From positions 1 through 34,269 of the forward strand of contig JANXRL010000153.1 in assembly GCA_025352985.1 (NCBI GenBank): a stretch of 34,269 nt of DNA, given 5' to 3'. Made by a program: the position numbers and the translations under genes. Below, in pieces: positions 1 through 34,269 of this stretch (position 1 is the first letter of the stretch; every line of letters begins with the position of its first letter). The notes under the pieces were generated by a model that did no database searches, was not told the DNA's origin, and worked only from the letters and a program-made list of their open reading frames with translations. This stretch comes from Verrucomicrobiota bacterium. Lineage in GTDB: Bacteria > Verrucomicrobiota > Verrucomicrobiia > Opitutales > Opitutaceae.

Positions 1-1250
1 AACTGCTCCAGCATCGCGTGGGTGCTGAACTCGTCTGCCTGGACCAGACCGGCGCGAACGCGGGCCGTGCGCGCCTCCGTCGATTCGGACAACAGGGAGG
101 CTAACTGTCGGGCCGCCCCGGCTTCGTCGGCAGGATCAAAATACATCGCCGCGCCGCCGCCGACTTCGGGGAGAGAGGCGCGATCGCTGCACACCACGGG
201 ACATCCCGACGCCATTGCCTCGAGCACGGGCCAACCGAAACCTTCCTGTAAAGACGGGAACAGCAGGCAAGCCGCGCGTCCGTAAAGGGCGTTGAGCGTC
301 TCGTTGGAAACATTGCCGAGCGCAATCACGGTCGCCCCCTTAGGCCGCGCCGCTACCATGTCCGCAAGCTCGGCGGGAAGCGGCTTGCCCGCCATGACGA
401 GAGGCAGGCGGCCGCTTTGGTTAACGTAGGCGAAATAAATGCGGAGAAGGCCGGCGCGGTTTTTATACCATTGGTTCCCTCCGACATGAAAAATGTAGCC
501 GCCCTGCCCCAGAGCCTCCACCTGCGGCAAACCAGCCAACGCAGTCTTGAGCCACGCTTCATCTCTTAGCGTGTAAGGATAATTAAGCCCGGAATAAATA
601 GTTGTTACTCGTTCCGAGATGATCCCCCTGAGCACTAACAAATCGTTGCGGGTGGCATCTGACACACACACCACGCTCACCGCTTGGCGCAGTCCCTTGG
701 TAATCCAGTTTTGGAGACGACGACCCGTCCACCCTACACTGTTTCCCGGGAAATGCCCGAGAGCGGAGCGCACCGCGAGTAGGTCGTGGCAGGTGACGAC
801 GTGAGGCACCCCGACGAGCGCGAGTGAATACATCGCGTTGCTATGGTCGCAGATGTGGACGACTATCGGAAGACCTGAAACCTGAAGGCTGAGACCTGAG
901 GGGGCGGAAGCTGGGAGCTGGGAGCTGCCTTCAATCTGCGGAAATCTGCGTAATCTGCGGATAAAATGATTTGGGCTTCGATGGATTCGACGTGCGCGAC
1001 GGACGAGCCAGCGGAGGCGGATCGGGAAGATGACAAACTTGTCGATGTAGCCGAGCCACTTCCCTAACCCATGCCCGGAGGGCTTTAACCGGCCCAAGTA
1101 GGGCTCGGGGCGGATCATCGTCACCTTGATTCCCAGGGCAGGCAAACCGGTCGCAAGCATTTCCGCGTAACGCTGCATGCTTTCCTGCCGGTCATACTCA
1201 TAATTCCCCACAAGTAGGACGTGGAGATCGGTGGATAGGGAAAGAGGCAC
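1..1250 (-). CDS. GT4-family glycosyltransferase, 3' end cut by window edge
   Basis: The reverse strand is open for about 416 codons and reads like a GT4 (GT-B fold) glycosyltransferase. The N-terminal part has VLLVGNYEYDRQESM, a DKFVIFPIRLRW segment and VVHICDHSNAMYSL. The C-terminal domain has TTIYSGLNYP, then FHVGGNQWYKNR and the donor-site signature FPSLQEGFGWPVLEAMASG, whose second Glu normally contacts the nucleotide sugar. It probably transfers a sugar made by the genes upstream onto a surface glycan. No ATG precedes the first conserved strand; the GTG ending at 1250 is the only plausible start after an in-frame stop, so the start is uncertain. Residues encoded by 872-963 are repeat-derived (FPQIEGSSQLPASAPSG) and not GT-like. 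The true stop lies beyond position 1. Confidence 0.85.
   Translation of the reverse strand, partial: MPLSLSTDLHVLLVGNYEYDRQESMQRYAEMLATGLPALGIKVTMIRPEPYLGRLKPSGHGLGKWLGYIDKFVIFPIRLRWLVRRARRIHRSPNHFIRRLRRFPQIEGSSQLPASAPSGLSLQVSGLPIVVHICDHSNAMYSLALVGVPHVVTCHDLLAVRSALGHFPGNSVGWTGRRLQNWITKGLRQAVSVVCVSDATRNDLLVLRGIISERVTTIYSGLNYPYTLRDEAWLKTALAGLPQVEALGQGGYIFHVGGNQWYKNRAGLLRIYFAYVNQSGRLPLVMAGKPLPAELADMVAARPKGATVIALGNVSNETLNALYGRAACLLFPSLQEGFGWPVLEAMASGCPVVCSDRASLPEVGGGAAMYFDPADEAGAARQLASLLSESTEARTARVRAGLVQADEFSTHAMLEQ
872..963. repeat. three back-to-back direct-repeat tracts inside the glycosyltransferase gene
   Basis: Three different simple repeats adjoin: ACCTGAA/ACCTGAG units at 872-900, GCTGGGA units at 907-929, and three copies of ATCTGCG at 934-940, 944-950 and 953-959. 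Together they look like intergenic filler, yet the glycosyltransferase frame runs through them without a stop. A 19-base stretch at 882-900 recurs with 17 of 19 matches at 1265-1283, just upstream of the gene. Confidence 0.8.
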
Positions 1251-1389
1251 GGAGGATTAAAAATCTGAGGGCTGATACCTGAGCCTCTAAAGGGACAGAG
1301 GACGGTGGATCGTTAGCTGGGCGCTGTTAGCTGCGAGCCACGAGCTGGTGGCGAAGGGCTGGCAGGAGCTGTGAAAGAGTCGCCAGTGG
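1251..1389. repeat. intergenic repeat-rich spacer
   Basis: This spacer between the PIN-toxin gene and the glycosyltransferase holds no gene. It contains a second copy of the CTGAGGGCTGATACCTGAG repeat (1265-1283) and GTTAGCTG/GAGCTGG-type units (1313-1352) related to those at 907-929. No promoter or terminator is convincing. Confidence 0.6.
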
Positions 1390-1821
1390 CTACCGCCCCG
1401 CTTTGAACACTCCAAAGACCTCGAAATCGGTGAAATTGCTAGTAAGGACACTGGTGATACCTGCCGCGTAATACGTCGCCGCCAATTGTGTATCCAAGAG
1501 TCGTTTGCGACCCAAGCGATATTGCCGAAGCCAAAGCAGAGCCATACGGGTCGAATCAAGCGTGGGATAGACCGGACGCACTTCACTGGCCTCCCACCAC
1601 CCCTGAGCTTTGGCAAGGGCCTGCTCCATCGTAAGCGGAATACTGAAACGGCGGGGATCGGTCACCACATGCACAAACTCGGTGAGCACCTGGGGAGCGA
1701 GGGCCAAGGGCTGGCTGTTTTGTGCCAGGGCCTGATCCAACCATGCGCGCGCCGCCTCGTGACCGGGCGCTTCACGCAGCTCCGCCTGCACTAAAAAAGT
1801 GGTGTCAACGCCATGAATCAT
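1390..1821 (-). CDS. PIN-domain toxin (VapC-like ribonuclease)
   Basis: The 143-residue product is the length of a PIN-domain RNase. It starts with the typical first acidic strand (VDTTFLVQ, Asp6), has the mid-domain acidic position in TEFVHVV (Glu48) and the third in RLLDTQLAA (Asp110), and ends in the usual ITSVLTSNFTDFEVF strand-helix, with Asp132. VapC-type toxins cut RNA, often tRNA, using Mg2+ held by these acids. The gene overlaps the upstream ribbon-helix-helix gene by 4 bases (ATGA), the usual antitoxin-toxin arrangement with coupled translation. All acidic positions are present, so it is probably active. Family assignment is firm; the RNA target is unknown. Confidence 0.88.
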   Translation of the reverse strand: MIHGVDTTFLVQAELREAPGHEAARAWLDQALAQNSQPLALAPQVLTEFVHVVTDPRRFSIPLTMEQALAKAQGWWEASEVRPVYPTLDSTRMALLWLRQYRLGRKRLLDTQLAATYYAAGITSVLTSNFTDFEVFGVFKAGR

Positions 1822-2054
1822 GCCTTGTCGAGAAGATCATCCAGCAAGTCGCCACGACCCGTCCAGGGCTGGAGCACCGCTCCGACCGAGGAGGGCTGTT
1901 GATCCCGTAATGAACGCGCGGGGCGTATCTTGGCTTGACGATAAGACTCCATGGCCTCGCGTAACAATTCCGAGGTGGGCCGGTCTTGCTCCTGAGCGTA
2001 ACGCTGAAAATCAGCGTAAACCGGTTCGCTCACATTAAGCGTGATTGTTTTCAT
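1818..2054 (-). CDS. ribbon-helix-helix antitoxin of the PIN toxin
   Basis: This 78-residue protein begins with a beta strand (MKTITLNVSEPVYADF) and two helices (RPTSELLREAMESY), the CopG/MetJ-like DNA-binding fold. The C-terminal tail (LRDQQPSSVG to GDLLDDLLDKA) is the part expected to bind and neutralise the PIN toxin encoded immediately downstream. Such antitoxins bind as dimers to their own promoter and repress the operon. A promoter-like pair lies just before the start codon, which would give an almost leaderless message. The pair sits between gmd and the glycosyltransferase but has its own promoter, so it is probably an independent module inserted in the sugar island. Confidence 0.82.
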   Translation of the reverse strand: MKTITLNVSEPVYADFQRYAQEQDRPTSELLREAMESYRQAKIRPARSLRDQQPSSVGAVLQPWTGRGDLLDDLLDKA

Positions 2055-2061
2055 ACATTAC

Positions 2062-2089
2062 AGAATATATTGATCGACCATTTCGTCAA
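2062..2089 (-). promoter_or_regulatory. candidate sigma-70 promoter of the toxin-antitoxin pair
   Basis: Read on the minus strand, TTGACG (2089-2084) and TATTCT (2067-2062) are separated by 16 bases. The ATG of the antitoxin follows the -10 box after only 7 bases, so transcription would begin at or next to the start codon. This is a consensus match by eye only. Confidence 0.5.
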
Positions 2090-2171
2090 CAGGAGTGATT
2101 CAAAAAACCTGTAGCGAGCGATTTCCCGAACTTGAGCTTCCAAACCTCAGGGCTGAGCTTTTCAGTCACCG

Positions 2172-3176
2172 TCACTTCTGTTTGGCCTCTTCCTCGGCGA
2201 GCTTCAGGTCGGACTCGGTCATGATCTTCACGAGTTCCTTGAAGCGGACCTTTGGCTCCCAGCCGAGCCGCATCTTGGCCTTGGCCGGATCGCCGATGAG
2301 GAGATCGACCTCGGCGGGGCGTTCGTAGCGGGCATCGTATTTGACATACTTTTCCCAATCGAGATCAAGCAGGCCGAAGGTTTCTTGGATAAACTCTTTC
2401 ACGCTGTGGGTCTCGTTGGTCGCGACCACGTAGTCGTCGGCTTGGTCCTGCTGAAGCATGAGCCACATCATCTCGACGTATTCCTTGGCGTAGCCCCAGT
2501 CGCGGCGGGCATCGAGGTTGCCCATGACGAGTTCCTTTTGCAGGCCCAGCTTGATGCGGGTGGCGGCGCGGGTGATCTTGCGGGTGACGAAGGTCTCGCC
2601 GCGGCGCGGGGACTCGTGGTTGAAGAGGATGCCATTGGAGGCGTGCATATCGTAGCCCTCACGGTAGTTCACCGTGAGCCAGTAGGCATACATCTTGGCG
2701 CAGCCATAGGGGGAGCGCGGCCAAAAAGGGGTTTTTTCCGTTTGCGGGACTTCCTGCACCTTCCCGAACATCTCGGAGGACGAGGCTTGGTAATAACGGA
2801 CTTTCTTGCCGAGGCCGGATTCGCGGATGGCCTCCAGCAGGCGCTGCGCGCCGAGGCCAACGATGTCGCCGGTGTATTCGGGCACGTCGAAGGACACACG
2901 GACGTGGGACTGGGCGCCGAGGTTATAGACCTCGTCGGGCTTGATCTCGTAGAGGAGCTTCACGAGCGAGACGGAGTCGGCGAGGTCACCGTAGTGAAGG
3001 TGAAGGCGGCCGGAGCCGCCGTGAGACGGCTCGGTAAGATGGTCGATGCGCGAGCGGACGACGGTGCTGGACCGCCGCACGATGCCATGGACTTCGTAGC
3101 CCTTCTCCAAAAGGAGTTCGGCGAGATAAGAACCATCTTGGCCGGTGATACCGGTGATGAAGGCGATTTTAGTCAT
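2172..3176 (-). CDS. gmd: GDP-mannose 4,6-dehydratase
   Basis: The 334-residue extended SDR converts GDP-D-mannose to GDP-4-keto-6-deoxy-D-mannose, the precursor of GDP-fucose, GDP-rhamnose and related sugars. It has the NADP-binding [12 protein letters not shown] loop at 9-20, the RRSS segment (34-37) that holds the NADP phosphate in this family, the ASSSEMFG active-site strand (Ser133, Glu135) and YGCAK (Tyr157, Lys161). [15 protein letters not shown] and the [16 protein letters not shown] region are family hallmarks, and length is normal. A second Gmd-like gene lies 44 bases upstream in the same direction. GDP-mannose can come from manC at 23513-24601. No fucose synthase (fcl) is seen in the window. 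Confidence 0.95.
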
Positions 3177-3220
3177 GGGTAGAAAATCTGGATTGAGAGT
3201 CAGGGAAAGAAATGAGGACC

Positions 3221-4198
3221 TCAGGTCTTCCGCAGTTCGCTTTCCACCAGCTTGGCAACCATCGCATCAAACGGCACGGTGTTTTCCCAGCCGAGGATGC
3301 GGCGGGCCTTGCCGGGGTTGCCGCAGGGGGAAACCGGTTCGACGGTCGTCACCAGGCCGGGGTCGAACTTCACGTGATCGCGCCAGTTGAGGTCCACGGC
3401 CTTGAAGGCGGCGGATACAAAATCCTCGACGGTGTGCAACACGCCGGTCGCGAGGATAAAGTCATCGACGGGGCTGTTTTGGAGTATCATCCACATGCCT
3501 TTCACGTAGTCGGGTGCCCAGCCCCAGTCGCGACGACCCGTAAGGCTGCCGAGCTGGAGTTCATGCTGGAGTCCTTTTTTGATGCGGGCGGCAGCGCGGG
3601 CGACCTTCATGGTCACAAACTGGCCGCTGCGGCGGGGCGACTCGTGGTTGTATAAAATCACGGAGCACGTCTGGAGTCCGTAAGCGGTGCGGTAGATGCG
3701 TGCCATCTGCTGGGAAAACGCCTTGGCCGCGCCATACGGCGTGGTGGGATTGAGGGGAGTAAGCTCGTCCTGCGGCGAATGCACGGGCGAGCCAAACACC
3801 TCGGCGCTGGAGGCGTAGAGAAACTTGGGCGGATTAGGCAGGTCGCGGATGATTTCAAGTAGGCGCAAAGTCGCCATGCCGATGCTGTCAACGGTAGTCT
3901 CGGGCAGTTCCAAGCTCAGGCGGGGACTCGACTGGCCGGCGAGGTGATAAAACTCGGTGGGCTGCGCGCGGCTGATGATACGGCGGAGGTGGGTGGCGTC
4001 CTCGAACGCGCCGTTGTGCAGAAAGAGGCGCTTGTTCAGCAGGGCGGCGTCGGAGACGAGATGCCCGATGTTGCTGGAGGCGAGGCCATCGGGGCGATGC
4101 ACGAGGCCGTGCACGGCGTAGCCTTTTTCCAGCAACAGCTCGGCAAGATAGGATCCGTCCTGACCGGTTATTCCAGTGATGAAGGCGATGTTGGGCAT
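3221..4198 (-). CDS. divergent GDP-mannose 4,6-dehydratase paralogue
   Basis: This 325-residue SDR shares the start [15 protein letters not shown], the NHESPRR segment and the [15 protein letters not shown] segment with the Gmd encoded just downstream. Ser131, Glu133 (ASSAEVFG) and Tyr155/Lys159 (YGAAK) are kept, so the dehydratase chemistry could be intact. It differs where Gmd binds the NADP phosphate: HGLVHRPDG instead of HGIVRRSST. The region after LKW-type strand four and the C-terminus ([18 protein letters not shown]) are also diverged. It may act on the same GDP-sugar as a 4-reductase (Rmd-like), use another nucleotide sugar, or form a hetero-oligomer with Gmd. The tandem order suggests duplication followed by divergence. 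Confidence 0.85.
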
Positions 4199-4268
4199 GG
4201 GAATTAAGGGGCGAAGGGCGATAGGTGAAACGTGCTGCTGGGGCGGAAGCTACCCATGTCTGAAGTTC

Positions 4269-5333
4269 TCAGCTCGTCGCAGGCCGCGTCCGCCAAGCGG
4301 CGACGATCTGGCGAATGGTTTCCTCGAGCGACTGGGTGATATCCCATTGCGGGTAATGGGCGCGCATCTTGCGAAGATCCGAGTAGTAGCAGATGTGGTC
4401 GCCGGCGCGGTTCTGGTCCACGTAGGTGAAGACCTGCGCCCGGCCGGTGATTTTTTCCACGGTCGTGAAGGCTTCGAGGATGGATGTGCTGTTGGCCTTG
4501 CCGCCACCGAGGTTGTAAACCTCCCCGGCACGGGGGGCGGACACGAAAGCCGCCATGAAACGGGCGACGTCGAGCGAGTGGATGTTGTCACGCACCTGTT
4601 TGCCCTTGTAGCCGAAAACCTTGTATTCGCGGCCCTCGAGGTTGCATTTCACGAGGTAGGAAAGGAAGCCGTGCAACTCGACTCCGGAGTGGTTGGGGCC
4701 GGTGAGGCAGCCACCGCGCAGAGCGCAGGTGGGCAGGTTGAAATAGCGTCCGTATTCCTGCACCATCACGTCGGCGGCGACCTTGGAGGCGCCGAAGAGG
4801 GAATGCTTCGACTGGTCGATGGTGAAGGTCTCGGGGATGCCGTGCGCGTAGGCGGGATCGGCGTAGTCCCAGCGGGTCGCCTCCTCGCGCAGCGCGATGG
4901 CGTTGGGGGCGTCGCCATAGACCTTGTTGGTGGACATGTGCACGAACGGCGACTCGGGGCACGCCTGGCGGGCGGCTTCGAGCAGGTTGAGCGTGCCCAC
5001 GGCATTGGTGTCAAAATCGTCGAAGGGAATCGCGGCGGCGCGATCATGTGAGGGCTGCGCGGCCGTGTGCACGATGACGGACGGACGCACCGCCTGCACG
5101 AGCGCGAGCACGCCCGCGCGATCGCGGATGTCCAGTTCGTGGTGAACGAAGCCGGGGAGCTCGGCGGCCAGACGCTGCTGGTTCCAGCGGGTGTCGCCCT
5201 GCGGCCCGAAGAAGACAGCGCGCTGGTTGTTGTCCACGCCGTGAACGGTGTAGCCCAGTTCACGCGCGAAATGCACGCATACTTCTGAGCCGATGAGACC
5301 GGAAGAACCGGTGACGAGGAGGGTTTTAATCAT
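4269..5333 (-). CDS. NAD-dependent sugar epimerase, CDP-paratose 2-epimerase-like
   Basis: The 354-residue extended SDR has the nucleotide-binding start [12 protein letters not shown], then [39 protein letters not shown] (135-144) and [18 protein letters not shown]. These are typical of a family related to CDP-paratose/tyvelose 2-epimerases, which invert C2 of a nucleotide sugar using bound NAD. The usual catalytic YxxxK reads FGASK here (Phe180, Lys184). It lies 8 bases downstream of nothing else than a short gap from rfbA upstream, in the same transcription unit. The substrate cannot be told from sequence; nothing else in the window makes CDP-hexoses. Confidence 0.78.
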
Positions 5334-5341
5334 AAAGGATG

Positions 5342-6229
5342 TCAGTTGCTGGAAACGAGAATGCCACTGAGGTAAACGCCGTAGGCGGACTTACCCATAC
5401 GTTTGATGACCGACTCCAGCCCGGCACGATCAAGCCAGCCAGCGCGAAAGGCGATCTCCTCCAGGCAGGCGATCTTAAGTCCCTGGCGGCGCTCGATGAC
5501 CTGCACAAACTGCCCGGCATCGAGCAGCGAGTCGTGGGTGCCCGTGTCCAGCCAAGCGGTGCCACGACCAAGCAACTCCACGCGCAGCAGGCCCTTTTCC
5601 AGATAGAGTCGGTTAAGATCGGTGATCTCCAGTTCGCCGCGCGTGCTGGGCTTCAGGCTGCGGGCGAGCGCCACGACGGCGTTGTCATAAAAATACAGGC
5701 CAGGCACGGCGTAGTTGGACTTGGGGCGGGCGGGTTTTTCCTCCATAGAAACCACCCGGCCGTCGTCGGCAAACTCCACCACGCCGTAAGCGGAGGGCTC
5801 GGCGACGTGGTAGCCGAAAATCGTGGCACCCTCCCCTTGCCCACCGGCCATCGCGAGCGATTTCACAAAATCGTGGCCGTAGAAAAGATTGTCGCCGAGC
5901 ACGAGCGCGGAGGATTCGCCGTCTTTCAAAAAACCGCAGTCCGCCGCGATGAGAAAAGCCTGTGCGAGTCCGTCGGGACTGGGCTGTTCGGCGTAACTGA
6001 GCACAAGACCGAACTGCGATCCGTCGCCCAGAAGCCGTCGAAACAGCGGCAAATCGGTCGGCGTAGAAATGACAAGAACCTCGCGGATGCCCGCCAGCAT
6101 GAGGACAGACAGCGGATAATAGATCATCGGTTTGTCGTAAACCGGCATGAGCTGCTTCGAGACCGCGATGGTCAGCGGGAACAGCCGGCTGCCGGAGCCA
6201 CCGGCGAGAATGATACCTTTTCGATGCAT
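5342..6229 (-). CDS. rfbA: glucose-1-phosphate thymidylyltransferase
   Basis: RmlA makes dTDP-glucose from dTTP and glucose 1-phosphate, the first step to dTDP-rhamnose. The 295-residue product has the signature [43 protein letters not shown] and the [12 protein letters not shown] segment with the following [13 protein letters not shown], all standard. Length matches the family. The open frame extends 13 codons upstream, but that part (FFASFAVNK) is made from a repeat at 6240-6260, so the Met before [10 protein letters not shown] was chosen as the start. No clear ribosome-binding site is visible. The partner rfbB is upstream, separated by the nuclease-gene insert. Confidence 0.95.
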
Positions 6230-6239
6230 ACAGATTTTA

Positions 6240-6780
6240 TTGACCGCGAAGGACGCGAAGAAACACAAAGATCAAGACTCGGAGAGGATGATGCGTCCCC
6301 ATTCCAACCGCCCGAAAGAACCAAAGTTTACCAGAAGACCAAGATTAAGTCCCATGACTTTAAGATAGTTCAACACTTGAGCACGGTGCTCGCCGGTAAT
6401 GGCTTAAGCCGCTTTTAACTCCACGATGATTTTACCGTAACAAAGCAAGTCTGGCGTGTAGCTATGCTTTAGTGGCACGCCTCGGTAATGGATCGGGAAA
6501 TTATGCTGTGAATCAAACGGAATGCCGAGGTGAACGAGTTCGATTTCCATGCAATCCTGATAGACCGGCTCGACGTAGCCGTTTCCCTTGTCGGAGTGGA
6601 CCGACATACATGAGCCAATGATACGGAATACTTCCTCCTTATAAATGATGGACTCGCTCATGGAGCGAATTGAGTTAACCGATAAAAACACGAAGGAGCG
6701 CGAAGTCTGAAAATGAATCGAAGGCTAGGCATTGGATTGTGGGCCGAAGCTTCGCGCAAGTTCGCGTTCTTCGCGGTTAA
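6240..6780. mobile_element. candidate GxxExxY nuclease insert bounded by inverted repeats
   Basis: The 541-base segment fits exactly between the rfbB stop codon and the rfbA start. Its two ends are near-matching inverted repeats: ACCGCGAAGGACGCGAA within 6240-6260, and its inverse within 6761-6780 (18 of 21 positions agree over the full end). A related partial copy, CACGAAGGAGCGCGAAG, sits at 6689-6705. The only gene inside is a GxxExxY-family nuclease, now broken by a stop codon. No target-site duplication is evident, so mobility is an inference. Confidence 0.45.
6272..6661 (-). pseudogene. GxxExxY-family PD-(D/E)XK nuclease with internal stop codon
   Basis: The family is about 125-135 residues. 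Here the frame starts MSESIIYKEEVFRIIGSC, carries the name motif in GNGYVEPVYQDCME, then the nuclease core YTPDLLCYGKIIVELKA (PD...ELK). A TAA (6404-6406) stops it two codons after ELK. Past this codon the same frame goes on with AITGEHRAQVLNYL and GLNLGLLVNFGSFGRLEW, the normal family C-terminus, to a TGA at 6272-6274. A single base change therefore splits an otherwise complete gene. The upstream Met 10 codons earlier is less likely, since family members begin close to the IIYKE segment. The N-terminal piece might still be made, but would lack the final strand and helix. Confidence 0.85.
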
Positions 6781-7829
6781 ACCATTCCGATACGCTGCAG
6801 CTTGTAATCTCCGCTCAGGATATTCGCGGTCCACGCCTCGTTTTCGAGATACCAGGCGACGGTATGCCGGAAGCCGGACGCATGGTCCTGCTTCGGCGTC
6901 CAGCCGAGTTCGCGGCGAATTTTCGTTGCGTCGATCGCGTAGCGCAGATCGTGGCCGGGGCGGTCGGTGACAAAGGTGATGTGGTCGGCGTAGGACCTGT
7001 CGTCGGCACGCGGACGAAATTCGTCGAGCAGGCCGCAAAGCAAGCGCACGAGATCGATGTTTTTGCGCTCGTTGTTCCCGCCGATGTTGTAGGTTTCGCC
7101 GGGACGGCCACCGGCGATCACGGCATGCAACGCCTCCGCATGATCACCGACGTAGAGCCAGTCACGGATGTTTTCGCCCGCGCCGTAAACGGGGATGACT
7201 TCACCGCGCAGGGCCTTGAGGATGACCACGGGGATGAGCTTCTCGGGAAACTGGAACGGGCCGTAATTGTTGGAGCAGTTGGTGACGAGAACCGGCAGCT
7301 TGTAGGTGTCGGCCCAGGCGCGGGCGAGATGGTCGCTGGCGGCCTTGCTCGCGGAATACGGGGAGTGCGGATCGTAAGGCGTCTCCTCGGTGAACACACC
7401 GGTCGCACCGAGGCTGCCATAAACCTCGTCGGTGGAAACGTGCAGGAAGCGGAAACAGTCGCGCGCCGCGCCGGTGAGCGTCTCGTAGTGGGCGCGGGCG
7501 GCCTGCAACAAGGTGAAGGTGCCTACGATGTTGGTCTGGATGAACGCGCCCGGACCTTCGATGGAACGGTCCACATGGCTCTCAGCGGCGAGGTGCATGA
7601 CCCAGTCGGGCTGGAACTCGGCGAAGAGGCGGCGCATCGCGGCGGCATCGGTGATGTTGGCGCGGGCGAAGCGGTAACGGGGATGCGCGGCGACGTCGTC
7701 CAGCGAGCGGAGGTTCCCCGCGTAGGTGAGCGCATCGACGTTCAACACGGAGTGGTCCGTTACCGTGAGCAGGTGGCGGACAAGATTGGAGCCGATGAAC
7801 CCGGCGCCGCCAGTGATGAAAATTTTCAC
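6777..7829 (-). CDS. rfbB: dTDP-glucose 4,6-dehydratase
   Basis: RmlB dehydrates dTDP-glucose to dTDP-4-keto-6-deoxyglucose. The 350-residue protein has [16 protein letters not shown], the LTYAGNL segment, [10 protein letters not shown], the catalytic strand STDEVYG (Thr133, Asp134, Glu135) and YSASK (Tyr158, Lys162), and then [17 protein letters not shown]. All key residues are present and length is normal. It overlaps the upstream epimerase/reductase gene by 4 bases (ATGA), so the two are translated together and act in sequence. The stop codon lies inside the inverted repeat that bounds the GxxExxY insert, so the insert landed at or recombined with the gene end. Confidence 0.96.
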
Positions 7830-8698
7830 GAAACGTGAGTCCAGTTTTTGAGCGCCGTGCGGATGGCCTCGCGCACGGGCGTGAGCGTAATGCCGGCGGC
7901 GGCGAGCTTGGCGGACGACATGACGCAGTTGGAACGGGGAGTCTTGGCGGCGACCCGCATGAACTCGGCCTCGGAGGCGAAAAACTTAAAATCCTTGGTG
8001 GAGACGCCGGACTCGCGGATAAGACCGACGACTTCGCGGGTGGTCACGTGACCGGGGTTGGTGACGTTATAGATGCCGAAGGGCGCGCGCTTTTCCCAGC
8101 AGGCGAAAGTGGCTGCGACGAACTCGTGCAACTGCGAGATGGAATTAGTCGCCTCCAGCAGCGTTTGGTAGCCGATGAGTTTCGCGAGGTAGTTGCGCGG
8201 GTGATAGAGGTGGTCGAACGGAATGCGCAGGCGCCACACATAGAGATGGGGACGGCCTGCGAGCACCTCTTCGCCGAGTGCTTTGGTGCCGCTGTAAAAC
8301 GAGCAGTTATCCTGGTGGAAGGTGAAGTTGGGCGCGTCCTCCTCGGTGAAGCCGGAACCATCGGTCCGCGCGCCGGTGTAGATGCAGCCCGAGGACACAT
8401 GCCCCCACGGAATGCCGGCGTCCTCACACGCCTCGGCGATGCGGCCCGGCAGGACGGCGTTGCCAAAAAGACAGTCGGCCCGGTGCAGTTCGCACGCATC
8501 GACATTGGGCTTGCCGGTATAGCCGGCGGCGTTGATCAGAAATTCCGGGCGGTCTTTCTCTAAAGCCGCCTTCAACGTGCCGACATCGGTGTAATCGAGT
8601 TCCGCGCGACGGATATTTTTAAAAGCGACGCCTTTGGACCGAAGCAACCGCTGGTAAGCTTGGCCGACGTAACCGGAACCTCCGAGAAGATAGACCAT
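7826..8698 (-). CDS. plant-type (NRS/ER-like) dTDP-4-keto-rhamnose 3,5-epimerase/4-reductase
   Basis: This 290-residue SDR resembles plant NRS/ER, and the C-terminal part of plant RHM, more than bacterial RmlD. It has LLGGSGYVG for NADPH binding, [42 protein letters not shown] (Tyr135, Lys139), RLRIPFD and [26 protein letters not shown] and TPRSNCVM. In Arabidopsis NRS/ER a Cys and a Lys are reported (from memory, Cys115 and Lys183) as the epimerase residues; Cys105 and Lys173 sit at the matching places with the same spacing. One enzyme could then replace RmlC plus RmlD, and no rmlC is in the window. The start was set at MVYLLGG; the upstream open frame is a shadow of the fusion gene. It overlaps rfbB by 4 bases. 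Confidence 0.82.
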
Positions 8699-8717
8699 GT
8701 AAAATTGCTGCGAGACC

Positions 8718-9830
8718 TCAGACGGGATCACGCATGAACGGCTCGATGGGGCGGAAACCCGGCAAGGCGCACAACCGGTCGCGTTCGCCCGGAGTGTTGC
8801 ACAGATAAAGCGCATAGCCGCCAAAGCCGCCGCCGCAGTATTTCCAAGCCAGCGGGGTGACTCCCGCAAGATTCAACGGCAAGGCAGGATCACCCGGCAG
8901 CGGCTCCATCCCCTCGGCCCTTTGCACGGCATACGACTGCCGCACGGCCGCCGCCAGCCCTTCGATGCTCTGCGTCCAAACCGCGTCTCGCGCCATCCGA
9001 CTGGCCACGGCAATCCCGTCATAATCGCGCTCGGAGCCGACCATCCCCGGCGTGTCGTGCGACGCACCCGTCCAATAAAGTGCCATCCGGCCTTTTAAAA
9101 ATTGGCCGTCAACCTTGACCTCCAGCTCGGGGCGGGGACCGCTGCGCCACACGCACAGGCCCGTCTCGGTGATGACCGCCGGATCTTGCCAGCCCACGCC
9201 CAGGCCCAACTCGGCATCCACCCCGGCATGACCGTTGAGAAGAGCCCACGCCCCGCTTCCGCCAAGACCGGCGTTGCGCTCGTAGGGCCAGGAACGGAGC
9301 GACACGGCGGGCGAGATCGCGCAGTTAACCACATAAGCCCCGGCCCGCGCATGAGCCGGCACATCGAGCCAGCCTCCGCCAAAATCCACCCTCAGCGGAG
9401 ACTCCTGCGGGGCGCGGATATAACGCACAATCTCGGATGTTGAGATGGGTTTGAAATCGGGCGGCGTCTTGTCGATCACCACGTAGCGGGCGTTTACCTC
9501 CGCGCACAGAGCTCGCTTGAGCGGCGCGTATTTGTCGTCTTCGGTGACAGCCAGAATCTGCGGACGGATGCGCAGGAAATCCTCGCGGAAATCGATGCCC
9601 TCCTCCATCCCGCGACCGATCACCACGTCGTCCACCATCTTTAGGGATGCGATCAACGCCTGCTTGTGCTCGTCCGGCAGCGAGCTGCGGCGCTGCTTAT
9701 GCAGCCAGAGCACATCGCTGGAGGCGAACGAGACCGTGAGGTGGTCGCCGAGCGCACGGGCCTCCCGAAAAAACTGAACGTGGCCAGCATGGACGATGTC
9801 GTAGCAACCTGAAACGAAGACTCGGATCAT
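8718..9830 (-). CDS. nucleotidyltransferase-GHMP kinase fusion protein
   Basis: Residues 1-140 are a cytidylyltransferase-like domain (TagD/RfaE-C type) with CYDIVHAGH (HxGH at 14-17) and ISTSEIV (129-135) in the usual places. Residues 141-370 are a compact GHMP kinase: LRVDFGGGWLDVP, the ATP loop GLGGSGAWALLNG (188-200) and KYCGGGFGGYALYL (330-343). GHMP kinases of this branch phosphorylate sugars, for example fucose or heptose 7-phosphate, and the transferase would add a nucleotide, so the fusion could make a nucleotide sugar in two steps. The kinase domain is about 100 residues shorter than usual. It is the first gene of the minus-strand sugar cluster, 19 bases before the NRS/ER-like gene. 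The sugar is unknown; no heptose isomerase or phosphatase gene is nearby. Confidence 0.83.
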   Translation of the reverse strand: MIRVFVSGCYDIVHAGHVQFFREARALGDHLTVSFASSDVLWLHKQRRSSLPDEHKQALIASLKMVDDVVIGRGMEEGIDFREDFLRIRPQILAVTEDDKYAPLKRALCAEVNARYVVIDKTPPDFKPISTSEIVRYIRAPQESPLRVDFGGGWLDVPAHARAGAYVVNCAISPAVSLRSWPYERNAGLGGSGAWALLNGHAGVDAELGLGVGWQDPAVITETGLCVWRSGPRPELEVKVDGQFLKGRMALYWTGASHDTPGMVGSERDYDGIAVASRMARDAVWTQSIEGLAAAVRQSYAVQRAEGMEPLPGDPALPLNLAGVTPLAWKYCGGGFGGYALYLCNTPGERDRLCALPGFRPIEPFMRDPV

Positions 9831-10016
9831 TTTTTTAGGACGCTGAAAAGGGAACGGGGAAGTTTTAAAATGGGAGCGCGGGGTGAAACCATATCGTTGG
9901 CGTTTGTGCGTCCGGGCGTCACCGGTTTTTAGGCTTCAGCCAAGGCTTCGCCCCGTCACTTCCTTTCGCAGGATGTGACGAGGATGGAAATTGAACTGTG
10001 CGGACAAAACCTGACC
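9831..10016. other. intergenic region upstream of the sugar cluster, with hairpin
   Basis: There is no gene here. A hairpin at 9955-9979 has arms GTCACTTCCT and AGGATGTGAC with a 5-base loop and one mismatch. It lies downstream of the GbsR-type gene and upstream of the sugar cluster, both read leftwards. No T-run follows it on the minus strand, so terminator function is doubtful. The promoter of the sugar cluster is expected here, but I see no clear boxes. Confidence 0.4.
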
Positions 10017-10580
10017 TTAACCCAAAAGCTTGCTGACCATCGGAAGCACGGTGCCGGCGCGCTTCTGCCAAGTCTTCAATTTTTCGAGACGGTTGGCGAG
10101 GGTGCCCCTCCCCTTATCGCTCAAGGTCTCCAGCGCGAAGTCGGCGGGCTTCAGCGCCTTGGCCCGCGCGCCCCATATCTCGATCTGCGGATTCAGCCGC
10201 TCGCGCAGGAAGCCCGCGACCAACTGGCGCAGTTCCACGACCGGCTCGAAAAACTCACGACGGTCGCCCGCCAATACGACCGGCTTGATCGCGCCGACCG
10301 TGCGCAGAAACCGCAGCCCCTGGCTAACAGAGCCTTTGCTCATTTCCAACCGCGCGACGATGTCCTGAAACGCGAGTGGCTGCGGGGTCGCATAGAGCAG
10401 GCCGTAAATTTCACCCAGCGACCGAGGCATCCCCAAAGCCTGCGTCATATGCACAAAAATCGCGATGACCTCCTTCTCGCCTATAGACAGCCCGCCAGAA
10501 GAGGGCGACGATTCACCGTCCAAAGACGATGCTTTGGGAGCGACAACCGAACGGCTGGCTAGGGTGGAAACGCGCGACAC
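10017..10580 (-). CDS. GbsR/MarR-type transcriptional regulator
   Basis: The 187-residue protein has a winged helix: MPRSLGEIYGLLY, then LAFQDIVARLEMSKGSVSQGL as the helix-turn-helix (about 69-90) and a wing in LAGDRREFFEPV. This layout fits the GbsR family, known for control of glycine betaine synthesis and osmoadaptation genes and also used for exopolysaccharide control in other bacteria. The N-terminal 30 residues are Ser-rich and probably disordered. It sits just upstream of the sugar cluster, same strand, 186 bases away, so it may regulate it; that is an inference from position. An inverted repeat upstream of its start could be its own operator. Confidence 0.8.
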   Translation of the reverse strand: MSRVSTLASRSVVAPKASSLDGESSPSSGGLSIGEKEVIAIFVHMTQALGMPRSLGEIYGLLYATPQPLAFQDIVARLEMSKGSVSQGLRFLRTVGAIKPVVLAGDRREFFEPVVELRQLVAGFLRERLNPQIEIWGARAKALKPADFALETLSDKGRGTLANRLEKLKTWQKRAGTVLPMVSKLLG

Positions 10581-10610
10581 AGCCTAGATGGAATGACAGG
10601 CGTTTCATTA

Positions 10611-10630
10611 AGTTCAATTAAAAATGAACT
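10611..10630. promoter_or_regulatory. candidate operator upstream of the GbsR-type gene
   Basis: AGTTCA (10611-10616) and TGAACT (10625-10630) form a 6-base inverted repeat around an AT-rich 8-base centre. It is 31 bases upstream of the regulator's start codon. The size and symmetry suit a winged-helix dimer, so autoregulation is possible. There is no second copy before the sugar cluster that I can find. Confidence 0.35.
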
Positions 10631-10679
10631 GAGGGACACGGCTCGTTCGAGACGGCCAATTCAAGGCGGTCGCGGACAA

Positions 10680-12440
10680 CTACCGTCGTTCTCCCAGCCA
10701 CCGGCGCACCCCGTCGAGCGATCGGGTGTTGAGCACATTTTCACGGGTGAGCCAGCCCTTGCGGGCGGCATTGACGCCAGCTTGGACGTGGGAAAGCCCG
10801 GCGGTTTCGTGGGCGTCGGGGTTGATGGCGCAAACCAGTCCGCGTGCGGCCGCCTTGCGCCAGTGCCGCCAATCGAGGTCCAGTCTCCATGGGCTGGCGT
10901 TGAGCTCGATGATGACGCGATTCGCGATGGCGGCGTCGATGACCTTCGTGATGTTGACCGCATAGCCTTCACGGCGTAGGAGAAGTCGGCCGGTAATGTG
11001 GCCGAGCATCGTAGTGCGCGGGTGTTCTATGGCGCGAATGATGCGCGCCGTCATGTCATCGGCCAACTGCGTAAACGCGCTGTGGACGGAGGCCACTACA
11101 TAGTCGAGCGACGCCAGCACGCCGTCGTCGTAGTCGAGTCGTCCATCAGGCAGGATGTCGCACTCGGTGCCGGCAAAGAGATGGGTTTTGAAACGCCCGG
11201 AGGCGTTGAACGCGCGGATTTCGGCGACCTGCGCGGCGAGGCGTTGCTCGCTCAGCCCCTTGGCCTGCACGCTTGATTTGGAGTGGTCGGCGATGCCGAG
11301 ATATGCCCAGCCAAGCGCCTCGGCGGCGGCGGTCATCTCGGCGAGCGTGTTGCGCCCGTCCGACGCGGTCGTGTGGTTGTGAAACGCGCCGCGAAGGTCG
11401 CCCGTCTCGATCAGGCGCGGCAGTTCGCCTGCCTCCGCCGCCTCGATCTCGCCCAGCCCCTCGCGCAACTCGGGCGGAATAAAGGCGAGCCCGAGCGCCG
11501 CGAAAAGCGCAGTTTCGTCCCCGGCATGCACGCCATGCGCGCCGCCGCCGGCCTTCTCCTTCGCCGTGCCCTCGCCTTCCGCCGGCACCAGCCCCCACTC
11601 GCTCAACGACAACCCGTGGGCGAGCGCGCGCTGGCGCATCTGGACGTTGTGGTCTTTCGAGCCCGTGAAATGGTGCAGCGCGAAGGCAAACTGATCCGTC
11701 GGCACCAGTCGCAGGTCGGCCTGCAGGCCGCTCTCAAAACGCACGCTGGCCTTGGTCTCGCCTCGCGCGGTGACTTCCTTCACGCCCGACTGCGTGACAA
11801 ACCATTCGACCACCGGCGCAACCTCCGTGGCCGCCACGATAAAATCCAGGTCTCCCACCGTCTCCAGCCCGCGCCGAAGACTGCCCGCCGCCTCGGCCCG
11901 CGTCACCTGCGGCAATGCCCGCAGTCCGGCCACGATGGGCACGGCAATTTCATGCGCATCCCACCACAGGTGGCGACGGCCGTAGGACTCGCGGTTGCGG
12001 ATGCCCTCGAGAATTTTCTGCTGCGATTTATCTCCAAACCCGTCGAGCGCGGCCACACGCCCGTCGGCGCAGGCGGCGGACAACTCCACGAGCGAAACGA
12101 GACCCAGTTTTTCGTTGAGTGCGCGGATTTTCTTAGGGCCGAGACCGGGCACTTCCAGCATCTCGATCAGGCCCGGTTCGATGGAGGCTTTCAGCTTCTC
12201 AAAAAACTCCAGCTTCCCCGTCGCGTGCAGCTCGCCGATTTTTTGCGCGAGCGCGTCGCCGATGCCCTTGACCGACTTCAACCGCTCATCGCGGATGAGC
12301 GTCGCGAGTTCATCGTCCTCGATCGCCTCAAGCGCGCGGGCACCTGCCTGATAGGCGCGGGTCTTGAACGGATTCTCACCCTTCAACTCGAGCAGAGTGC
12401 CGATTTCGGCCAGCACATCGGCGATCTCATTTTTCGTCAT
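10680..12440 (-). CDS. polX: DNA polymerase X family protein with PHP domain
   Basis: Bacterial PolX fills short gaps in base-excision repair and its PHP domain supplies 3'-5' exonuclease activity. The 586-residue protein has N-terminal helix-hairpin-helix repeats ([18 protein letters not shown] and [18 protein letters not shown]), the nucleotidyltransferase core [15 protein letters not shown] with the Asp pair and ADLRLV with the third Asp, then a PHP domain with [44 protein letters not shown] and INPDAHET. The start is the Met before TKNEIADVL. The open frame upstream of it translates the repeat at 12452-12487 and the back of the thioesterase gene, so it was not used. Confidence 0.95.
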
Positions 12441-12451
12441 GGCGCCAATTT

Positions 12452-12487
12452 GAAATCGTAAATCCAAAATCCCAAACCGAAAATCCA
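12452..12487. repeat. GAAATCG/AAATCC direct-repeat tract between divergent genes
   Basis: AAATCG, AAATCC, AAATCC and AAATCC units repeat four times between the starts of polX and the thioesterase gene. They fill nearly the whole 50-base divergent spacer, so any promoters for the two genes must overlap it. Confidence 0.6.
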
Positions 12488-12490
12488 ACC

Positions 12491-12898
12491 ATGCCGTTCT
12501 CCTACACCCGCATGATCCACTTCCCTGACACGGACGCCGCCGCAGTCGTGTTTTTCGCGAACTACCTCTCGATCTGCCACGAGGCCTACGAGGAAGCGCT
12601 GGCGGCGGCCGGGATTCCGCTGGGGACATTTTTCGCCGACCACAGCGTGGTCGTCCCCGTGGCCAAGAGCGAAGCCAGCTACCTGCGCCCGCTCGCCTGC
12701 GGCGACAAGGTTCGCGTCGAAGTCACCCCGAAGGCGCTTTCCGAAAACAGCTACGCCGTCGATTACGTGATCTGGAAGCAGGGCACCGCCGAAAAACGCG
12801 CCGCTGTCGTGCGCACCGAGCACGTCTGCATCTCCTCGCAAACACGCGAACGCCTACCTCTTCCCTCCAATCTCGCCGTGTGGGTTCACTCAGGCTGA
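12491..12898 (+). CDS. DHNA-CoA thioesterase (hotdog fold), menaquinone pathway
   Basis: This 135-residue single hotdog-fold protein has the 4HBT-type active-site segment [20 protein letters not shown], followed by [14 protein letters not shown] and [13 protein letters not shown]. It resembles, from memory, the cyanobacterial 1,4-dihydroxy-2-naphthoyl-CoA thioesterase of phylloquinone synthesis (TDAAGVVYFAN...CHEAYE). Such an enzyme frees DHNA before prenylation. Its neighbours menE and menC make the preceding intermediates, which supports the role. Its 3' end overlaps the convergent menE end by 9 bases, so the two messages are antisense to each other there. Confidence 0.8.
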
Positions 12899-14107
12899 AA
12901 TCTGCCGGCGCAACTCCAACCGGTTGACCTTGCCCTGCGCGTTGCGCGGCCAGACCGCCACGGGGACATAGCGCTTGGGATGTTTGTAAGGCGCCAGCCG
13001 GTCCCTGATCTGCCTGTCAACACGTCCGAAATCCGGATCCCGTCCCGTCGCCAGATAAAACGCCACCACGGCCTCGCCCCAATCCCGATCCGGAAGCCCG
13101 ATCACCGCCACATCGGAAAACTCCCCCGTGGACCGCAGCGCCGCCTCGATCTCGACCGGATCGGCCTTCTTGCCTCCCGTGATGATAAGCGCGTCAGTCC
13201 GGCCAAGCAGATGCAGGCTCCCGCTTCCGTCGAAACAACCCAAGTCACCGGTGGTCCACGGCCCGGCATCGCAGAGCGCCGGCCAGTATCCGCGAAACAA
13301 AGCCTCACCGTCGACCGTCACACGGGCCTCGGCATCCAGCGTAATCCGCGCATGCGGCAGGGGCGCGCCGCATCCGCGCCCGCCGGCCAGAAACTCATCC
13401 GGCCGCAGCGCCGCGACCATCGCGGCCGTCTCCGTCATGCCATAGGTGAACGCCAGCGGGAGCCGCGCCTGCGCGCCCGCCGCGACCAGCTCCGGCCACG
13501 ACGGCCCGCCGCCAACGAACACGGCGCGGAAACCACGCAGCCACTCGACCGCCGCGGGATCGCCCAGCAGCCGCTGGAGTTGCGTCGGCACGAGTGAAAG
13601 AAACCAGTCGCCGGAGTCCGTCGGCAGCACTGGACGGTCGCCGGTCGCCAGCGCCCGCCAGTTCCACGGACGATACTCGCCGCCGGTCAGCACAGCTCGC
13701 ATCCAGGACATCATGCCGCTAACATGATTAAGCGGCAGCAGGCCCACGGCGTTGACCCGCTGCACGCCGAAGTGCGCGCAAAATCCTTTGACCGCGGCCG
13801 AGATCGTCGCCTGGTCATGGCGCGCCAGCTTGACCACGCCCGACGAACCGCCTGTAGGTATGCAAAGCCAGCCGACTGCGGATGAGCGTTGCACGGCAGA
13901 CGCCGTCGATGCGACCAATGCATTGAACTGCGCCCGCTCGTTTTGCCCCCATGACGGATCGGCGATAAACACCGTGCCGCCCGCCGCCACCGCTGCGGTG
14001 AACGCCTCGATGAACTTCACCGGATCACCTTCCTCCACGACCACATCGCGAGGTTCGGCCCATGCGGAAGGTGCGCCCAGCAGGCGGGCTAGCTCAGCGC
14101 GGTCCAT
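12890..14107 (-). CDS. menE: o-succinylbenzoate-CoA ligase (ANL superfamily)
   Basis: MenE activates o-succinylbenzoate with ATP and CoA in menaquinone synthesis. The 405-residue protein has the ANL phosphate loop as PTGGSSGVVKLARH, a LLPLNHVSGMMSW segment, FTYGMTETAAMVAAL, the hinge region TTGDLGCFDGSG with LLGRTDALIITGGKK, and the C-terminal PRNAQGKVNRLEL with the catalytic Lys. It is shorter than a typical acyl-CoA synthetase, as MenE proteins are. Its start lies 18 bases inside the end of menC, so the two genes are translationally coupled on the minus strand. The C-terminus overlaps the convergent thioesterase gene by 9 bases. Confidence 0.85.
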   Translation of the reverse strand: MDRAELARLLGAPSAWAEPRDVVVEEGDPVKFIEAFTAAVAAGGTVFIADPSWGQNERAQFNALVASTASAVQRSSAVGWLCIPTGGSSGVVKLARHDQATISAAVKGFCAHFGVQRVNAVGLLPLNHVSGMMSWMRAVLTGGEYRPWNWRALATGDRPVLPTDSGDWFLSLVPTQLQRLLGDPAAVEWLRGFRAVFVGGGPSWPELVAAGAQARLPLAFTYGMTETAAMVAALRPDEFLAGGRGCGAPLPHARITLDAEARVTVDGEALFRGYWPALCDAGPWTTGDLGCFDGSGSLHLLGRTDALIITGGKKADPVEIEAALRSTGEFSDVAVIGLPDRDWGEAVVAFYLATGRDPDFGRVDRQIRDRLAPYKHPKRYVPVAVWPRNAQGKVNRLELRRQISA

Positions 14108-15117
14108 GCAGCTTCGGGATTAAGTCGTTCGACATCCTCAGATCGAATGAAAGGAGCCCCGAACGGTCCATCGAAAACGCTCATATTAAATAATGGCCAC
14201 ACGCCGAAGCCGAGTGCACGAAGCTTCCCCCGCCATGCAAACGCCAGCTCCAACGCGGCCTTCGCCCCGACCGCCGTTTCCAACGCCGAGGAAAACACCA
14301 CATCGGCCTTCGCCTCCGCGAGTCGCGCCAGCACCGGCACCGGATCACCCAGCAACGCAGGCTTGATCACAAAAATCCCCGGCCAGGCCGCCGCCAGCCA
14401 CCGCTCCACATCGTGCGCGCCCACCAGCGATTCATCTAAAGCGATCGGCGTGGGGAAATCTCCCGCCAGGCCGCGCAGCACATCATCGGCTGCGCGCGCA
14501 TCAGGTGCGATAGGCTGCTCGACGAACTCAATCGGCCTCTCTGCCGCGCGTTCCAACCAGCGTTCTGCCTGGCGGCGGTCCCAGGCTCCGTTGGCATCGA
14601 GCCGCAATTTTGATCCCGAAGGCAGCTCACCGATCACGTCATCGAGCAACGCCAGTTCATCCCCGATATCGCCAACGCCCACCTTCCATTTAAACGTGCG
14701 AAAACCCAACTCAACCTTCGACGCGATCTGCGTCAACGCCCCACGCCCCGCCGCGAGCAACGCCGCGACCGGCAGGTAGGGCGCGTTGTCCGCGATCCGC
14801 CGCTCATCTTCTCCGAACTCAGCCAACGCCCCCGCCAGCGCAAACCGCAGACACCTCAACTCCGCCGGCACCGCCGCGAGCTGCTCCGGCGTCACCCATT
14901 CGCCAAGCACGTTCAACGCAGCCTCAGCCTCCTCGATCGTTTCGGTGCCGAACCACGGAATCGGCGCAGCCTCCCCGTAGCCCACCCGCCCGCCTTCATC
15001 CTCCAGCCGCACGATCACCCCCGCGCGCTCCGCCCACATCCCGTGCGCCGTCCGCACCGGCGCCCGAAACGGCAGGGTGTAGCGGCGGTGGAGAAGACGA
15101 AGGGCCATTCCCTGCAT
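14089..15117 (-). CDS. menC: o-succinylbenzoate synthase (enolase superfamily)
   Basis: MenC dehydrates SHCHC to o-succinylbenzoate. It has [14 protein letters not shown] in the capping domain, [10 protein letters not shown] with the catalytic Lys, the metal ligands in [16 protein letters not shown] and ALDESLVG, and [12 protein letters not shown] followed by [19 protein letters not shown], typical of OSB synthases. I took the Met of [12 protein letters not shown] as start because GGGGCGAG lies nine bases before it; the next Met three codons on is nearly as good. The longer open frame upstream would run into the divergent IMP dehydrogenase promoter region. Residue count is about 342. It overlaps the downstream menE start. 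Confidence 0.88.
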
Positions 15118-15205
15118 CACACGCAACTCGCCCCGCCCCGCCAATGGAAAAACGAAAATCCATTTGCCCTTTTCTCGCTTGGCCCTACTACGTTCATGGC
15201 AATCC

Positions 15206-16786
15206 ATGACCAAGGTTGCCACGATTTCCGCTGAGGCGTCCGACGCCGAATTTTATCAGACGGCCGACGCCTTCTTCCGCGCCAATCTCCCGGTGGCGCT
15301 CACGTTCGACGACGTGTCACTCGCCACGCTCTACTCCGAGATTCTCCCCAAGGACGCCGACACGTCCACCGCGCTGTCCGAAGCACTCAAGCTTTCCATC
15401 CCGATCATTTCGTCGGACATGGACACAGTCACCGAAGCTCGCATGGCCATCACCATGGCACTCAATGGCGGCCTCGGTCTCATCCATTACAACATGCCGG
15501 CCAAGGATCAGGTGAAGGAAGTAGCCCGCGTCAAACGCCACATCCACGGCCTCATTCAGGACCCGATCACCGTCACGCCCGAGCAGCATGTCGGCGACGT
15601 TCTCGCCCTCATCGAGGCCAAGCGCTACGATTTCCGCACCTTCCCCGTCGTCGACCATCAGGGCCGCCTCGTCGGCCTCCTCCCCGGCAGCACCGTGCGC
15701 GAACGTTACAAAACGAAAACCGTCGCCGAGGCCATGACGCCCCGCAGCACCATCCGCACGCTGCACGAACGCGCCCTCAAGTCCGACCCGATCAAGGCCG
15801 CCGACACCTTCTTCGCCGAAAACGTCGGCATCCACAAGATGCTCGTCGTGGACGACCACGACCACCTCCGCGGCCTCGCCACCTTCTCCGATATCGACCG
15901 CATCCTCACCGAGTCCAAGTCCGGCCGCAAACCCTCCCGCGACGCCGAGTTCCGCCTCGTCGTCGGCGCAGCCATCGCACCCGTGCGCAAACCCGACGGC
16001 TCCCTTGATCGCGACAAGATCATCACCCACGTCGGCCAGCTCGTTGACGAGCATATTGACGCCGTCGCCGTCTCCACCGCCCACGGCCACACCGCCGGTG
16101 TCGGCGACATCGTCAAACTCGTCCGCGACGCCTTCCCTCACCTCACGCTCATCGCGGGCAACGTCACCAGCGCCTCCGGCGTCGATTACCTCGCCCAATG
16201 CGGCGCCAGTGCCATCAAAGTCGGCCAAGGCCCCGGCTCCATCTGCACCACGCGCATCGTCGCCGGCGTCGGCATCCCCCAGCTCACCGCGCTTTACGTC
16301 GCCGCCCAAGGCGCCAAGGCCCGCGGCGTCAAAATCATCGCCGACGGCGGCATCACCAAGTCGGGCGACATCGTCAAAGCCCTCACCATCGCCGACGCCG
16401 TCATCCTCGGCGGCCTGCTCGCCGGTTGCCGCGAAGCTCCCGGCGAAATCATGGAGATCAACGGCAAACTCTATAAACAATATCGCGGCATGGGTTCGCT
16501 CACCGCGATGAAAGCCGGCAGCGCCGCCCGCTACGGCCACGACAAGACCGACACCACCCGCAAGCTCACCGCCGAAGGCATCGAGGCGCTGAAGGAAGTC
16601 TCCGGTTCCGCCGACGATGTCCTCGCCACCCTGGTCGGCGGCGTCCAAAGCGGCATGGGTTACCTCGGCGCGAAAGACCTCCCCTCCCTACGCGAAAAGG
16701 CCCGCTACATCCGTGTCTCCCCCGCCGGCCAAAAAGAAGCCGCCCCGCACGACGTCGTCGAAATCAAGACCCAGACGAAGGGCTGA
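15206..16786 (+). CDS. guaB: divergent IMP dehydrogenase
   Basis: IMP dehydrogenase makes XMP, the first step to GMP. The 526-residue protein starts LTFDDVSLA, carries two CBS domains (about 106-235, with [15 protein letters not shown] and [18 protein letters not shown]), and has the catalytic loop [15 protein letters not shown] (Cys347) and [13 protein letters not shown]. It departs from the standard in several places: VSTAHGHT has Ser290 where the NAD-contacting Asp of the DTAHGH motif is expected, the flap reads RYGHDK, not RYFQ, and EGIEALKEV replaces EGIEGRV. The start at MTKVATIS was preferred over one 14 codons upstream inside the divergent menC leader. It is read away from menC. Function is probable, but kinetics may differ. 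Confidence 0.86.
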
Positions 16787-16829
16787 GCGAAACCTCGCCT
16801 TTCCTCCTCATCCCTCCATCCTGATCACC

Positions 16830-17039
16830 ATGAGACGCGTCGAAGGCAACATGCTGATCCTCGGGAAGCCGCCGGAGGTTACTCCGTGGCAGGCGGCAGC
16901 GCGTAATCAACGTCGATCAGCGCTTTTCGCTCCCTCGGCTTCTATACGCCCGGGAGTTTACCTTTTTCGTAATCATGAAGACGCGGACGCATGGAAACTG
17001 GAGAAACAAATAGCCGCATCCCTGAAGAGGAAGACCTGA
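16830..17039 (+). CDS. small protein upstream of nucleotidyltransferase, possible antitoxin
   Basis: The 69-residue frame starts MRRVEGNMLILGKPPEV and has a middle segment PGVYLFRNHEDADAWKLEKQ. Short proteins with such a GVY-FR-EADAW segment are, as I recall, often found directly before nucleotidyltransferase genes, sometimes called antitoxin-like; this is memory, not a search. Its end overlaps the nucleotidyltransferase start by 49 bases in another frame. Codon use and the recognisable segment argue for a real gene, but it could also be chance reading. No ribosome-binding site is clear. It begins 43 bases after the guaB stop. Confidence 0.55.
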   Translation: MRRVEGNMLILGKPPEVTPWQAAARNQRRSALFAPSASIRPGVYLFRNHEDADAWKLEKQIAASLKRKT

Positions 17040-17491
17040 TCGCCATTGCAACCGCGCTCAACGCCCAAGGCGTGCGCTATGTTGTGGTCGGCGGCTGGGC
17101 CATGAATTTTCATGGCTGCACACGAGGCACCAATGATGTCGATTTACTAATCGCCAAAGACCTCCCCAATCAGGCGTGCATCAAAAAAGCCCTCGAATTC
17201 CTGCCCAACAAAGCGATCAGGGAACTTGGCGACGAGGATATCGCACAATGGGTCGTCGTCCGCGTATTTGACGACATCACCATCGACATCATGACCGAGG
17301 CGTGCGGCCTGAACTTCGATGACGTTTCCCGTGATCTTGTCTGGCACGAAGTGGACCGCATACGCATTCCGTTTGCGAGTCCTCAAGCCATGCTCCGCAT
17401 GAAGCAGACTTACCGGGACAAGGACACCCAAGACCGCGCCTTCTTGGATCGCCTGCTGGCATCCCTTCGGAAAACACCGCCCTCCACCTAA
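16991..17491 (+). CDS. nucleotidyltransferase superfamily protein (possible toxin)
   Basis: The 166-residue protein has the Pol-beta-type nucleotidyltransferase core: VRYVVVGGWAMNFHG (GG at 34-35) and GTNDVDLLIA with the Asp pair (Asp49, Asp51). The third acid probably lies in ITIDIMTEACG. Small proteins of this kind, for example AbiEii- or MNT-like, are nucleotide-transferring toxins or tRNA-modifying enzymes in toxin-antitoxin pairs, while others act on small molecules. A small gene overlapping its start is the likely partner. It lies between two purine genes, guaB and purA, but has no obvious link with them. The role is an inference from the fold and pairing. Confidence 0.72.
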   Translation: METGETNSRIPEEEDLIAIATALNAQGVRYVVVGGWAMNFHGCTRGTNDVDLLIAKDLPNQACIKKALEFLPNKAIRELGDEDIAQWVVVRVFDDITIDIMTEACGLNFDDVSRDLVWHEVDRIRIPFASPQAMLRMKQTYRDKDTQDRAFLDRLLASLRKTPPST

Positions 17492-17566
17492 ACCACCCGC
17501 AAACCTCGGCGTTAAAAGTTGGGCGTTGAACCTGACCGCCAAAGGCTTTTCATTTAGCGGTTCGCC

Positions 17567-19111
17567 ATGTCCCTCCTCCCCTTTTCCAGCCAGCTCATCG
17601 CCGATGTCGGCATCTCCCTCGGTGATGAAGGCAAAGGCCGCCTGATCCCCGAAGTCGTTCACGAGCTGCGCGGCACCGCCTCCCCCGTCACGACCGTTCT
17701 CAAGGTCAACGGCGGCGCCAACTCCGGCCACACCGCCGCCGGCATCAAACTCAACCTCCTCCCCTCCGGCGTGGTAGAAAAGGAACTCGCCCACCTCGCC
17801 ATCGGCGCCGGTGTCGTCGCCGACCCGCGCAAGGTCTGGTGGGAAGCCCAGCCCCTGGAGAAAAAAGGCTACAACGTCCTCGCACGCCTCCTCATCGACG
17901 AGCGCACGATGGTCTCCGATTTCACCCACCGCCTGCTCGACCTCGCCTGGGAAGACTACCGCGAAAAAGTCCTCGCCGAGGAGCCCCGCGGCTCCACCGG
18001 CCGCGGCATCACCCCCGCCTACGCCGACGAGGTTGGCCAGTGGCAGATCACCTACGCCGACTTCCTCGGCGGCCCGAATTTCTTCGCGCGCAAACTCGCC
18101 CAGCGCGCCGACCGCGCCCTCCGCACCATCCAGCACGTCTGCCGTGTTTCCCCTGAAACGTTTTCCGGCTTCTTCGACAAACTCTCCGCCGCCGAACTCC
18201 GCGCCAACACCGAAGCCATCGAACTCGGCGTGTTCACCAAGGACGAATTCGATTTCACTCCCTTCCGCGGCACCGAGCCCTTCGCGCTCAACCTCGAAAA
18301 ACTCACCGCGACCTACTGGCAGGCCGGCCAGCGCCTCGCCAAAAACATCGGCGAAGTCCGCGAACTCATCCTCCGCGAAGTCCTCGCCGGCCACACCATC
18401 ATCGGTGAATTCGGCCAGGCCTACTGGCTCGACAAACGCCACGGCTACTCGCCCAACGTCACCGCCTCGCACACCTTCACGCCCGAGTTCTTCGAGAGCG
18501 CCGGCATCCCCGTGCAGGCCATCCACACCTTCGGCGTCGCCAAAGCCTACGACACCAAGGTCGGCACCCACGTCTTCCTCACGCAGATGGACGACTCCCA
18601 CCCGCTCTCCGTGCTCCTCAAGCGCCTCGAATTCGGCACCAGCACCGGCCGCCAGCGCATGGTCGGCTGGTATGACGCCGTGGAAAAAGGCGACGCCCTC
18701 CGCTACGGCGGCTTCCAAGACGTGATGATCAACAAGCTCGACGCCCTCACCCACCGCGGCGAGTGGAACTCCGACCTCCTCATCGCCACCGCCTACGAAG
18801 ACGCCTCAGGCAAACGCTACCACCACGTCCCCCGCAACGACGCCATCCGCAAACAGCTTCGCCCCGTTTACACGAAGCACCCCGGCTGGACCGAGGACGT
18901 TTCGCAAGTGCGCACCTTCGACGCTCTCCCAAAGAATGCCCAACGCTACGTCGCCGCGATGGTGAAATCCCTCCTCGACGTCGCCTACCACGGCGAGCCA
19001 TTGCCAGTCCCCGAAAAGCTCCCCAACCTCCGCTACCTCGGAGTCGGCCCCGACCCATCCCAGATCATCAAAGACGTCCCCGCGACATCCGACCTGATCA
19101 AGCTGGTCTGA
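17567..19111 (+). CDS. purA: divergent adenylosuccinate synthetase
   Basis: PurA joins IMP and aspartate with GTP to give adenylosuccinate. The 514-residue product keeps the GTP loop as GDEGKGRL (catalytic Asp20), the His loop as GGANSGHT (His55), [16 protein letters not shown], the [10 protein letters not shown] strand, and [15 protein letters not shown] near the base-binding site. It is some 80 residues longer than the typical 430 and lacks the usual GTYPFVTSS and GPFPTE segments, which read [10 protein letters not shown] and GTHVFLTQ. The catalytic Asp is present, unlike the diaminopurine enzyme PurZ, so the normal reaction is expected. Neighbouring guaB is also divergent. A weak alternative is a paralogue with another substrate. 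Confidence 0.83.
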
Positions 19112-19200
19112 GGTTTAATCTGGAAAGCGGGAACGATCTCCGGGTGCGGAGTTTCGGGGAATACCGATTCCTGATTTCCAGCTTTCCAGATTAAAAACCT
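19111..19200. terminator. hairpin between convergent purA and folC
   Basis: Arms at 19115-19128 (TTAATCTGGAAAGC) and 19181-19194 pair perfectly over 14 bases, with AGGT/ACCT extending the stem after a 2-base slip. The long loop also carries ATTCCTGATTTCC. It sits between convergent genes and may end both messages. The same AATCTGGAAAG and TTCCTGATTTCC elements recur at 22979-23050, so it is also a member of a repeat family. Confidence 0.6.
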
Positions 19201-19202
19201 GA

Positions 19203-20495
19203 TCAGAAATCCTGTAACCGGCTCTCGATCGCTCCTCGGCCCGGCTCGATCCGCGCCATCACCTCGCCCAGCAGATAGATCGAACCGGTGATTACCACCG
19301 TGTCCGCCGCTCCGCCCACCGCGCAGGTCTGCGCATCGGGAAACACCTCTGCCACAGTCGCGCGTTTCACCACGCCGCCGAAACTAGGTGGCACCAACGC
19401 CTCCAACTCCTCAAACGACGACGCCCGTGACTGCTGCGGCATCACGAGATGAATTTCCGACGCATATCGGCTGATCGTCTCCAACAACGGCCTGGCCCGC
19501 GCCGCGCCCAGCACGCCCGTCACGACGACCGGCTTGCGCCCCGTCTCCGCCACCAGCGCCCGCAACTGCTGCGCCAGCACGCCCGCACCCTCGGGATTGT
19601 GCGACGCATCCAGAATAAGCGCACGCCCCCCAATCATCGTCCGCTGCCAGCGACCCGGCCAGCGCGCCGCGTGCAACCCGCGCGCCACAACCTCAGGCGT
19701 CAGTTTCCACCTCTCGCCCATGCAACGCGCCACCAGCACCGCCGTCGCCGCATTCCAGCGTTGATAATCCCCCTCGAACGCCGTCGTCGGATACCCCGCC
19801 AACTCTTCGCCAAAAATCTCGCGCACCGAATGCACCGCCGCCCCGCGCTCCGCCGCCACCCGCCGTATGACCGCCTCGGCCCCGGCCGGCACGCGCCCCA
19901 TCACCACCGGCCGTCCGTCCTTGAGGATGCCCGCCTTCTCCGCCGCGATCTCCGCGATCGTGTTGCCCAGCATCTCGCAATGATCGAGTCCGATGGACGT
20001 GATCACTGCGACCTCCGGCATGACGACATTTGTCGCGTCGAGCCGCCCTCCCAACCCCGTTTCGATGAACGCGATGTCACAGCCTTTCCTCGCAAACTGC
20101 AAAAACGCCATCGCCGTCATAAACTCAAAAAAACTCGGGTGATCATCCGCGCAGCCAAGCCCGATTTTCTCCGCCTCCGGCCCGAGTTCCTTCGTATAGG
20201 CGACGATCTCCGCCTCCGTTAAAATCTCCCGCCCCACCTGCACGCGCTCGCCCAGTTTCACGAGATGCGGTGAAGTGTAGAGACCCGTGCGCCACCCCGC
20301 CGCCGAAAAAATCGCCTCCAACATCGCTGCGACGGACCCCTTGCCATTGGTCCCCGCGAGATGGATCACAGGCAATGCCCGCTCCGGATGCCCCAGCGCC
20401 GCGACCAGCAGCCGCATCCGATCAATGCCAAACTTCACCCCCTTCGCCTTCAGCGAAAAGAGAGTCTCCTGAGTCGTGGCGTAGTCGGAAGGCAT
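19203..20495 (-). CDS. folC: dihydrofolate/folylpolyglutamate synthase
   Basis: FolC adds glutamate to dihydropteroate and folates. The 430-residue Mur-ligase-type protein starts MPSDYATTQETLFSLK, has the ATP loop LAGTNGKGSVAAMLEAIF, YTSPHLVKLGERVQVG, the ETGLGGRLDATNVV segment, DHCEMLGNTIAEIAAEKAGI and ILDASHNPEGAGVL with the family His. All family marks and normal length are present. It is read in the same direction as accD upstream, separated by a REP-like inverted pair. In many bacteria folC follows accD, and this order holds here. It converges on purA. Confidence 0.95.
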   Translation of the reverse strand: MPSDYATTQETLFSLKAKGVKFGIDRMRLLVAALGHPERALPVIHLAGTNGKGSVAAMLEAIFSAAGWRTGLYTSPHLVKLGERVQVGREILTEAEIVAYTKELGPEAEKIGLGCADDHPSFFEFMTAMAFLQFARKGCDIAFIETGLGGRLDATNVVMPEVAVITSIGLDHCEMLGNTIAEIAAEKAGILKDGRPVVMGRVPAGAEAVIRRVAAERGAAVHSVREIFGEELAGYPTTAFEGDYQRWNAATAVLVARCMGERWKLTPEVVARGLHAARWPGRWQRTMIGGRALILDASHNPEGAGVLAQQLRALVAETGRKPVVVTGVLGAARARPLLETISRYASEIHLVMPQQSRASSFEELEALVPPSFGGVVKRATVAEVFPDAQTCAVGGAADTVVITGSIYLLGEVMARIEPGRGAIESRLQDF

Positions 20496-20505
20496 TGGAT
20501 CGGAA

Positions 20506-20530
20506 TGTAGGAGCCCGTTTACGGGCGATG
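20506..20530 (+). repeat. REP-like repeat, copy 1
   Basis: The 25-base unit begins TGTAGGAGCC, folds around CCCGTTTACGGG and ends GGGCGATG. It forms an inverted pair with the unit at 20569-20593 (23 of 25 identical), the arrangement of BIME-type elements. It lies 10 bases before the folC start codon. Confidence 0.85.
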
Positions 20531-20568
20531 AACGGCGTAAGACAACTTCAGGGAATTCGATTATCCAA

Positions 20569-20593
20569 CATCGCCCATAAATGGGCTCCTACA
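20569..20593 (-). repeat. REP-like repeat, copy 2 (inverted)
   Basis: On the minus strand this reads TGTAGGAGCC, stem CCCATTTATGGG, then GGGCGATG. Compared with copy 1 the stem has changed a G-C pair to A-T on both sides, a compensatory change that shows the hairpin is what is kept. It lies 12 bases after the accD stop. Confidence 0.85.
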
Positions 20594-20605
20594 AAACGTT
20601 TACCC

Positions 20606-21469
20606 TCACTTCTTCACCGCGGGCAGTTTCTTGACGTGCAGCGCGAGCAGGATGTCGCGCAGGCGATCACGCAACTCCAAGCGGCCCACGATCTGGTCGA
20701 TCAACCCGTGCGCCTGCAAAAACTCCGCCGTTTGAAACCCCGGGGGCAGCGTCTGCTTCACCGTGTCCTTGATGACGCGCGCCCCGGCAAAACCGATCAG
20801 CGCGCCCGGCTCGGCGATGTTGATGTCGCCCAGCACCGCAAAGCTGGCCGTGACGCCGCCCATAGTCGGATGGGTTAGTATGGATATGTAAGGCAATTTC
20901 GCTTCCGCCAGCCGCCCCAGTGCGGCGCTGGTCTTGGCCATCTGCATGAGCGAGAAAATGCCTTCCTGCATCCGCGCCCCGCCTGAAGCGCTGAAAATGA
21001 GACAGGGAATCTTCTTCTTAAGTGCGATTTCGATGGCTCGGGTGATCTTCTCGCCCGCCGCGGAACCCATCGCACCACCGCAAAAGCGGAAATCCATCAC
21101 CGCCACCGAAACCTCGATGCCGTGGATGTCGCCGGTGCCGCACACGACGGCCTCGTTGAGACCGCTTTCCTTTTCATATTTTTTGATGCGGTCGGGATAC
21201 TTCTGCGAATCAACGAACTTCAGTGGATCGGCCGAGCGGATCGTGCCATCGAGTTCCTTGAACGTGTCTTCGTCGAACAGCGCAGCGATACGTTGACGGG
21301 CACCGATCGGGAAATGATAGCCGGATTTTGGAACAACCATCTGGTTGTCCTCCAACTCTTTGTTGAAGACTATCTCCCCTGAGAGGGGGCACTTGGTCCA
21401 CATCCCCTTGGGGATATCCTTCTTTTTGACTACGACCGTGGAATACTTCGGTTTGCTAAAAATCGACAT
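20606..21469 (-). CDS. accD: acetyl-CoA carboxylase carboxyltransferase subunit beta, zinc-ribbon cysteines lost
   Basis: AccD with AccA transfers carboxyl from biotin to acetyl-CoA for fatty acid synthesis. The crotonase-type core is clear: [62 protein letters not shown] and [11 protein letters not shown]. The N-terminal zinc ribbon normally has two CxxC pairs; here they read CPLS (Cys27, Ser30) and VPKS (Val46, Ser49), leaving one cysteine of four. The surrounding sequence (MWTKC.. [14 protein letters not shown]) is otherwise conserved, so this is substitution and not truncation. The protein is 287 residues, normal length. No accA is in the window. Confidence 0.94.
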
Positions 21470-21478
21470 GACTGGGGG

Positions 21479-22213
21479 TTATCCGTGACCAAACGTGACG
21501 ACTCGCACGTTCAAAGCCCCCGCACGGCGGAAGACGCCTGCGCAGGAATTGAGAGTGGAGCCAGTGGTGAAAACGTCATCGATAAGGATGTAAGGTAAGG
21601 TTGGAGTTAAGGTCGTCCCCGAACGGAGTGCAAAGGCATTTTTAAGGTTCTCCCGACGCGCGCGACGGTCAAACGCCGTCTGCGAGGGCGTGTCTATCAC
21701 TCTCCTCAACAACGACTCGACGCGCGTGTCTCCACCGGCCGCGCGGGCGAAAGCTTCGGCCAGCAGCGCCGTCTGGTTGTAGCCGCGTTCGCGTTCCTTG
21801 CGCGGATGCAGCGGCACCGGAACGATGATCGCGTCGCGCACAAATCCCACGATATGCGGCGACGCGCGCACGATGGCCTCGATGTCGGCCAGCACGTGCA
21901 ACCCATGATGGTATTTCAGCTCATGGATGAGCGCACGCGCGGCTCCCTTGAACAGCGTCGCCGTCCGACCTTCCGCGTAGTCCGGGCGCATCCCGTCGCA
22001 ATGCGGGCACAGCCGCTCGCCCTCGACCTCGCCAAAAAACGGACTCCCGCAGGTCGTGCAGTTGGGCGGCTCGACCCGGTGGATCATCGCTTCGCAACGC
22101 ACGCACACATGATGCAATGCCCCGCCCTCCACCACCTCTCCGCACTGCACGCACACCGGAGGGAAAACCACGTCGGCCAGACCCTTCGCGAGCTGACGTA
22201 GCGAGTGGTTCAT
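21479..22213 (-). CDS. comF: ComF-family phosphoribosyltransferase-like protein
   Basis: ComF proteins are linked with DNA uptake in naturally competent bacteria, where the partner is usually ComFA or a DNA helicase, but many non-competent genomes have them too. The 244-residue protein has three cysteine pairs for zinc in the N-terminal part (CVQCGE, CVRCEA, CTTCGS and CPHCDG), ALIHELKYHHG, PVPLHPRKERERGYNQ and the PRPP loop ILIDDVFTTGSTLNSC. All are canonical. Its start abuts truA, sharing the single base at 22213, so it is in one transcription unit with truA. It ends just before accD. Confidence 0.92.
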   Translation of the reverse strand: MNHSLRQLAKGLADVVFPPVCVQCGEVVEGGALHHVCVRCEAMIHRVEPPNCTTCGSPFFGEVEGERLCPHCDGMRPDYAEGRTATLFKGAARALIHELKYHHGLHVLADIEAIVRASPHIVGFVRDAIIVPVPLHPRKERERGYNQTALLAEAFARAAGGDTRVESLLRRVIDTPSQTAFDRRARRENLKNAFALRSGTTLTPTLPYILIDDVFTTGSTLNSCAGVFRRAGALNVRVVTFGHG

Positions 22214-22971
22214 CAGTAGAAAACTTTCATCAAAAACAACCCTTGCGGCGGCGCTGTCACCACGCGGTGAGTGCGCGTCTTGGTTTCCAAGATGGTCGTC
22301 ATATCCTCGGGCTTCAGTCGCCCGAGCCCCACATCGACCAGCGCCCCCACCAGACTTCGCACCATTTTATAAAGAAAGCCGTCACCCTCCGCAACAATGC
22401 GCAGATGATGGCCGCGCACGTTAACGCTGAGCTCACGAAGCGTGCGGATCGTGTCCTCTTTCTCCACGCTGCCTGCGGCGCTGTAGGCGCGAAAATCGTT
22501 TTTCCCGACGAGCCGTGCCGCCGCCGCACGCATCGCCGCGACGTCCAGCGTCTGCGGCAGCGACCAGCGATAAGGCTGGTCGAACGGATCAGCATACCCG
22601 CGGTCATGGATGTGGTAGTGGTAGATTTTCCCCTTGGCAGAGAACCTCGCGTGAAACGTCTTCGGCACCCGCCGCGCCGACTGCACCTGGATCGTCGGCG
22701 GCAGCCCGATGCGCAGCGCGGCCAGTAGCTTCGCCGAATCGTGAGGCCAGTGGGCGTCGAAATGGAACACCTGCCCGCGCGCATGAACGCCCGAGTCGGT
22801 GCGGCCACTGCCTTGGATATTGATCGCACCCTTGAAGATTTCCGCCAGACGCCGCTCCAGAAAGTCCTGCACCGCGTTATTATCAGGCTGCGACTGCCAC
22901 CCGGAAAACTGCGTCCCGTCATAGGCGACGACGCATTTCCAACGCTGGATTTTTGAATCGGAATTTATCAC
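22213..22971 (-). CDS. truA: tRNA pseudouridine synthase A
   Basis: TruA makes pseudouridine at positions 38-40 in the anticodon stem-loop of tRNAs. The 252-residue protein has VAYDGTQFSGWQSQP, the catalytic GRTDSGVHARGQVFHF (Asp in RTD), YHYHIHDR, NDFRAYSAAG, VRGHHLRIVAEGDGFLYKMVR and VGLGRLKPEDM, all canonical. The start MINSDSKIQRWK was used; a tighter start is not available. The gene shares one base with comF. A hairpin with perfect 16-base arms lies in the spacer before it. Confidence 0.96.
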   Translation of the reverse strand: MINSDSKIQRWKCVVAYDGTQFSGWQSQPDNNAVQDFLERRLAEIFKGAINIQGSGRTDSGVHARGQVFHFDAHWPHDSAKLLAALRIGLPPTIQVQSARRVPKTFHARFSAKGKIYHYHIHDRGYADPFDQPYRWSLPQTLDVAAMRAAAARLVGKNDFRAYSAAGSVEKEDTIRTLRELSVNVRGHHLRIVAEGDGFLYKMVRSLVGALVDVGLGRLKPEDMTTILETKTRTHRVVTAPPQGLFLMKVFY

Positions 22972-22990
22972 GGAATAAATCTGGAAAGTA

Positions 22991-23050
22991 GGAAATCAGG
23001 AACGGACCCTAAAACAACCTTAGTCATGCCCGAATCCGTTCCTGATTTCC
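22991..23050. repeat. long inverted repeat between ruvX and truA
   Basis: GGAAATCAGGAACGGA at 22991-23006 pairs exactly with TCCGTTCCTGATTTCC at 23035-23050, a 16-base perfect stem with a 28-base loop. AATCTGGAAAG (22979-22989) just outside it and TTCCTGATTTCC inside match the hairpin at 19111-19200. On the minus strand no T-run follows it, so it does not look like a simple terminator. Confidence 0.75.
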
Positions 23051-23075
23051 TGATTTCCATATAAAAAATGCCTTT

Positions 23076-23522
23076 TCAGGATTCCGGCAATGGCGGCGGG
23101 AAACGTTGATCCAAATAATCCTGCAAAACGATCGCCGCCGCCCGTGAATCGATGATGCCCTGCGCGCGGATTTCCCGCAGCTCCATCTGCGTCATCCCCG
23201 CCTCGGCCATGTGGGATGTGAGCCGCTCGTCAACCAGATGCACCGGCAGACCGAATTCCGTGCGCAGACTTTCCGCAAACGCATCAACCTCCTTCGCCTT
23301 AAAGCCCGCGCTGCCGTCCATGTTATACGGATACCCAAGCACGATTTCGTCTATGCGCCGCTGCTTCACGACGGCGGCCAGTCCCTCGCGGCGCTTCTTC
23401 GTGTCCGCATCGGTAAGCGCCGGAAGCGGTGTGGCCAGGCCAAGCTCATCGCCATGGGCAAGGCCGATGCGCCGCGTGCCGTAGTCTATGCCGAGAAAAC
23501 GCATGCGTTCACTCAGAGCCAC
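23076..23522 (-). CDS. ruvX: putative pre-16S rRNA nuclease / Holliday junction resolvase-like (YqgF)
   Basis: YqgF proteins have an RNase H-like fold and mature the 5' end of 16S rRNA in E. coli. The frame has RFLGIDYGTRRIGLAHGD, EIVLGYPYNMDGSAG, HLVDERLTSHMAEA and IDSRAAAIVLQDYL, with the acidic positions in place. The 148-residue frame starts MALSERMRFLGID. The second Met, six codons later, gives a length close to 142 and may be the real start, since the first lies inside the end of manC. The order manC-ruvX on the minus strand suggests a shared message with overlap. Confidence 0.92.
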   Translation of the reverse strand: MALSERMRFLGIDYGTRRIGLAHGDELGLATPLPALTDADTKKRREGLAAVVKQRRIDEIVLGYPYNMDGSAGFKAKEVDAFAESLRTEFGLPVHLVDERLTSHMAEAGMTQMELREIRAQGIIDSRAAAIVLQDYLDQRFPPPLPES

Positions 23523-24601
23523 TTCGCACCGCGCGGGAGCGCCTCGACGCGTTTGATGAGCGCTTTGATGTCCTGCGCTCTGGACTTCGGGCAGATCAGA
23601 GTCGCGTCGGCCGTGTGCACCACGATGAGATCGTCAAGCCCCAGCACCGTCACCAGATGGCCACCCTCGGAAAACACCAAGTTGCCGCCGCCCTGCTCGA
23701 TGATCGCGAGTCCACGCGCCACGTTGCCTGTCGCATCAGGCGTGAAGTGCTTGCAGACAGCCGGCCACGCACCGACATCGTCCCAGTCGAAGGAGGCCGG
23801 CAGCACCACGACATTGGTCGCTTTTTCCAGCAAGGCGTAGTCCACAGAAATTTTTTCAAGCTTGGGGTAGACCTTCTTCAACACTCCCGCGAGCAGACGC
23901 TTTTTTGCGAGTGCTGCACGGATCGTCTTCAGGCCGACATCGAGACCAGGCGCGTGTTGCGCGAGAGCCATCTCCACCACGGAAACGCTCCATACAAACA
24001 TGCCCGCGTTCCAAAGATAATCACCCGAGGCCAGATATCCCTTGGCGACCTCCAGCTTCGGTTTTTCGACGAACCGCTTCACGCGGGAAACCTGGCGACG
24101 GTTGAAGCTCTTCCATTTTTCTCCACGTTGAATGTAACCGAATCCCGTGGCCGCTTCGGTCGGTGGGATGCCGATGGTCACCATCACCGGCGCCGCTTCC
24201 GCCGCGGCAAACGCCGCCCCAAGATCACCTGCGTAGGCTTTGTTATCATGGATCACATGATCGGCTGGCAGCACGGCGAACACCCCCTGAGGATCGCGCG
24301 ACGACACCAGCGCAGCGGCCAGCCCCACGGCGGCCGCAGTGTCGCGTCCCATCGGCTCGGCGATGACATTGGCCGCCGGGATTCCCTTGCACACGGCACG
24401 CACCGCCTTCTCCTGAACCGAGCTGGTGATGACAAAGATGTTCTTCGCGGGCACCAGAGGCTTCACGCGCTCAATCGTCTGGGTGAGCAGCGGCTTCGAA
24501 CCGACAACTGGCAAAAGGTGCTTGGGCTTGGCGGCACGGCTCTGCGGCCAGAAACGCTCTCCTTTACCACCGGCGATGATGACGATAAAACGATGCGACA
24601 T
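23513..24601 (-). CDS. manC: mannose-1-phosphate guanylyltransferase
   Basis: ManC makes GDP-mannose from GTP and mannose 1-phosphate. The 362-residue protein has VIIAGGKGERFWPQSR, KPKHLLPVVGSKPLLTQT, VIAEPMGRDTAAAVGLA, FAVLPADHVI, ATGFGYIQRGEKW, RFVEKPKLE and LWNAGMFVW, then SVDYALLEKA, all typical of the nucleotidyltransferase domain. It lacks the C-terminal phosphomannose isomerase domain found in the long ManC type, which is normal for this short form. Its product would feed the Gmd enzymes encoded at 2172-4198, although the gene is far from them and in a housekeeping block. Confidence 0.94.
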   Translation of the reverse strand: MSHRFIVIIAGGKGERFWPQSRAAKPKHLLPVVGSKPLLTQTIERVKPLVPAKNIFVITSSVQEKAVRAVCKGIPAANVIAEPMGRDTAAAVGLAAALVSSRDPQGVFAVLPADHVIHDNKAYAGDLGAAFAAAEAAPVMVTIGIPPTEAATGFGYIQRGEKWKSFNRRQVSRVKRFVEKPKLEVAKGYLASGDYLWNAGMFVWSVSVVEMALAQHAPGLDVGLKTIRAALAKKRLLAGVLKKVYPKLEKISVDYALLEKATNVVVLPASFDWDDVGAWPAVCKHFTPDATGNVARGLAIIEQGGGNLVFSEGGHLVTVLGLDDLIVVHTADATLICPKSRAQDIKALIKRVEALPRGAKWL

Positions 24602-24687
24602 GCATCTGATTTGGGTCGGCCCGCGCGATCAGCGCAATTTCCATTTGCGGACGCGCGGCATCGGCGTCCTTTACATAAACACTCATC

Positions 24688-25023
24688 ATGGCCGAAAACT
24701 ACCCACTCGAGCTCTCCGTCGCGGAATCCAAACACCTCCTCGACACCGAGCCGGACCAGGTGCTGCTCGTCGACGTGCGCGAACCCGACGAGTTCGAAAT
24801 CTGCCGCATCCCCGGGGCCGAGCCCATTCCCATGCGCCAGATTCCCGGGCACATCAGCACCTTACCCAAGGATAAACACCTGCTCATCCACTGCCATCAC
24901 GGCAGTCGCAGCCTGCTCGTGACGCAGTATCTGCGCGCCAACGGTTTCACCGCCGTGACCAACGTTGCCGGCGGCATCGATGCCTGGGCGCTGGCCTTCG
25001 ATCCGGCCATGCGCCGGTATTAA
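24688..25023 (+). CDS. rhodanese-domain protein
   Basis: The 111-residue single rhodanese domain has LVDVREPDEFEICRIPGA, the active-site loop HCHHGSRSLL (Cys69) and TNVAGGIDAWA. Single-domain rhodaneses transfer sulfur from thiosulfate or carry persulfide to other proteins. The loop has the six residues expected of sulfur-type rhodaneses, not the seven of phosphatase-type. It is divergent from manC and converges on the aminotransferase gene, with 4 bases between the stops. The substrate protein is unknown. Confidence 0.92.
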   Translation: MAENYPLELSVAESKHLLDTEPDQVLLVDVREPDEFEICRIPGAEPIPMRQIPGHISTLPKDKHLLIHCHHGSRSLLVTQYLRANGFTAVTNVAGGIDAWALAFDPAMRRY

Positions 25024-25027
25024 ATAC

Positions 25028-25942
25028 TCACGCAGCTTGTAGCGGACGCGCCTTGGCGTAGGCCAGCGCATGCTCGGCAAACGCCCGCTTCACGCGCATC
25101 GTCACCGTTTCGTCACCCGTCCGAAACACAATCGAGTCAATCGCACGCACCGGCACGAGATCCTTGGTCGTCGCCGTCAGAAAACATTCCTGCATCCCGC
25201 CGATGTCCTCGGGGCGGATGGTTTGCTCAACGACCGTCACACCAGCGGAAGGCGCCACGTGATCAATGAGTATACGCCGCGTGATCCCGGCCAGAATTCC
25301 CGCATCCAACGGCGTCAATATCATCACACCATCGCGCACGAAACCGATGTTGCTTACCGCCGCCTCGGTGATTTCTCCAGCTAGATTGGTGATCACCACT
25401 TCATCTGCCCCGCGCGAACGCGCCTCGCGCAAACAAAGCAGGTTGTTGAGGTAATTCCCCGTTTTCCACGCCGGGTTGAGCGTCGCCGGATGATTCCGAT
25501 GCAACGTCCGCGCCAACGACAACATGATCCCGTTTTTCTCCTGCGCGGACGATAGCGCGGGACACGGTTGCACGAGAAGCACGAAATCAGGATGGTCCGC
25601 GAGCGCTATATCCAATCCGATGGCCCCGCCACCCCGCGTCACTTGCAGGCGGATATACAAATCTCCCTCGTTTCCCACCGCCTTGCGATAAGCCGCCGTG
25701 GTTTTCTTGATTTCATCCAGCATCGTAGCCTGCGGCCATGGCAACGTCATATACAACGCCGCCGCCGAACGCTCCAAGCGCGCCCAGTGTTCATCCCAGC
25801 TAAAAATGACTCCATGATAAGTGCGCCAGACCTCATAGATGGCGTCTCCATAGAGAAACCCGCGATTGAGCGGGGCGATGGACGGTTCCTTCGCTGAATG
25901 AAGACGGCCATTGGTATTAGCCTGTATAAAGTGAGCGCACAT
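25028..25942 (-). CDS. class IV aminotransferase (PLP)
   Basis: Fold-type IV PLP enzymes include branched-chain and D-amino-acid aminotransferases and aminodeoxychorismate lyase. The 304-residue protein has RGFLYGDAIYEVWRTY, YIRLQVTRGGG, the catalytic Lys160 in NPAWKTGNYLNNL, EVVITNLAGEITEAAVSNIG and GILAGITRRILID, then ECFLTATTKDLVPV. The substrate class is not clear: the RLQVTRGGG and motif near the Lys are closest to D-amino-acid or branched-chain members. I used the Met before CAHFIQANTNG because the longer start would extend into the terminator of the next gene. It converges with the rhodanese. Confidence 0.87.
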   Translation of the reverse strand: MCAHFIQANTNGRLHSAKEPSIAPLNRGFLYGDAIYEVWRTYHGVIFSWDEHWARLERSAAALYMTLPWPQATMLDEIKKTTAAYRKAVGNEGDLYIRLQVTRGGGAIGLDIALADHPDFVLLVQPCPALSSAQEKNGIMLSLARTLHRNHPATLNPAWKTGNYLNNLLCLREARSRGADEVVITNLAGEITEAAVSNIGFVRDGVMILTPLDAGILAGITRRILIDHVAPSAGVTVVEQTIRPEDIGGMQECFLTATTKDLVPVRAIDSIVFRTGDETVTMRVKRAFAEHALAYAKARPLQAA

Positions 25943-25986
25943 GCGAATAGCTACATCATCACTCCCTGCCCCGCACGCCAAGCGAC

Positions 25987-26024
25987 AAAACAAAAAAGCC
26001 TGCGGGGCAAACCACGCAGGCTTT
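25987..26024 (-). terminator. Rho-independent terminator after the histone-like HTH gene
   Basis: On the minus strand AAAGCCTGCG (26024-26015) and CGCAGGCTTT (26004-25995) make a perfect 10-base stem with a 10-base loop, followed by TTTTTTG and TTTTG. It ends the gene at 26048-26467 and shields the aminotransferase downstream. Confidence 0.88.
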
Positions 26025-26047
26025 GGAAACTTCGATGGAAAGGTCTT

Positions 26048-26467
26048 TTACGAAGCGGAGGAAGCAACGGGCGAAGCAGCGGAGCGGGCCTTCACGAGGC
26101 CAGCTTCCTTCTTGATATTTTGCACGGTGGGCAGGGAGATGCCAAAATCCTTGGCAATCTTGGCACCGAGAGTGCCGGACTGAACGGCGGCGATCACCTG
26201 CTGCTTGATTTCTGGGGTGATCTTGGCACGGGTGCGCTTGCCGGCCTTCGGAGCTTTCGCGGCCTTGGCGCTATTCTTGCCTTTAGTCTTGCCCGCTTTG
26301 CCAGCGGCGGCCTTGAGCGCTTTGATGAAGTCGTTCAGACTGATGTAACCATAGTCACGCGGAAGTTTTGCAAGCGCCGAAACACGGTCGGCGGCAAGCT
26401 TGGCTTCGGCTTGGATGATCTTGGCTTTGGCTTTTTCAAGTTCTGCAATTTGTTCTGTGAATGACAT
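26048..26467 (-). CDS. small Lys/Ala-rich HTH protein, nucleoid-protein-like
   Basis: The 139-residue protein has three parts. The first, MSFTEQIAELEKAKAKIIQA to about 55, is a coiled-coil-like helix with DYGYISLNDFIKALK, reminiscent of the H-NS/MvaT layout. Next comes a basic linker rich in Lys and Ala (residues about 55-83, KAGKTKGKNSAKAAKAPK), like histone H1 tails. The last, ITPEIKQQVIAAVQSG to LPTVQNIKKEAGL, is a homeodomain-like helix-turn-helix such as those in transposases and resolvases. I do not recognise it as a named family. It could be a nucleoid-associated protein or repressor. A strong terminator directly follows, so it is a separate, probably well-expressed unit. Confidence 0.75.
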   Translation of the reverse strand: MSFTEQIAELEKAKAKIIQAEAKLAADRVSALAKLPRDYGYISLNDFIKALKAAAGKAGKTKGKNSAKAAKAPKAGKRTRAKITPEIKQQVIAAVQSGTLGAKIAKDFGISLPTVQNIKKEAGLVKARSAASPVASSAS

Positions 26468-26545
26468 ATCAACGCCTACCTTTAGACCATGATATGTTTT
26501 ATCAAGCTTATATTATCCAATGATACAGCCCTAGCAGACCCAATA

Positions 26546-27331
26546 TCAAATCGTCATGGCATGATAACCACCGTCCACAACGATTTCCGCCCCGGTAATA
26601 AAACTACCGCCCGCCCCGGCCAGCAGCAGGGTCGCCCCGATCAACTCCCGCGCCTCGCCAAAGCGTTTCATCGGGGTATGCCCCATGATGGAGGAGACCC
26701 GGTCAGGGGTCAGCACCGCACGGTTTTGCTCCGCCGGGAAGAAACCAGGGACGAGCACATTGACCCGCACATTTTTCGGAGCCCATTCGCGCGCAAGATT
26801 CTTGGACAGATTATGCACGGCGGCCTTGCTCGCCGAATACGTAAACACCCGCGAAAGCGGCACCAAGGCGGACATCGAACCCAAATTGATTATAGCCCCC
26901 CCTTCTCCGCGCTCGACCAAATACTTCCCGAACACTTGGCAGCCCCAAAAAACGCTTTTAACATTAATATCCATGATGCGATCATACTCATCCTCATCGA
27001 TCTCTATAAACGGCTTGGCGGAATTCACCCCCGCACCGTTGATCACAATATCAACTTTTCCAGATCGGCCGATGACGGCATCCAAAAGCTTTTGAAGCTC
27101 TGCTTTCGCGCTCGCCTCGGCCGGCACAAAGTAGGCTTTGCCCCCCGCGGCAGCGATCTTATCGAGCCGGGCCTGCGCCTTCTCGGCATTGCGCCCCACC
27201 AATACAACCTCGGCACCAGCACCGGCCAGACCCTCGGCCATCGCTCCGCACAGTTCACCCGTGCCGCCAATCACAACGGCAACTTTTCCCTCAAGTGAAA
27301 ATAATGAAGAAAGATAATCAGAAGTGCTCAT
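26546..27331 (-). CDS. SDR-family oxidoreductase
   Basis: A classical SDR of 261 residues from the chosen start [11 protein letters not shown]. It has [17 protein letters not shown] for NAD(P) binding, [33 protein letters not shown] with the catalytic Ser, Tyr and Lys, and [13 protein letters not shown] and [13 protein letters not shown] at the end. The closest known functions I can recall are sugar acid or polyol dehydrogenases such as D-mannonate oxidoreductase, but substrate cannot be told. The earlier Met 19 codons upstream ([10 protein letters not shown]) gives an unusual N-terminus. The gene is separate from its neighbours, with AT-richer flanks on both sides. Confidence 0.85.
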
Positions 27332-27488
27332 GTAGAAATCAGCAAAACGCACCCGACTGAACAGGGACAGGGTATTTTTCTGAATCAAATTTCATATGAT
27401 TAGTTTATTACAATCACGTTGAAGGCAGACGCTCCCCGCAGCGTTCGCACTTGCGCGCTCGAATGCCGTCCCTGTTACTCACTATCAC

Positions 27489-28313
27489 ATGGCTCGCATC
27501 CCCCTCGAAGATAACTTTACCGACGTGATTAACAAGGCCCAGCGCGGCTTGAAATTGTCCGACACGAATCTTGCAGAACGGGCCGCCGTATCGCCGCAGG
27601 ATCTCGCCGAGATCAAAGCCGGACGCCCGCTCGACGAAGTCATCCGCCGCATCGCGCGCGCCCTCAAGCTCAGCCCCGATGCGCTGGAAGAACTCGCCCA
27701 CAAACGCTTTTACCCGGTCGCGCCAGTTTTCCCGCGCGGCTTCGCGATGTTTAACACACCTGACGATGACCTGACCGTAAACAACTACCTCATCTGGGAT
27801 TCCGGCAGCCGTCTCGCTGCCGCCTTTGATACCGGAACCGACTGCTCGGCGATGCTTGATATCATCGCCACCGAACACCTCACCCTGCGTTCGATCTTCA
27901 TAACCCACACCCACGACGATCACATCGCCGCCCTGCCCACGCTCGCCGCCGCCACCAAAGCCGAAGTATGGAGCAGCGAATTGGAACCGGTCGACCACCC
28001 GGGCGCAAAAACGTTCAAGGAAAACGCCCACTTTCACCTTGGGGAAATCGCCATCAAAACCCTGCTTACCCCGGGTCACTCACCCGGCATGACGACCTAC
28101 TTTGTCACAGGCATGAGCTGGCCGCTGGCCATCGCAGGCGACGCCGTTTTTTCCTGCTCCATGGGAGGCAGCCCAACCCACTACGCCGATCAATTACGCA
28201 ACAACTGCGATAAGATCTTCACCCTTCCTCGTGACACCGTGCTTGCTCCCGGCCACGGCCCGCTAACTACGCTTGCGCTCGAAAAAAAGCATAACCCGTT
28301 TTTCGCCCAATGA
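27489..28313 (+). CDS. HTH-metallo-beta-lactamase-fold hydrolase fusion
   Basis: The 274-residue protein joins an N-terminal XRE-like helix-turn-helix (about 22-72: LSDTNLAERAAVSPQDLAEI, then RRIARALKLSPDALEELA) to a metallo-beta-lactamase domain. The metal site is complete: HTHDDH (His140, His142, Asp144, His145), PGHSPGMT, GDAVFS and PGHGP. The catalytic part is glyoxalase II-like, and the substrate is unknown. A DNA-binding-type domain on such a hydrolase suggests it senses or acts near DNA, but the HTH could also be a protein-binding module. It is divergent from the SDR gene and not obviously in an operon. Confidence 0.85.
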   Translation: MARIPLEDNFTDVINKAQRGLKLSDTNLAERAAVSPQDLAEIKAGRPLDEVIRRIARALKLSPDALEELAHKRFYPVAPVFPRGFAMFNTPDDDLTVNNYLIWDSGSRLAAAFDTGTDCSAMLDIIATEHLTLRSIFITHTHDDHIAALPTLAAATKAEVWSSELEPVDHPGAKTFKENAHFHLGEIAIKTLLTPGHSPGMTTYFVTGMSWPLAIAGDAVFSCSMGGSPTHYADQLRNNCDKIFTLPRDTVLAPGHGPLTTLALEKKHNPFFAQ

Positions 28314-28422
28314 CCGAACCGCAGCCCTCTTCAACGAGCACCCTGCCAATCATAGGGTAATCCCCCCATGTTTTAACGTGGACTCTGCCGTATCCCTAAT
28401 TTAACAAACAACCTATCCTACC

Positions 28423-29901
28423 ATGAGTTCCCTGCAAAGTAGAAAGTCTGCACTTCTCTTCGCCTTGGTGTTCGCGTTGCTAGCTGCGGTCGTTGGAGTG
28501 ATGGCGCAGGCCAGTGAGCAAGACCGGATCAGCCCACAGTATTACGTCCTGTGTCTCTCGCTTATCGGATGCATACTGCTGATTCTCGCGGGATACGTAT
28601 GGGACCGCACTTTGATGCAGCGCCTGCGAGATCTGAACAAGACCTCCAGCAACGTCACACTTCTGAACGACAGTGATGAAGTGCATGATGAAGTCATCGG
28701 TCTTGCCCGCCAGATTGAGCGCATGGCCCAGTCTCTCCAAAAACTAGAGGCCAGCTACCGTGCCGTAGTCGAGGACCAGGTCGATCTCATCTGCCGCTAC
28801 AACGCCAGCGGCCAGCTTAGCTTCGTCAATGGCGCCTACGCCCGTTTCGTCGGACGCAAGCGCCAGGAACTCCTCGGCCAGCCTTTCGCGCTCTGCACGG
28901 CCGGCCTGCTTACACCCAAGGACGGCCCGCTACCGGAGGCCACCACCTTCGAACACGAGTGGCATGATGCAGGGGAAAAACGCTTCATCCACGCCTGGAC
29001 CCACCGCGCCATCAAAGACTCCGGCGGCACCATCATCGAATACCAAGCCGTCGGTCACGACGTCACCACCCGCAAGGAAGCCGAACACGCCCTCCTCTCC
29101 GCCAAGGAAGCCGCCGAATCCGCTGATCGCGCGAAGAGCGAATTCCTCGCGATCGTCAGCCACGAGATCCGCACCCCGATCAACGGCGTCATCGGCTTCG
29201 CCAAGCTTCTGCACGACACCCCCCTTACTCCGGAGCAACGCACCTTTGCCGACATGATCACGAGCAGCGGCCGCTCGCTGGAAACCCTCATCAGCGACAT
29301 CCTAGACCTCTCCAAAATCGAAGCCGGTAAACTCGAAATCGAACACGCCCCCTTCTCCCTTCGCGACTGCATCGATGAAACGCTCCACCTCTTCGGACCT
29401 CGGGCGCGTGAAGCCGGCCTGTCCATCAAAACCAGCGTGGCCCAGGGTGTTCCCGTAATCATCAATAGCGACCACGGGCGCCTCCGACAGATTTTGAACA
29501 ACCTTGTCGGCAACGCCATCAAGTTCACCGAATTCGGAGGCATCGAAGTAAGTGTGGAATGCAGTCCTGGCATCGCCCACCCCAACGGCGTTACCCGAGG
29601 CGTGCGCCTGCACTTCACTGTCCGCGACACCGGCATCGGCATCCCCGCCGAAAAAATCGACCAGCTTTTCCGCCCGTTCAGCCAAGTGGATACTTCAGCA
29701 AAGCGGCGGCGTGGCGGCACGGGCCTTGGCCTGATCATCGCCAAACGTCTCTGCGAGCGCATGGGCGGGGCCATCTCCGTCGAAAGCCGCGTCGGCGAAG
29801 GCTCCACCTTCTACTTTGCCATTCAGGCTGACTATGCGATCGGCGACAGCCGCGATCCGTTCAACTCCACAGCTGCAAAAAGCCCGGGCACGCCCGCGTG
29901 A
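28423..29901 (+). CDS. membrane-bound PAS sensor histidine kinase
   Basis: The 492-residue protein starts with two membrane helices (about 9-28 and 41-60) joined by a short outer loop, then a linker, a PAS domain (about 112-218, with VVEDQVDLICRYNASG), a HisKA domain with FLAIVSHEIRTPINGVIGF (His247), the N-box LNNLVGNAIKFTE, and ATP-binding boxes VRDTGIGIP and RRRGGTGLGLIIAKRL. It is therefore a complete kinase of the hybrid-type core without its own receiver domain. The C-terminal tail (about 30 residues) is not a receiver. No response regulator gene is adjacent, so it is an orphan kinase; the PAS may sense redox or a ligand. Confidence 0.93.
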   Translation: MSSLQSRKSALLFALVFALLAAVVGVMAQASEQDRISPQYYVLCLSLIGCILLILAGYVWDRTLMQRLRDLNKTSSNVTLLNDSDEVHDEVIGLARQIERMAQSLQKLEASYRAVVEDQVDLICRYNASGQLSFVNGAYARFVGRKRQELLGQPFALCTAGLLTPKDGPLPEATTFEHEWHDAGEKRFIHAWTHRAIKDSGGTIIEYQAVGHDVTTRKEAEHALLSAKEAAESADRAKSEFLAIVSHEIRTPINGVIGFAKLLHDTPLTPEQRTFADMITSSGRSLETLISDILDLSKIEAGKLEIEHAPFSLRDCIDETLHLFGPRAREAGLSIKTSVAQGVPVIINSDHGRLRQILNNLVGNAIKFTEFGGIEVSVECSPGIAHPNGVTRGVRLHFTVRDTGIGIPAEKIDQLFRPFSQVDTSAKRRRGGTGLGLIIAKRLCERMGGAISVESRVGEGSTFYFAIQADYAIGDSRDPFNSTAAKSPGTPA

Positions 29902-29956
29902 TTTTACGTTCTTGCGGACACGATTTTTTTTCTGCAACGTCCGCGCCTCCCTTCTA

Positions 29957-30030
29957 GGCGCGATAGCCAAGTGGTAAGGCCGAGCTCTGCAAAAGCTCTA
30001 CCGCCGGTTCGATTCCGGCTCGCGCCTCCA
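29957..30030 (+). tRNA. tRNA-Cys(GCA)
   Basis: The acceptor stem GGCGCGA pairs fully with TCGCGCC, the discriminator is T as expected for tRNA-Cys, and CCA is encoded. The anticodon loop reads CTGCAAA between GAGCT and AGCTC, giving anticodon GCA. The T arm is CCGGTTCGATTCCGG. The gene stands between the histidine kinase and parA genes and is followed by a terminator. Confidence 0.97.
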
Positions 30031-30041
30031 ATTTAAGCACG

Positions 30042-30075
30042 CCGCCGGTCCCTTCCAGACCGGCGGTTTTTGTTT
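30042..30075 (+). terminator. Rho-independent terminator after tRNA-Cys
   Basis: CCGCCGGTC (30042-30050) pairs fully with GACCGGCGG (30058-30066) over a 7-base loop, followed by TTTTTGTTT. It terminates the tRNA transcript. Confidence 0.9.
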
Positions 30076-30106
30076 GCCCCTTCCCCACCGTCTTCCGGAC
30101 TTGCCC

Positions 30107-30137
30107 ATTGGTCGTTCGTCATTGGTCATTGGTCATT
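30107..30137 (+). repeat. ATTGGTCATT direct-repeat tract before parA
   Basis: Units of the form ATTGGTCNTT recur here (ATTGGTCGTT and ATTGGTCATT, plus a partial GGTCATT). The upstream part of the long parA frame only translates this tract, which is why the start was moved to the later Met. Confidence 0.6.
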
Positions 30138-30143
30138 CCCAAA

Positions 30144-30923
30144 ATGTCCTCTCTCGTCTTCACCATCGCCAATCAAAAGGGCGGCGTCGGCAAAACCACC
30201 ACCGCCGTCAACCTGGCCGCCGCCCTCGCCGCCAAAAAGATCCATACCCTGCTCATCGACCTCGATCCGCAGGCGAACGCCACCAGCGCCGTGGGCGTTG
30301 AAAAACAGGCCGGACGCAGCCTCTACGGTCCGCTCCACGGCGAAGGCACCGCCTTGGAAATGGTTGTCCCCACCGGCATCGATCACCTGGCCCTCATCCC
30401 CTCGGAGGAAGACCTAGCCGCCGCCGAAATCGAACTCGCCCAGACCGAAAACTACCTTTCTAAACTCCGCGCCGTCCTCGAACCGATCAAAGCCTTGGGC
30501 GGCTACCGCGCCATCATCATCGATTGCCCCCCGTCCATGGGCATGCTCTCGATGAACAGCCTCGCCGCCGCCGACTACCTGCTCATCGCCCTCCAATGCG
30601 AATACATGGCTCTCGAAGGCCTCGGCCAGATCCTGCGCAACGTCGAACGCATCAAGTCCGCCGGTATCAACCGCGGCCTGGAACTCGGCGGCGTCGTCAT
30701 GACGATGTTCGACATCCGCACCAACCTCTCCCGCCAAGTCGTTGATGAAGTCAAGAAACACCTGCCCGAAAAAATCTTCGACACGGTCATCCCCCGCACG
30801 GTGCGGCTCAGCGAAGCCCCGAGCTTTGGCAAGACGATCTTCGCCTACGACCCGCTGTCTCCCGGCGCCACCGCCTACACGAACCTCGCGAAAGAAGTCA
30901 TCAAGCGTTTCGATCTGAAATAG
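30144..30923 (+). CDS. ParA/Soj-family ATPase, orphan
   Basis: The 259-residue protein has the deviant Walker A ANQKGGVGKTTTAVNLA, the LLIDLDPQANATSAVG segment, the Walker B IIDCPPSMGMLSMNSL and the usual C-terminal VIPRTVRLSEAPSFGK. ParA proteins drive chromosome or plasmid partition with ParB and parS. No parB follows; the next genes are membrane permeases. It may be the chromosomal ParA with ParB elsewhere, or a ParA-like positioning protein for another cargo. The start MSSLVF was chosen since the 12 upstream codons are repeat-derived. Nothing in the window marks a replication origin. Confidence 0.88.
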   Translation: MSSLVFTIANQKGGVGKTTTAVNLAAALAAKKIHTLLIDLDPQANATSAVGVEKQAGRSLYGPLHGEGTALEMVVPTGIDHLALIPSEEDLAAAEIELAQTENYLSKLRAVLEPIKALGGYRAIIIDCPPSMGMLSMNSLAAADYLLIALQCEYMALEGLGQILRNVERIKSAGINRGLELGGVVMTMFDIRTNLSRQVVDEVKKHLPEKIFDTVIPRTVRLSEAPSFGKTIFAYDPLSPGATAYTNLAKEVIKRFDLK

Positions 30924-30940
30924 CCAAAACCAGCCCAGAA

Positions 30941-30998
30941 CTAAGAGGCTAGAGCAGGACAACAGACCCCAATTCCCTTTCTGGCTCTAGCCTCTTAG
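30941..30998. repeat. 15-base inverted repeat between parA and ABC permease gene
   Basis: CTAAGAGGCTAGAGC (30941-30955) pairs exactly with GCTCTAGCCTCTTAG (30984-30998) across a 28-base loop. It follows the parA stop by 17 bases. No T-run follows it, so it may be a dispersed repeat or an RNA stability hairpin. Confidence 0.7.
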
Positions 30999-31023
30999 CC
31001 CTCAGCACCAGACTCTCCGATCC

Positions 31024-31830
31024 ATGTCCGCCCTCGCCAAATACCGGCACGCCTTCCTCCTCGGGCTCCAGAGCAACATCGTTTACCGGTGGAACTTCGC
31101 CATCCGCGCGCTCTTCTCCCTCTTCCACCTCGCGTTTGTGTTCATCCTCTGGGGCGCCGCCTATAAGGGGCAGACTCAGATCGGCGGCTTCGATCTCGAC
31201 CAGACGCTCACCTACTTCGTCGTGCTGCTCGTGATGCAGTTCTTCATCGGCGCGTTCAACGAGGACTACCAGATCAGCGAGGAAATCCGCAACGGCCTCA
31301 TCAATCAGTTTCTCCTCAAACCGATCAACTACTACGGCTACCGTTTCAGCATCTTCGTCGCCGCGCGCTCCGTCTCCGGCCTGCTCGCCCTCCTGCCCAT
31401 CGTCGTCGCGCTCCCTCTTTTAAAGGACCACCTCGTGTTCCCCCACGAAGGCTGGCGGGTCGCCCTCGGCCTACCCGCGATGGCCATGGCCGCATTCATC
31501 CAGTTCACCATCGCCTACTGCTTCGGCCTGCTGGCGTTCTGGTTTCTCGAAATCCAGTCGTTCATCATTCTGTCGCTGGCCGTCGAGACGGTGCTCGGCG
31601 GCCAGATGTTCCCGCTCGACCTGATGCCGCCGTGGTTTTTTCACCTTTCGCAGTGGCTGCCGTATTACTACCAAATGTATTTCCCCACCGCGATTTTCAC
31701 CGGTCGCCTCGACATGTTCTCCGCATTTTCCGGCCTCGCGCTTCAAGCCTTCTGGGTCGTCACGCTGCTCGGCCTCGCCCATGTTCTGTGGACCCGCGGC
31801 CTGCGCCGCCACACCGCCGTCGGCGGCTGA
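31024..31830 (+). CDS. ABC-2 family transporter permease, subunit 1
   Basis: The 268-residue membrane protein has six hydrophobic stretches, among them ALFSLFHLAFVFILWGAAY and SFIILSLAVETVLGG, and a cytoplasmic loop with ISEEIRNGLINQFLLKPINY. This pattern matches the paired ABC-2 permeases (COG4587-type), usually encoded with a second permease and an ATPase. The second permease follows after 4 bases. No ATP-binding subunit is in the window. The transported substrate is unknown; related pairs have been linked to export of lipids, drugs or other hydrophobic compounds. The start is the ATG just after the 30941-30998 inverted repeat. Confidence 0.83.
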   Translation: MSALAKYRHAFLLGLQSNIVYRWNFAIRALFSLFHLAFVFILWGAAYKGQTQIGGFDLDQTLTYFVVLLVMQFFIGAFNEDYQISEEIRNGLINQFLLKPINYYGYRFSIFVAARSVSGLLALLPIVVALPLLKDHLVFPHEGWRVALGLPAMAMAAFIQFTIAYCFGLLAFWFLEIQSFIILSLAVETVLGGQMFPLDLMPPWFFHLSQWLPYYYQMYFPTAIFTGRLDMFSAFSGLALQAFWVVTLLGLAHVLWTRGLRRHTAVGG

Positions 31831-31834
31831 TGCC

Positions 31835-32629
31835 ATGAACCTCCTGTCCTACGTCAAAATCTGGCTCGCCTGCGCCCGCTACTCGATCGTGCGCACGATG
31901 ATGTTCCGCTTCGATTTCCTCATGTGGGCGCTGGTCGAGTTCTGCTGGATGGCCGTGAACCTTCTACTCGTCGCCGTCATCTACCGCCACACCGACGACA
32001 TCGCCGGCTGGACCAAATACCAGATGCTCCTCCTCGTCGGCACCTCCATGCTCGTCCAGCGATTCATCATGGGGTTTTTCTGGAGCAACCTCTTCGAGAT
32101 GGCCCGCAACATCCGCAGCGGCCACTTCGACTTCTTCCTCGCCCAGCCCGGCAACCCGCTCTTCATGATCTCCACGCGCAAGCTCGACCTCGACGGCGTC
32201 GCCAACATCTTCGTCGCGATGGCCGTGGTCGCCTACGCCATCCGAGAACTCGGCCTCGCCCCGTCCTTCGTCGATCTCGCGCTCTATGCCCTGCTCGTCC
32301 TCTGCGGCGTGCTCATCAACTACGGAGCGCTCCTCATGATCGTGTCCCTCACTTTCTGGCTGGGCGCGAGCCAGGGCATCGAGGGCAGCTACTTCACGCT
32401 GATGGAGTTTTCCCGCCTGCCGCGTGAGACTTTTCGCGGCACGGCCAACGTTATATTCGTCTGGATTCTTCCGGCCGTCATCGTGAGCAACGTCCCCGCC
32501 CGCGCCCTCCTCCACGGCTTCGAGCCGGCCAACGCCCTCTGGCTCCTCGCCGTCACCATCCTCTGGCTCGGCCTGGGCATCGCCGTCTTCAACCGAGGCC
32601 TCCGCCGCTACGCCAGCGCCAGCTCATGA
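31835..32629 (+). CDS. ABC-2 family transporter permease, subunit 2
   Basis: This 264-residue membrane protein (COG3694-like) partners with the permease encoded 4 bases upstream. It has MMFRFDFLMWALVEFCWMAV, LLLVGTSMLVQRFIMGFFW, FDFFLAQPGNPLFMISTRK and further hydrophobic helices to LWLGLGIAVFNRGLRRY. The LVQ..GFFW and RSGHFDFFLAQPGNP parts are typical. An ATPase is still missing: parA upstream is not an ABC ATPase (it lacks the LSGGQ signature). The start ATG follows GATGCC after the first permease's stop. Its end overlaps the rnc start (ATGA), so the genes form an operon. Confidence 0.83.
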   Translation: MNLLSYVKIWLACARYSIVRTMMFRFDFLMWALVEFCWMAVNLLLVAVIYRHTDDIAGWTKYQMLLLVGTSMLVQRFIMGFFWSNLFEMARNIRSGHFDFFLAQPGNPLFMISTRKLDLDGVANIFVAMAVVAYAIRELGLAPSFVDLALYALLVLCGVLINYGALLMIVSLTFWLGASQGIEGSYFTLMEFSRLPRETFRGTANVIFVWILPAVIVSNVPARALLHGFEPANALWLLAVTILWLGLGIAVFNRGLRRYASASS

Positions 32630-33312
32630 ACGCCTCCCTCGCACCTCTTCAGGCCCGCCTCGGCCATATGTTTCGCGATCCCACGTTGCTCCTTCAGGCC
32701 CTCACCCATCCCGGCTACGCCAACGAACACCCCGACGATGGCGACCATTACCAAAGGCTCGAATTCCTCGGCGATGCCGTCATCCAGTTCATCGTCACCG
32801 CCGCGCTCTTCGCCCTTCGTCCGCACGAGCGCGAAGGCGAACTCAGCCGCCTGCGCGTCGCCCTCACCAATGGCGTTTTCCTCGCCGGCCTCGCCCGCGA
32901 ACTCGATCTCCCCGCGCACCTGCGCCTCTGCACCGCCGAGCGCAAAACCGGCGGCTCGCCCACCGCCGCCGGCGACGCCTACGAAGCCGTGATCGGCGCG
33001 ATCTTCCTCGATGCCGGCCTACCCGCCGCCGAAGCGTTTATTCTCCGCAGCTACGGCGGCCTGGAAGAACGCCTCGCCAGCCTGAAGATCGACGACGCCA
33101 ACCCCAAAGGCCGCCTCCAAGAACGCGTGCAACCCCTCCACGGCACCGGCGCCCTCCGCTACGAGACTGTCCAGTCTGGCGGCGCCGACCACGCCAAGGA
33201 ATACACCGCGACCGTCTGGCTCGCCGACCGCCCCCTCGGCACCGGCCGCAGCACCTCCAAAAAACTCGCCGAAGAAGCCGCCGCCCGCGCCGCGCTCGCC
33301 TCAGGAATGTAG
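32626..33312 (+). CDS. rnc: ribonuclease III
   Basis: RNase III cuts double-stranded RNA in rRNA and mRNA processing. The 228-residue protein has the signature RLEFLGDAV (44-52, with Glu46 and Asp50), the second acidic motif in GDAYEAVIGAIFLDAG, and a C-terminal dsRNA-binding domain (NPKGRLQERVQPL, GRSTSKKLAEEAAARAAL). The start overlaps the upstream permease stop by 4 bases. The stop codon TAG lies inside the third REP-like repeat (TGTAGG), so the repeat supplies the end of the coding sequence. The last residues, ASGM, have no family counterpart. Confidence 0.95.
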   Translation: MNASLAPLQARLGHMFRDPTLLLQALTHPGYANEHPDDGDHYQRLEFLGDAVIQFIVTAALFALRPHEREGELSRLRVALTNGVFLAGLARELDLPAHLRLCTAERKTGGSPTAAGDAYEAVIGAIFLDAGLPAAEAFILRSYGGLEERLASLKIDDANPKGRLQERVQPLHGTGALRYETVQSGGADHAKEYTATVWLADRPLGTGRSTSKKLAEEAAARAALASGM

Positions 33313-33332
33313 GAGCCTGCTTGCAGGCGATT
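33308..33332 (+). repeat. REP-like repeat, copy 3
   Basis: TGTAGGAGCC, stem GCCTGC-TT-GCAGGC and then GGCGATT repeat the pattern of 20506-20530, but with a new stem sequence that still pairs perfectly. The TAG of its TGTAGG is the rnc stop codon. It lies between rnc and mfd. Confidence 0.85.
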
Positions 33333-33371
33333 ACGCCTTCGCTCCATTAGGTATTCGTCATTTTCCGCCTG

Positions 33372-34269
33372 ATGTCCGTCCTCCACCAGCTCTCCCGCCT
33401 CAAGCTCACCGGTGTGTGCCCGCCCGCGCGCGGAGCCGTGCTCGCCGAACTCGCACGCGGACGCCCCGCGCCCGTCTGGCTCGTGGTCGCCGAGGAGCTG
33501 AAACACGCCGAGCAGCTCGCCGAGGACATCGCTTTCTTTCACCGTTCCGCCGGCGGGAATCCCGCCGCGCTCGACGTGCTCGTCTTCCCCGAGTCGATGC
33601 CCGACTCCCGCGACATGCGCGAAGCCTTCGCCGCCTCCGCCGACCGCATGACGGTCCTGTCCCGCCTCCGCGCCACCCGCTCCTCCGCCCCGATCTCTCA
33701 ACTTTCAACTCTCAACGCTCAACTCGTCATCCTGACGACCCCCGCCGCCCTCCTCCAACCCGTCCCCGCGCTCGAAGCATTCTCCACCCGCGAGTTCACC
33801 CTCAAGCGCGGGCAAACCCAGCCGTTCCACGCCCTCCTCGAGCTCCTCAACTCCCTCGACTACGACTCCGAGGCCGTCTGCGAATCCCCCGGCCACTACG
33901 CCATCCGCGGCGGCATCATCGACGTCTATCCCATCACCGCCAACCAGCCCTACCGCCTCGATTTCTTCGGCGACGAAATCGAAGACATCCGCGCCTTCGA
34001 CCCCGTCACCCAACGCTCCGGCGAACAGGTTGAGTCCATCACCCTCGCGGCCTCGCCCCGCCTCAAGCTCGACCCGTCCAAGACCGGCCTCGCCGATTAC
34101 CTTTCGCCCGCCGCCCATCTCGTCTTCGTCGAGCCCGCCTCGCTCGACGAAGAGTTCAGTGCCTTCGCCCGCGAAGGCTTTGACAACCTCACGCCCATTC
34201 TCACCCGCTGTGCCGCCGCCTTCGGCCTGAGCGACCTCGACGAAGCCTCCGCCCTCTTCGACGGCGAAG
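33372..34269 (+). CDS. mfd: transcription-repair coupling factor Mfd, 5' part only
   Basis: Mfd removes stalled RNA polymerase and recruits UvrA. The visible 299 residues are the N-terminal UvrB-like part: LRATRSSAPISQLSTLNAQ, TTPAALLQPVPAL, YDSEAVCESPGHYAIRGG and IIDVYPITANQPYRLDFFGD, then FDPVTQRSGEQ, which are typical. The helicase domain lies beyond the window. The start MSVLHQLSRL is the ATG following the REP repeat. Residues APISQLSTLNAQ are encoded by a simple repeat at 33696-33724 that is not normal for Mfd. The order rnc-mfd is separated by only 59 bases. Confidence 0.92.
   Translation, partial: MSVLHQLSRLKLTGVCPPARGAVLAELARGRPAPVWLVVAEELKHAEQLAEDIAFFHRSAGGNPAALDVLVFPESMPDSRDMREAFAASADRMTVLSRLRATRSSAPISQLSTLNAQLVILTTPAALLQPVPALEAFSTREFTLKRGQTQPFHALLELLNSLDYDSEAVCESPGHYAIRGGIIDVYPITANQPYRLDFFGDEIEDIRAFDPVTQRSGEQVESITLAASPRLKLDPSKTGLADYLSPAAHLVFVEPASLDEEFSAFAREGFDNLTPILTRCAAAFGLSDLDEASALFDGE
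33696..33724 (+). repeat. TCAACT-type direct-repeat tract in frame within mfd
   Basis: CAACT units (CAACTTT, CAACTCT, CAACGCT, CAACT) repeat across this stretch. The tract stays in frame and inserts about nine residues (SQLSTLNAQ) between two conserved parts of Mfd. Such Ser/Thr/Leu/Gln/Asn tracts are unlike the surrounding Ala/Arg-rich coding sequence. Confidence 0.75.

Follow-up and report, generated by a model that had tools for sequence, protein, structure and literature searches.

In the RAYT/REP systems a gene for a small DNA-cutting enzyme occurs with two cognate inverted repeats, with which it coevolves, and with many non-autonomous copies (PMC2817692). The intervening sequences of 23S rRNA genes that carry S23p are short elements with complementary ends and one small open reading frame, which lie in rRNA genes and are removed by RNase III; in the Coxiella element the ends form a 28-bp terminal inverted repeat stem, three tandem GACAGAT heptamers stand ahead of the S23p start codon, and the function and origin of such sequences are still called unclear (PMC4990558). 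Insertion sequences and MITEs comprise autonomous and gene-less copies whose terminal inverted repeats bound the moved unit, and a homing endonuclease gene cleaves an allele that lacks it, the repair of which copies the gene in. The TAACTGA heptamers of Beggiatoaceae, mostly direct repeats before start codons, are a loose parallel only (PMC4679880). In the open literature searched we found no description of the ends or the role of the GxxExxY family (TIGR04256, PF13366), and no printed precedent for six of its end-word sequences. To our knowledge, ends that change jointly while their sequence is free are unusual among transposons.

Here we describe a GxxExxY gene in a window (the whole stretch analysed) of 34,269 nucleotides from a member of the Opitutaceae. 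Our preferred reading, held with moderate confidence, is that this copy is a decayed mobile cassette of about 0.5 kb, acting at the DNA level, in which a nuclease gene lies between inverted arms built of tandem words. The family resembles insertion sequences and MITEs in its bounded unit and gene-less copies, but it has no recognisable transposase, no family-wide terminal sequence and no target duplication that we could find. It differs from the rRNA intervening sequences in the site of the window copy, between rfbB and rfbA, in its protein family, and in having intergenic gaps, words of 9-10 nt and no sign of selection for an RNA stem; vacant alleles, of the kind a homing endonuclease gene would cut, are present. 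The cassettes look like a little-studied kind of mobile element whose ends vary between copies and are matched within each. A family named only by its motif is now tied to defined ends, movement and gene-less relatives, and one anatomy is common to GxxExxY and S23p genes, the latter including the rRNA intervening sequences; how a protein finds its own ends becomes testable in a half-kilobase element.

The rfb locus and its broken nuclease gene

The features of the window that concern us are as follows.
5342-6229, minus strand: rfbA, glucose-1-phosphate thymidylyltransferase, downstream neighbour (TIGR01207, E 7.2e-141)
6240-6270, plus strand: outer arm on the rfbA side, words CGCGAAG, CGCGAAG, CACAAAG
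6272-6661, minus strand: GxxExxY PD-(D/E)XK nuclease gene, broken by a TAA, with matches to TIGR04256 and PF13366
6675-6705, plus strand: third, partial arm just upstream of the nuclease gene, inverted relative to 6750-6781 (SW 18)
6750-6781, minus strand: outer arm on the rfbB side, words CGCGAAG, CGCGAA, CGCGAAG, with 6761-6780 inverted relative to 6240-6259
6777-7829, minus strand: rfbB, dTDP-glucose 4,6-dehydratase, upstream neighbour (TIGR01181, E 2e-141)
19103-19206, no strand assigned: gene-less hairpin with CTGGAA-type words, resembling the ends of another cassette (L004) of the same genome
22979-23062, no strand assigned: gene-less hairpin with CTGGAA/TCAGGAA words, also resembling the ends of L004

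The initial annotation had placed a GxxExxY nuclease gene between rfbB and rfbA, and both the profile matches and the coordinates bear this out. The gene fills the gap on the minus strand, from its ATG at 6661 to its terminal stop at 6272-6274, and rfbA follows (ATG at 6229, end at 5342). Its 95-residue open part scores above the cut-offs of TIGR04256 (E 4.9e-23, 81.7 bits against 35) and PF13366 (E 8.3e-22, 78.2 bits against 22), the only two profiles matched by the protein. A feature absent from that annotation is an in-frame TAA at 6404-6406, directly after the E-x-K motif, so that the window copy lacks the intact frame of its family and its product should be inactive. It is the sole copy with an in-frame stop among the 133 GxxExxY copies fetched, outside which stand five further listed copies with such a stop. 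The GxxExxY nuclease retains E, D and E-x-K, and its structure model is confident (pLDDT 96.2). A fold search returned no match at E <= 0.001; the best was 4ic1 (4e-3), and the best matches were nucleases of the PD-(D/E)XK kind. The search for solved relatives gave three matches (E 0.19-0.46), two of which were T7 endonuclease I. The host genome (G000; 2.88 Mb in 199 contigs) holds four GxxExxY gene copies. Elsewhere in the window, 1390-1821 on the minus strand encodes a VapC-like PIN protein (TIGR00028, E 4.8e-16, under its cut-off), and two adjacent genes at 2172-4198 both have GDP-mannose 4,6-dehydratase as best match, only the first over the cut-off.

The near-identical inverted repeats reported at the two edges are present: 6240-6259 and 6761-6780, each of 20 nt and 501 nt apart, are complementary at 18 of 20 positions (90%), and the rfbB stop codon (6777-6779) falls within the rfbB-side arm. 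The third partial copy, previously given as 6689-6705, was also recovered, as an arm at 6675-6705 that can pair with 6750-6781 as a hairpin. The window holds four inverted pairs of at least 18/20 whose members lie within 640 nt of each other, compared with one in a reversed but not complemented control; of the other three pairs, two form hairpins of this kind built on a different word. Taken from this window alone the argument against chance for the inverted pair is modest, and it is the family-wide arm test below, not the window counts, that places the arms far beyond chance. In its own genome the window's word has no copy with at most one mismatch beyond the two outer arms, and one copy with two. 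A further hairpin at 20506-20593, with TGTAGGAGCCCGTTTACGGGCGATG arms, is not of the tandem-word kind.

Arm design and private words in two protein families

For the 133 GxxExxY genes, drawn from the window's family and order with weaker and partial matches left out, the arm score was the local score of the upstream flank against the reverse complement of the downstream flank. Three controls were used, i.e. mismatched pairs from the same genome (418) or from other genomes (3901), and shifted windows (770). The median was 23, compared with 9.5 in the controls, and 109 genes lay above the 95th percentile of the shifted windows (14.5) and 84 above the 99th (19.96), while the remaining 24 scored 14.5 or less i.e. 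were without clear arms. Chance as the origin of the family's arms is ruled out by these controls; the window copy itself, with a score of 16, lies between the two percentiles. In the phylum, where 171 of 288 genomes contain the family, 19 of 28 loci exceeded 14.5 (shifted 95th percentile 12.5). A named sample took the 80 best loci across many bacterial phyla and some archaea; of the 79 usable ones, 55 exceeded 14.5 and 41 exceeded 19.96 (shifted 95th percentile 14), with 24 not above 14.5.

Each arm consists of about three tandem words, e.g. CACGGAG, CACAGAG, CACGAAA, CACTAAT, CGCGGAT or TCAGGAA, and an element usually has one word in both of its arms, with another word in the next element of that genome. 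Of the 97 elements scored in the family and order, 80 have a best word period of 9 or 10 nt; in the phylum it is 9 nt for 10 of 15. The genes are often multi-copy (up to 10 per genome among 56 relatives), and a single fixed terminal repeat is ruled out because the words vary between elements. Aligning the flanks of other copies, proposed earlier as a way of finding a shared inverted end, yielded none: these copies carry other words, each matching mainly itself.

Genes for S23p, a four-helix-bundle protein (TIGR02436), have the same arm design in the same genomes, with 24 of 30 above 14.5 and 17 above 19.96 (shifted windows: 95th percentile 13.5, 99th 15.4). In the window's family and order, where it was measured, 19 of their 22 scored elements have a word period of 7 nt, with a match of.63 at lag 7 compared with.30 in shuffles. 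The heptamers and inverted stem of the Coxiella intervening sequence, as published, would fit this 7-nt class. Cassettes of the two families occupy the same gaps, rfbB-rfbA and icd-alaS, in different relatives. Two S23p genes (L194, L195) have words of about 8-9 nt that resemble GxxExxY cassette words, and ends may have been exchanged between the classes. Gene-less hairpins with 6-nt words (GAACGA type) occur in G002 (C1:438770, 587057, 638701 and 671430) and G015 (C1:2399492 and 2573002) and are possibly a third class, for which no cargo gene was found.

S23p cassettes have the same arms and no nuclease, as would be expected if the nuclease were a passenger and the word arms the real unit, moved by host replication or repair (template switching, foldback) or by an enzyme acting in trans, with S23p and GxxExxY as its cargo. 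The hairpins with a period of 6 and no cargo point the same way, as does the greater number of gene-less hairpins than of cassettes. However, the word period follows the encoded protein (7 as opposed to 9-10 nt), and measured against fourfold sites the protein shows strong conservation (the L013 and L017 proteins are 95% identical at a fourfold divergence of.41). We regard this account as unlikely, though as one that deserves weight.

Concerted change of the two arms

Fifteen sites at which both flanks are homologous hold 64 of the 133 elements, and for 51 of these 64 the nearest protein neighbour is at the same site, so inheritance is mostly vertical. Of the 60 cassettes called by homology, 58 point the same way as the genes on both sides, and a codon model gave the same orientation for 88 of 102 nuclease genes and 25 of 27 S23p genes that could be called. 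In most of 33 loci the gene reaches almost from the inner edge of one arm to that of the other, and its expression therefore probably depends on read-through; selection for read-through is the best account of the co-direction, as with the arms in place there is no space for a promoter. Sequence comparison shows that the cassettes sit in operon gaps, oriented like the genes beside them, and that their inheritance is mostly vertical.

Although the sites are shared, the arms resemble each other more than they resemble their orthologs. Across 112 ortholog pairs, arm identity was.85 within an element compared with.58 for the ortholog on the same side and.57 on the opposite side, and the within-element value was the higher in 107. 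In 99 pairs with ungapped arms, 435 columns differed in both arms, compared with 168.4 expected under independence, and 310 of the 435 had changed identically in both. Both sets of pairs take only elements with recognised arms; without arm selection, the median score was 24.4 within an element, 15.9 for the ortholog opposite side and 27.8 for the same side (a value that includes conserved gene ends), and the within-element score exceeded that of the opposite side in 133 of 158 pairs. At one site, which from the downstream sequence we take to be hemL, several genomes have the word CACTAAT or a near form, and CGCTAAT stands in both arms of L091 and L099. As reconstructed from such alignments, the words in both arms are shown to change together at orthologous sites. 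Slippage and template switching, in keeping with the nuclease as passenger, would homogenise the words too.

Matched arms would also be expected if they paired in the operon transcript and RNase III removed the insert, which would explain why it is tolerated, and if the arms were kept as an RNA stem. The anatomy that S23p cassettes share with rRNA intervening sequences, which are excised by RNase III (PMC4990558), agrees with this, and so does the co-direction with the operon. Selection for an RNA stem is nevertheless unsupported by the strand test, which found no G.U enrichment among sense-strand arm mismatches in any of four sets (G.U/A.C 92/145 in the GxxExxY genes of the family and order, 19/34 for S23p, 17/25 in the phylum and 57/50 in the named sample); without this bias the arms behave as DNA. 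A stem in RNA has no need of the direct repeats that make up each arm, and dispersed hairpins with the same ends require a step at the DNA level. We therefore consider an RNA-level element improbable.

Boundaries, vacant sites and dispersed hairpins

We compared 45 pairs of elements with similar proteins and no homologous flanking protein, in which 53 of the 90 arms were alignable. Identity was.65-.80 inside the arm,.40 over the first five bases outside and.25-.34 beyond; by the same ungapped measure, same-site pairs ran from.65 to the.90 range inside and.31-.45 outside. In G042, two copies that are 94% alike have the same arms and unrelated flanks. This pattern of homology shows the arms to be, as far as alignment can place them, the edges of a unit common to unrelated sites. 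Arm similarity at unrelated sites climbs with protein identity, from 6.0 (<35%, 1443 pairs) to 16.0 (>=75%, 7 pairs), and these comparisons show a word that is private to an element lineage and tends to travel with the protein between sites. This too is contrary to what a passenger nuclease would predict.

The gap in which the window copy lies also exists without it. We examined 30 rfbA loci, 23 of which have rfbB upstream. The nuclease occupies one of these 23 gaps (that of the window), a hairpin only is found in two (G016, G021), S23p genes or remnants are found in four, and two are longer gaps with other sequence; the other 14 are short (14-130 nt) and without a cassette, including those of the congeners G006 (31 nt) and G004 (30 nt). 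The search for a vacant site in the same gap of relatives, put forward with the initial annotation, was therefore successful. In G021 a full cassette (L025) with CGCGAAG words, whose protein is 68.6% identical to that of the window, lies one gene upstream of a CGCGAAG hairpin. In G008, which has no rfbB upstream of rfbA, the arms enclose a 32-residue remnant that joins both ends of the nuclease, so gene-less forms could plausibly arise by internal deletion. For the icd-alaS gap no vacant allele was found in the seven genomes G000, G002, G003, G007, G009, G012 and G013: icd and alaS are on different contigs in G000, G007, G009, G012 and G013 and far apart in G002, and the gap of G003 contains an S23p gene with a stop.

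Gene-less copies are abundant in one lineage, which is not that of the window's word. A 27-nt end of cassette lineage L068/L070/L092 occurs 189 times (at most 3 mismatches) in 13 genomes of the genus, compared with 0 in controls, with between 0 (G003) and 52 (G001) copies per genome. Of 30 such loci fetched, 20 were hairpins under a lenient partner rule (at most 7 mismatches) and 10 were unpaired; one of the 20 is L068 itself, a nuclease cassette, and two are the opposite arms of a single hairpin. Outside the dispersed ends identity is down to about.3 no more than five bases away, over 760 flank pairs. Matching of the ends thus shows gene-less hairpins that carry the ends of a cassette lineage, with a lineage-specific copy number. 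In 400 kb of G002 there were 96 inverted pairs, compared with 2 in the reversed control (periodic pairs 30 and 0), a count that includes word hairpins and other palindromic repeats, and a wider search of 400 kb of G015 found no excess of inverted pairs (100 compared with 91 in the control; periodic 11 and 14). Repeats without a nuclease gene had been named, together with a lack of empty-site alleles, as evidence against a mobile unit; such repeats are common, but they resemble non-autonomous derivatives, and vacant alleles exist.

The recurrence of the cassette at the same site across genera, where 51 of 64 elements have their closest protein neighbour, and the conservation of the protein and its catalytic residues are compatible with an immobile host gene (e.g. 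for defence or repair) autoregulated by the repeats on both sides. The patchy presence of the gene, the bounding of cross-site copies by the arms, the alleles without a cassette and the dispersed gene-less copies all argue against this, and we judge it very improbable. The suggestion of a small mobile unit made in the initial annotation thus stands as regards arm-bounded homology, vacant alleles and dispersed hairpins, but there is no end signature common to the family and the window copy is damaged. The vertical descent seen at many sites means that movement is rare. The 25 copies examined from five multi-copy genomes included no near-identical set (best within-genome pair 85%), phages gave no GxxExxY match, and plasmids gave 7 records. 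Target duplication was not detected in 96 elements (mean direct repeat 3.31 compared with 3.15), for which the exact outer edge is uncertain.

By analogy, the mobile cassette that we favour would work like RAYT/REP (REPtron, BIME, REPIN), which is its nearest parallel in logic, but is not a member. Both have a gene between two inverted cognate repeats (here in the 109 of 133 genes above the 95th percentile) and dispersed gene-less repeats (here those of L068/L070/L092). However, the RAYT enzyme is a tyrosine HUH transposase and the protein here is of the PD-(D/E)XK kind, REP is tagged whereas the tandem words here differ between elements of one genome, and gene-bearing cassettes are mostly stable at orthologous sites. 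We propose that the nuclease makes a cut or a nick at the arms of its own element, which would lead to rare movement of the cassette and its hairpin derivatives, and that repair templated between words or between arms would keep the words matched. We favour recognition of ends that are folded, as a hairpin or cruciform, or that are repeat-spaced, over recognition of one fixed sequence, because the sequence of the ends is free while their symmetry and period are kept. The 24 of 133 genes without clear arms, the 24 of 79 in the named sample, the lack of target duplication, the nuclease-free S23p cassettes, the lack of excess in G015, the absence of within-genome pairs closer than 85% among the 25 copies, the rarity of movement and the abundant hairpin family described below, which travels in a larger repeat, all count against this explanation. 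A broader version, which we put forward tentatively and think rather less probable, is that the cassettes of many phyla and some archaea form a new mobile class in which the protein sets the symmetry and period of ends of free sequence, recognises them when folded or repeat-spaced and triggers repair that rewrites all of the words, with the 23S intervening sequences as the S23p branch.

Other inverted repeats were seen in the same genomes. An abundant TTTAGCCGCGAAAGAACGCA hairpin family, with 221 matches in G002 (L334-L353), 53 in G007, 23 in G012 and 0-5 in ten congeners, lies within a larger repeat that has outer flanks of its own, and an apparent vacant hairpin allele between G002 and G012 was discounted because this larger repeat is involved. 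One arm of cassette L150 is similar to this hairpin family. At L349:9159-9285, an insertion in G002 that is missing from G012 has inverted ends ACCAAC/GTTGGT and is unrelated to the cassettes.
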